Origin: a virus | Length of the DNA: 36,343 bases | IMG/VR virus record: IMGVR_UViG_3300028573_000036 | Span: 1 to 36,343 of that record | Reading direction: 5' to 3' (one strand) | Part shown: one piece after another, positions 1 through 36,343 of the stretch | How positions within the stretch are numbered: the first letter of the stretch is position 1 | Layout of the letters: every line of letters starts with the position of its first letter | Position numbers and translations under genes: made by a program | Notes under the pieces: generated by a model | What the model saw: only the letters and a program-made list of their open reading frames with translations | What the model was told of the DNA's origin: nothing | The model's database searches: none

Positions 1-18
1 GCCTCCAAAGGATGAATC

Positions 19-99
19 ATGACCCTAGAATACTTCTTACTACTAACGCTAGCTATAGTGCTGGCCAATATCATCAGTGAACTTATACTGCCGCATTAG
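19..99 (+). CDS. Putative 26-aa single-pass membrane peptide
   Basis: The ATG at 19 follows an AAAGGATGA ribosome-binding site. The peptide is almost one hydrophobic helix (Leu/Ile/Val/Ala-rich, about residues 5-24) and ends ELILPH. It lies on the strand opposite the portal gene and overlaps the portal stop codon tail to tail by 17 bases. It resembles the 39-codon + strand gene at 25005 in placement and character, but no promoter can be seen because the window starts 18 bases upstream. Function is unknown. The case rests on the ribosome site and hydrophobicity, so a chance ORF is possible. Confidence 0.42.
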   Translation: MTLEYFLLLTLAIVLANIISELILPH

Positions 100-2215
100 G
101 TTGAGGCTGCATCATCTGCTGCTGTTGTAAATCCAACTCCCTATCACGCTGACGTACACCATGATGATCAATCTCACGTTCATGATGCCCCTGCTCAATG
201 TCATGAAGATGACGTAGCATCTCAACTTTAGCTTGAATAGCTCCCATATCCATACCTTCAAGCTCTTTGAGAACCTTAGCCATGTTCAGAAGCTGCGCTG
301 TGGACTCTTCTTCTGCCCGCTGCTTGCGTTCTGCACTTATAGCCTCATCTAAGTGTATCTTGTTTAGGCGCTCAGCAGCAAGAGCCTGATCGCTTTGTGC
401 TTTAGCCTCGATACCTTCCGTTGTGACCTGCATCTGCTGATCTTGGATATCCATCTGGCGTTGAATAGCCTCTTGCTCTTGTTTAGCCTGTGCATCAAGG
501 ATCTCAGTAAGCTCAGGACGGCAATGTAGGCTTGATTTCTCGATGATGAGACTATCAGGTATAGGCATGCCCATCTGTTTTAGCGTAGTAAGCTGCATGA
601 ACTCTGTCTGCTTCTGAGTATTGGTCAGGAGGCCTTCTTCTACAACCACATCGTATCTTGAGAAGGATTGGCTGTAGAATTCAGGTGTAGGCTCTTTCTT
701 AGTGATTAAGCGTATCTTCTCAGGGCTATAGTTCACCTGCATTAGCTTCATAACCTTTTGGCCGAGTATCCTTTGACTTTCAGCAAGGTTATCAAAAACC
801 CCGCGAAGGGAGATAAGACCTGCAGCCTGTCGCATTTTGGCGAGGATGGCAGCGGTTTCAATTTTCTCATTCTCGGGCATCCCGAGCATTTCGGGATTAA
901 TACCCAGAATATTCGGGATAATCTCATTGAACATCTCCGTAAGTAGCATTTGTCCTTGTGGGATATCTGGAGGCATAATCCTCTGAACATCTTCCATATT
1001 CGCGTCAGGGCGAATGAACACCACCTGTCCATTGCCCGACTTGAATAGGGATGAGGTATTGGTTACTGCGCCAGTTTTCGCTATCCAACCGGAGTTTAAT
1101 TGAGAGTCCAATAAATCAACATGGCGAGAAATGCGCTTATTAAGCTCAGTTTGAGGATCTCGGATATAACGTACGATCCCTTGCAGTTTCCAAGTATATA
1201 GGTCGTAACTAGGAGCGTAATCGCCACCGAATATAGGCACGCAAGGATAATCATCGAGACCCCAAGGATCTTTTCCATAATAAAGTAATTCTCCTTCTAC
1301 GATAATACCCAGCTCAACAGTCCTGACAGGCTTACGGATAATTTGGAGATTAGGATGTATTGCCTGTAGGAAGCGTAGTCGCTCTCTTGGCCCTTTCCAT
1401 TCTGTAGTCTCTCCAGACTCCATGTCGACCAGAACATCTCTAATCTCCCATTTTCTACGCCAGTATTCGGTGTAGTTTAACAGCTTTTGCATGCCCCAGT
1501 TTCTGGCAAAGCTCATGTACGTAAATTTATCGTCTCTATTGCCGTAAGGAAGGCTATTTATGCGATCTTCCTGATCAGGCAGCAAAGAAATGACGGTCGT
1601 CCTATCGAGGTACTTACGTCTAGCCCAAAAGGAACAGTCCGACATGTCCTTCTCGAAGAAAAAAGGATCCCAGATGCTGTCATTCCAGTTCGTGATGTTG
1701 AATTTAACATCTCCATTGACGGGGTCTCCTCTATAGTCAAGATATGGGCATATCCAAGAGATTCCTGTGACGAGTGAGTCCCTAAAGGCCTGTGATAACT
1801 TGTCATAGCCAGCCCCCGAGGTCATTATGTACTGCATTACATCCGTCATAATCTCTGCAGTAGGCTCTGAGGCGTCCTCTATCGGGCTTATCTTTGTTGC
1901 TAGGCGATTCTCTCGCTGTATGCCCTCTATAAGGTTGACGAGGCGTCTAACCATATTATACGTGAAGCTAGAACGGCGTTGATTATTGAGGTAAGAGATC
2001 TCTTCGAGAGACCATTGATTGCCGAGGCTATAACTGAGGTCACGATAGGCTTCGGCATAGTATGTATTAAGTTGCTGATAGGCTCTTTCATAGTTTTCAC
2101 CGAACTCCTTTATGATATCTTGATGGTCTTCGAGTGACTGTGACTTGGATTTAGTCTTATATTCACGAAGAAATTGTTGCGCATCATCTGAATAAGCAGA
2201 CATAGGACTTGACAT
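83..2215 (-). CDS. Portal protein (P22-like podovirus type)
   Basis: The portal is the dodecameric ring at the capsid vertex through which terminase pumps DNA and to which the tail attaches. The protein of about 710 aa has the P22-type portal size. Its body includes the conserved stretch where a long helix follows NPEMLGMPENEKIETAAILAKM-like residues in the middle. The C-terminus (about residues 570-710) is a Gln/Glu-rich coiled coil ending in a run of Gln and Met, as in podovirus portals with a barrel. A TTG at 2227 is in frame, but TTGAGG there is better read as the Shine-Dalgarno for ATG 2215. It is the last - gene before the left edge. Scaffold and capsid genes would normally follow. Confidence 0.93.
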   Translation of the reverse strand: MSSPMSAYSDDAQQFLREYKTKSKSQSLEDHQDIIKEFGENYERAYQQLNTYYAEAYRDLSYSLGNQWSLEEISYLNNQRRSSFTYNMVRRLVNLIEGIQRENRLATKISPIEDASEPTAEIMTDVMQYIMTSGAGYDKLSQAFRDSLVTGISWICPYLDYRGDPVNGDVKFNITNWNDSIWDPFFFEKDMSDCSFWARRKYLDRTTVISLLPDQEDRINSLPYGNRDDKFTYMSFARNWGMQKLLNYTEYWRRKWEIRDVLVDMESGETTEWKGPRERLRFLQAIHPNLQIIRKPVRTVELGIIVEGELLYYGKDPWGLDDYPCVPIFGGDYAPSYDLYTWKLQGIVRYIRDPQTELNKRISRHVDLLDSQLNSGWIAKTGAVTNTSSLFKSGNGQVVFIRPDANMEDVQRIMPPDIPQGQMLLTEMFNEIIPNILGINPEMLGMPENEKIETAAILAKMRQAAGLISLRGVFDNLAESQRILGQKVMKLMQVNYSPEKIRLITKKEPTPEFYSQSFSRYDVVVEEGLLTNTQKQTEFMQLTTLKQMGMPIPDSLIIEKSSLHCRPELTEILDAQAKQEQEAIQRQMDIQDQQMQVTTEGIEAKAQSDQALAAERLNKIHLDEAISAERKQRAEEESTAQLLNMAKVLKELEGMDMGAIQAKVEMLRHLHDIEQGHHEREIDHHGVRQRDRELDLQQQQMMQPQPNAAV

Positions 2216-2402
2216 AGATTGCCTCAAGTAAAATTTGAGTGTATCACAGCAGGGAAAATCAGTCGAAGTTAATCTTTAGTCACTTAACTCATTGCCAGTT
2301 TCTATCTCTATGTCAAGCAAAAGTAAGCCGTTATCTTTTGGGTCGTCTTAAAACCAAGGATTGCATGAAAAATTACAACTTTAAGTACTGTTATAACGAC
2401 CA

Positions 2403-2432
2403 GCGCACTCCTGCGCCTACCGGTGGTACCGG
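2403..2432. repeat. Two adjacent small GC-rich hairpins
   Basis: GCGCA/TGCGC (2403-2407 and 2412-2416) and CCGGT/ACCGG (2420-2424 and 2428-2432) form two tight stem-loops just past the end of the micro-gene operon, in the roughly 230-base stretch before the portal. Neither is followed by a clear T-run, so this is only a weak terminator or RNA-processing candidate. I see no gene in 2216-2445. Confidence 0.35.
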
Positions 2433-2445
2433 CTTGCTTACAAAC

Positions 2446-2589
2446 TTATTTATTTTTTTGCTTGTGCACCGCTGTTTCCAGCCTGTCACGCTTGGCATCG
2501 AGCTTCTTATCCTCTTTTAGGAGGCCTTTAAACTCTTTCTTAGTCTTAGATTCAATTGCTTTTTCACTCTTTTCTAATTTCTTATCCAT
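2446..2589 (-). CDS. Small Lys/Glu-rich helical protein, 47 aa
   Basis: The start is set at ATG 2589 because AAAAGGA lies at the right distance upstream. The longer reading to 2658 has no ribosome site and overlaps the lipoprotein gene. The peptide is built almost entirely of Lys, Glu, Asp, Ala and Leu and looks like one charged helix or coiled coil. It is the last gene of the micro-gene operon. Function unknown. Confidence 0.6.
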   Translation of the reverse strand: MDKKLEKSEKAIESKTKKEFKGLLKEDKKLDAKRDRLETAVHKQKNK

Positions 2590-2599
2590 ATATTTCCTT

Positions 2600-2935
2600 T
2601 TAAATGTAAAATCCTCTTGGCCAATACTTCTTTCGTCCTTGGCTCTTCTCACTTGCATAGATGATCACCAATGACGCATCCTGAGCTGCGTCCATTGCAG
2701 ATTGCATCTTAGGTTGTGCTGGGCCTGTCCTGTCGTCTATTGCAGGTGCTGGTGTCCTTGTAGGAGCTGTGGGACCATACTGTGGTACGTAGACTGTGCC
2801 TTTCAGATCGGCCTCTACTGCCTGCTCAGCTACTGAGGCTTCATATAATACTTCTTCGGCTACTTCTCTCTCCCAGGGAGTGCAACTTGCCAGCCCTAGG
2901 CATGTGCCAATAATTAACAAACTCTTAAGTATCAT
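2600..2935 (-). CDS. Predicted phage lipoprotein, 111 aa
   Basis: The N-terminus is a type II signal peptide: MILK, a hydrophobic core, then the lipobox LASC with the lipidated Cys at residue 18. Thr at +2 suggests sorting to the outer membrane. The mature part has a Pro-rich stretch (about residues 50-75, with repeated TP/AP) and a basic C-terminus. Phage outer-membrane lipoproteins are commonly o-spanins (Rz1-like, Pro-rich) or superinfection-exclusion proteins. Either fits, and no inner-membrane spanin partner is obvious. The ATG overlaps the end of the upstream gene by 11 bases. Lipoprotein status is well supported; the role is inference. Confidence 0.76.
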   Translation of the reverse strand: MILKSLLIIGTCLGLASCTPWEREVAEEVLYEASVAEQAVEADLKGTVYVPQYGPTAPTRTPAPAIDDRTGPAQPKMQSAMDAAQDASLVIIYASEKSQGRKKYWPRGFYI

Positions 2936-3224
2936 TGTGTACCTTAGTTTTTAAGTGTTCTGCCCACGACTCATCTTCACATGGTTTGGTATCAAGAAAT
3001 TTCATTCCGCCTAATTTTCTAGCATCATTCCTAGTACATTGTTCTCGAAATATGCGCTTATCTAGCTGGTGCTTATCAACAAGAAATTCTTTTTCATCAG
3101 GATGTTTTCTGATATAAGCATTGAATTTCTCAATATCCCTATAGTCATTGATGTCTTCAGGATAACGAGCGGGAACCGTTACCATTCTTCTGTTCGTTCG
3201 ATCAAGGTATGCCCATCCCGTCAT
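2925..3224 (-). CDS. Hypothetical protein, 99 aa
   Basis: Its ATG overlaps the stop of the upstream 81-aa gene (ATGA), indicating translational coupling. The protein is hydrophilic and mixed-charge (about residues 25-60 rich in Asp, Arg, Lys), with two Cys (near residues 62 and 82) and no membrane segment. No family recognised. Confidence 0.7.
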   Translation of the reverse strand: MTGWAYLDRTNRRMVTVPARYPEDINDYRDIEKFNAYIRKHPDEKEFLVDKHQLDKRIFREQCTRNDARKLGGMKFLDTKPCEDESWAEHLKTKVHNDT

Positions 3225-3466
3225 TCCTCATCGTCTCCATAAGCAATATTAAGGCATTCTTCTAATCGGTCTCGCAGGCATCGAATGTCAGTGAATATCC
3301 CCTCAAGTCCATGTATTTCACCATATTCAATTTTGTCATGGACAAACTTCTTCCATGGCTCGAAACCATGCTTAGAGTCTGTGTTTTCAAAGATGCTATG
3401 GTCTAATACATCCTTTAGCAGAACGGAAAGCCTGCCTAAGTCTTCTAGGCGCTCACGTTTTGTCAT
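3221..3466 (-). CDS. Hypothetical protein, 81 aa
   Basis: The start is chosen at ATG 3466, which forms an ATGA overlap with the preceding 50-aa gene. The in-frame TTG at 3478 has no such signal. The product is an acidic, probably helical soluble protein ending GDDEE. It is coupled to the next gene through another ATGA at 3221-3224. No family recognised. Confidence 0.74.
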   Translation of the reverse strand: MTKRERLEDLGRLSVLLKDVLDHSIFENTDSKHGFEPWKKFVHDKIEYGEIHGLEGIFTDIRCLRDRLEECLNIAYGDDEE

Positions 3467-3615
3467 GGGCTTGGCCAAGTTTTAGTGGGTGCATTGTTCT
3501 GGTTAAAATTGCCTTGAGGTATCTGCTGAGGCCCACCAAATTGGTTAGGAAACTGCCACGGAACGCTTCCACGGTTACTTATGAGTGGCTTTGGTATGCT
3601 TACTGTTTTTGGCAT
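3463..3615 (-). CDS. Pro/Gln/Asn-rich micro-protein, M-P-K-T family, 50 aa
   Basis: The ATG at 3615 overlaps the stop of the membrane micro-protein upstream (TGATG), and its stop overlaps the next start (ATGA). It begins MPKTVSIPKP and contains a VPWQFPNQF-type segment and many Pro, Gln and Asn. It shares its start and a PNQ motif with the peptides at 4438, 5130 and 5452, so I count it as the fourth member of that set. It is compositionally biased and probably unfolded alone. Function unknown. Confidence 0.66.
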   Translation of the reverse strand: MPKTVSIPKPLISNRGSVPWQFPNQFGGPQQIPQGNFNQNNAPTKTWPSP

Positions 3616-3719
3616 CAATTATCTCTCTTATTAGCGTTTATCAAAATATAACTCACTATCAGCATGCCTATCATAGTGCCTATCGTGCTGGCGATCATTG
3701 TGATAGTTAAGTCAGTCAT
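3615..3719 (-). CDS. 34-aa single-pass membrane peptide
   Basis: The ATG at 3719 follows AGGGA and overlaps the end of the 84-aa gene by 8 bases. The peptide has a single hydrophobic helix (about residues 5-28: Ile, Met, Gly, Leu, Val) and a short charged tail NKRDN, suggesting N-out/C-in orientation. It could be a holin-like, pinholin-like or accessory membrane peptide. The sequence does not decide between these. Confidence 0.64.
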   Translation of the reverse strand: MTDLTITMIASTIGTMIGMLIVSYILINANKRDN

Positions 3720-3966
3720 CTTCCCTCACATGCCATTTAAGACATAAAGTATGTTTACATGATGCTGGATGTTTTATAATAAATTGATAGTGATCAAGAT
3801 TTACCGTATCGATTGTGTTACAAAACTGTAAAAATTCATCTATCAATTGTCCTTTATAGAAACCTAACATTTTATTAAATTCTTCTTCTCTATCAAAACA
3901 AGTTATTAAATATCCATACCAATTAGGATTACCACAGGAATATGGTTCAATCGTCCAGACAGTCAT
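3712..3966 (-). CDS. Hypothetical protein, 84 aa
   Basis: Coupled to the upstream Cys-rich gene by an ATGA overlap at 3963-3966. The soluble protein has four Cys, Trp/Tyr-rich N-terminal residues and a central acidic helix. No zinc-finger spacing is clear. Function unknown. Confidence 0.72.
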   Translation of the reverse strand: MTVWTIEPYSCGNPNWYGYLITCFDREEEFNKMLGFYKGQLIDEFLQFCNTIDTVNLDHYQFIIKHPASCKHTLCLKWHVREDD

Positions 3967-4274
3967 TTTGGTATACCATGTTCTGCTTTTATAGCCTCTC
4001 CTATAGCGTTTTCGGAAAGGCTATGCTTCTTGCCGTCTATTTCGATTTCCCACGCTCCAGAGGCTGTTAGAGTAGGCTCAGAGGCGCTGTGCACCTTTAT
4101 GGCCGTCGGCGTGATCTCTATTATCTCAGGCTGCCTTTCAGCATGCTTGTGCTCAACTTTACGTACCCTCCAAGGAAAACAACAAGTCCTCGGGCAGCAC
4201 TCATTGCAGTTGCATGAGTTTTCGAGCTCTACAGAGCTTCTCGCTTCAACTTTATCAACCAGACTTAGCGTCAT
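3963..4274 (-). CDS. Cys-rich small protein, 103 aa
   Basis: The start is ATG 4274, because AGGAGGTG just upstream is the ribosome site and contains the alternative GTG at 4280. A dense cluster, CNCNECCPRTCC (about residues 22-33), could bind a metal or form disulphides. The C-terminal half reads like a small beta/alpha domain that binds or modifies something. Next gene overlaps by ATGA. No family recognised. Confidence 0.74.
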   Translation of the reverse strand: MTLSLVDKVEARSSVELENSCNCNECCPRTCCFPWRVRKVEHKHAERQPEIIEITPTAIKVHSASEPTLTASGAWEIEIDGKKHSLSENAIGEAIKAEHGIPK

Positions 4275-4283
4275 AGGCACCTC

Positions 4284-4385
4284 CTAGTCCTTGTCTCGGA
4301 TAATATACCATAGTACGATTAACGCAAAGGATATAGCCAGGGAGGTTATAACCCCAAATATTAGGTTTATCTGAAAACTATCCAC
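4284..4385 (-). CDS. 33-aa membrane peptide with GTG start
   Basis: A GTG at 4385 follows a GGGGG tract that can pair with 16S rRNA. The peptide is a single transmembrane helix (about residues 6-28, ending LWYII) followed by RDKD. The gene overlaps the 24-codon membrane peptide upstream by 19 bases in another frame. Two small membrane peptides in overlapping frames recall holin/antiholin or nested spanin layouts, but this is only an analogy. Confidence 0.5.
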   Translation of the reverse strand: MDSFQINLIFGVITSLAISFALIVLWYIIRDKD

Positions 4386-4441
4386 AATACCCCCACAAAG
4401 ATCATTATACCGATCAGATCTGCTGTATCTACGCCGATCAT
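4367..4441 (-). CDS. 24-aa membrane peptide
   Basis: The ATG at 4441 overlaps the stop of the M-T-K-T peptide gene (ATGA). The product has a short acidic N-terminus and then a continuous hydrophobic helix ending WIVFR. It is too short for any family assignment. The coupling and the hydrophobic profile are the evidence. Confidence 0.5.
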   Translation of the reverse strand: MIGVDTADLIGIMIFVGVLWIVFR

Positions 4442-4569
4442 ATGCCCCCACAGCGCATTACAAGGCTGCAATATGGGTAGAATATCTGCCTCTGATTCGG
4501 CCACCAAGGAACAGGCCTTGCATGTATCCATGGGGCTGGCGGTCTCGGTATGTAGTTAGTTTTTGTCAT
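4438..4569 (-). CDS. Pro/Trp-rich micro-protein, M-T-K-T family, 43 aa
   Basis: Starts MTKTNYIPRPPAPW and has a VPWWPNQRQIF segment. It shares the M-T/P-K-T start, Pro/Trp richness and PNQ motif with the genes at 3463, 5130 and 5452. Both ends overlap neighbours by ATGA (4566-4569 and 4438-4441). This repeat of a tiny gene inside one operon suggests duplication. Function unknown. Confidence 0.66.
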   Translation of the reverse strand: MTKTNYIPRPPAPWIHARPVPWWPNQRQIFYPYCSLVMRCGGI

Positions 4570-4850
4570 ACTTTCACCATAATATTATATATATCATATA
4601 CATGCTCCGCCGTGTATTTATCTTCTTTTGATAATTTGGGCCACAATCTATGTTTAACTATAGATATATGATGACTGTCTGAAAAACGTAATGGCATATC
4701 AGAGTTTTTATTATCCTCATACGCACGCCCTAAAGCATACCCTATAGCATCCATTACAGCTGAAAAGCTAGCATCGCATCGTCCACAGAAATTATGTCTA
4801 TACTTTTCAAAGAGTTCCCCATCCGCTTTACAGCAATCACACTTTTTCAT
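4566..4850 (-). CDS. Small protein with Cys-pair (zinc-binding) N-terminus, 94 aa
   Basis: The start is set at ATG 4850, preceded by GGAG; longer in-frame readings lack a ribosome site. The N-terminus has CDCC near residues 4-7 and CGRC near residues 22-25, a zinc-knuckle-like pairing. The rest is helical and charged. It overlaps the upstream gene by 14 bases and the downstream gene by ATGA. It could be a small regulatory or inhibitory protein. No family recognised. Confidence 0.74.
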   Translation of the reverse strand: MKKCDCCKADGELFEKYRHNFCGRCDASFSAVMDAIGYALGRAYEDNKNSDMPLRFSDSHHISIVKHRLWPKLSKEDKYTAEHVYDIYNIMVKV

Positions 4851-5031
4851 ATCTTTTTCTCCATTCAGTCCAAAATTCATCATACACACTTTTGGCAACT
4901 TCACACGTACTAAAACCTATATGAATTCGCGTGTCTGGATGTAAATAAATATGTATCTCATTCTCATGGACGACAAGAGCCTTTAAATTATCTATTTCAA
5001 AAATGCAGGTCTGTATCCTAGTCAGTCCCAT
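4837..5031 (-). CDS. Hypothetical protein, 64 aa
   Basis: Soluble, with alternating hydrophobic and charged residues suggesting a beta-rich first half (about residues 10-45) and a C-terminal helix rich in Trp, Arg and Lys. Begins three bases after the 32-codon gene stop and overlaps the zinc-type gene. Function unknown. Confidence 0.73.
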   Translation of the reverse strand: MGLTRIQTCIFEIDNLKALVVHENEIHIYLHPDTRIHIGFSTCEVAKSVYDEFWTEWRKRYEKV

Positions 5032-5034
5032 CTT

Positions 5035-5133
5035 TTATCCCCCATAGCTCTTTTCCTCGGTCGTGACGTTTGTTTTGTACAACACGTTAACATTTTTCAT
5101 CTTGCCGTCTTTTAGATAAGCAAAGCCTTTCAT
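5035..5133 (-). CDS. Micro-protein, 32 aa
   Basis: The ATG at 5133 overlaps the stop of the 42-codon gene (ATGA), and the next gene begins 3 bases after its stop. Lys-rich, no membrane segment. The case for it is the uninterrupted chain of coupled genes. Function unknown. Confidence 0.55.
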   Translation of the reverse strand: MKGFAYLKDGKMKNVNVLYKTNVTTEEKSYGG

Positions 5134-5258
5134 GATCTCGGCCCATAGAAATGCCTAGGCCATTGTGGGCCAGGGGCTTTGCACCACATAACTTGCACGT
5201 TCTCAAACCAAAATGGTGCTATTGGTATGTGCTTTTGGACTGATACTGTCTTGGTCAT
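5130..5258 (-). CDS. Pro/Trp-rich micro-protein, M-T-K-T family, 42 aa
   Basis: Starts MTKTVSVQKHIPIAPFW and continues with Trp, Pro and aromatic residues. It is the second member of the M-T-K-T set counted from the promoter. ATGA overlaps join it to the genes before and after. Function unknown. Confidence 0.66.
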   Translation of the reverse strand: MTKTVSVQKHIPIAPFWFENVQVMWCKAPGPQWPRHFYGPRS

Positions 5259-5455
5259 TGCCTCTCTCCGTATTTCATTAACTTATCTTTAGCATCCTTG
5301 AGGAATACTATGCTAACATAAATTGAATCCTGCATGTTCTTCGGGATATCTTTGTAGCTAGCATCATCCATCACACGGAAAAGGTTAAGCTCGATAAGCT
5401 CTAACCTATTCATGATGTTGTTGAATTGCTTTAGTTCAACGTCGTGAGGTGTCAT
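5255..5455 (-). CDS. Hypothetical helical protein, 66 aa
   Basis: Two helices are suggested by heptad-like Leu/Ile/Met spacing (residues 8-30 and 42-62). Joined by ATGA overlaps to M-T-K-T genes on both sides. No family recognised. Confidence 0.74.
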   Translation of the reverse strand: MTPHDVELKQFNNIMNRLELIELNLFRVMDDASYKDIPKNMQDSIYVSIVFLKDAKDKLMKYGERQ

Positions 5456-5583
5456 CTTCCTATAGGCCCCTGCGGAAAGTACTGATTAGGAGGAGTTTGC
5501 GTAATAATAGTGCTAGGCATTGGCCACTCTTGCCAGAATGTCTTAGGTCTAAGACTTGGCGGTGTCAGTACTGTTTTTGTCAT
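5452..5583 (-). CDS. Pro-rich micro-protein, M-T-K-T family, 43 aa
   Basis: ATG 5583 follows GAGG. The peptide starts MTKTVLTPPSLRPKTFW and ends with PNQYFPQGP-like residues, the same vocabulary as the gene at 3463. ATGA overlap with the 66-codon gene. Founding member of the set in operon order. Function unknown. Confidence 0.67.
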   Translation of the reverse strand: MTKTVLTPPSLRPKTFWQEWPMPSTIITQTPPNQYFPQGPIGR

Positions 5584-5632
5584 ACATACCTCGTGATATT
5601 ATTAAGACATTCATAAGCCCTCTTTAAACATA

Positions 5633-5764
5633 TTAACGCCTATCCACCCACATGCCAAATAAAATATTGTCTAAGTCCTCAAGCTCTCGCGAATTATTGC
5701 ATGATTGACAAAGACTTATCAGGCTTATGATTAACGCTAAAAGTGAAATTATTGTTCTAATCAT
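5633..5764 (-). CDS. Small exported or membrane peptide, possible lipoprotein, 43 aa
   Basis: First gene after the promoter at 5785-5813, with a leader of only about 14 bases. It has an N-terminal MIRT, then a strong hydrophobic segment (about residues 5-19), then CQSC. A Cys directly after a signal segment suggests a lipoprotein, although the lipobox (CQSC) is not canonical. The tail is short and acidic. It could be a small spanin-like or exclusion peptide; this is inference. The ribosome site is weak. Confidence 0.55.
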   Translation of the reverse strand: MIRTIISLLALIISLISLCQSCNNSRELEDLDNILFGMWVDRR

Positions 5765-5784
5765 GCGGTTGCTCTTTTTGCCAC

Positions 5785-5813
5785 ACTATAACATTGTCAT
5801 AAGATTATAGCAA
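5785..5813 (-). promoter_or_regulatory. Promoter/operator for the micro-gene operon
   Basis: On the - strand TTGCTA (5808-5813) and TATAGT (5785-5790) are separated by 17 bases and lie just upstream of the first micro-gene. The sequence between them carries the recurring TATAAC/GTTATA half-sites found at 7835, 10767, 11423 and 24955. Likely the start of the - transcript covering 5764-2446. Confidence 0.75.
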
Positions 5814-5835
5814 GCTATTTGTATCCACCGGCCCT

Positions 5836-7335
5836 TCAAGTGAACCTCGGTTGGTATTTGTCCATCAATTGTTCTACTTCTGTGTCCGAAATAAGTCGTA
5901 AGCCAATTTTATCCATGCCCACTGCAAGATATCGTAGGGCATCTGCCGCGTGGGAATGCTCATTGTGATTTGGCCTAGATGACCAACAGCCATGCGCTGT
6001 GTTCCACATCCGCTTATAATTGTCGAGGTGATGTATGCCCTTGGCGCACTTAGTTTCGTCAAACCAGAAGCGAATAAACAGTAATCTCGTGGCGTTGATG
6101 CCATCATCTATACCAACGTCTGTCGTAAGCGTGAAGTTGAACCCAGCCTTACGTGCTGTTTCTATCCTTGTAAACCCTGAGCCATATTCTGTTGTGTTAG
6201 CATCGTGAGGCACCAAGTGAGTGCCATAGATATAATTTTTAGCCTTCAGTAGCTTGAGATAATAGGGAAGAGGTTCACCAGACCCCTCAATGTAATCAAA
6301 TATATGTATCTCTTGGCCCTCCATCTGAAAGAACCAAATTACCGTGTCATCTGAGTAGCCCAGATCCCAGGCTGTATGCACTGGCAAGCCTTCATTATAG
6401 AACACATTGCTTAACCGTCCCTGCATCCTTGCTAACGCTAGTTGTTTGTGATAATAAGCGCCGTCTGTAGCTGCTTGGAATGACTCATCAGGAGTAGATG
6501 GATACTCACGTTTCATGTCGTCTTGCTGAGTCTTTTCCGTAGCTACATACCATTGCTTTTGCTGTAAACTAACTTTGATGCCTAAAGATGCTAAGCTCTC
6601 GAAGTATTTAGCCATTGAATCATCTATGCCAACATGCTCATTAAGCGTATACAGAGGCTCTCTATGCCACGGAAAAAAATGAAACTTATAATCTAGCTTA
6701 GTTAGCTTTTTCCCTTGCTGCTGTAGGCTTTGTGCTGTCTTGCACATATCGTAGAAATCACCATCCTGTCCCTCAGCAGTAGATTCGATGCAACAGAACT
6801 GACCAGCTGCTAATGTGTTCAAACTACCTGTGATAATCTCGCGTGCTTTTTCAGGATAGTGAGCGCAGATCTTGCCAAACTCTGATATATGCAAGTAGTT
6901 GAGCGTAGATCCACGCATCGAAGTGCCAACGCGTATAGATGATCCATTGCTAAATACAAGCTCCTGAGCCGAGTCTACCGTAGCAGAACGTAGCTCCTTG
7001 AGAAAGCCTGGCAAGTTATCATAAGCATACTTGATGCGCTTAAAGAACTGCTTAGCATTCTCTCGGCTATCGCATATGATACCGGCTGATACGTTGTCGT
7101 TAAACAGGCACTTGTCTAGTAAGTACAACCCTATAAATGTAGAGATACCAAGTTGCCGTGCTTTTAATACTATGTTGAGATTGTGTAGATTATCGTAGAG
7201 CTCTTTTTGAGCCCAGTTTGCGTTGAATATCTGACGATCGCCCTTTTTGTCCACGATATAGTATATCGTGTTGAGCCTAGTCCATTCATCGGTGAAGATA
7301 TCGGTTAATAAGTCTTTATGGCTTTGCGTCAGCAT
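5836..7335 (-). CDS. terL: Terminase large subunit
   Basis: ATP-driven motor and nuclease that cuts concatemeric DNA and pumps it into the procapsid through the portal. The protein of 499 aa shows the variant Walker A KARQLGIST (about residues 58-66), a Walker B-like hydrophobic strand ending HISEF (about 149-153), and the RNase H-like nuclease domain in the second half. The latter starts with the acidic strand HTAWDLGYSDDT and includes a later PHDAN and a terminal HSHAADALRYL. The length and motifs match podovirus/P22-like TerL. It overlaps the TerS end by 20 bases. Confidence 0.97.
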   Translation of the reverse strand: MLTQSHKDLLTDIFTDEWTRLNTIYYIVDKKGDRQIFNANWAQKELYDNLHNLNIVLKARQLGISTFIGLYLLDKCLFNDNVSAGIICDSRENAKQFFKRIKYAYDNLPGFLKELRSATVDSAQELVFSNGSSIRVGTSMRGSTLNYLHISEFGKICAHYPEKAREIITGSLNTLAAGQFCCIESTAEGQDGDFYDMCKTAQSLQQQGKKLTKLDYKFHFFPWHREPLYTLNEHVGIDDSMAKYFESLASLGIKVSLQQKQWYVATEKTQQDDMKREYPSTPDESFQAATDGAYYHKQLALARMQGRLSNVFYNEGLPVHTAWDLGYSDDTVIWFFQMEGQEIHIFDYIEGSGEPLPYYLKLLKAKNYIYGTHLVPHDANTTEYGSGFTRIETARKAGFNFTLTTDVGIDDGINATRLLFIRFWFDETKCAKGIHHLDNYKRMWNTAHGCWSSRPNHNEHSHAADALRYLAVGMDKIGLRLISDTEVEQLMDKYQPRFT

Positions 7336-7765
7336 CGGATTTACCCTTTGCTTTAGCTTGTAGCATCAATTGAGCTAAAAACTCAAGTAGATCTGAGGAT
7401 TTTGTTTCCTTGTCATCTTTGTCCCAAGACGCCTTCCATTTCTCGCCGCAAGTCCTTGCCATTGCATATCTTGCAAAGCCACTTTCCCACTCTCGTGTGA
7501 GAGCTTTTTGCATAAATTTCTCCTCTTGCCAAGCCTTCGCTTCTTTAAAAGCACCGGCAAAAACTTCATTTGAACGAGCCCATTCTGGCAGTCTATCGGG
7601 GTCAATTCTTCTCTTTCTGCAAAAAGAATTTATATACAATCCCTCATCGTTGGCAATGAATTCTAGCAACGCATTAGCTTCTTCTTCAATAGCTTCATCT
7701 GTCCATATTTTAGGTCGCCCAGTCGCTTTCCCTTTCGCGTATTGATTACCTTTTGGCGCTGCCAT
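7316..7765 (-). CDS. terS: Terminase small subunit
   Basis: DNA-recognition subunit that brings the packaging motor to the pac/cos site. The 149-aa protein starts with the typical Gly/Lys-rich APKGNQYAKGK segment, then a helix-turn-helix-like helical region (about residues 20-75), then a helical oligomerisation region and a charged tail ending DADAKP. Position immediately before TerL supports it. ATG 7765 has AGAGGT upstream. The family assignment rests on size, composition and position. Confidence 0.85.
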   Translation of the reverse strand: MAAPKGNQYAKGKATGRPKIWTDEAIEEEANALLEFIANDEGLYINSFCRKRRIDPDRLPEWARSNEVFAGAFKEAKAWQEEKFMQKALTREWESGFARYAMARTCGEKWKASWDKDDKETKSSDLLEFLAQLMLQAKAKGKSDADAKP

Positions 7766-7834
7766 AAATTACCTCTCGTAAAGTCTTAATCTACAGTATT
7801 TATCGACTAAAGTCACTTATTTTCGGAAAAGGGC

Positions 7835-7875
7835 TTGCGTTAAATATATAACCTTGGCATAATGTTGTGTATCAA
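7835..7875. promoter_or_regulatory. Divergent promoter/operator between terS and the + small genes
   Basis: On the + strand TTGCGT (7835-7840) is followed 17 bases later by CATAAT (7858-7863). On the - strand TTGATA (7870-7875) faces a TTATAT-type box 18 bases away. The core TATAACCTT-N-CATAATGTT is a variant of the palindrome at 10767. This would start the 7955-8584 genes to the right and terS-terL to the left. Confidence 0.6.
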
Positions 7876-7954
7876 AAGCAGCTCCCTGGTGACTCGTCCA
7901 CCAAAACGAGCAGGTTGAGTAGCGATTGATAATTAACCAATAAGGATAAAGAAA

Positions 7955-8143
7955 ATGAAATATACAGTTCTGGCGAACGATCAAGTGATTGGCAAAAGCA
8001 ATACTAAGGCCCAAGCACAACAAATCCTAAAAGACCATGCATTGTACATGCTTAATGGTGCTGTTCCACGGTTCGATAAACGCTATGATTCCGTGAAAAA
8101 CATCCTAACAGGATATGAAATCGTTTTGTCCACAAGATCTTAA
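7955..8143 (+). CDS. Hypothetical protein, 62 aa
   Basis: ATG with AAGGA upstream, about 90 bases after the + promoter at 7835. Small basic soluble protein with a beta-alpha look in the first half (KYTVLANDQVIGKS). First of three small + genes. Function unknown. Confidence 0.74.
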   Translation: MKYTVLANDQVIGKSNTKAQAQQILKDHALYMLNGAVPRFDKRYDSVKNILTGYEIVLSTRS

Positions 8144-8176
8144 ATCAAGAATTTTGAAATATAAAGGAGCAAGAAA

Positions 8177-8335
8177 ATGAGATACCAAATATACAACACA
8201 AGAACGAAGCAAAATGTAGGCAAGCCATATAAATGCCGAAAGAGGGCGAGAACTCGTGCAGAGAAGTTAGATTTAGAGTATGGCGCCTATAGTTATACTG
8301 TTAGGTATATATATCCTGATGGAACTGTGTGCTAA
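8177..8335 (+). CDS. Small basic protein, 52 aa
   Basis: ATG 8177 after AAAGGAG. Very basic (Arg/Lys-rich, with a KCRKRARTRAEK patch), then Tyr-rich beta-like residues. The start MRYQIYNTRTKQNVGKP and the first strand resemble the preceding gene in layout, so the two may be relatives. A nucleic-acid partner is plausible from charge alone. Confidence 0.66.
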   Translation: MRYQIYNTRTKQNVGKPYKCRKRARTRAEKLDLEYGAYSYTVRYIYPDGTVC

Positions 8336-8362
8336 AATTAATCAAAACAAGGACTAAAGTTT

Positions 8363-8584
8363 ATGAAAGAAGACTGGCAAGAAGCGATAGAGCAATTTAG
8401 GAAAGAGCGTGATACTGCGATCGATAAGAAGGCAAAGCGTGATGAATGCGAGCACAGGCTAAGAGCCGAGCTATATGAAGAAAAGGTGGAAAAAGAAAAG
8501 CTAATCCCTCATGTACGAAAACACAGTCTAGAGACACGCAATTTCATTGATTGTCTGCAAGGCAAAGCTCGAAAGCATAAGTAA
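8363..8584 (+). CDS. Charged helical protein, 73 aa
   Basis: AAGGA precedes the ATG. Nearly all Glu/Lys/Arg with heptad-like hydrophobic spacing, so a coiled coil is likely. Ends at the shared terminator at 8583-8645. Function unknown. Confidence 0.74.
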   Translation: MKEDWQEAIEQFRKERDTAIDKKAKRDECEHRLRAELYEEKVEKEKLIPHVRKHSLETRNFIDCLQGKARKHK

Positions 8585-8645
8585 AAAAAGAGCCGCTAAA
8601 GGCATGAAATGAGGAGCGATTTAGGAGGCCCTCCCTTTAGCGGCT
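8583..8645 (-). terminator. Terminator between convergent operons
   Basis: A 12-base perfect inverted repeat (AGCCGCTAAAGG at 8591-8602, CCTTTAGCGGCT at 8634-8645) sits between the last + gene and the last - gene. In the - direction it is followed by seven T (8583-8589), a standard intrinsic terminator for the 8651-10748 operon. In the + direction only a weak T-run follows, so it may act there with lower efficiency. Confidence 0.82.
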
Positions 8646-8650
8646 AAGGT

Positions 8651-8842
8651 TTATTCTTCTTCTGATTCTTCGAGCTCATCGAGCCTTCGTTGCATGTCCA
8701 TAAGCTCTTGCATGATCTTGCGAATAAATTCGCCAAGGGTTGCGCCAAAGTAAGCGCGAGCAAAGTCCTCATCGCCTTCTGTGTCAAATATCTGTGTCAC
8801 ATGGTCTTTACGCCATGACTCGTAGCTATCCCTGAGGTTCAT
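8651..8842 (-). CDS. Acidic helical protein, 63 aa
   Basis: Overlaps the preceding gene by 17 bases. Ends in a coiled coil of Glu, Met and Leu (residues 38-63, EESEEE). Last gene of the operon, directly before its terminator. Function unknown. Confidence 0.74.
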   Translation of the reverse strand: MNLRDSYESWRKDHVTQIFDTEGDEDFARAYFGATLGEFIRKIMQELMDMQRRLDELEESEEE

Positions 8843-9041
8843 CTAAATATCTCCATAATTTCACTTCAACGTTGGCTTCTGCCATCTCTTCGTCCTGGTT
8901 CCACATTTGCTTAGGATCTGTGCCTACTAATGAGGCCTTTGTAATCATCGTGGCGAGGACTTCCACTGTCTTGCCAATCTCCGGTAGCTCCTCAGTAGCG
9001 CTTTTCCATGCCTGCGTTGTCTTTACAATAAACTCACTCAT
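8826..9041 (-). CDS. Small protein, DUF551-like W...LP..G pattern, 71 aa
   Basis: GAGGATT precedes the ATG. The pattern AWKSATEELPEIGKTVEVL and a later W-R-Y resemble small phage proteins that start with Trp, a LP-x-x-G turn and a strand (DUF551-like). The gene at 11482 has the same opening. The family call is tentative; function unknown. Confidence 0.72.
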   Translation of the reverse strand: MSEFIVKTTQAWKSATEELPEIGKTVEVLATMITKASLVGTDPKQMWNQDEEMAEANVEVKLWRYLDEPQG

Positions 9042-9163
9042 AAATCCTCAATAGTAAAAAAAAGTTGCTCCTAGTGCTGGTGCGATATTTAGCCTCGCCA
9101 TCGGGCTCTGTGATACAACGCCTCACTCTTTGGGCTGCCAGCTGCCTCCAGGAACAACAAAGG

Positions 9164-9316
9164 TTATTTCTTCTTTTTAGGTGGGATTTTAGCTCCGGCT
9201 TTTCTTGCAACATCGAGAGAGATGGCTATGCTCTGCTTCTTCGGGTGGCCACTGGCTTCTAGTTCTGAAATATTTTCTCCGACTGCCTTTTTGCTCTTAG
9301 ATTTGATCAAGGGCAT
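9164..9316 (-). CDS. Small conserved phage protein (MPLIKSKSKKA type), 50 aa
   Basis: ATG 9316 after an AGGAAAA tract, overlapping the previous gene by 20 bases. The start MPLIKSKSKKAVGENISE and the HPKKQSIAI segment match a very common small phage/prophage protein type of the form MPL-K-S-SKKA ... KPQKQAVAI. Lys-rich, probably helical. Its role is not established. Confidence 0.75.
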   Translation of the reverse strand: MPLIKSKSKKAVGENISELEASGHPKKQSIAISLDVARKAGAKIPPKKKK

Positions 9317-9476
9317 CTTTTTTCCTCACACATATGTTTAAGTTTCTGCTCTTTTTTATACCTGATGGTATATCTACGTCAAGCGCATCGTGCAAATTTA
9401 TGTCACGCAGGTCCTCTTCGGTGAGTATTACCTCTAAAAAGTCCTCGTCTTCATCTTTCTCAAATATTACTTTCAT
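9297..9476 (-). CDS. Hypothetical acidic protein, 59 aa
   Basis: ATG 9476 forms an ATGA overlap with the stop of the 73-aa gene. Acidic N-terminal half (EKDEDEDFLEV), basic C-terminal half. Function unknown. Confidence 0.68.
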   Translation of the reverse strand: MKVIFEKDEDEDFLEVILTEEDLRDINLHDALDVDIPSGIKKSRNLNICVRKKDALDQI

Positions 9477-9694
9477 AGTTTTTCCCAGCCACTATAGTCG
9501 CCAACAAACGGACAGATCGCTTGAGAGTTATTTAATTGATCACATATCCATTGGGCTACTTCTTTTGGAAATCCATAGCCACGAGCCCCACTATCAGTAA
9601 TCCATCCGCACCTTCCTGGGTCTAAAGAGATAGAATAATCCCTACTTTTATCATCATCATCGCAATGGATGTGCCATTTTTCTTTTTTTCTCAT
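9473..9694 (-). CDS. Hypothetical protein, 73 aa
   Basis: ATGA overlap with the RusA gene. It has an HCDDDDKS acidic loop, a glycine-rich middle and a terminal SGWEKL, and could be a small beta domain with a metal site, but no family was recognised. Confidence 0.72.
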   Translation of the reverse strand: MRKKEKWHIHCDDDDKSRDYSISLDPGRCGWITDSGARGYGFPKEVAQWICDQLNNSQAICPFVGDYSGWEKL

Positions 9695-10152
9695 ACTTCA
9701 AACACCTTGATTACAGTCTTAGGCTGCGTGCCATACATTTTTTCGAGAACCATCTTGACGATTTGGCTATCATCTCGATAAACGATGCCTTTGAGGGCAT
9801 TAGTCACGAGGTAAGCTAAGTTATCGAGATCAGGCCGGATAAAGTGCTTTATCGTATTAGTCTCCATTTGTGTACGCTCTATGCCTCTAATTTGTTTAGG
9901 GATAGGGAGGTAGAAGGTGAGGTGCATCTCTATGCTACCCAAAAGAGGCTCTTTGGGCGCATGCGGCATGATCTGCCATTGTATGCTTTTCTTGTTAAGC
10001 TTCGATGGGTCATAAAATACTTTCTTTCCTGTAAAGCTCAATCCCTGCTGAGTTTGCCTCTGAGGCCTGGGTGTAGAGTGTATCTCAAAAATGTACATGC
10101 CAACGCTCTGTTGGCATGTTATATATTCCTTTGCTGGCATTTCATCAAGCAT
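9691..10152 (-). CDS. rusA: RusA-family Holliday junction resolvase
   Basis: Cuts four-way DNA junctions left by recombination or replication fork reversal, so that packaged DNA is unbranched. The central and C-terminal parts carry the RusA signature: a basic PRPQRQT region, then HFIRPDLDNLAYLV with the catalytic Asp pair, then YRDDSQIV with a second Asp pair, and a terminal basic strand. The ORF extends upstream, but the good starts are ATG 10152 or 10140, overlapping the HTH gene end. Family length is about 120-150 aa. It acts with the exonuclease, RecT and SSB-like genes on the + strand. Confidence 0.9.
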   Translation of the reverse strand: MLDEMPAKEYITCQQSVGMYIFEIHSTPRPQRQTQQGLSFTGKKVFYDPSKLNKKSIQWQIMPHAPKEPLLGSIEMHLTFYLPIPKQIRGIERTQMETNTIKHFIRPDLDNLAYLVTNALKGIVYRDDSQIVKMVLEKMYGTQPKTVIKVFEV

Positions 10153-10543
10153 TTTCTGCAATAATCTCCATCTCCTCAGCTGCAAACCTATCAAGTTCTT
10201 CCTTCATAATGACAACATAACAGCCCTTACGAATACTTTTAAGCTTGCCTGTACGTACGTAGTATTCAATGTTTTTAAAGTTCATATCCAAAATTTTAGC
10301 TGCATCAAGGATGCTATACTCTCCGCGTGAGTGATCGAAGACTCTACGCCCGTTGAATGTGCTGTGGAGCTGTTTTGAGCGGTAATCGTCGTAGTACTCA
10401 TCGATCCACTCTTGGCATGTATAGAGTTTACCTTCCACTTTTTTTGCCTTGAGGCTGAGCCGACGCACCAGATCGTACGCGTTTTGCACTGTGCACTGCA
10501 TTTGTTTTGAGGCTTCTTTTATTGATATCATCATCTTTTTCAT
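10145..10543 (-). CDS. DNA-binding protein with two HTH (excisionase/MerR-like) segments
   Basis: AAGGAG precedes ATG 10543. Two helix-turn-helix-like units are visible: residues about 5-50 (ISIKEASKQMQCTVQNAYD... then TCQEWIDEYY) and about 75-125 (YSILDAAKILDMNFKNIEYYVRTGK... then MKEELDRF). This pattern of an A-A-x-x-L helix, a recognition helix with a Gly-Lys wing and a following helix is typical of winged excisionase/MerR-like phage proteins. A role in regulation is inferred from its place beside the divergent promoter. Confidence 0.85.
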   Translation of the reverse strand: MKKMMISIKEASKQMQCTVQNAYDLVRRLSLKAKKVEGKLYTCQEWIDEYYDDYRSKQLHSTFNGRRVFDHSRGEYSILDAAKILDMNFKNIEYYVRTGKLKSIRKGCYVVIMKEELDRFAAEEMEIIAENA

Positions 10544-10748
10544 TGTTTCTCCTTGTAATTTTTACTTTTTTCCAATCTTCTTGTGTAACTTTGCCCTTGG
10601 TTTCCCTGGCAATAATCAGCTGATAGGCATATAAGGGCACATGACGCCAATGGCACCAATTATAAATGCTCATGTAAGAAAAGCCAGTTTTTCTTGAAAA
10701 TTCCATCATGTCGATGTTATTGGCCTGTAGATATTCTTTAAGCTGCAT
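10428..10748 (-). CDS. Cro/CI-like HTH regulator
   Basis: First gene leftward of the symmetric promoter at 10767. The start is ATG 10748, with AGGGGTG as the ribosome site (the GTG at 10754 is part of it). The N-terminal 60 residues form a small helical HTH unit (LKEYLQANNIDMMEFSRKTG, then FSYMSIYNWCHWRHVP), the phage repressor/Cro layout. The last 38 codons overlap the next gene by 116 bases in another frame and are low-complexity and basic, so that tail may be fortuitous. It is the prime candidate to bind the palindrome. Confidence 0.75.
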   Translation of the reverse strand: MQLKEYLQANNIDMMEFSRKTGFSYMSIYNWCHWRHVPLYAYQLIIARETKGKVTQEDWKKVKITRRNNEKDDDINKRSLKTNAVHSAKRVRSGASAQPQGKKSGR

Positions 10749-10766
10749 GATCACCCCTTTTTGCTA

Positions 10767-10799
10767 TTGACTATAACCTTATCACAATGTTATAGTCAA
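10767..10799. promoter_or_regulatory. Perfectly symmetric bidirectional promoter/operator
   Basis: The 11-base arms TTGACTATAAC (10767-10777) and GTTATAGTCAA (10789-10799) are exact inverted repeats with an 11-base centre. Read as a sigma70 promoter, TTGACT and TATAGT are 18 bases apart on each strand. Each -10 therefore overlaps the opposing -35, so one polymerase blocks the other. It separates the HTH regulator (-) from the exonuclease operon (+). The same sequence recurs at four other starts. Confidence 0.87.
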
Positions 10800-10827
10800 G
10801 CAATATCAATCAACCAAGGAGAAAAAT

Positions 10828-11430
10828 ATGAAACATGTTCGCGTATCAGAGATCTTAAGCCGCTTATTCCCCTATACAGACGTAGATCCAATCATCTTAG
10901 AAGAAAAGGCCAAGATCGGCACAAATGTCCACAAGGCTATAGTTCAAGACTGCGCAAGTGAGTTCGTAGTCATAGAAAGCGATAGGGCGCAAGCCTATTT
11001 CGATAGCTACAAGATGCTTAAGTTCGCTCCAGATCAGCCGATGTTAATCAGGCAGGTTCCTAGGCTTTATTGCGATGATCTCATGATCACAGGCGAATGT
11101 GACGGTTTACTTCAAGGATACGGCTCAGACAGGCTTATAGACTGGAAATGCTCTGCAAATGCGCATCAAGAGCAGTGGAACATGCAGGCCCATTTTTACT
11201 TATACCTACTCAAAGTAAACGGCTATAGCATATCTGAGGACATGCTTTGGGTAAATTTGCGACATAGAAAGCGTGTAAAATACGGAAAGAACGGACAGAA
11301 TAAGCTAATTTACGACCCGCTAGAGCCCATAGTTCACACATTCCAGTTCGACCAAAAAGTGCTCGACAAGTGCATGGAAGCAGCAATTAAGTACTGGGAA
11401 GAAAAATCTTCTGCTATTTCTGTTGTATAA
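10828..11430 (+). CDS. PD-(D/E)XK exonuclease, RecB/Cas4-like, recombination partner of RecT
   Basis: Likely 5'-3' exonuclease that resects DNA ends to make single strands for RecT. Motifs in order: GTNVH (residues 31-35), GECD (89-92), DWKCS (105-109, catalytic Asp and Lys) and QAHFY (120-124), which is the RecB-family order with the final Q-x-x-x-Y. At about 200 aa it is shorter than lambda exonuclease but in the range of phage RecB-like enzymes. It begins 29 bases downstream of the divergent promoter. A four-cysteine Fe-S cluster is not evident. Confidence 0.9.
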   Translation: MKHVRVSEILSRLFPYTDVDPIILEEKAKIGTNVHKAIVQDCASEFVVIESDRAQAYFDSYKMLKFAPDQPMLIRQVPRLYCDDLMITGECDGLLQGYGSDRLIDWKCSANAHQEQWNMQAHFYLYLLKVNGYSISEDMLWVNLRHRKRVKYGKNGQNKLIYDPLEPIVHTFQFDQKVLDKCMEAAIKYWEEKSSAISVV

Positions 11431-11452
11431 AAGGTTGTGATAATGTTATAGT
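11423..11452 (+). promoter_or_regulatory. Internal promoter, variant of the recurring element
   Basis: TTGTAT (11423-11428), 18 bases, TATAGT (11447-11452), overlapping the exonuclease stop codon. The interval has TTGTGATAATGTTATAGT, matching the other copies nearly base for base, though the left half-site is degenerate. It would boost transcription of the genes from 11482 on. Confidence 0.65.
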
Positions 11453-11481
11453 TAAGCCATAACCAAAAAGGAGGTCATTCC

Positions 11482-11697
11482 GTGAAATGGAGAAGTGTAA
11501 TAAACAATGAACTGCCTGAAGAAGGCGAATATGTATTGTGGAACGATACATCTAGAAACGATAAATTTAAATACTTTGTGGCCAGAGTGAGATCTGAACC
11601 AGAAGGCATATTCTTGGCTGGAGCTTACATAGATATTTATGAGAAATTCAGAGATGACATCTTATGGTGTTATATCCAAGGAGGAAAGGAGAGCTAA
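11482..11697 (+). CDS. Small protein, DUF551-like opening, 71 aa
   Basis: GTG start after AAAGGAGGT. The start KWRSVINNELPEEGEYVLW has the Trp, LP-E-x-G turn and strand of DUF551-like phage proteins, and a late Trp (WCYIQ). Relative of the gene at 8826. Function unknown. Confidence 0.78.
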   Translation: MKWRSVINNELPEEGEYVLWNDTSRNDKFKYFVARVRSEPEGIFLAGAYIDIYEKFRDDILWCYIQGGKES

Positions 11698-11698
11698 G

Positions 11699-11908
11699 AT
11701 GTCCAACGCACAGATAGTAAAAGATTACGTTGATCGTATTAGAGATAATATAATCAAAACTTTAGATTCAAATCCTGATCATATTTATCCTTTCGTTGTA
11801 GGATGGATGCAGGCTGATATAAACCATATTCTTTGTAGGCTAGAATGGGAGTTCCCTGAAGCTTTTAAGAGTATAAAACAGATGTTAAACGAAAGACCAT
11901 TTGAGTAA
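11699..11908 (+). CDS. Hypothetical protein, 69 aa
   Basis: The start is taken at ATG 11699, directly after AAAGGAG and the previous stop, not at an upstream in-frame ATG. Helical, with one Cys (HILCRLEW) and several Asp/Asn. Function unknown. Confidence 0.75.
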   Translation: MSNAQIVKDYVDRIRDNIIKTLDSNPDHIYPFVVGWMQADINHILCRLEWEFPEAFKSIKQMLNERPFE

Positions 11909-11913
11909 AAACA

Positions 11914-12153
11914 ATGAGAGAAATACAAGACTTTCAACAGTTAGGCGACGAATGGGAAGCGATCCAAGATAGGATCACCAGAAGCACTCTTGAGATGTAC
12001 AAGCGTCAGCTGGAAGGCTATTCAGAGATTCACGGAGTAGAGATCTACGATCTAATGACTCTAAAGCCCGCAATGTTCGGCGAGGACTGCGATATGGTTG
12101 CAGACCTTGTCGAATGGATACTAGAGATAGAAGCGGAAATAAAAACCCCCTGA
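11914..12153 (+). CDS. Hypothetical acidic protein, 79 aa
   Basis: Starts 6 bases after the preceding stop. Acidic and helical (EWEAIQDRI, LEIEAEIK). The stop codon lies inside the hairpin at 12141-12170. Function unknown. Confidence 0.74.
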   Translation: MREIQDFQQLGDEWEAIQDRITRSTLEMYKRQLEGYSEIHGVEIYDLMTLKPAMFGEDCDMVADLVEWILEIEAEIKTP

Positions 12154-12170
12154 TGGATGAGATCAGGGGT
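12141..12170 (-). terminator. Intrinsic terminator for leftward transcripts
   Basis: CCCCTGAT (12147-12154) and ATCAGGGG (12162-12169) form an 8-base stem with a 7-base loop. Read leftwards it ends in TTTTT (12141-12145), the standard order for termination on the - strand. No T-run follows on the + strand. It could end antisense transcripts coming from the membrane-protein gene at 13839. Confidence 0.65.
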
Positions 12171-12202
12171 AAATCAATCACCAATAAAAATGAGATTGCT
12201 AC

Positions 12203-12400
12203 ATGAACTATAGCGACCAAGAATATATCAGCGGAGAAGAATATCATCAAGCGATGATGTTCGATTTTTACAAAGAGAGAGCCGAAGAGCTTGAGAATAA
12301 GCTACTTATGGTAGAAATAGAGCTTAGTTTCTCTAAGATTAGAGCTAAGATGTGGGAAGACCTATACAATCAAGTTGAATCTAATACTAGCAAAGTGTAA
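12203..12400 (+). CDS. Helical coiled-coil protein, 65 aa
   Basis: No clear ribosome site is seen before ATG 12203. Acidic start, then a long Glu/Leu/Lys helix (residues 24-60) with a likely coiled coil. Function unknown. Confidence 0.68.
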   Translation: MNYSDQEYISGEEYHQAMMFDFYKERAEELENKLLMVEIELSFSKIRAKMWEDLYNQVESNTSKV

Positions 12401-12425
12401 ACTTTGTAGTTTAGGAGGTGATTGT

Positions 12426-12491
12426 ATGTTGATATATCCTGTACCAGATCAAGAACTTGGCGAAGAATGGCCAGATGAATTTAAAAAATAA
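12426..12491 (+). CDS. Possible 21-aa micro-protein
   Basis: ATG 12426 has an exceptionally strong AGGAGGTG ribosome site five bases upstream. The product is short, acidic and Pro/Trp-containing (PVPDQELGEEWPDEF). The next gene follows in 12 bases. It is either a real micro-protein or a leader peptide for recT. Confidence 0.45.
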   Translation: MLIYPVPDQELGEEWPDEFKK

Positions 12492-12503
12492 AGGAGAAAA
12501 CTA

Positions 12504-13337
12504 ATGAGCAATGAAATAGTACAAGCCACCCACTACAAAACAGAGCTTGACTACGCCAAAGAAGTAGGCAAGATGGTGGTAAAATCTGGCAAATGGCCAA
12601 AAGAGTGGACCGAGGATACAGTAGCTATCCTAGTGATGTATGCAAGAGACCTGGGCATCCATCCTGTGAAGGCCTTGATGAATGGTTTCGACATCATACA
12701 AGGCAAGATCAGTATGAAGCCCATTCTTATGGCAGACATGATCCGTAAGTCAGGAGGCAGCATCCAGATCCTGCAGAATGACGATGTCGCTTGCGTTCTA
12801 AAGGGGACACGGAAGGACAATGGAGACACTTGCACAATCAAGTTTAGCTACGAAGATGCAAAGAAAGCTGGACTAACTAGCAAGGAAAACTGGAACAAAT
12901 GGCGCTCAGACATGCTATACAGCAGAGCTATGGGGCGTCTAGCTAGGCAATTATGGACAGATGTTATTGGAGGCGCATACACCGATGGTGAAATGGAAGA
13001 CATCAAAGCAGGAACGAAAGCACCTCAGGAGCCTGAAATGGCTCAAGCTGACTTCGAGGTTACTACTATTGTTCAGGAACAACCAAAGATAGAGGCCCTT
13101 CCGGCTGCTTCTAGCACACCTACAATCGACGATCTACAAAAAGCCATGTTTGGACACCACCCTATTGGCAAAGACGAATTGCAGGCCTTCCTAATCGATA
13201 TGTCACAACAGAAGCAAGCATCCGAAGAGGCTATCATCAGGTCTGCCCTAAGAAGTGAAGATGCGATGTCGAAGTTCTGCAAGGCTCTAGAAGAATGGCA
13301 GAAGCAAGCACCTGAATCTGAACCTGAAGTCGTTTAG
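12504..13337 (+). CDS. recT: RecT-family single-strand annealing protein
   Basis: Anneals complementary single strands made by the exonuclease. The first 165 residues carry the RecT-type fold pattern: a long helix with WTEDTVAILVMYARDLGIHPVKA, the conserved G-F-D-I-I-x-G-K, P-x-L-M-A-D-M, and after an FSYEDAKKAGL segment the W-x-x-W-R-S-D-M-L-Y-S-R-A-M-G-R-L-A-R helix. The C-terminal 100 residues are Gln/Ala/Pro-rich and likely a linker or partner-binding tail. Genes for an exonuclease and SSB-like protein nearby complete the pathway. Confidence 0.94.
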   Translation: MSNEIVQATHYKTELDYAKEVGKMVVKSGKWPKEWTEDTVAILVMYARDLGIHPVKALMNGFDIIQGKISMKPILMADMIRKSGGSIQILQNDDVACVLKGTRKDNGDTCTIKFSYEDAKKAGLTSKENWNKWRSDMLYSRAMGRLARQLWTDVIGGAYTDGEMEDIKAGTKAPQEPEMAQADFEVTTIVQEQPKIEALPAASSTPTIDDLQKAMFGHHPIGKDELQAFLIDMSQQKQASEEAIIRSALRSEDAMSKFCKALEEWQKQAPESEPEVV

Positions 13338-13338
13338 C

Positions 13339-13839
13339 TTACTCAGCCTTGACAATAGGGGTCTTCATAGGACGGCCCCTTTTTCTTTTCGGAAGCAGTT
13401 CCGCTGCCTTCTTAGCTTCTTGCTTCTCTTTGAACTGAGCAAGAGCTTTGCGTGAAGCTGCTTTGAATGAGCACATTTGCATTGTATCACGAGATATAGT
13501 CTCAGAAAGCTTAGGATTCTCCCAATGAATTCCTTCTCCAAATTCATCTTTTGTGTAATGAGGTTTTGCATTTAGCATCCGATCTATTGAATCTACAAAT
13601 GATTGCGGAACTTTTGTTGTCTCACCAGGCGCAGGAAGAGAATTGTTAAACATGAGGTCCTGCTTAGCTTCCATCTGTGTGATCATGGAGAGCATGGTTT
13701 TGAGGCTATTTGTGTTTGATAAAGCATGGTCGACATAGTGATCTAAGCGCTTTGCTATGCGATCTTGCATCACAAGGACCAAAGCTGCAATGACTAAAGT
13801 TATAAGGGCGAAAAACGTTGTGACAATTGACCATTCCAT
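13339..13839 (-). CDS. Membrane-anchored protein with an AT-hook-like C-terminus, 166 aa
   Basis: The start is set at ATG 13839 with AAAAGG upstream; the longer frame has no ribosome site. Residues about 3-25 form one transmembrane helix (VTTFFALITLVIAALVLVM), followed by a charged helix, a loop with Met/Asn-rich residues, and a C-terminal basic helix. It ends PKRKRGRPMKTPIVKAE, whose KRGRP core matches AT-hook DNA-binding motifs. This layout recalls phage proteins that attach replicating DNA to the membrane (phi29 p16.7 has an N-terminal membrane helix and a C-terminal DNA-binding part). It is the only - gene among the + replication genes. Confidence 0.75.
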   Translation of the reverse strand: MEWSIVTTFFALITLVIAALVLVMQDRIAKRLDHYVDHALSNTNSLKTMLSMITQMEAKQDLMFNNSLPAPGETTKVPQSFVDSIDRMLNAKPHYTKDEFGEGIHWENPKLSETISRDTMQMCSFKAASRKALAQFKEKQEAKKAAELLPKRKRGRPMKTPIVKAE

Positions 13840-13925
13840 GATATGCCTTTTTAACTTGGAAGATACCCTATGCATGAGAAATTTGGCTAGGAATTAAAGG
13901 CATTTAAGGTTATCTTCTAAAACAA

Positions 13926-14005
13926 AACAGGCGTCTATCTCGCAAAGAATATTGACGCCTGTTCCCCACAGAAAGTGATACACGAGATCTTAACACTTCC
14001 TGTGG
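13926..14005. repeat. Two tandem inverted repeats before the replication genes
   Basis: AACAGGCGTC (13926-13935) pairs with GACGCCTGTT (13954-13963). CCACAGAAAGTG (13966-13977) pairs with CACTTCCTGTGG (13994-14005) with one mismatch. Loops are 18 and 16 bases. They lie between the membrane-protein gene and the initiator gene. Possible roles are an origin, a protein-binding site, or (first repeat, leftwards, with TTGTTTT) a terminator. Confidence 0.6.
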
Positions 14006-14044
14006 ATTAATACAACAAAAGATCCAACAAAGGAAGAAAATTTC

Positions 14045-14893
14045 ATGTCCATAGACATCACACTACAACGATCACCGCATGATCGTAATCATCCATATTC
14101 AATGATTTCAAATGATCTTATTGACAATATGGAGATATCTAATGAATTAAAAATGTTATTAATATATTGTGTTAGAAAGCCTGACAACTGGGTCTTTCAA
14201 ATAGAACATTTAATAAAATGTATGGATCTTTCTCGACGGCATTTATATAGAATTATTGATGAAGGTATAAAAAATGGTTATATCTTTAGGCCAAGGCAAG
14301 ATCATGATGGCCATTTCAAAAGTGTAAAGTATTTTTTCTCTGAATCTCCAATTTTCAAAAAATGTTCGCCGTGTGCCAAAACCAGCATAGCTGGAAATGT
14401 CACGCCTTCCTTATATAATAAGACTGAAGAATATCTAGAGCATCCTACAGATGCACCTTACGAGAAAGCTCCGATGAGAGACGACATCGAAGCATTACCC
14501 TTCAGCGAAAAAGACAAACGCTCTCTCAGCAAATACCCTCGCGAAGCGATCGCTCATGCAAGCTATTGTCTCAAGCGAATGAAGCAAAAGCCCCCTAAGC
14601 CCATCGCTGTCTTCACGAACTTATGCAAGGGCTACATGTTGAAAGAAAAACTTAATCCTCAAGGAGAGCAAAGAAGATCTCAAGAAGATGTGGCGCGCGC
14701 GGCCCGAAACAAAGAAAGCTTTTCAAGCCAAAAGTATGAAAAGCTTAGGATGTTTTTCTCCATTGAAGGCGATAATGTTGTGGCAAAATATGGCGGAAAA
14801 GTGTATAGTGTTAGCATGTTTAGTGACCTATTTGAAGAAGAAATTTTAAATGTTATAGGCAAATTATATGACCAAATCAATCTATCCTCCTAA
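14045..14893 (+). CDS. Replication initiator-like protein with winged HTH
   Basis: Probably recognises the origin and loads the helicase encoded next, a role played by lambda O/DnaD-type proteins. Residues about 20-85 form an HTH unit: NDLIDNMEISNELKMLLIYC, a Trp turn, then FQIEHLIKCMDLSRRHLYRIIDEGIKNGYI, the phage replication wHTH layout. A Pro/charged linker follows, and the C-terminal 70 residues are helical. The end overlaps the helicase start by 26 bases. The origin role is inferred from gene order. Confidence 0.8.
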   Translation: MSIDITLQRSPHDRNHPYSMISNDLIDNMEISNELKMLLIYCVRKPDNWVFQIEHLIKCMDLSRRHLYRIIDEGIKNGYIFRPRQDHDGHFKSVKYFFSESPIFKKCSPCAKTSIAGNVTPSLYNKTEEYLEHPTDAPYEKAPMRDDIEALPFSEKDKRSLSKYPREAIAHASYCLKRMKQKPPKPIAVFTNLCKGYMLKEKLNPQGEQRRSQEDVARAARNKESFSSQKYEKLRMFFSIEGDNVVAKYGGKVYSVSMFSDLFEEEILNVIGKLYDQINLSS

Positions 14894-16271
14894 TTCTCAA
14901 GAAGCTGAATTAATTGTTATAGGATCAATGCTAAGCTCAGCGAGTCACAACGACTTCGCCTGCCAGCATTTGCTTCCCCAAGACTTCTTTCAAAGCAAGA
15001 ATAAGATTATATTCTCTGCTTTAAAGTCTATGTACGAAGAGGAAAAACCTGCTGAAACTCAGCTTCTCATACAGAAGCTCAAGGATGAGGGTAATCTTTC
15101 CCAAATAACCACAGAATATATTTTTGAATGCACGTCTTTCTCAAACAATGCTTATCAGCTAGAAGAATATGTAAATATAGTCCTTGATAAGTCTATGCGT
15201 CGTGAGTTAATGTTATTATTGAATAACTCTACGCAAGATATCAGCGACGAAAAGCGTTCTGCCGAAGAGATTCTTGAAGATTTCTCTAAAGAAATCTCTC
15301 GTATCTTGAAGAAAAAGTCTTCTCACGAATTCTACACTTTGACTGATATCGTCACAGGGAAAAAATCGCCAGTAGGCGTTTCTCTTGGTGAATATATAGA
15401 AAATAAAATTAAAGATAGAAGAGACTGCAAAGACTCAAACTGCACAGGCTTGAGCACAGGAATATCTTCGATAGACTCTTATCTAAATGGCTTAGGCAAG
15501 TCAAATCTAATCATACTGGCGGCTCGCCCAGGCGTAGGCAAAACTACGTTTGCCCTCGATGTAGCCGTTGATGTAGGTATTCGATCTAGAGTTCCTGTCG
15601 GCATCTTTAGCCTAGAGATGTCGATTCCTCAAATAGTCCTTAAGCTTTTTAGCAACTACTCAGGAATGAGCTACGCTGATTTCGATAGGGGCAATGAAGT
15701 TGATCTCGAAGAAGTCAAAGAGAATATGGAAAAGATCAAAAATGCTCCAATAATTCTCTATGAATCAAGCTCTTGCAAAATAGGCGATATCATGACAGCC
15801 GCTCGTAAGATGAAAGAAATTCATGATATAAGATTTATTATTATAGACTATCTACAGCTTATTGGAGGCTCCGCACGATTCAAGAACTCCGATAGCCGAG
15901 TCAATGAAGTTTCAGAAATTTCAAGGAGCCTCAAAATTCTTGCTAAAGAGCTGAATATACCCATTTTATGCTTAAGCCAGCTAAATAGAGCAGTGGAATC
16001 AAGAAACGATAAGATACCTATGCTTAGCGACTTAAGAGAATCTGGAGCCATTGAGCAGGACGCAGACCAAGTCTTGATGCTTCACAGGCCTGATCTTTAC
16101 AATCCAAGCGATTCTCCAGGTAAAGTAATAGTAAATATTGCTAAAAATCGTCATGGACAGACAGGAAGAATCGATCTGGCCATAGATCTCAAGAATGGCA
16201 ATTTCTATGAGTATTCTCACATGCTGAAAAGTACTATAGATGACTTTAATACAAATAGGTTAAGTGAATGA
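14868..16271 (+). CDS. dnaB: Replicative DNA helicase DnaB
   Basis: Unwinds the fork as a hexamer. The 467-aa protein has the N-terminal helical domain (about 1-110), a linker, and a RecA-like motor. Motor motifs are Walker A AARPGVGKTT (about 218-227), FSLEMS (247-252), Walker B FIIIDYLQL (323-331), SQLNR (370-374) and LSDLRESGAIEQDAD (386-400). All catalytic residues are present. It is coupled to the initiator gene by overlap. Confidence 0.97.
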   Translation: MTKSIYPPNSQEAELIVIGSMLSSASHNDFACQHLLPQDFFQSKNKIIFSALKSMYEEEKPAETQLLIQKLKDEGNLSQITTEYIFECTSFSNNAYQLEEYVNIVLDKSMRRELMLLLNNSTQDISDEKRSAEEILEDFSKEISRILKKKSSHEFYTLTDIVTGKKSPVGVSLGEYIENKIKDRRDCKDSNCTGLSTGISSIDSYLNGLGKSNLIILAARPGVGKTTFALDVAVDVGIRSRVPVGIFSLEMSIPQIVLKLFSNYSGMSYADFDRGNEVDLEEVKENMEKIKNAPIILYESSSCKIGDIMTAARKMKEIHDIRFIIIDYLQLIGGSARFKNSDSRVNEVSEISRSLKILAKELNIPILCLSQLNRAVESRNDKIPMLSDLRESGAIEQDADQVLMLHRPDLYNPSDSPGKVIVNIAKNRHGQTGRIDLAIDLKNGNFYEYSHMLKSTIDDFNTNRLSE

Positions 16272-16573
16272 ATGCAAAACTATTAAGCGAGAAAAAGATC
16301 GCTGCCGACAAGAATTGGAAGACAATTTTTGATAGAATGAACGCTGGTGAGAAGATTGACATGCACACTATAGTCAATGCTCTCGATCGGTGTAACAAAG
16401 CCGATGAGGCTCTCCTGCACTATGAGAAGAGCTTCGTTAACTTTATGAAGGAGCGAGAAAAATATCTGATAGATTGCGACAAAAGCTCAGGAGACGCAGA
16501 GATAGATTCTCACTATCAAAAACTTAGAGAACAATACCAATTAATATTTGGAAATGATGTAAAACATGGATAA
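16268..16573 (+). CDS. Hypothetical helical protein, 101 aa
   Basis: ATGA overlap with the helicase stop, so translationally coupled. Helical and charged, one potential coiled coil (about residues 48-72). Function unknown; position suggests a replication accessory. Confidence 0.75.
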   Translation: MNAKLLSEKKIAADKNWKTIFDRMNAGEKIDMHTIVNALDRCNKADEALLHYEKSFVNFMKEREKYLIDCDKSSGDAEIDSHYQKLREQYQLIFGNDVKHG

Positions 16574-16916
16574 AGCAAGTAGGGTTGAGAAATTTTATTA
16601 TGAAGGTGCTGGTTGCCGAACTTTTGAACAATCAGTTGATTTAAATAGGTTCATGATAATAAATGATAGAATTTATAGCATAAAGTGTCTTAATCAAGTT
16701 ATAAAAAAAGATTGGTTTAAATGCCCAGGGGGCCACATAGACTGCTTAGGAGTAGAACTTTCTTTCGATACTGATGCTGTAGAATTTCTTGGCTTTGATT
16801 CAGTTAAAGATAGAGATTTATTTTATTCTTATATCAATAGATGGCTTTTCGATGATGAGTCATTTAATGTAATAAACATTTACTACGCAAGCGAAAAGGA
16901 AGAGCAAAAAATATGA
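16566..16916 (+). CDS. Hypothetical protein, 116 aa
   Basis: Overlaps the previous gene by 8 bases and the next by 4 (ATGA). Aromatic and acidic, with a possible beta region and several Cys (GC near residue 16, KC near residue 40, FKCPGGH, DCLG). A metal site is possible. No family recognised. Confidence 0.74.
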   Translation: MDKASRVEKFYYEGAGCRTFEQSVDLNRFMIINDRIYSIKCLNQVIKKDWFKCPGGHIDCLGVELSFDTDAVEFLGFDSVKDRDLFYSYINRWLFDDESFNVINIYYASEKEEQKI

Positions 16917-17221
16917 AAATCATTAATTTCAAACCAATGGAAAAGGGCTATCTTAGAGGATTTTTCGATGTCGTTATCGAAGAATGGGGCATGACGATGG
17001 CATGCTCTTTTTTTAATAAAGATGGCAAGAAGTGGGTAGGACTTCCAAGCAGAGAATACGAGAAAGATGGGCAGAAAAAATATCAGTCTTTGGTAAAGTT
17101 CGATGAAGCTCGGAACAAAAAGTTTCAAGACAAAGTCATTGCTATGATTGATGCGGGCGAATATGAATCGATGGCTCCTAGAGCGCCTGCTGTGCCTTCT
17201 GATGCGGAATGTCCTTTCTAA
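16913..17221 (+). CDS. SSB-like protein with SSB-type C-terminal tip, 102 aa
   Basis: A single beta-rich domain with KKWVGLPSREYEKDGQKKYQ resembling SpoVG/phage single-stranded DNA-binding folds. It is followed by a Pro/Ala linker and the final DAECPF, an acidic-P-F tip like the DDIPF of bacterial SSB that recruits partner enzymes. Near helicase and recombination genes. Binding is inferred from this ending and position. Confidence 0.75.
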   Translation: MKIINFKPMEKGYLRGFFDVVIEEWGMTMACSFFNKDGKKWVGLPSREYEKDGQKKYQSLVKFDEARNKKFQDKVIAMIDAGEYESMAPRAPAVPSDAECPF

Positions 17222-17427
17222 TGTCAATGCAAACTAAAGTCTGCCCAATATGCAGTAAAGAGTTTACCACCGACAAAAAAGCCCGTTTCTGCGGGCTTCC
17301 ATGTGAGCAAAAATTCAACAAGATGTCTTCCGGCGAAAGATGGTGCCTAAAGAAGCCACCCCATACGGTTAGCAAAACTTGCAGGCTTCATAGCACCATG
17401 GTTAATAGGCCTGACGGATTTGGGTGA
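17221..17427 (+). CDS. Zinc-ribbon micro-protein, 68 aa
   Basis: The start is ATG 17221, sharing a base with the preceding stop (TAATG). C-P-I-C (residues 8-11) and a later C-x3-C in FCGLPC form a likely zinc site, with two further Cys downstream. The tail is basic. Last + gene before the convergent tail-fibre cluster. Function unknown. Confidence 0.7.
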   Translation: MSMQTKVCPICSKEFTTDKKARFCGLPCEQKFNKMSSGERWCLKKPPHTVSKTCRLHSTMVNRPDGFG

Positions 17428-17500
17428 CCCATGGCGAGGCGATCGTTGGTTAAGACAACCTGGGATAGCGGGTATGGTTGAAAAACGCGTGGTGTGCGAT

Positions 17501-18277
17501 TTAGAATGTTACGATCCAATAGGCCACTATAATATCTATGGTATTGTTATTAGCTGCGTTACCTGAAATTTCAGTAGCATTATTATTCCATGCTGCAATA
17601 TTTACATTGTCCAATATCCCAACTGCTTGGCTTAAAAGACTACTTGAATTAGGCAAGATTGATTTCCTATTTGTATTTGCTACTATTTGTGTGTTACTTA
17701 ATGCAGTTCCAGCAGATGTGGTATTATTATTGTAATAAAGTCCTATAGTTTGCGCAGCACTTGCTGTAAACACATTCGTTCCCCCATAGTTTAGCTGGCT
17801 ACAAATGGTCACTAAAGCTATGCCTTTTCCAGCACCTGGTGCAGCAATAATCTCTACTGGGGTTCCGTGTAAATTTTTAATTTGTGAGTTTGTTAGTGTT
17901 ATAGAAACTGTCTGAAATGATCCGCCGCTAGCAGCAGCGCTAGTCCAGTTAGTTCCATCGCTTGTGAGTACATTTCCACTTGATCCAGGAGTAGCCCAAG
18001 TCTCGGTAGAGTAGACGTTATTTGTTCCATCTGAAACTAGAATCTTACGTGAGGTACCGCTTGCGCTGGGGTAGGTGGGGGTGGAGAATGCTGGATCAGA
18101 AGCTCCCGCTGATTGAAGGACTTGACCTGAATTTCCTGCTGCTAAACTTGTAATAGCATTAGACGCTCCACCCACCAATACTCTATGATTGGTAACAGTA
18201 TCAGCAGAAAAAGCACCCGCTCCATCAAATTTTACTATTCCACTACTAGAAATATTTAGAACGTTGTTTACTGCCAT
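17501..18277 (-). CDS. Tail-fibre-type protein, paralogue with swapped C-terminal domain, 258 aa
   Basis: ATG immediately follows the HNH stop, with AAGGTG as ribosome site. The N-terminal about 75 residues (SSSGIVKFDGAG...ITSLAAGNSGQVLQS) match the 201-aa gene at 18828. The C-terminal about 130 residues (SITLTNSQIKNLHGT...NTIDIIVAYWIVTF) match the 193-aa gene at 20060. It is Ser/Gly/Asn-rich, the composition of tail fibres that bind host receptors. The 3' flank after the stop is also similar to that after 20060. Confidence 0.8.
   Translation of the reverse strand: MAVNNVLNISSSGIVKFDGAGAFSADTVTNHRVLVGGASNAITSLAAGNSGQVLQSAGASDPAFSTPTYPSASGTSRKILVSDGTNNVYSTETWATPGSSGNVLTSDGTNWTSAAASGGSFQTVSITLTNSQIKNLHGTPVEIIAAPGAGKGIALVTICSQLNYGGTNVFTASAAQTIGLYYNNNTTSAGTALSNTQIVANTNRKSILPNSSSLLSQAVGILDNVNIAAWNNNATEISGNAANNNTIDIIVAYWIVTF
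18237..18277. repeat. 41-bp exact direct repeat, copy 1
   Basis: The first 41 bases of the 258-aa gene are identical to 19393-19433, the start of the 201-aa gene. The two copies bracket the HNH gene and the 201-aa gene and could support recombination or domain exchange. Confidence 0.9.
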
Positions 18278-18784
18278 TTATTTCACCTTTTTTCTGCCCT
18301 CTTTTGCATGAAGCCTCATATGGCAAGATATGCAGAGGATTTTTCCATTTTCTATGTCAAAACGCAATTCGGGAAATTCATAAAAACATTTTAAATGATG
18401 TGCATGAAGTCGTTCAGTTTTCCCACAAGTTTCACATTTGTGTCCACATCTTTCAAGTAATTTTTCTTTCCAAATTTTATAAGCTATATGACATCTATCT
18501 TGATCTTCATTTTCATGAACATTTTTCTTCCAATGATGTCTACCTTCTTTTACAGCTATTTTTTGCCCTCTAGATATAGCTAAACGATGCTCTAAACTAT
18601 ATTTTCTTCCTTGCAGTTTTTTCCTTTGCGATTCTATCTGGTCTGGAGTCCGAGACCACTCATCAAGCTGTCGCGTCTCATAACATTCCCTACAAGTAAC
18701 TGTACGCCCATCTGCCTGTCTTTTATCGACTTTAAATTTCTGAATTCTTTTTGTATCACCACATCTTCTACATGTCTTTTCCAC
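18278..18784 (-). CDS. Free-standing HNH homing endonuclease with NUMOD3-like motif
   Basis: Selfish nuclease that cuts DNA lacking its gene. The N-terminal CRRCG and later CRECY make a zinc ribbon. A GRKYSLEHRLAISRGQK segment (about residues 60-80) matches the NUMOD3 DNA-binding type. The C-terminal CETCGKTERLHAHHLKCF then CISCHMRLH is the HNH core with its zinc Cys pairs. GTG 18784 is preferred over TTG 18790 because GGAG is 6 bases before it. It lies between two fibre genes and directly abuts the 258-aa gene. Confidence 0.92.
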   Translation of the reverse strand: MEKTCRRCGDTKRIQKFKVDKRQADGRTVTCRECYETRQLDEWSRTPDQIESQRKKLQGRKYSLEHRLAISRGQKIAVKEGRHHWKKNVHENEDQDRCHIAYKIWKEKLLERCGHKCETCGKTERLHAHHLKCFYEFPELRFDIENGKILCISCHMRLHAKEGRKKVK

Positions 18785-18811
18785 AATCAACTCCGTTTTT
18801 AAGTTGATTGT
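18783..18811 (-). promoter_or_regulatory. Hairpin that hides the HNH ribosome site
   Basis: Inverted arms of 10 bases (ACAATCAACT 18783-18792, AGTTGATTGT 18802-18811) with a 9-base loop. In the mRNA the start codon lies in the stem, and the GGAG is half in the stem and half in the loop. Hairpin masking of the ribosome site is established for T4 intron endonuclease genes; here it is inferred. Confidence 0.7.
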
Positions 18812-18827
18812 AGCAGATTCTATATTT

Positions 18828-19433
18828 TTACACTATAGTAAGTGATCCTACAGCAGTTAAAACGTTCCACACAGTAGAAGCGCCTGAAACTACACAAACC
18901 ATACGTAAACTGTCACGGATATTTACAGAAGCTATTGAGCCTCCTGCACCGACAGTTGTTGAACTTGTTCCTATAAAAATCTGCTGGTTGGCATTTTGGG
19001 CAATTTGCCATCCTAGGGCGGTATTAATGCCAGTTATTTCAATTATATCACCGATAGCTGCTGTAGCTGGAAGAGTCATAACGAGTGTTGATCCCTTGTT
19101 AGCTATAGTACCTGTATTCACTGTAAATGACGCATTAACAGTAACTACAGACCAGGTAAGTCCACCACCTGTTGAATTGATTGCTAAACTTCCCGCTCCC
19201 GTGGTAAAAGTTATGCCACCCGTTCCTGTGAGGGTAGCAAAGACTGGATCTGCACCTGTTGATCCTACAAGTACTTGACCATTAGAACCTACGGCTAATG
19301 ATGTTAGAGCGTGATTGGTTGCTCCTCCCACCGGAACCGCATGTTGAGTAACGGAAATTGCATTGAAGGTACCGGCTCCATCAAATGCAGTTATTCCACT
19401 ACTAGAAATATTTAGAACGTTGTTTACTGCCAT
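18828..19433 (-). CDS. Tail-fibre-type protein, 201 aa
   Basis: The start is placed at ATG 19433, matching the MAVNNVL start of the 258-aa paralogue; upstream codons overlap the previous gene. N-terminal SSSGI...GAGTF module, then a glycine-rich linker, then a beta-rich C-terminal module (VTVNASFTVNTG...GSLTIV) shared with the 186-aa gene. Likely part of a set of exchangeable receptor-contact proteins. Confidence 0.8.
   Translation of the reverse strand: MAVNNVLNISSSGITAFDGAGTFNAISVTQHAVPVGGATNHALTSLAVGSNGQVLVGSTGADPVFATLTGTGGITFTTGAGSLAINSTGGGLTWSVVTVNASFTVNTGTIANKGSTLVMTLPATAAIGDIIEITGINTALGWQIAQNANQQIFIGTSSTTVGAGGSIASVNIRDSLRMVCVVSGASTVWNVLTAVGSLTIV
19393..19433. repeat. 41-bp exact direct repeat, copy 2
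   Basis: Identical to 18237-18277. It is the first 41 bases of the 201-aa gene on the - strand. Confidence 0.9.
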
Positions 19434-19435
19434 AA

Positions 19436-19996
19436 TTATACCACTGTTAAAGATCCTGTAGCGAATGTAGCTACGAAAGTTAAATTTGCCTGCTGACAAA
19501 CGAGAGTTATGCTATCGCCTTGTTGTGTACTAGCGATTGAACCGCCTACACCTGCTGTAGTTGATTTGTTGGCTAGGACTATCTGTTGACCTGCGCCTTG
19601 CGTTATGATGAAACCTGCGGAGCCGATAAGGTAAACGATTATCGTTGCGCCTACAGCTGCGACCGCAGGAAGAGCCAAAGATAATGTTGCGCCTCCGGAA
19701 CAAAAATAGCCATTTTGCACTGTAAGCGTCTGAGAAGCGGATATATTCTGCCATACCATGCTTCCGCCAGCGCCAGAGCCATCGATGTTGATGTTACCGC
19801 CAGGATAGGTAACAATGATACCGCCAGAACCTGTGATATGCCCGACTTGTATTTGCTGAGCAGGAGCTGCATTACCTGTCCCTATAGCGAGATCTCCAAG
19901 ATTAAGGAATTCTCCTAAATGATGATATGCAGAAGCTGTTGGATCGCTAAAGTTTTGGTTTGCACACCACAGTACTTGTCCTTCAAATCCTGGCAA
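19436..19996 (-). CDS. Tail-fibre-type protein, 186 aa, TTG start
   Basis: No ATG lies at the N-terminus; TTG 19996 follows AGAGGT at the right distance. The N-terminal part differs from its neighbours (GFEGQVLWCANQNF, GNINIDGSG) and resembles fibre stems. The C-terminal 85 residues match the module in the 201-aa gene (AAVGATIIVYLI, STTAGVGGSIAS, GSLTVV). It ends two bases before that gene's ATG. Confidence 0.8.
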   Translation of the reverse strand: MPGFEGQVLWCANQNFSDPTASAYHHLGEFLNLGDLAIGTGNAAPAQQIQVGHITGSGGIIVTYPGGNINIDGSGAGGSMVWQNISASQTLTVQNGYFCSGGATLSLALPAVAAVGATIIVYLIGSAGFIITQGAGQQIVLANKSTTAGVGGSIASTQQGDSITLVCQQANLTFVATFATGSLTVV

Positions 19997-20059
19997 TGAT
20001 TACCTCTTTATAAATAAAATCCTAAAAACACGATATAGCCTTGCATAGTGGTGGGCGAT

Positions 20060-20641
20060 TTAGAAGGACATTATAGAATATAGAACAACTATGTCAATTG
20101 TGTTGTCATTGGCAGCATTACCAGAGATTTCTGTCGCTACCGAGTTCCAAAGAGCTATATTCACATTGTCCATAACTCCTGCCGCAACGTTAACTGTTGT
20201 GGCTCCAAGAGCGGTATTAACTAAGCTAAATTTGTTTGCAGTTGATGTTAACATAGCATTTGAAACGGCGGTCATGTTGTTCGTGGTAGTCGAACTATTA
20301 TAATAGAACCCTATAGTTTGAGCGGCAGCGGCTGTAAATGCGTTATTTCCACCATAAATTAATTTAGAAGAGCAGCAGTGAATGATTATCGCTTTTCCAG
20401 CTCCTGGAGCCGCAATTAGTTGAACTGAAGTACCATGTAAATTCTTGATTTGAGAGTTGGTAAGCGTTATTGAGGCTGACAGAAGCAAAGGCGCTGTGCT
20501 ATTCCAGTTAGTGCCATCGCTTTGCAGCAGATTAAGCGCCGTTCCAGCGTTGGAAGGATAGGTTGCAGTAGAAAAAACGGGCGCATTGTTGCCATTACCT
20601 TGCAATACTTTACCTGTTGCGGCTGTGCCTATGTTTGACAT
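20060..20641 (-). CDS. Tail-fibre-type protein, 193 aa
   Basis: AAGGAG precedes the ATG. The short N-terminus (GKVLQGNGNNAPVFSTATYPS) resembles the GQVLQSAG stretch of the 258-aa gene, and the rest is the LTNSQIKNLHGT module. Both paralogues end with an aromatic-rich beta strand. Likely receptor-contact or fibre-tip protein. Confidence 0.8.
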   Translation of the reverse strand: MSNIGTAATGKVLQGNGNNAPVFSTATYPSNAGTALNLLQSDGTNWNSTAPLLLSASITLTNSQIKNLHGTSVQLIAAPGAGKAIIIHCCSSKLIYGGNNAFTAAAAQTIGFYYNSSTTTNNMTAVSNAMLTSTANKFSLVNTALGATTVNVAAGVMDNVNIALWNSVATEISGNAANDNTIDIVVLYSIMSF

Positions 20642-20650
20642 TATATCTCC

Positions 20651-22075
20651 TTAAAGCACATTCCATTGCGTGCCATTGTAAATAATATTTACTGCGCCCC
20701 AATTCGTTCCAATCACATACGACGCTTGACCGTCGATATTCTTACCGCTAGGCGTAATCGTGATGTTGTTAGAGGCAGCAGAACCAACGTTATCCTTAAT
20801 TCTATGAATTTGTCCTGTAGTAGGGCTAGCCAATGGAGTAATGGTCCTACCTGAAGATGTATCAACCAAAATCAAGTTATCTTGAGGAACAGTTGTGTAA
20901 GGATAAGCACCCGGGGTCGTTACCCTCACAGCATTGTTAGAGCAGACATAGGGAACTTGGGTCGTAGTATTGATTAAGGATGAGGTACCCACAAATATCA
21001 AATTGCCAAAATTTAGTGTTCCTGCACCTGTGATCGCATTTGTATTCGATGAGTTTACAGTGCAGTTGGACATCTGAAGGCTTGAAGAAATTGAAACGGC
21101 GCTTGCTGTTCCTCCTATCACGATAGAATTATAACATTCTTGAGCTTGGCTTCCACCCACTGTCAAGGCAATAGCACCAGAAGTAAACAATCTACAGCTT
21201 TCTATTGAGAGCCTTCCTGTTCCTGAAGAGATGATCTGGCCTGAGAAGTTGCAATCTATTGCTGTTAGACCACCACCGCTAACGGTAAAGCCGAGGCCTA
21301 TAGTATTGTCGGTGCCTACATCGGAGTTCGTTATTGTCAATATCCCGTTAGAAATCAGGTTCTGATTTGTAGATCCACCAGAATTTATGAAAGTGCAGCC
21401 CTGGCAGATGTGAGTACCTGCGGAGATGTTGTAGAAAGCACCATCAACGTTTGTTGTACCAAAGCTATCGAAGATGAATGACGAGGCATTTGCGTTGCTA
21501 CAAACTAGTGAGTAGAATATGCCGCCGCCGCTAGCTTGTGTTAGATCGCAATCTTTTAATGTCAGAACTGTAGGATTAGCCCCGCTGATTGTGATACCAT
21601 TAGAAGCGCCAGCAATAAGCTGAAAGCCATCAATGGTCACTCTACCGGAATATGTGGCTGTAATAGAGCCTTGGATTGCAACAGTATTTGAATAGCCATC
21701 ACCAGTAAGGGCAATGAGGTCTACGCCGGCAACAAGTGTAAGGTCCTCTACATAGTTACCAGGGCGCACATATACTGTCTGACCTGAAACAGCAGCATTG
21801 ATAGCTGACTGAACAGTTGTAAATGTGCCTCTTAAGCCTACAGTAGACGAAGGATCAACCACAAACGCCGAAATCCTGGTCCTATCCTCAAAGGTGATAG
21901 TAGAGACGGATCCATTGGTTTCCATGACCTGGATGCCGCCGGCAGTCTGTCCAAGCAGGTTGAAATTATGGTTTATATCAGGATTAAGTTGGCCGCCTGT
22001 ATCTGCTGTTAGATGGTCAACAGGGCCTGCCCCGCCGCCTCCACCACCAGCATTTATGACTCCTGCTTGTGACAT
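20651..22075 (-). CDS. Right-handed beta-helix tailspike/fibre protein, 474 aa
   Basis: The N-terminal anchor-like 60 residues are Gly-rich (GGGGGAGPVDHLT). From about residue 85 the FTTVQSAINAAVSGQTVYVRPGNYVE start of a pectate-lyase-like beta-helix is visible, with regular short strands and Asn/Ser/Gly turns (IDGFQL, LKDCDL, IESCRL, MSNCTV). Beta-helix spikes bind and often cut surface polysaccharide. No catalytic residues can be assigned. The C-terminus (IDGQASYVIGTNWGAVNIIYNGTQWNVL) is a typical fibre foot or trimerisation end. Confidence 0.86.
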   Translation of the reverse strand: MSQAGVINAGGGGGGAGPVDHLTADTGGQLNPDINHNFNLLGQTAGGIQVMETNGSVSTITFEDRTRISAFVVDPSSTVGLRGTFTTVQSAINAAVSGQTVYVRPGNYVEDLTLVAGVDLIALTGDGYSNTVAIQGSITATYSGRVTIDGFQLIAGASNGITISGANPTVLTLKDCDLTQASGGGIFYSLVCSNANASSFIFDSFGTTNVDGAFYNISAGTHICQGCTFINSGGSTNQNLISNGILTITNSDVGTDNTIGLGFTVSGGGLTAIDCNFSGQIISSGTGRLSIESCRLFTSGAIALTVGGSQAQECYNSIVIGGTASAVSISSSLQMSNCTVNSSNTNAITGAGTLNFGNLIFVGTSSLINTTTQVPYVCSNNAVRVTTPGAYPYTTVPQDNLILVDTSSGRTITPLASPTTGQIHRIKDNVGSAASNNITITPSGKNIDGQASYVIGTNWGAVNIIYNGTQWNVL

Positions 22076-22078
22076 GCT

Positions 22079-22411
22079 TTATACCGCGTAATAGGTTGAT
22101 AAATAGATATTGCCGGTTCCTGCCGTGCCTTTTACAGCTACTTGAACATTAGCAGCTAGAGCAAATTCGCAATCCCATGTTCTGTCGGATGTGACATCTA
22201 TCAACAAGAACGACCCCGCAGGAAGGTACTCATGATCTGTAATGCCACCATCATAGGAAACAGTCACATCAGTACTTGAAGTACTTGTCAGCTTGAAGAT
22301 GCGTATAGGATTGGCTGTAACAGAACCTAGATTTTGATAAGAGCCAGTCAGAGTTGAAGATGCTATTGATCTCAACGCTTCAAAGGCTAATTTGTTCTTT
22401 ACTGCTGGCAT
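22079..22411 (-). CDS. Tail-associated protein, 110 aa
   Basis: Three bases separate its stop from the beta-helix gene start. Beta-rich sequence with VTVSYDGGITDHEYLPAGSFLLID and a terminal beta strand, the type of small phage tail protein often found next to fibres. No specific family. Confidence 0.75.
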   Translation of the reverse strand: MPAVKNKLAFEALRSIASSTLTGSYQNLGSVTANPIRIFKLTSTSSTDVTVSYDGGITDHEYLPAGSFLLIDVTSDRTWDCEFALAANVQVAVKGTAGTGNIYLSTYYAV

Positions 22412-22413
22412 AT

Positions 22414-22608
22414 TTATCCTTGTGGTGTTTCAACAACTACAGGAGGCGTTTCTACAGGCGCATCCGCCTGTTTCATAAGCTCAAGCACATGTGCCTTCAT
22501 CTGATAGAGCACATCATGTAGCTCGCCGAGTGGTGCTGTAGGCTCTACCAGTAGTTGATAGAGCCTTTCGCCAACTTTAATTTCTATACTTGTCAGTGTC
22601 TTTTTCAT
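22414..22608 (-). CDS. Small helical protein, 64 aa
   Basis: Starts KKTLTSIEIKVGERLYQLLVEP, a beta hairpin, followed by a helix and a Pro/Val tail. Directly between the long fibre and the 110-aa tail protein, so perhaps a fibre chaperone; that is inference. Confidence 0.7.
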   Translation of the reverse strand: MKKTLTSIEIKVGERLYQLLVEPTAPLGELHDVLYQMKAHVLELMKQADAPVETPPVVVETPQG

Positions 22609-22615
22609 TGATTCC

Positions 22616-24877
22616 TTAGTTTACAATCATATATCCAACTACGCTGACATCAGTTGCCAATGGCACTGTTGCGTTTGCAGTTGTCAAGGAGTTTATCACA
22701 AACGAAGTACCATTAACAATAGTTCCTACACTTAAGATACCTAAAGCTGCAGCTCCTGTTGCTCCTACAGAGGTTCTAGTAAGGAAAATTATTGAGTTCG
22801 TAGTAACTGCTGTTGTAGAAACCGTTGCAGTACCCGCGACTAGAGTTACGGTACCAAAAGAGTTGGCTCCTGCTGTGATTGTAGTGCCTACAGAAGTGCT
22901 TTGGATCTTATTTCCTGCTGTACCAAGAACTAGATTACCATTGGTAGCTGTGATAGCTCCTAGGGTAGCTGTTAAGGTTGTAGAAGCTGTTAATGCTCCT
23001 GTAACCGAAGTTGCTCCGACTAGCGAGATGCCACCTGATCCTGAGTTGATCGTGGTGGTCGATGTGCTACCGGTAGCACCCATAGTGAGGTTTCCTGAAG
23101 TCAGAGCTGCACCGATAGTGATTGCGCCTGTCGTTACACCTGTTCCTATAGTTATGTTCGATCCTGCAGCACCTGTCACCAGGAAGTTTCCTGTTCCTAC
23201 TTTCAGGCTCATAGAGGATCCGCCACTTGTAGAGCCTATAGTTACTAAATTTGCACCTGCAGCAGTAGCAACGTTCACTGTAGCACCAGCAGTAGTTGCG
23301 TTTGCTATCGAAACTGTTGTAGAACCTGACCCATTTGCAATCAATACACTATTAGTTGCTCCAGATGAGCTACCGATAGTTATGGAACCTGTTTGCGCTG
23401 TTCCTCCTACGAGGATAGTACCTGTAGTTAGACCTGTGCCCGCTGTTATTGTAGAAGTTGTTCCACCTGTAAGAGTCATAGCTTGACCAGCTACTACAGA
23501 TAAAGCTAGAGCTGCACCTGAGGCAACAGTAATTGCTCCGCTAGTTGCAGAACCTATGGTCACAACGTGAGCTGCATTACCTGTACCGATCTTAACAGTT
23601 CCCGCTGTAGTAGCTGCACTGTCACCGAAAATGTTAACTGAGAGTGTGCCACCAGCGTTGGTATTGTTAAACATGTCGATTTTGTTCGTTCCGGAAGTGA
23701 TACCACCACTGAACAGGCTTATTGTTCCTGTTCCGCCGTTAATCGCGCCATTTAGCACTTTGAAGTTCTGTGTGCCTTGGGTGTTAGCACCACCTAAGAA
23801 TTGAACTGATTGGATATTGGCACCTGCTGTTACACCTTCCATCACAGCTAGGGTCTGTGCAGCGTTAGGTGTAGCTCCATCCATGAGTTTGACTACTTGT
23901 GTGCCTGTAACGGATGCAGCATTTAGAATATCAACCTCATCATTTGCTGAAGTTTGGCCTGCTCCGATAGTTACTGTAGATTGGCCTGTACCTGCTTGGA
24001 TTGCTACTGTAGAAGTAGCTGAACTGCTACCTATTGTGATATTTCCTGAGCTTTGAGCTGTACCGCCGATTGTAATAGTACCTGTAGTGGTAGATGCACC
24101 AATTGCGTAAGTTGAACTAGCAGCGCCATCCAGAGTAAAGTTACCTGTACCGACTTTCAATGCCATCGATGAGGTACTTGTGTTACTACCTATAGTAACG
24201 ATAGCTATTGTTCCAGCATCACCGATAGCAATTGTGTTCTGTGTAGCCGCACCGTGGCCAATCTGCGTAACGTTAGTGCCAGTACCACCGTTGATACTTA
24301 CAGTGTTACCACCATTACCAGAAGCCACATTGACTGTCTGTGCGCCCGATGTGTTGTTAGCGATAGAGACTGTGTTGTTACCTGATCCGCTTGCCAACGT
24401 GACTGTAGAGGCCGTGTTAGAATCTGCAATTCTTGCCGCAGTAGACCCGCTACCTTTAGTTTCTATAGTGCCATCGACAATTAAGTTGCCTGGGAATTCA
24501 TCTGGGGATACTAAGGCTAGTTGAAGAGTGCTTCCCGATCCTGTTACGCTGATTTGGTTCGCAGTTCCTATGATATTGATATTGCCACCAGAAGGAAGAG
24601 CAACGCCTCCACCATCTCCTGTAAGTTGGGCTACTGTGCCTGATGCCACGCCGATTTGTTGCCAGGTTACTGAGCCGTTCACACCGGTATTTGAGGTGGC
24701 TATGAAGGCTGTGTTGTTGGTTTGATTGATGGCGATTGTACCCACATTAACACCCGTAGCACGTGTTGCAGGCGTAGCAGTAGTAATGTAAATGACGTCA
24801 GCAGGGTTATTTACTTGGCCTCCTGAGTAGAAAGGCACAACTTTATGTCCGCCCCAGCTTGTGTTATTGAATGGCAT
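22616..24877 (-). CDS. Long repetitive tail fibre, 753 aa
   Basis: GGAG precedes the ATG. The first about 130 residues are an anchor with GDGGGVALPSGGNINI followed by the GTANQISVTGSGS type of linker. The middle consists of repeated Thr/Gly/Ile-rich beta units of the form T-I-T-I-G-S with a 60-65 residue larger repeat (SSMALKVGTGNFTLDGAAS, later SSMSLKVGTGNFLVTGAAG), so a long fibrous beta shaft is likely. The C-terminal about 80 residues form a globular tip. It lies after the ejection proteins, as tailspike genes do in P22-like phages. Confidence 0.85.
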   Translation of the reverse strand: MPFNNTSWGGHKVVPFYSGGQVNNPADVIYITTATPATRATGVNVGTIAINQTNNTAFIATSNTGVNGSVTWQQIGVASGTVAQLTGDGGGVALPSGGNINIIGTANQISVTGSGSTLQLALVSPDEFPGNLIVDGTIETKGSGSTAARIADSNTASTVTLASGSGNNTVSIANNTSGAQTVNVASGNGGNTVSINGGTGTNVTQIGHGAATQNTIAIGDAGTIAIVTIGSNTSTSSMALKVGTGNFTLDGAASSTYAIGASTTTGTITIGGTAQSSGNITIGSSSATSTVAIQAGTGQSTVTIGAGQTSANDEVDILNAASVTGTQVVKLMDGATPNAAQTLAVMEGVTAGANIQSVQFLGGANTQGTQNFKVLNGAINGGTGTISLFSGGITSGTNKIDMFNNTNAGGTLSVNIFGDSAATTAGTVKIGTGNAAHVVTIGSATSGAITVASGAALALSVVAGQAMTLTGGTTSTITAGTGLTTGTILVGGTAQTGSITIGSSSGATNSVLIANGSGSTTVSIANATTAGATVNVATAAGANLVTIGSTSGGSSMSLKVGTGNFLVTGAAGSNITIGTGVTTGAITIGAALTSGNLTMGATGSTSTTTINSGSGGISLVGATSVTGALTASTTLTATLGAITATNGNLVLGTAGNKIQSTSVGTTITAGANSFGTVTLVAGTATVSTTAVTTNSIIFLTRTSVGATGAAALGILSVGTIVNGTSFVINSLTTANATVPLATDVSVVGYMIVN

Positions 24878-24954
24878 ATGATTCTCCGCGTAAGGATTTG
24901 TTATTAGGATAAAGCTTATCTCCTAAATCATAATTGTGCAACAAGATTAAATCA

Positions 24955-24984
24955 TTGACTATAATGTTGTGATAAGGTTATAGT
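24955..24984 (+). promoter_or_regulatory. Isolated + promoter, copy of the recurring element
   Basis: TTGACT (24955-24960), 18 bases, TATAGT (24979-24984). The interval ATAATGTTGTGATAAGGT is nearly identical to the - reading of the 10767 palindrome. It points away from the surrounding - genes, into the 39-codon ORF at 25005. Confidence 0.85.
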
Positions 24985-25004
24985 TGTGGGAAAGGAGAAA
25001 AGTT

Positions 25005-25124
25005 ATGTCATCACTAGTAGATCAAGCACAATGGGCAGCAATTATTTTATTATTCTGTGGACCATGGTTTTGGCCATTAAGTGCTTTCTTTTTCTGGTTA
25101 TCTTGGAAAGAGTTAAGAAAGTAA
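25005..25124 (+). CDS. 39-aa membrane micro-protein with its own promoter
   Basis: ATG 25005 has AAAGGAG at ideal spacing, and the TATAGT box of the promoter lies about 20 bases before. A 17-residue hydrophobic stretch with GPWFWPLSAFFFW, then WKELRK, gives a single membrane pass with a positive C-terminus. It overlaps the 742-aa gene's end tail to tail by 12 bases. Being transcribed separately from the virion genes, it could act early (exclusion, host takeover) or in lysis. Not in any recognised family. Confidence 0.75.
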   Translation: MSSLVDQAQWAAIILLFCGPWFWPLSAFFFWLSWKELRK

Positions 25125-27341
25125 AAAAATTAGCTTGCCTGCGCCCCCAGATGCTAATCCGGCTTTCGTAGCTACTTTCTTTACAAATTCTCTAGTTAAT
25201 TCTTTTTCACCTGCTTCTTCTGCCATTTTTAGAACAATATTAAAATTATGTTCTCCATATAGCTCTATAAGGATTTCTCTATCATGAGTATCAAGCATTC
25301 TTTCTTTGAGTATATTGCCTGTAGGTCGTGCTTTATGCTGGCCGCCAAATAGAATATCTTTTCCTTTGTGTAGTTTATTTTTCTGAAATACTTCTGGAGG
25401 AAGAGCTTGACGCATTTCTTTAATATCATCTACATCATTAAACTTTCTTTCAATTTGACTAGCTTTTAGTTTTTGTGGCGCTTTTATTTCTTTGGGAGTT
25501 TTTGGTGTAGGAGGTTTAGGAACTTTCTGCACAGAAGGCACTATAGGTTTTGGCGGTGGCGGGGGTGCTTTTCCTCCTGGAGTAAGCTGTGCTCCGCTAA
25601 ATTCAAGATCAAACATTTGGCGAAGTTGAGACTGTTTTTCTGGGCTTATTACGGAAGACAATTTATCAATATCAGCTGCTATATCCTGAGGATTGTGTTT
25701 GAGAGGGTTTTCAAAGTATTTCCCTAATTTATTGTTGACTATTTCCCTTTCTATATTAGTAGAAATTTGTTGACCGCCAGGCATTTGTAAGAGTAAATTC
25801 TGTACCCTTCTAAAATTATCAGGATTTTCTAGAGATTCAAGGTTTGCTATAAAATCATAATTAGCAGGATCTGTAAATTTCTCTACATACTTATTATCAA
25901 AGGTTTCACTAAATTGCCGGCGCAGAGCACGTGCTTCATTCCATATTTCTGTAGCTGCCTCATTCCCAGTTTCTTTATTGAACTGTGTTACGCCTTCTTC
26001 AAGATCATTACGAAGCACTCGCCACATATTTTTCTGATTTCCAGGCATGTAGGGGTCTCGTAACTTTGTGTTTATTTCCTGGATTTCACGTATTAAACTT
26101 TCTTGTGTAACATCATCCCTCATTTGAACAGCTTTAGTTTCTGGATCTCTTATGATAAGTTTTTCGCTTATTCTTCTAGCTTCAGATGCCATAGCAGCTT
26201 GTTCAGAATTTGGGGGATATCCCTTCCATTCTCTCATTCTAGATTGAAGTTTACTAAGTAAATAACCTCTTTCACCCTGTATACCTTTCATGGCTTCTTT
26301 TGAAGCTGTGTATACATGATTTACTGCGTCCCAAGAATCATTTTGAAGTTTACGGAAATTCTTTGTTACCTGTTCCCCAGCTTTTGCTGGATCAACAATT
26401 CTCTGAGGATAAATTACATCGTTAAATACCTGTTCTGCATCTGAACGAGCACGCGCTGTTTTAATAGTAGGGTGCGTAATATTTTGCGTTTGTGTTTTCG
26501 GAGTATTTTGACTGGAAGTATTTAATGCTTTTTGATATTCGGCTTGTGCTGCTTGGTTTTCTGCTTCAATAGCTTTTTTAGCTGCTTCTACTTTTTGAGC
26601 ATGTTCAGCAAGCGCTTTTTGATGTAAAGCTTCCGCAGCTTCACTCTGAGCTAAATATGGTCTTTCAGGAGCGCCATGTATCAATGGATCAATGATTTCT
26701 GCTGGTTTTGGCCCTTCAAATAGTCCTCTAGCCCATTTATAGCCTTTACCAATACCTTTAGCTCCTGCTATTAAAGCTTTCCCAGCTAAATGCGTACCAC
26801 CAAATAAAGCTGCTTCTCCGAATACTTCCCCTGGCGTAGCTGTCTTCCCTTCTTCAATAGCCTTCTGTGCTACTTTATATGTTGCTCCAGTACCAATGGA
26901 AGTAAGTATGTCAAATCCTCGCATGGCTGAAATTGTCGGAGCGACATATTTTGCAGCAGATGTAAGACCTGTAGCAATTCCTGTTATCGGCAAAAGAGCT
27001 CCTGCTGTCTCTACAGCACCAACTCCTTGGGGTATCTTTCGCTGTAAATTACCTTGCTGTCGTGCTGGTCCTTCGAGATGTCGTGTAGCACCAAATGTAG
27101 CTCCAGATAGCAAAGCACCACCTATTTCAGCTTCTCTTTGTCCAGCCATTTCTCTTGATAATGCTGCACGTTCTTCAAATGGCAACGATAGATAGGCTTC
27201 TCTCTCCGAAATTTCTTTATCTTGAATATTAACTGTATTATTCCAATCAAAAGACCCTGAAGATGGTTGTTGTTGTTCCGAATTCATAGGTGGAGTTTCA
27301 GGCTGCCAAATTGGTGTTGTTTGATCCCAGTTAAAGGTCAT
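25113..27341 (-). CDS. Large ejection-type virion protein, 742 aa
   Basis: Third of three consecutive genes placed like P22 gp7-gp20-gp16, which enter the host with DNA and form a conduit. N-terminus Trp/Gln-rich; residues about 75-200 contain Gly/Ala-rich, mildly hydrophobic segments (GGALLSGATFG, AGALLPITGIATGLTSAAKYV) suited to membrane insertion; then a long Lys/Glu helical region and a Pro/Lys-rich patch (PPPPPKPIVPSVQKVPKPP). ATGA overlap with the 459-aa gene. Role by gene order and composition. Confidence 0.75.
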   Translation of the reverse strand: MTFNWDQTTPIWQPETPPMNSEQQQPSSGSFDWNNTVNIQDKEISEREAYLSLPFEERAALSREMAGQREAEIGGALLSGATFGATRHLEGPARQQGNLQRKIPQGVGAVETAGALLPITGIATGLTSAAKYVAPTISAMRGFDILTSIGTGATYKVAQKAIEEGKTATPGEVFGEAALFGGTHLAGKALIAGAKGIGKGYKWARGLFEGPKPAEIIDPLIHGAPERPYLAQSEAAEALHQKALAEHAQKVEAAKKAIEAENQAAQAEYQKALNTSSQNTPKTQTQNITHPTIKTARARSDAEQVFNDVIYPQRIVDPAKAGEQVTKNFRKLQNDSWDAVNHVYTASKEAMKGIQGERGYLLSKLQSRMREWKGYPPNSEQAAMASEARRISEKLIIRDPETKAVQMRDDVTQESLIREIQEINTKLRDPYMPGNQKNMWRVLRNDLEEGVTQFNKETGNEAATEIWNEARALRRQFSETFDNKYVEKFTDPANYDFIANLESLENPDNFRRVQNLLLQMPGGQQISTNIEREIVNNKLGKYFENPLKHNPQDIAADIDKLSSVISPEKQSQLRQMFDLEFSGAQLTPGGKAPPPPPKPIVPSVQKVPKPPTPKTPKEIKAPQKLKASQIERKFNDVDDIKEMRQALPPEVFQKNKLHKGKDILFGGQHKARPTGNILKERMLDTHDREILIELYGEHNFNIVLKMAEEAGEKELTREFVKKVATKAGLASGGAGKLIFLLS

Positions 27342-28717
27342 TTTAAAAGAACTCCTCCACTTTGTTTAGCTGATGCAATATCTTGCATTCTAACTTCTCT
27401 AACTGATCCATCGGGAGCCATCATAAAGGTCATACCAGGAGATGGCGATTTCCCGATAATATTAGTTTTGGCGCTTTCAATATCATACTTAAACTTTAGT
27501 TTAGAATTCATTTCTTGCTGCATAGGAGCAATATATTCATCTACTTTTTCTTGCCACTGTTCATATGATATCCCTTTTTCTTTAGCAAACCTTTTCATGG
27601 CTTTACTTTTTTCCACATTGAGCACAGCTTCATTCAACAGATTTTCTGCTAGGAATCTATTGGCTTGTGTTCCTTTATATGGATTAGGAATAGATGACAT
27701 GGAAATCAAGATTTCTCTAGTAGAAGGATTGCTGCCACCTTCTTGTTTAGGTTTTAGAGATTTCCTTAAGAGGCTAAATAATTCTTGTTGTTCAGGAGTT
27801 TTAAGGAGTTCCGCTAATTCTGAATGATTCTTTCCCTCTAGAATACCCATTGTTACATTTCTAAGGAAATTAGAGTCCAAACTAACTTTTCCAGTATCAA
27901 TCAGTTGAACTGCACGTTTCAAATCGGCCACATTTTTCTCAAGATCTTGCGTATTCGTATAAGGTTTGACCTCTGCTCTAATGGCGTCAATATCTTTTAC
28001 TTGTAATTTTTGATTAAATTGCTGTTTTTGACGTACATCTTCTCGCCTCTGATTTGCTTTGTCTTGATAGTCTTTTTGCAAAGCAACGTTACCTATTTTA
28101 GCAGCTTCACTTGCCGCCTGATCATAAGCATCTGCCTCATTTAACAATTGTTGTTGCGGATCAATCTGCTGAGGTTGCTGTTGTGGAGTTCCTTGCTGCG
28201 CTCCTTGAATAGCTTGAGGTTGTTGTTGCGAAGCATAAGGATTGTAGTTTTGATCTATTCCTTGCATTATTTGTGCCGTAGCATTCCTAGAAGCATTCGC
28301 AGGCCCATTTACAGTAAAAGGTCTTTGTGTTGGAGTTCCTTCTGCTCCAGGTTGTGCTGTTGTAGGAGCTACATTCTGATTCTGGGTTACAGGTTCATTA
28401 CTCCTGATAGGAGTAGTTCCACCTTGACTTGCTGGCGCGCCACCACGTCCTAAACGTTGATTCAACTTCTCTTCAATGCCGCCTATAAGTGATTCATTGG
28501 CAGACTTCTTGTAAACCTCAGTGCCTAATTTCTCCTGGCCAATACTAGCCAATGCCATTGCTTTTTGGATGGGGGTAGCATTAGGATCGGCTATAGTAGC
28601 CTTGGCTAGTTGTACTTCTCTTTCCGCTTTTACATAAGCATTATGTCTTGAAAGTGCTCCTATAATACCATTTGGACCCTGAATAGGTTGTACTCCTGCT
28701 TGCTCATATCTAGGCAT
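27338..28717 (-). CDS. Ejection-type virion protein, Gln-rich, 459 aa
   Basis: Residues about 75-180 are dominated by Gln, Ala, Pro and Thr (QQQPQAIQGAQQGTPQQQ). The remainder is a Glu/Lys helical region. Layout corresponds to a P22 gp20-like internal protein. The GGAGGTG ribosome site sits inside the end of the 227-aa gene. Function inferred from gene order. Confidence 0.75.
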   Translation of the reverse strand: MPRYEQAGVQPIQGPNGIIGALSRHNAYVKAEREVQLAKATIADPNATPIQKAMALASIGQEKLGTEVYKKSANESLIGGIEEKLNQRLGRGGAPASQGGTTPIRSNEPVTQNQNVAPTTAQPGAEGTPTQRPFTVNGPANASRNATAQIMQGIDQNYNPYASQQQPQAIQGAQQGTPQQQPQQIDPQQQLLNEADAYDQAASEAAKIGNVALQKDYQDKANQRREDVRQKQQFNQKLQVKDIDAIRAEVKPYTNTQDLEKNVADLKRAVQLIDTGKVSLDSNFLRNVTMGILEGKNHSELAELLKTPEQQELFSLLRKSLKPKQEGGSNPSTREILISMSSIPNPYKGTQANRFLAENLLNEAVLNVEKSKAMKRFAKEKGISYEQWQEKVDEYIAPMQQEMNSKLKFKYDIESAKTNIIGKSPSPGMTFMMAPDGSVREVRMQDIASAKQSGGVLLK

Positions 28718-29400
28718 TAAGCACCTCCACCAATATTAGTAGTTGTAGGGTTTATAGGAGGAGTTTTACCGAAAATGTTTGGATACTTCTTTCCAAATTC
28801 AGTATTGCCAAGATTAGTCCATGCCTGCCCAAAGTTAGTAAAACCTTGCTCTTCTTGATTAGTTCGAGGTATGTAAGCGCTAGGATCAGACAAGGAAAAT
28901 TGCGATATCTGCCCTCGATTCTGTGCGTTGAATCCCTTATTCTGGTTGCTCATATTCATCAGGTTGAAGGCATATCTTTCCTTGGCACCTGCGAGGTCTC
29001 CTGCAATTTGCTGAGAAAGATTCCCAGCAGATTGCGCAAGTGCTTGTTGCAGAGCGGATCCCCCGTAGCCTGCCGCACCACCAAACTTCGTTATCACATC
29101 AGGGACCGTCTGCTGATTGAAGGTATTCACAGCTCTCTGTACAACTGGTTCATAGAATTGATTTGCCCCTTTGCTACTTCTTTGAAGCCTTTCCTGAAGA
29201 TCAGACAGCTTGTGTGGAATAACATCTTTCTTAAGCTGCCTTTGAAGCTCTCGTGTGCCCTTTTTTGCTGTTTTAGCTGAACGACGTTCACGATATTTAG
29301 CAATATGCTGCTGCTCTTTTTCGGATCCGTGACCTTTATAAAGGTCATATCCTGATTTTGTAGCTTGCGCGATTGCTATCAATGTCATTGGGTCTACCAT
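28717..29400 (-). CDS. Ejection-type virion protein, 227 aa
   Basis: Begins with a short hydrophobic helix (MTLIAIAQATKSGYDLY), then a strongly basic helix, then Gly/Gln/Ala-rich and Asn/Phe-rich segments (GGAAGYGGSALQQALAQSAG). Size and position fit the smallest P22-like internal protein (gp7-like). The stop and the next ATG overlap (TAATG). Confidence 0.75.
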   Translation of the reverse strand: MVDPMTLIAIAQATKSGYDLYKGHGSEKEQQHIAKYRERRSAKTAKKGTRELQRQLKKDVIPHKLSDLQERLQRSSKGANQFYEPVVQRAVNTFNQQTVPDVITKFGGAAGYGGSALQQALAQSAGNLSQQIAGDLAGAKERYAFNLMNMSNQNKGFNAQNRGQISQFSLSDPSAYIPRTNQEEQGFTNFGQAWTNLGNTEFGKKYPNIFGKTPPINPTTTNIGGGA

Positions 29401-29407
29401 ATATCAC

Positions 29408-29911
29408 CTATAATCTTGTGCCTTGAATATTAACGTTAAATGAACCTACTATGCCAGATCCAGATAAACTATGATTGATAAAATAATATTTCGGCCCTGT
29501 TCCGCTAGGAACATTCTGAAAAGTTATTGTTAAAGCAACTGCGCCTAAAGTTGGCCCTACACCATCTGTATTTTGCGTAGAAGTCCAATCCCCATCAGCA
29601 TTTGGATCAACTTTAGTTAACTGAAAAATATAAGATGGCCAATAATTAGTCCTTCCATTTGAATCTATATAAGGTTCTGATCCAGAAACATTTATAAGAT
29701 AAGATCCAGTAGTATCAAGATTAGGTATCTGAGTCGGATTTTCACTAATAGCCATCTGGAAGATGCCATTATCTTTTTGATTTATGGCAAATGCCATTTC
29801 CTCATATAGTCGAGTCATAAACCAAGGGATATCTTTAGGATTTTCTGGCCATATGATGCTCGTAGGCAAATTTGGGTATTGGTAGTTATTATTGTTATTA
29901 AGGCCTGTCAT
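29408..29911 (-). CDS. Tail/neck-associated protein, 167 aa
   Basis: The start is set at ATG 29911 because it forms an ATGA with the 880-aa gene's stop and has AGGGAG upstream; the TTG at 29941 lacks a site. The first 15 residues contain an Asn run (NNNNNY). The rest is beta-rich with a central YWPSYIFQLTKVDP. It lies between the nozzle-like and first ejection gene, in the place of a tail needle or accessory protein, but no coiled coil is seen. Confidence 0.74.
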   Translation of the reverse strand: MTGLNNNNNYQYPNLPTSIIWPENPKDIPWFMTRLYEEMAFAINQKDNGIFQMAISENPTQIPNLDTTGSYLINVSGSEPYIDSNGRTNYWPSYIFQLTKVDPNADGDWTSTQNTDGVGPTLGAVALTITFQNVPSGTGPKYYFINHSLSGSGIVGSFNVNIQGTRL

Positions 29912-32550
29912 GGTGTCAATCTCCCTGCTGGGGATGCCCAAAGTAGATGTCCTAGTATTTTAAACCCAGTCTCTCCATTGTCTGTAATTGTCCAACGGAT
30001 AAATTGCGCTTGGACATTGAGATAGATCCGTTTCCATGCAAAATCGCTGTTTGGAGGACCATCTAGCGTTACTGTCTTAGTATAGAGAGGAGAATCGTTT
30101 GTTGTTGAGTTGCTAAAGAAAAATTGATAAGTAAGCACAACAGCAGCATTTACAGTATAATATACATCCAGGTATCCAAATGTTGCGCTTATTCCCATCT
30201 CCCCGATGAATGGGTTATATTTCTTTGAAGTGACATTCATCTTGATCTTGGCACCATTATCATCTGGGCCTTTATTTAAGATAAGGATATTTCCTAAAAA
30301 GTCGCCACCAAGCATTATAAGCGACTTTTTCTGAAGTAAATAGTTATCCCAAGTTATGTCTGCATTTTCCCAAGTCAGTCCTTCCGGCCAAGCTTCGGTT
30401 CCTATAGCAAAGTCTGCCCATGTGAAGTCTTTAGACTCGTCTAGACTTGTGGCATAAATGACACTCAAGGCCATATTGTAGACAGACCAAGAGTCCTCAA
30501 GATAGTTCCAAACAAGCACTTGATCGCTTGTCGCCGAGTTATTTCGCATGGAAGGGTATAACATCCAGGACTGACTTAGAACATCAAATCTCGCTCCATA
30601 ACATTGTTGGAATTCATCTTGATTAATTGCTTGATATTGGTCGAAGATCTTTTTGTCATAGCGATCCAGAGCCTGGCCATCGGTAGAACAAAGGCCTTTT
30701 GTTCCCATAGAAGTTACTATATCATCAAATTCTATCGAGGCATAAGGTGCATCACAAGTTTTTGTAGAGTTCAATTTGAAGAACTGGAATGGAGCAAAAG
30801 CACTACCTGTATTTTTATAGATAAAGGTGTCTCGCTGGCAATGAACTATGAGAAAGTCCTTTAAGAAACTAGCGCTTTGTATCCATCCATAGGTGGATAA
30901 TGATGAGAAACCTCCACTTCCTGGGATATCTTGTACAGTATTTGTAGGTTGAAGGAGGGCGCTAAAGAAGATCTCTTGCCCCTCTGGATTGCCATTTCCT
31001 ATACTTGTTGTGGGCCTAAAAAACAGCAGTCTATCGCCAAAGACTTTTACATCTAAGGCCCTTAAAATCTGGTTTCTTCCTAATCCCAGTACAGATTGAT
31101 TTATCGCAAAGGCAGGTCTAGAAAGATAGGTACCATTGAAAAGTGTGACTGGATCAACGTTGTTTGTAAGATACAGAAATCCGAATTGAAACTGAGGTGG
31201 GTTTGTGCTTATAGGAACTAAGTTTGTCTGTTTATCCCAGTTAGTCCAGTTGAAGAAGTTGCTTTGATTCCCTGTAAAGTAGTCATTCTGTAAGGTAAAA
31301 GTTACATTGATAGCCCAGCCTTTTTTGAATGTCATATTATTTAAGTTAATGGTAAATTCACCTGTAGGATAATCAATAGTTCCTGCTGCGAAAATAGTTC
31401 CTGCTGTCAATGAACCTATTCCGTTATCATTTTGAGTCTCCTGAACAACTCCTGTCGTATTATCAACTAGCGATACAGTAATTGAAAGAGGCGCTATATT
31501 GCTAAAAGTTGGGAATGTCGCACCTAAAGTAGCTGAAGCAGAATTGAAATTAGTATAATTTAGAGTAGCTCCTCCACCACTATCTTTAGGGATAACAAAA
31601 AGAGTTTCGTTTACATCACAGATAGCCTGAAAAGCGGTGCCAGAGCTATTTAACACAGAGAGTCTTCTTTCATCCTCTACAGTAAGTCTAAATGTACCAT
31701 CAGCCTCATTTTCCCATTGATTGATACCCATTATGGTTAGAGATGAAGTTGATCCCGCATAACCGATAGAGATAGGGGAATTGTTTACTGCTGTGCCGCC
31801 TCCATTAACAGTAAGAGACCATGCTCCAGTATTATATACAATAGAACTTCCTGGAACCGCAACACCTCCTCCATTCGGAAGGGTTCTAAAATTTCCAGCC
31901 CCATCATCAAAATAAGCTGTATATCCCGTTCCTGATTTATCAAATGCTAGATATACTGTTCCTGGTGTTATAGGTAAATTGTCTGTGATTATTCCGGAAA
32001 AAGGGCCACCTGATCCATCAGCAAGCTCTAGGAAATATTCATTAACATTTGTATTGGAAGCGGTTTTATTGACAAAGGAATAGTCTATCATTATAGGTCT
32101 TCCTGTAGTCACATTGCTATCAGATGTTATAGACCAATCACCTGTGAGATAATCAATAGTTCCAGTGCCACCCATATTTCCTGTAAGAACACCTATTCCA
32201 TTGTCAGTATAAGTCTCTGTAATCCCTGGAAGACCAGTCAGCCTAGTTCGAACAGTTACTGTACCTGCGATAATAGGAAGATGAATTCCAGTTGGAGTAT
32301 TAGTTGAAGGAGTTCCCATATAATTCTTGCCGCCATCCCCATAAGCAAGAATCTGTGAGTTGCAATAAGTTAGATTACCAAGCAAAGTTTGTCCATCACG
32401 CTTCCATATCTCACCTCTATTGACGTAAGCATCCTGTACGTCAACGTAGGCATCTTCTGGAGCTATCCATGATTCATAGTACTGGAATAGCCCTGTTTCA
32501 GACTTTCCCTTACCGATAAGAAATGGCTTGTATGATGAAAAACTGGTCAT
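29908..32550 (-). CDS. Nozzle-like tail protein (P22 gp10-like), 880 aa
   Basis: Gene order after the adaptor and a propeller-like C-terminal part point to the tail nozzle hub. The N-terminal 60 residues (GKSETGLFQYYESWIAPEDAYV) are an attachment segment. Two inserted beta modules with G-T-I-D-Y-x-T-G (about residues 128-138 and 390-400) and one related S-I-V-Y-N-T-G (about 236-242) break the sequence. From about residue 480 the repeated ALDVKVFGDRLLFFRP, STDGQALDRYDKK and QVLVWNYLEDSW segments look like blades of a propeller. Confidence 0.82.
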   Translation of the reverse strand: MTSFSSYKPFLIGKGKSETGLFQYYESWIAPEDAYVDVQDAYVNRGEIWKRDGQTLLGNLTYCNSQILAYGDGGKNYMGTPSTNTPTGIHLPIIAGTVTVRTRLTGLPGITETYTDNGIGVLTGNMGGTGTIDYLTGDWSITSDSNVTTGRPIMIDYSFVNKTASNTNVNEYFLELADGSGGPFSGIITDNLPITPGTVYLAFDKSGTGYTAYFDDGAGNFRTLPNGGGVAVPGSSIVYNTGAWSLTVNGGGTAVNNSPISIGYAGSTSSLTIMGINQWENEADGTFRLTVEDERRLSVLNSSGTAFQAICDVNETLFVIPKDSGGGATLNYTNFNSASATLGATFPTFSNIAPLSITVSLVDNTTGVVQETQNDNGIGSLTAGTIFAAGTIDYPTGEFTINLNNMTFKKGWAINVTFTLQNDYFTGNQSNFFNWTNWDKQTNLVPISTNPPQFQFGFLYLTNNVDPVTLFNGTYLSRPAFAINQSVLGLGRNQILRALDVKVFGDRLLFFRPTTSIGNGNPEGQEIFFSALLQPTNTVQDIPGSGGFSSLSTYGWIQSASFLKDFLIVHCQRDTFIYKNTGSAFAPFQFFKLNSTKTCDAPYASIEFDDIVTSMGTKGLCSTDGQALDRYDKKIFDQYQAINQDEFQQCYGARFDVLSQSWMLYPSMRNNSATSDQVLVWNYLEDSWSVYNMALSVIYATSLDESKDFTWADFAIGTEAWPEGLTWENADITWDNYLLQKKSLIMLGGDFLGNILILNKGPDDNGAKIKMNVTSKKYNPFIGEMGISATFGYLDVYYTVNAAVVLTYQFFFSNSTTNDSPLYTKTVTLDGPPNSDFAWKRIYLNVQAQFIRWTITDNGETGFKILGHLLWASPAGRLTP

Positions 32551-32942
32551 CAGTTACCTATTGCAAAATAATAAAAGCCTAAAGTAGAACCATCAGTTGT
32601 AATTACAAAATTTGTGTTTGTTATCGTGCTAATGGTTGCAGCACCATGAGTTTTATTTATCTGAGAATGGTAGACAGGTACAACTATAAAACAATTTGTT
32701 GGAAAACTTTTCATCCCTATCCCAGTAAATGTTTTAGTAGTTCCTGTAGTCGGAGGATAATTCGAGGCATCTAAACACCACTGCAATATCAAACCACTCG
32801 GTAATTCAACCCATCCATTCTGCTGATTACCATTTGGAAAACCCAAAAAGCCAAAGTTGTTCAAGATCGTGGTCTGGCCATCAGATATCAACTGTGTAGG
32901 ACTTGGTTGAGTTGTGTTCCATGTAAAAGTATTGAAAGTCAT
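32550..32942 (-). CDS. Fibre-tip-like protein, gp53-type C-terminal domain, 130 aa
   Basis: Residues about 42-130 read NGWVELPSGLILQW, FPTNCFIVVPVY and STLGFYYFAIGN, the pattern of the short C-terminal domain of many phage tail fibres (gp53-like). Finding it alone, between the adaptor and nozzle genes, is unusual. It could be a small head or tail decoration. TGATG overlap with the next gene. Confidence 0.78.
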   Translation of the reverse strand: MTFNTFTWNTTQPSPTQLISDGQTTILNNFGFLGFPNGNQQNGWVELPSGLILQWCLDASNYPPTTGTTKTFTGIGMKSFPTNCFIVVPVYHSQINKTHGAATISTITNTNFVITTDGSTLGFYYFAIGN

Positions 32943-34082
32943 CTAAAACCTCGGTACGCTCTGAGCGTTTTCAAATTGTTGTACATATCTTCCAAGAGCT
33001 ACATTCTCATAGCGCTTAAAGACAGGATAATAAGCTTCATAATTTCCTAAGTCATTCCTATCAGAGAATATCTCTAAAGATGCTCCATAGGCTATAAGCT
33101 GGCCCCATTCAGTCTGAAGGGGTATTTGGTTGGCATTTGTTGGATCATCAAGTGCGACCTGAGTGATGAATCCCTGCATAGTAATCTGGTAGACCTGATC
33201 GGGGATTGGCCTAAAGGTGAATTCGCTATTGTAAAAGAGTACTCCTTGAGGTCTTGCTGGCTGATAAGCTTGATAGTTATCATAGATAAGTGTGCCATTA
33301 GCTGGAATTGACGAGAAAGTTGCACTGAATGCTCCAGTGACATAATTTATCGTTCCTGAACCATTTCCTGACAAGATGCCTGAACCATTTGGAAGGCTAT
33401 AGCTTGCGAGGATTTGCACTCCAGATGCTACTGCTGCTGCAAATGTGACGGAATAAGCACCTGTTGCATAAACAATTGTTCCTGTAGCGCCGACAGCTCC
33501 TACTAGATTGCCATTCCCATCATCATGCATAGATTGAGACCCAGCAGTGATTTGTAGCGTCTTAGGTTGTATCGGAAAGAACTTAAGCGTTCCTGCATAA
33601 GGTCCCACGCTAGCAGTTCCTGTAGCTAGAACTTCGCCTGTCTGATTTTGGCCTATGTCTTGTAAGACTTGGTTTCCATCAGTGATGTTAAAGGTACCTT
33701 GTATGATAGGAGATGCTTGAGTTGTGCCAGTGAAAGTAGCAGAACCACTCGCTGTCGCTACCTGATCCTGCGTGTATTGCTGTGGCCAGTCTTGGTAGAA
33801 AATGTCTCTATCCTGATAGAAGACGAGGGGGAAACCATTCGCGTAAGCCATAGGCTCGTCGGTCTGAAATCCCCCTTCCATAGGATAGACATCCTGATTG
33901 GCAAAGGTGCTGAAATAGAATGGCTGTTGGTTGACCTGCTCCTTCAATTCAAAGGGCATTGTATATACATAGTAAGTATTTGCATAATCAGTTATCTGCT
34001 GATCAGTCAGCTGATCACTGCTAGGCGTACCAGTAATTGCCCTAATCTTAGTAATAATTTGATTTAGGTTCCAAATAACCAT
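32943..34082 (-). CDS. Neck/tail adaptor-like protein with beta-module insert, 379 aa
   Basis: The N-terminal about 100 residues (ITDQQITDYANTYYVYTMPFEL) and C-terminal about 105 residues (TFRPIPDQVYQITM, then DRNDLGNYEAYYPVFKRYENVALGRY) form the helical adaptor body seen in gp4-like proteins that bind the portal. Between them, residues about 185-270 carry two G-T-I-x-Y-x-T-G beta modules like those in the 880-aa protein. Role by gene order and pattern. Confidence 0.82.
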   Translation of the reverse strand: MVIWNLNQIITKIRAITGTPSSDQLTDQQITDYANTYYVYTMPFELKEQVNQQPFYFSTFANQDVYPMEGGFQTDEPMAYANGFPLVFYQDRDIFYQDWPQQYTQDQVATASGSATFTGTTQASPIIQGTFNITDGNQVLQDIGQNQTGEVLATGTASVGPYAGTLKFFPIQPKTLQITAGSQSMHDDGNGNLVGAVGATGTIVYATGAYSVTFAAAVASGVQILASYSLPNGSGILSGNGSGTINYVTGAFSATFSSIPANGTLIYDNYQAYQPARPQGVLFYNSEFTFRPIPDQVYQITMQGFITQVALDDPTNANQIPLQTEWGQLIAYGASLEIFSDRNDLGNYEAYYPVFKRYENVALGRYVQQFENAQSVPRF

Positions 34083-34093
34083 TTTCTAACTCC

Positions 34094-34510
34094 TTAAGCC
34101 CTTACAGGTCTACATTGAAAATAAGGTTTATACCCCGACACATACGTCTCCGGATTACCCTCGAGGTTACGTCTTTCGCTGTAAAGCCTAGCATGGCAAG
34201 TATAGGGATCGCCAGGCCTTGTGCCTTCTAGAAGCTGGATAACCTCAACCGGAAGCAAGTACTTCTCTCCATGCACAAGTGTATAATGCTTAAGAGGATG
34301 AGTAGGAGAGCGGTAGTGAAAGTAGTGTGTTGCGCCTGGATCTCGGTTGTTAACGAAGATCACATTTTCATGTTTCGGAATCTCTTTAGCCGACACAGCT
34401 ACTACCTGATCATTGGCATAGATACCATCTGGCACCTCTTCAAGGAAGTTCTTTTCGATAACCTCTTTAGGCTGGTCGTTCAGTCTTGGTATACGTCTCA
34501 TTCTTGCCAT
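34094..34510 (-). CDS. Conserved virion protein, 138 aa
   Basis: AGGAGT precedes the ATG. Basic, with an HYFHYRSPTHPLKHYTLV segment and a tail of aromatic and Cys residues (GYKPYFQCRPVRA). Positioned between decoration-like and adaptor genes, so probably a head or neck component. No specific family. Confidence 0.72.
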   Translation of the reverse strand: MARMRRIPRLNDQPKEVIEKNFLEEVPDGIYANDQVVAVSAKEIPKHENVIFVNNRDPGATHYFHYRSPTHPLKHYTLVHGEKYLLPVEVIQLLEGTRPGDPYTCHARLYSERRNLEGNPETYVSGYKPYFQCRPVRA

Positions 34511-34519
34511 AATTTACTC

Positions 34520-34876
34520 CTATGGAAAAAGGTTTGTTAATGGATCATCTGGGGAACTTCCACCAGTGATGTTTATAAAGCCTCCGCTAAGATACGGAGA
34601 GAAAAACTGAGTATTTACTTGTACGACTATATTGTCTGCGTCAACAACTTGGAGTACATAGCCAAATTGTCCATTGATTTCCTTCATGCCTTTTACCTGA
34701 GTAAAGTCGACTCTAGGCACTGAAGCATTGCTAGATAGTGTGATACCATGGGATGGCGCTGTAACCTTCGCATTGACCGATTTCGTGATTCCTGTGATAG
34801 CAAATACAGTGATTGGCCATTCATTGGGCGAAGGATATGTTACACCGCCGTTTCCAGCAGGGAAGCCACCTGGCAT
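34520..34876 (-). CDS. Small virion protein with FCCH-like domain, 118 aa
   Basis: The segment VKGMKEINGQFGYVLQVVD followed by VQVNTQFFSPYLSGG matches the turn-and-strand pattern (GM-x-x-IN ... V-NT-xx-FS-Y) of the 266-aa neighbour and of phage FCCH-like domains. The terminator at 34891 precedes it, so its level may be lower than that of the upstream gene. Confidence 0.74.
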   Translation of the reverse strand: MPGGFPAGNGGVTYPSPNEWPITVFAITGITKSVNAKVTAPSHGITLSSNASVPRVDFTQVKGMKEINGQFGYVLQVVDADNIVVQVNTQFFSPYLSGGFINITGGSSPDDPLTNLFP

Positions 34877-34890
34877 CTTTACCTCTAGTT

Positions 34891-34917
34891 AAAAAGACCC
34901 AGGGCCGAAACCCTGGG
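34891..34917 (-). terminator. Intrinsic terminator after the decoration-like gene
   Basis: CCCAGGG (34898-34904) and CCCTGGG (34911-34917) with a 6-base loop, followed leftwards by a T-run (34891-34895). A strong signal inside the virion operon, suggesting partial termination so that capsid and decoration genes are made in excess over the downstream neck genes. Confidence 0.85.
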
Positions 34918-34950
34918 GGTTCTGTACGTTTTAAGCACAGCGACCTTTAT

Positions 34951-35751
34951 TTACGGACCTGTTGCAGGGCTTTGAAGAATAGCTTCATATTCCCAAATAT
35001 CACTTGTGTTAGTACCTGTACCATTCATGAAGTCTGATCCAATACTTACTCCAATGAAACCAAGGTTCGCTTCAGCTGTTGGCAATAATGTGTTGCTATA
35101 CAGTGTATCGACTGGCGCACCAGTGATTACATTGAAGAATCCAGAGTTTACACCCTGAGTTACACCACTAGAACTATAAGCACTAAAATTTGAAGTATTA
35201 ATGTTTACAGTAAATGTAGTCGTACTTGGAACAGAGGTAATCACTCCAGACAAAAGGTTTATTTGGGTCATACCTGGCACACCATGAAATGTCACAACTG
35301 TTACACCAATATCACTGGTTGTAAAAGAGTGAGCATCACCAGTAGTCACTAAAGCATTTGCTGCTTGGGAGATATTCCCAGTAGTTGCAATCACCTGGTT
35401 AGTACTTCTACGAATGTAAGCTCTATCACCTGTTACAGTAGTATAAGGAGCTTGCTGAGGCGTAAACAAATTATCATCTGTGCTTTGGAAAGCAAGAATA
35501 CCATTTGTTGTTGACAAACTTGCAGCCGCCACACCTGCTGTATAGGTATACAGTAAGCTAGTAGGAGTGCTTAAACCTGATAGTGTTTGGCTAAAATAGC
35601 CTTCGAAAACGCCAGTCATTGGCGAAACAGTATCAATCGCAGTGATGTCTTTTATTCTCAAAGTACTTGGTACAAAACCAAGGTTTAGATAATAAATAGC
35701 ACTGCCACCCTTTGTTGGTTGGGTAAATGTACCATAACGATAAATAGCCAT
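34951..35751 (-). CDS. Head decoration-like virion protein, 266 aa
   Basis: AAGGAGGG precedes the ATG, 10 bases after the capsid stop. Beta-rich and Thr/Ser-rich. Residues about 160-215 (VPGMTQINLLSGVITSVP, then VNINTSNFSAYSSSG) carry the FCCH-like pattern shared with the 118-aa gene. Direct position after the capsid gene and before a terminator fits an abundant decoration or minor capsid protein. Function inferred. Confidence 0.78.
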   Translation of the reverse strand: MAIYRYGTFTQPTKGGSAIYYLNLGFVPSTLRIKDITAIDTVSPMTGVFEGYFSQTLSGLSTPTSLLYTYTAGVAAASLSTTNGILAFQSTDDNLFTPQQAPYTTVTGDRAYIRRSTNQVIATTGNISQAANALVTTGDAHSFTTSDIGVTVVTFHGVPGMTQINLLSGVITSVPSTTTFTVNINTSNFSAYSSSGVTQGVNSGFFNVITGAPVDTLYSNTLLPTAEANLGFIGVSIGSDFMNGTGTNTSDIWEYEAILQSPATGP

Positions 35752-35761
35752 AGTACCCTCC

Positions 35762-35935
35762 TTATGAGTGTGTAGAGATTAAACGTGTAATCCAGTTGTC
35801 ATTCAAGATCCTTGTTGCGAAAGGATACTTGTAGCCAACAGTGCCACGTTGATTCAATGGATCGGCAGTACCAGAAGCACCCAATGGCTTCACGATAAAC
35901 TCTGCTTCTTTAGAGCCTAGGCGCACAACGCCGTA
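35762..35935 (-). CDS. Major capsid protein, C-terminal exon
   Basis: 57 codons beginning YGVVRLGSKEAEFIVKPLG and continuing GTADPLNQRGTVGYK, then RILNDNWITRL. These are the C-terminal hallmarks of the N4 gp56-like major capsid family: the FIVKPLG strand, the ADPLNQR-T-VG-x-K loop and the final ILND-W-x-R strand. The codons upstream of 35935 in the same frame are intron. Joined to 36151-36258 by splicing it gives a continuous conserved sequence. Confidence 0.88.
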   Translation of the reverse strand, partial: YGVVRLGSKEAEFIVKPLGASGTADPLNQRGTVGYKYPFATRILNDNWITRLISTHS

Positions 35936-36150
35936 CATTATGTTACTCTTCTTTTTAAGAAGGGGAAAACCTCTTCGGATTCTCCTCACGACCTTTATTT
36001 ATTCGCCGTGTTCAGACTATCGCTTCCTCTTTCGAGGTCTTCTTACTTAGTCGTTCAGGCTGCAAGAAGCATTTCGGCTTCAGCTTGCCCCTTGTCACCC
36101 TGGAGGGTTTCCAAGTCAATCAAAGAAGATTTAGAGAGACCTAACATTTT
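35936..36150 (-). ncRNA. Group I self-splicing intron in the capsid gene (about 215 nt)
   Basis: 5' site: exon GAGGCT (36156-36151) pairs with GGTCTC/GG (36141-36136) as P1, with the required U-G wobble at U36151. Core: hairpin ACCCT/AGGGT, GAAGC/GCTTC hairpin, P7 GACTA (36052-36048) with TAGTC (36019-36015), P8 CCTC-GAAA-GAGG (36037-36026); P3 candidate TCTTCTT (36129-36123) with AAGAAGA (36044-36038). 3' end ACATAATG, last G at 35936, the same ending as the T4 td intron. Splicing restores LLGQEA/YGVVRLG in frame. No endonuclease ORF inside. Confidence 0.87.
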
Positions 36151-36258
36151 AGCCTCTTGCCCAAGCAAAAAGCTTGAGTATATTGGTCTAGTAGTACCAC
36201 CAACAGATGCACCACCACTGTAGCCGTTCGTGTTGAGCAGCCAGCGAGCGTTGCGTGT
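36151..36258 (-). CDS. Major capsid protein, internal exon
   Basis: 36 codons from about TRNARWLL through GGASVGGTTRPIYSSFLLGQEA; the left boundary is approximate. In the capsid family a short strand with Y-x-x-x-L-x-G-x-x-A directly precedes the YGV strand, exactly what joining at 36151/35935 makes. All three frames are closed upstream between 36290 and 36343, so the exon cannot simply continue in that direction. Confidence 0.7.
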
Positions 36259-36263
36259 ACTTC

Positions 36264-36343
36264 CCCCGAAGTACTTGTTACTCAATGACTTACATCATTG
36301 GGGCTAGTCCTTTCGGCTAACCTCTCAACATTACTGCTGAGTC
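36264..36343 (-). other. Likely 3' part of a second group I intron in the capsid gene
   Basis: A series of compact hairpins: CTCAGCA-GTAA-TGTTGAG (36341-36324), GGTTAGCC-GAAA-GGACTAGCC (36322-36302), CAATGA/TCATTG (36300-36283) and GTACTTC/GAAGTAC (36274-36257). Two have GNRA loops, typical of group I peripheral stems. No reading frame is open here. The 3' splice site probably lies between 36258 and 36285. The core is outside the window, so the class is inferred. Confidence 0.55.

Follow-up and report, generated by a model that had tools for sequence, protein, structure and literature searches.

The major capsid protein (MCP) gene of a phage is interrupted by an ORF-less insert of 215 nt that is very probably a group I intron, whose splicing would yield a continuous capsid protein of the podovirus type. 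The insert lies on the minus strand (36150-35936) of a 36,343-nt stretch of viral DNA (IMG/VR record IMGVR_UViG_3300028573_000036, hereafter the window), and the phage has no cultured host. The insert has the structure of a group I intron, the exons around it join exactly, it occurs sporadically among related phages, and homologous introns sit at other sites in the same gene. Covariation and pairing with the exons are decisive for its identity as group I, of which we are nearly certain; splicing itself we infer from sequence comparison. We also propose that the frame of the exon, which runs on into the intron and stops directly after Ala-Ala, encodes a degron. This proposal is weaker than the identity of the intron, and we consider it about evenly balanced.

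Table 1. Features of the MCP gene and its introns in the window (P1 to P8 refer to the 215-nt intron)
Feature	Position	Strand	Basis or remark
Internal MCP exon, GSTRNARWLLNTNGYSGGASVGGTTRPIYSSFLLGQEA	36151..36266	-	Homologues read ..EWGSTRNVRWLL..LLGQEA; spliced translation
Last MCP exon, YGVVRLG...LISTHS and stop codon	35762..35935	-	phrog_1357 major head protein, profile positions 297-345/356
Probable ORF-less group I intron, 215 nt	35936..36150	-	Splice-aware alignment, joining in homologues, R1 match, identical copies in L082 and L083
Insertion site of the 215-nt intron			Phase 0; follows codon 256 of the homologue L010
3' part of second group I intron, site 223, phase 1, inside Trp codon T/GG	36267..36343	-	Cut by window edge
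Exon reading frame extended into the intron, KMLGLSKSSLIDLETLQGDKGQAEAEMLLAA and stop	36055..36150	-	Leu-Ala-Ala codons 36066-36058; stop TGA 36057-36055
P1	Exon AGAGGCT 36157-36151 / internal guide GGTCTCT 36141-36135	-	U.G at splice site; 7 bp
Catalytic core	36015..36129	-	A3 covariation counts; coordinates checked letter by letter
P3	36129-36123/36044-36038	-	
P4	36115-36112/36094-36091	-	
P5	36107-36105/36100-36098	-	
P6	36090-36087/36060-36057	-	
P7	GACTA 36052-36048 / TAGTC 36019-36015	-	
P8	CCTC-GAAA-GAGG 36037-36026; strands 36037-36034/36029-36026	-	

Boundaries of the intron and joining of the exons

On the minus strand, ..LLGQEA (to 36151) is followed by the 215 bases and then by YGVV..ISTHS and a stop (35935-35762). 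The joined exons (the C-terminal 91 amino acids) match the PHROG family phrog_1357 (PHROG 1357, "major head protein") with E = 3.8e-9, which is better than the last exon alone (E = 1e-4). A full-length MCP homologue matches phrog_1357 (4.4e-41) and the Pfam family Phage_capsid_4 (PF25209, 1.7e-6); the "N4 gp56-like" label that a preliminary description of this DNA had used was not confirmed. Among annotated proteins, the MCP is nearest to those of Bacillus phages (Page, Pony, and Pookie) and of Paenibacillus phages, with which it shares about 27-29% identity.

That description had also placed both splice sites, and it was right to the base: when the raw sequence was aligned to an intronless capsid homologue by splice-aware dynamic programming, the intron came out as exactly 36150-35936, in phase 0. 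It had called for a comparison with capsid homologues across the LLGQEA/YGVV junction, and the junction is unbroken in 80/80 of the homologous viral contigs that we found (aligned singly). With the G at 35936 as the last intron base, the exons join exactly with respect to these 80 homologues. The 3' end of the intron, ACATAATG at 35936, had been likened to that of the T4 td intron; these eight letters do have one match in the T4 td region, and it lies where the td intron ends. Finally, two ORFs had been said to join into one capsid C-terminus. The joining is correct, but the start of the upstream ORF (36055-36285) lies inside another intron. This second MCP intron and the in-frame Ala-Ala tail had been overlooked.

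Conserved helices and exon pairing

The Rfam model for group I introns, RF00028, gave no match in the window at gathering or relaxed thresholds (E ≤ 5) and no match in the related introns. The check suggested at the outset was thus negative, but the T4 td intron (L087:3788-4018), which we used as a control, also fell under the gathering score (40.3 bits, E = 1.6e-8; gathering score 50). RF00028 is blind to the MCP intron family, and the lack of a match does not speak against the intron. As RF00028 at its gathering score misses T4 td, screens based on Rfam give too low a count of phage group I introns. Our own covariance model, R1, scored the 215-nt intron at 117.7 bits, with that intron being itself a training row of R1, and it did not match T4 td.

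Because RF00028 was silent, we tested the structure comparatively, by covariation and exon pairing. In an alignment of 10 related ORF-less introns (A3; helices P3, P4, P5, P6, P7, and P8 were counted), the pseudoknotted P3-P7 core, along with P4-P6 and P8, is kept by compensatory change. Within P3-P8, 99.3% of cells are paired, compared with 35-48% if the partner is slid, and 17/28 pairs have two-sided changes. There are 42 cells with two-sided changes, as against 11.4 in shuffles, and the covariation score is 0.490, as against 0.146 (0/500 shuffles were as high on any measure). P1 with U.G at the junction, P7 (GACTA/TAGTC), and P8 with its GAAA loop, as originally described, all hold on the minus strand.

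The introns also match their exons. P1 has 5-9 bp in 28/28 introns, at 13 sites, and averages 6.7 bp with the native exons but 3.2 bp if exons are swapped between sites. Similarly, P10 averages 3.5 bp (native) and 1.1 bp (swapped) across the 28 introns; the P10 of the window's 215-nt intron has just 2 bp, which counts against it. A U precedes the intron and G is its last base in 28/28 introns (our aligner rewards this rule, and the homologues fix the positions to within one or two bases). Taken with the exact codon joining in the 80 homologues, the P3-P8 covariation and the P1/P10 exon matching uphold the initial claim of an ORF-less group I intron in the MCP gene.

Could the insert be a scar that does not splice, so that the capsid gene is broken, or is read by ribosomes that bypass the insert as in T4 gene 60? 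Rfam is silent and splicing is our inference, which would fit, but covariation extends to the complete set of group I helices, the exon pairing is re-matched at 13 sites, the exons still code for a conserved capsid protein, and other contigs carry this insert intact. Also, bypassing elements do not have a group I core. We consider a scar highly improbable. An artefact of assembly or chimerism could be suspected because the contig break lies inside the upstream intron. However, L082 and L083, contigs that come from other IMG/VR samples, match the window at 100% identity along more than 5 kb that includes the 215-nt intron, and 25/80 homologues have introns in the MCP gene, so that an artefact is hardly conceivable.

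A second intron at the window edge

L082 and L083 are 100% identical to the window across its right end and include more of the MCP gene (L083 has the whole gene). Both carry a complete intron of 251 nt at site 223, which is identical to the window over 36267-36343, so the window begins inside intron 223 and the contig break falls within it. The window has ..KYFGGSTRNARWLL in place of the ..NALEAEWGSTRNVRWLL of homologues. An intron is also present at site 223 in L053. L083 spans both ends of the window and shows a gap of ~3.8 kb from window end to window start. It also rules out the edge sequence GACTC.. as P7 of the second intron, as it places GACTC.. 3' of P7.

At sites 223 and 92, the final intron bases are complementary to the first bases of the 3' exon (for example, GTACTTC/GGGGAAGTAC and AGCTC/GGGGAGCT). 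We saw this at 36257-36274, at L053:5207-5220, and in the site-92 introns of L004, L049, and L072, and both sides covary between phages. At these two sites, selection of the 3' splice site may involve a hairpin that spans it.

Spread of introns among capsid genes

Introns interrupt the MCP gene in 25/80 homologous loci at 12 sites, or 13 sites if the window's codon 256 is included (we left out a spurious call at the C-terminus of L007). In the near relative L048, the intron body is 84% identical over 154 nt but lies at a different site (codon 299), with P1 re-matched. When R1 was run over 871 kb around capsid genes, it matched solely at places that we assign to capsid-gene introns; the loci selected by motif include one intron in a portal gene (L164). 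Related-subfamily capsid genes (L114, L115, L128, L166, L169, L172, and L181) apparently have three or more introns each, as estimated from R1 matches, of which a long intron can give two. In genome contigs, a scan with the MCP found no relative. A scan for the tail motif described below found just three contigs of ~39-41 kb, in bins called Parachlamydia, Methanomicrobiales, and Bacteroidales.

The 215-nt intron has no homing endonuclease. Genes for LAGLIDADG endonucleases, some on the opposite strand, are found in longer relatives of this intron that occupy other sites of the gene. The window also encodes a free-standing HNH endonuclease (18278-18790, minus strand) among repetitive, fibre-like genes, which could mobilise ORF-less introns in trans.

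Intron-bearing phage capsid genes have precedents in LittleE and Tuc2009. The capsid gene of mycobacteriophage LittleE contains a group I-type intron whose splicing was proven by RT-PCR (PMC3706429). In contrast to our case, the phage and the capsid are unrelated, the intron contains an endonuclease, and there is one intron per gene; the window's MCP family has up to two per gene, and apparently more in related capsid genes. The major structural protein 4 gene of Tuc2009 is likewise a capsid gene with a group I intron, but this intron contains an HNH gene, and its in-frame end is ..PAWS, without Ala-Ala. The T4 td and nrdB introns (IA2) are not in capsid genes. The td intron shares the 3' end noted above but stops at the junction (..FLG), and the in-frame end of nrdB is ..SFA rather than Ala-Ala. 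In the searchable literature, we found no precedent for the number of sites within one capsid family or for the frame-locked Ala-Ala ends.

In-frame tails that end in Ala-Ala

Among 28 distinct introns of the window's MCP family, at 13 sites and in three phases, the first in-frame stop falls directly after Ala-Ala in 27 (19 LAA, 3 IAA, 2 QAA, 2 EAA, and 1 DAA; the remaining one is EVA). A second tally with other inclusion rules gave 28/28. By chance, stops in these loci follow Ala-Ala in 0.37% of cases and Leu-Ala-Ala in 0.06%, and shuffled introns never exceeded 2/28. As the introns share ancestry, we do not take binomial tail probabilities as evidence. If the insertion phase is added to the length between the 5' splice site and the GAC conserved at P4, the sum is divisible by three in 23/25 introns, so the length of the 5' segment offsets the phase and the frame is kept. 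(Of the exceptions, L008 is a site-87 intron, a class in which the guide comes after the end of the tail, and in L004 the GAC was mis-picked.) Most introns encode the tail in the P5 loop. Five, the window's 215-nt intron among them (36066-36055), encode it in the 3' strand of P6, and four site-87 introns in the P1 loop. The third positions of the alanine codons vary (GCT 27, GCA 14, GCG 8, GCC 7).

In a wider sample (collected by core motif with any gene or tail; S-box-selected), the frame was kept in 28/28 introns with a recognisable capsid exon, but just 12/28 end in Ala-Ala. Several loci keep the frame and end in VALS, VAFS, VAMS, VYC, or ILS instead (L278, L301, L315, L319, L325, L331, L350, L352, and L379). 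These sub-lineage ends are possibly another protease signal or host-specific. The tail-motif scan is biased to LAA, and we used it for the frame and for the spread among genes, not for the 27/28.

We picture the splicing as follows. The intron RNA would fold into P1-P8, an external guanosine would attack the 5' splice site marked by U.G, the terminal G (35936) would set the 3' splice site, and joining of LLGQEA to YGVV would give an uninterrupted capsid protein. We further propose that ribosomes on unspliced mRNA would read on from the exon, in frame, as far as ..LLAA, and that the ssrA-like C-terminus so formed would mark the truncated capsid fragment for ClpXP-type degradation. The C-terminal Ala-Ala-COO- is the key contact for ClpX and the main ClpXP determinant (PMC7652416), and the window's tail has this end. 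Some tails are similar to the tmRNA tag (..QAEDEYLLAA in L048 and ..EAQAEQYALAA in L128; the E. coli tag is ANDENYALAA). Like the ssrA tag, the putative degron has a C-terminal Leu-Ala-Ala, but it would be encoded by the intron and translated solely from unspliced mRNA, not added by trans-translation. We found no relevant open-licence literature on intron-encoded ssrA-like tags or degrons.

Alternatively, the frame might be kept so that ribosomes halt at a chosen place (the P5 loop or P6), which would protect the folding of the remaining ribozyme. Ala-Ala would then be incidental, arising from the P6 strand or from a GCUGC(N)UAAGC hairpin. According to reviews, the usual group I intron has its stop just past the junction, and such in-frame stops keep ribosomes out (PMC3073962, PMC3984707). 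In the wider sample, it is the frame that is universal rather than Ala-Ala. Also, the letters in the 3' strand of P6 that encode Ala-Ala and the stop are present in introns that stop earlier, and the LittleE and Baka tail, GCTGCGTAAGCAGC, forms a hairpin whose loop is GUAA, so part of the Ala-Ala signal could be RNA structure. (The introns in the LittleE capsid gene and the Baka minor tail gene likewise stop after alanines, at ..SVATAAA and ..DDLAAAAA. They share a similar 5' segment and tally as one case; the portion of PMC3706429 that we could consult does not mention the tail of the LittleE intron.) On the other hand, known introns such as T4 td stop at once past the junction, whereas here the ribosome is admitted for 28-97 nt. 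Also against stop placement are the Ala-Ala ends of 27/28 introns, where chance would give 0.37%, the RLAA, ALAA, LLLAA, and EVA that site-87 introns encode in the P1 loop with unrelated letters, and the free variation of the alanine third positions. We view stop placement as a rather unlikely explanation. As for the degron, we stop short of calling it proven because of the 12/28 in the wider sample.

Implications

Phage capsid group I introns have been known one by one, but here they occupy 13 sites in one capsid-gene family, with P1 re-matched at each. As these introns are invisible to Rfam, annotation breaks up a gene that is widely used as a phage marker and leaves hypothetical fragments. 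There is perhaps an even chance that the intron family that colonises these MCP genes encodes an in-frame C-terminal tag that mimics ssrA, so that host ClpXP would destroy capsid fragments from unspliced mRNA before they poison head assembly. If so, then the introns would carry their own quality-control device, with the length of the 5' segment tuned to the insertion phase.
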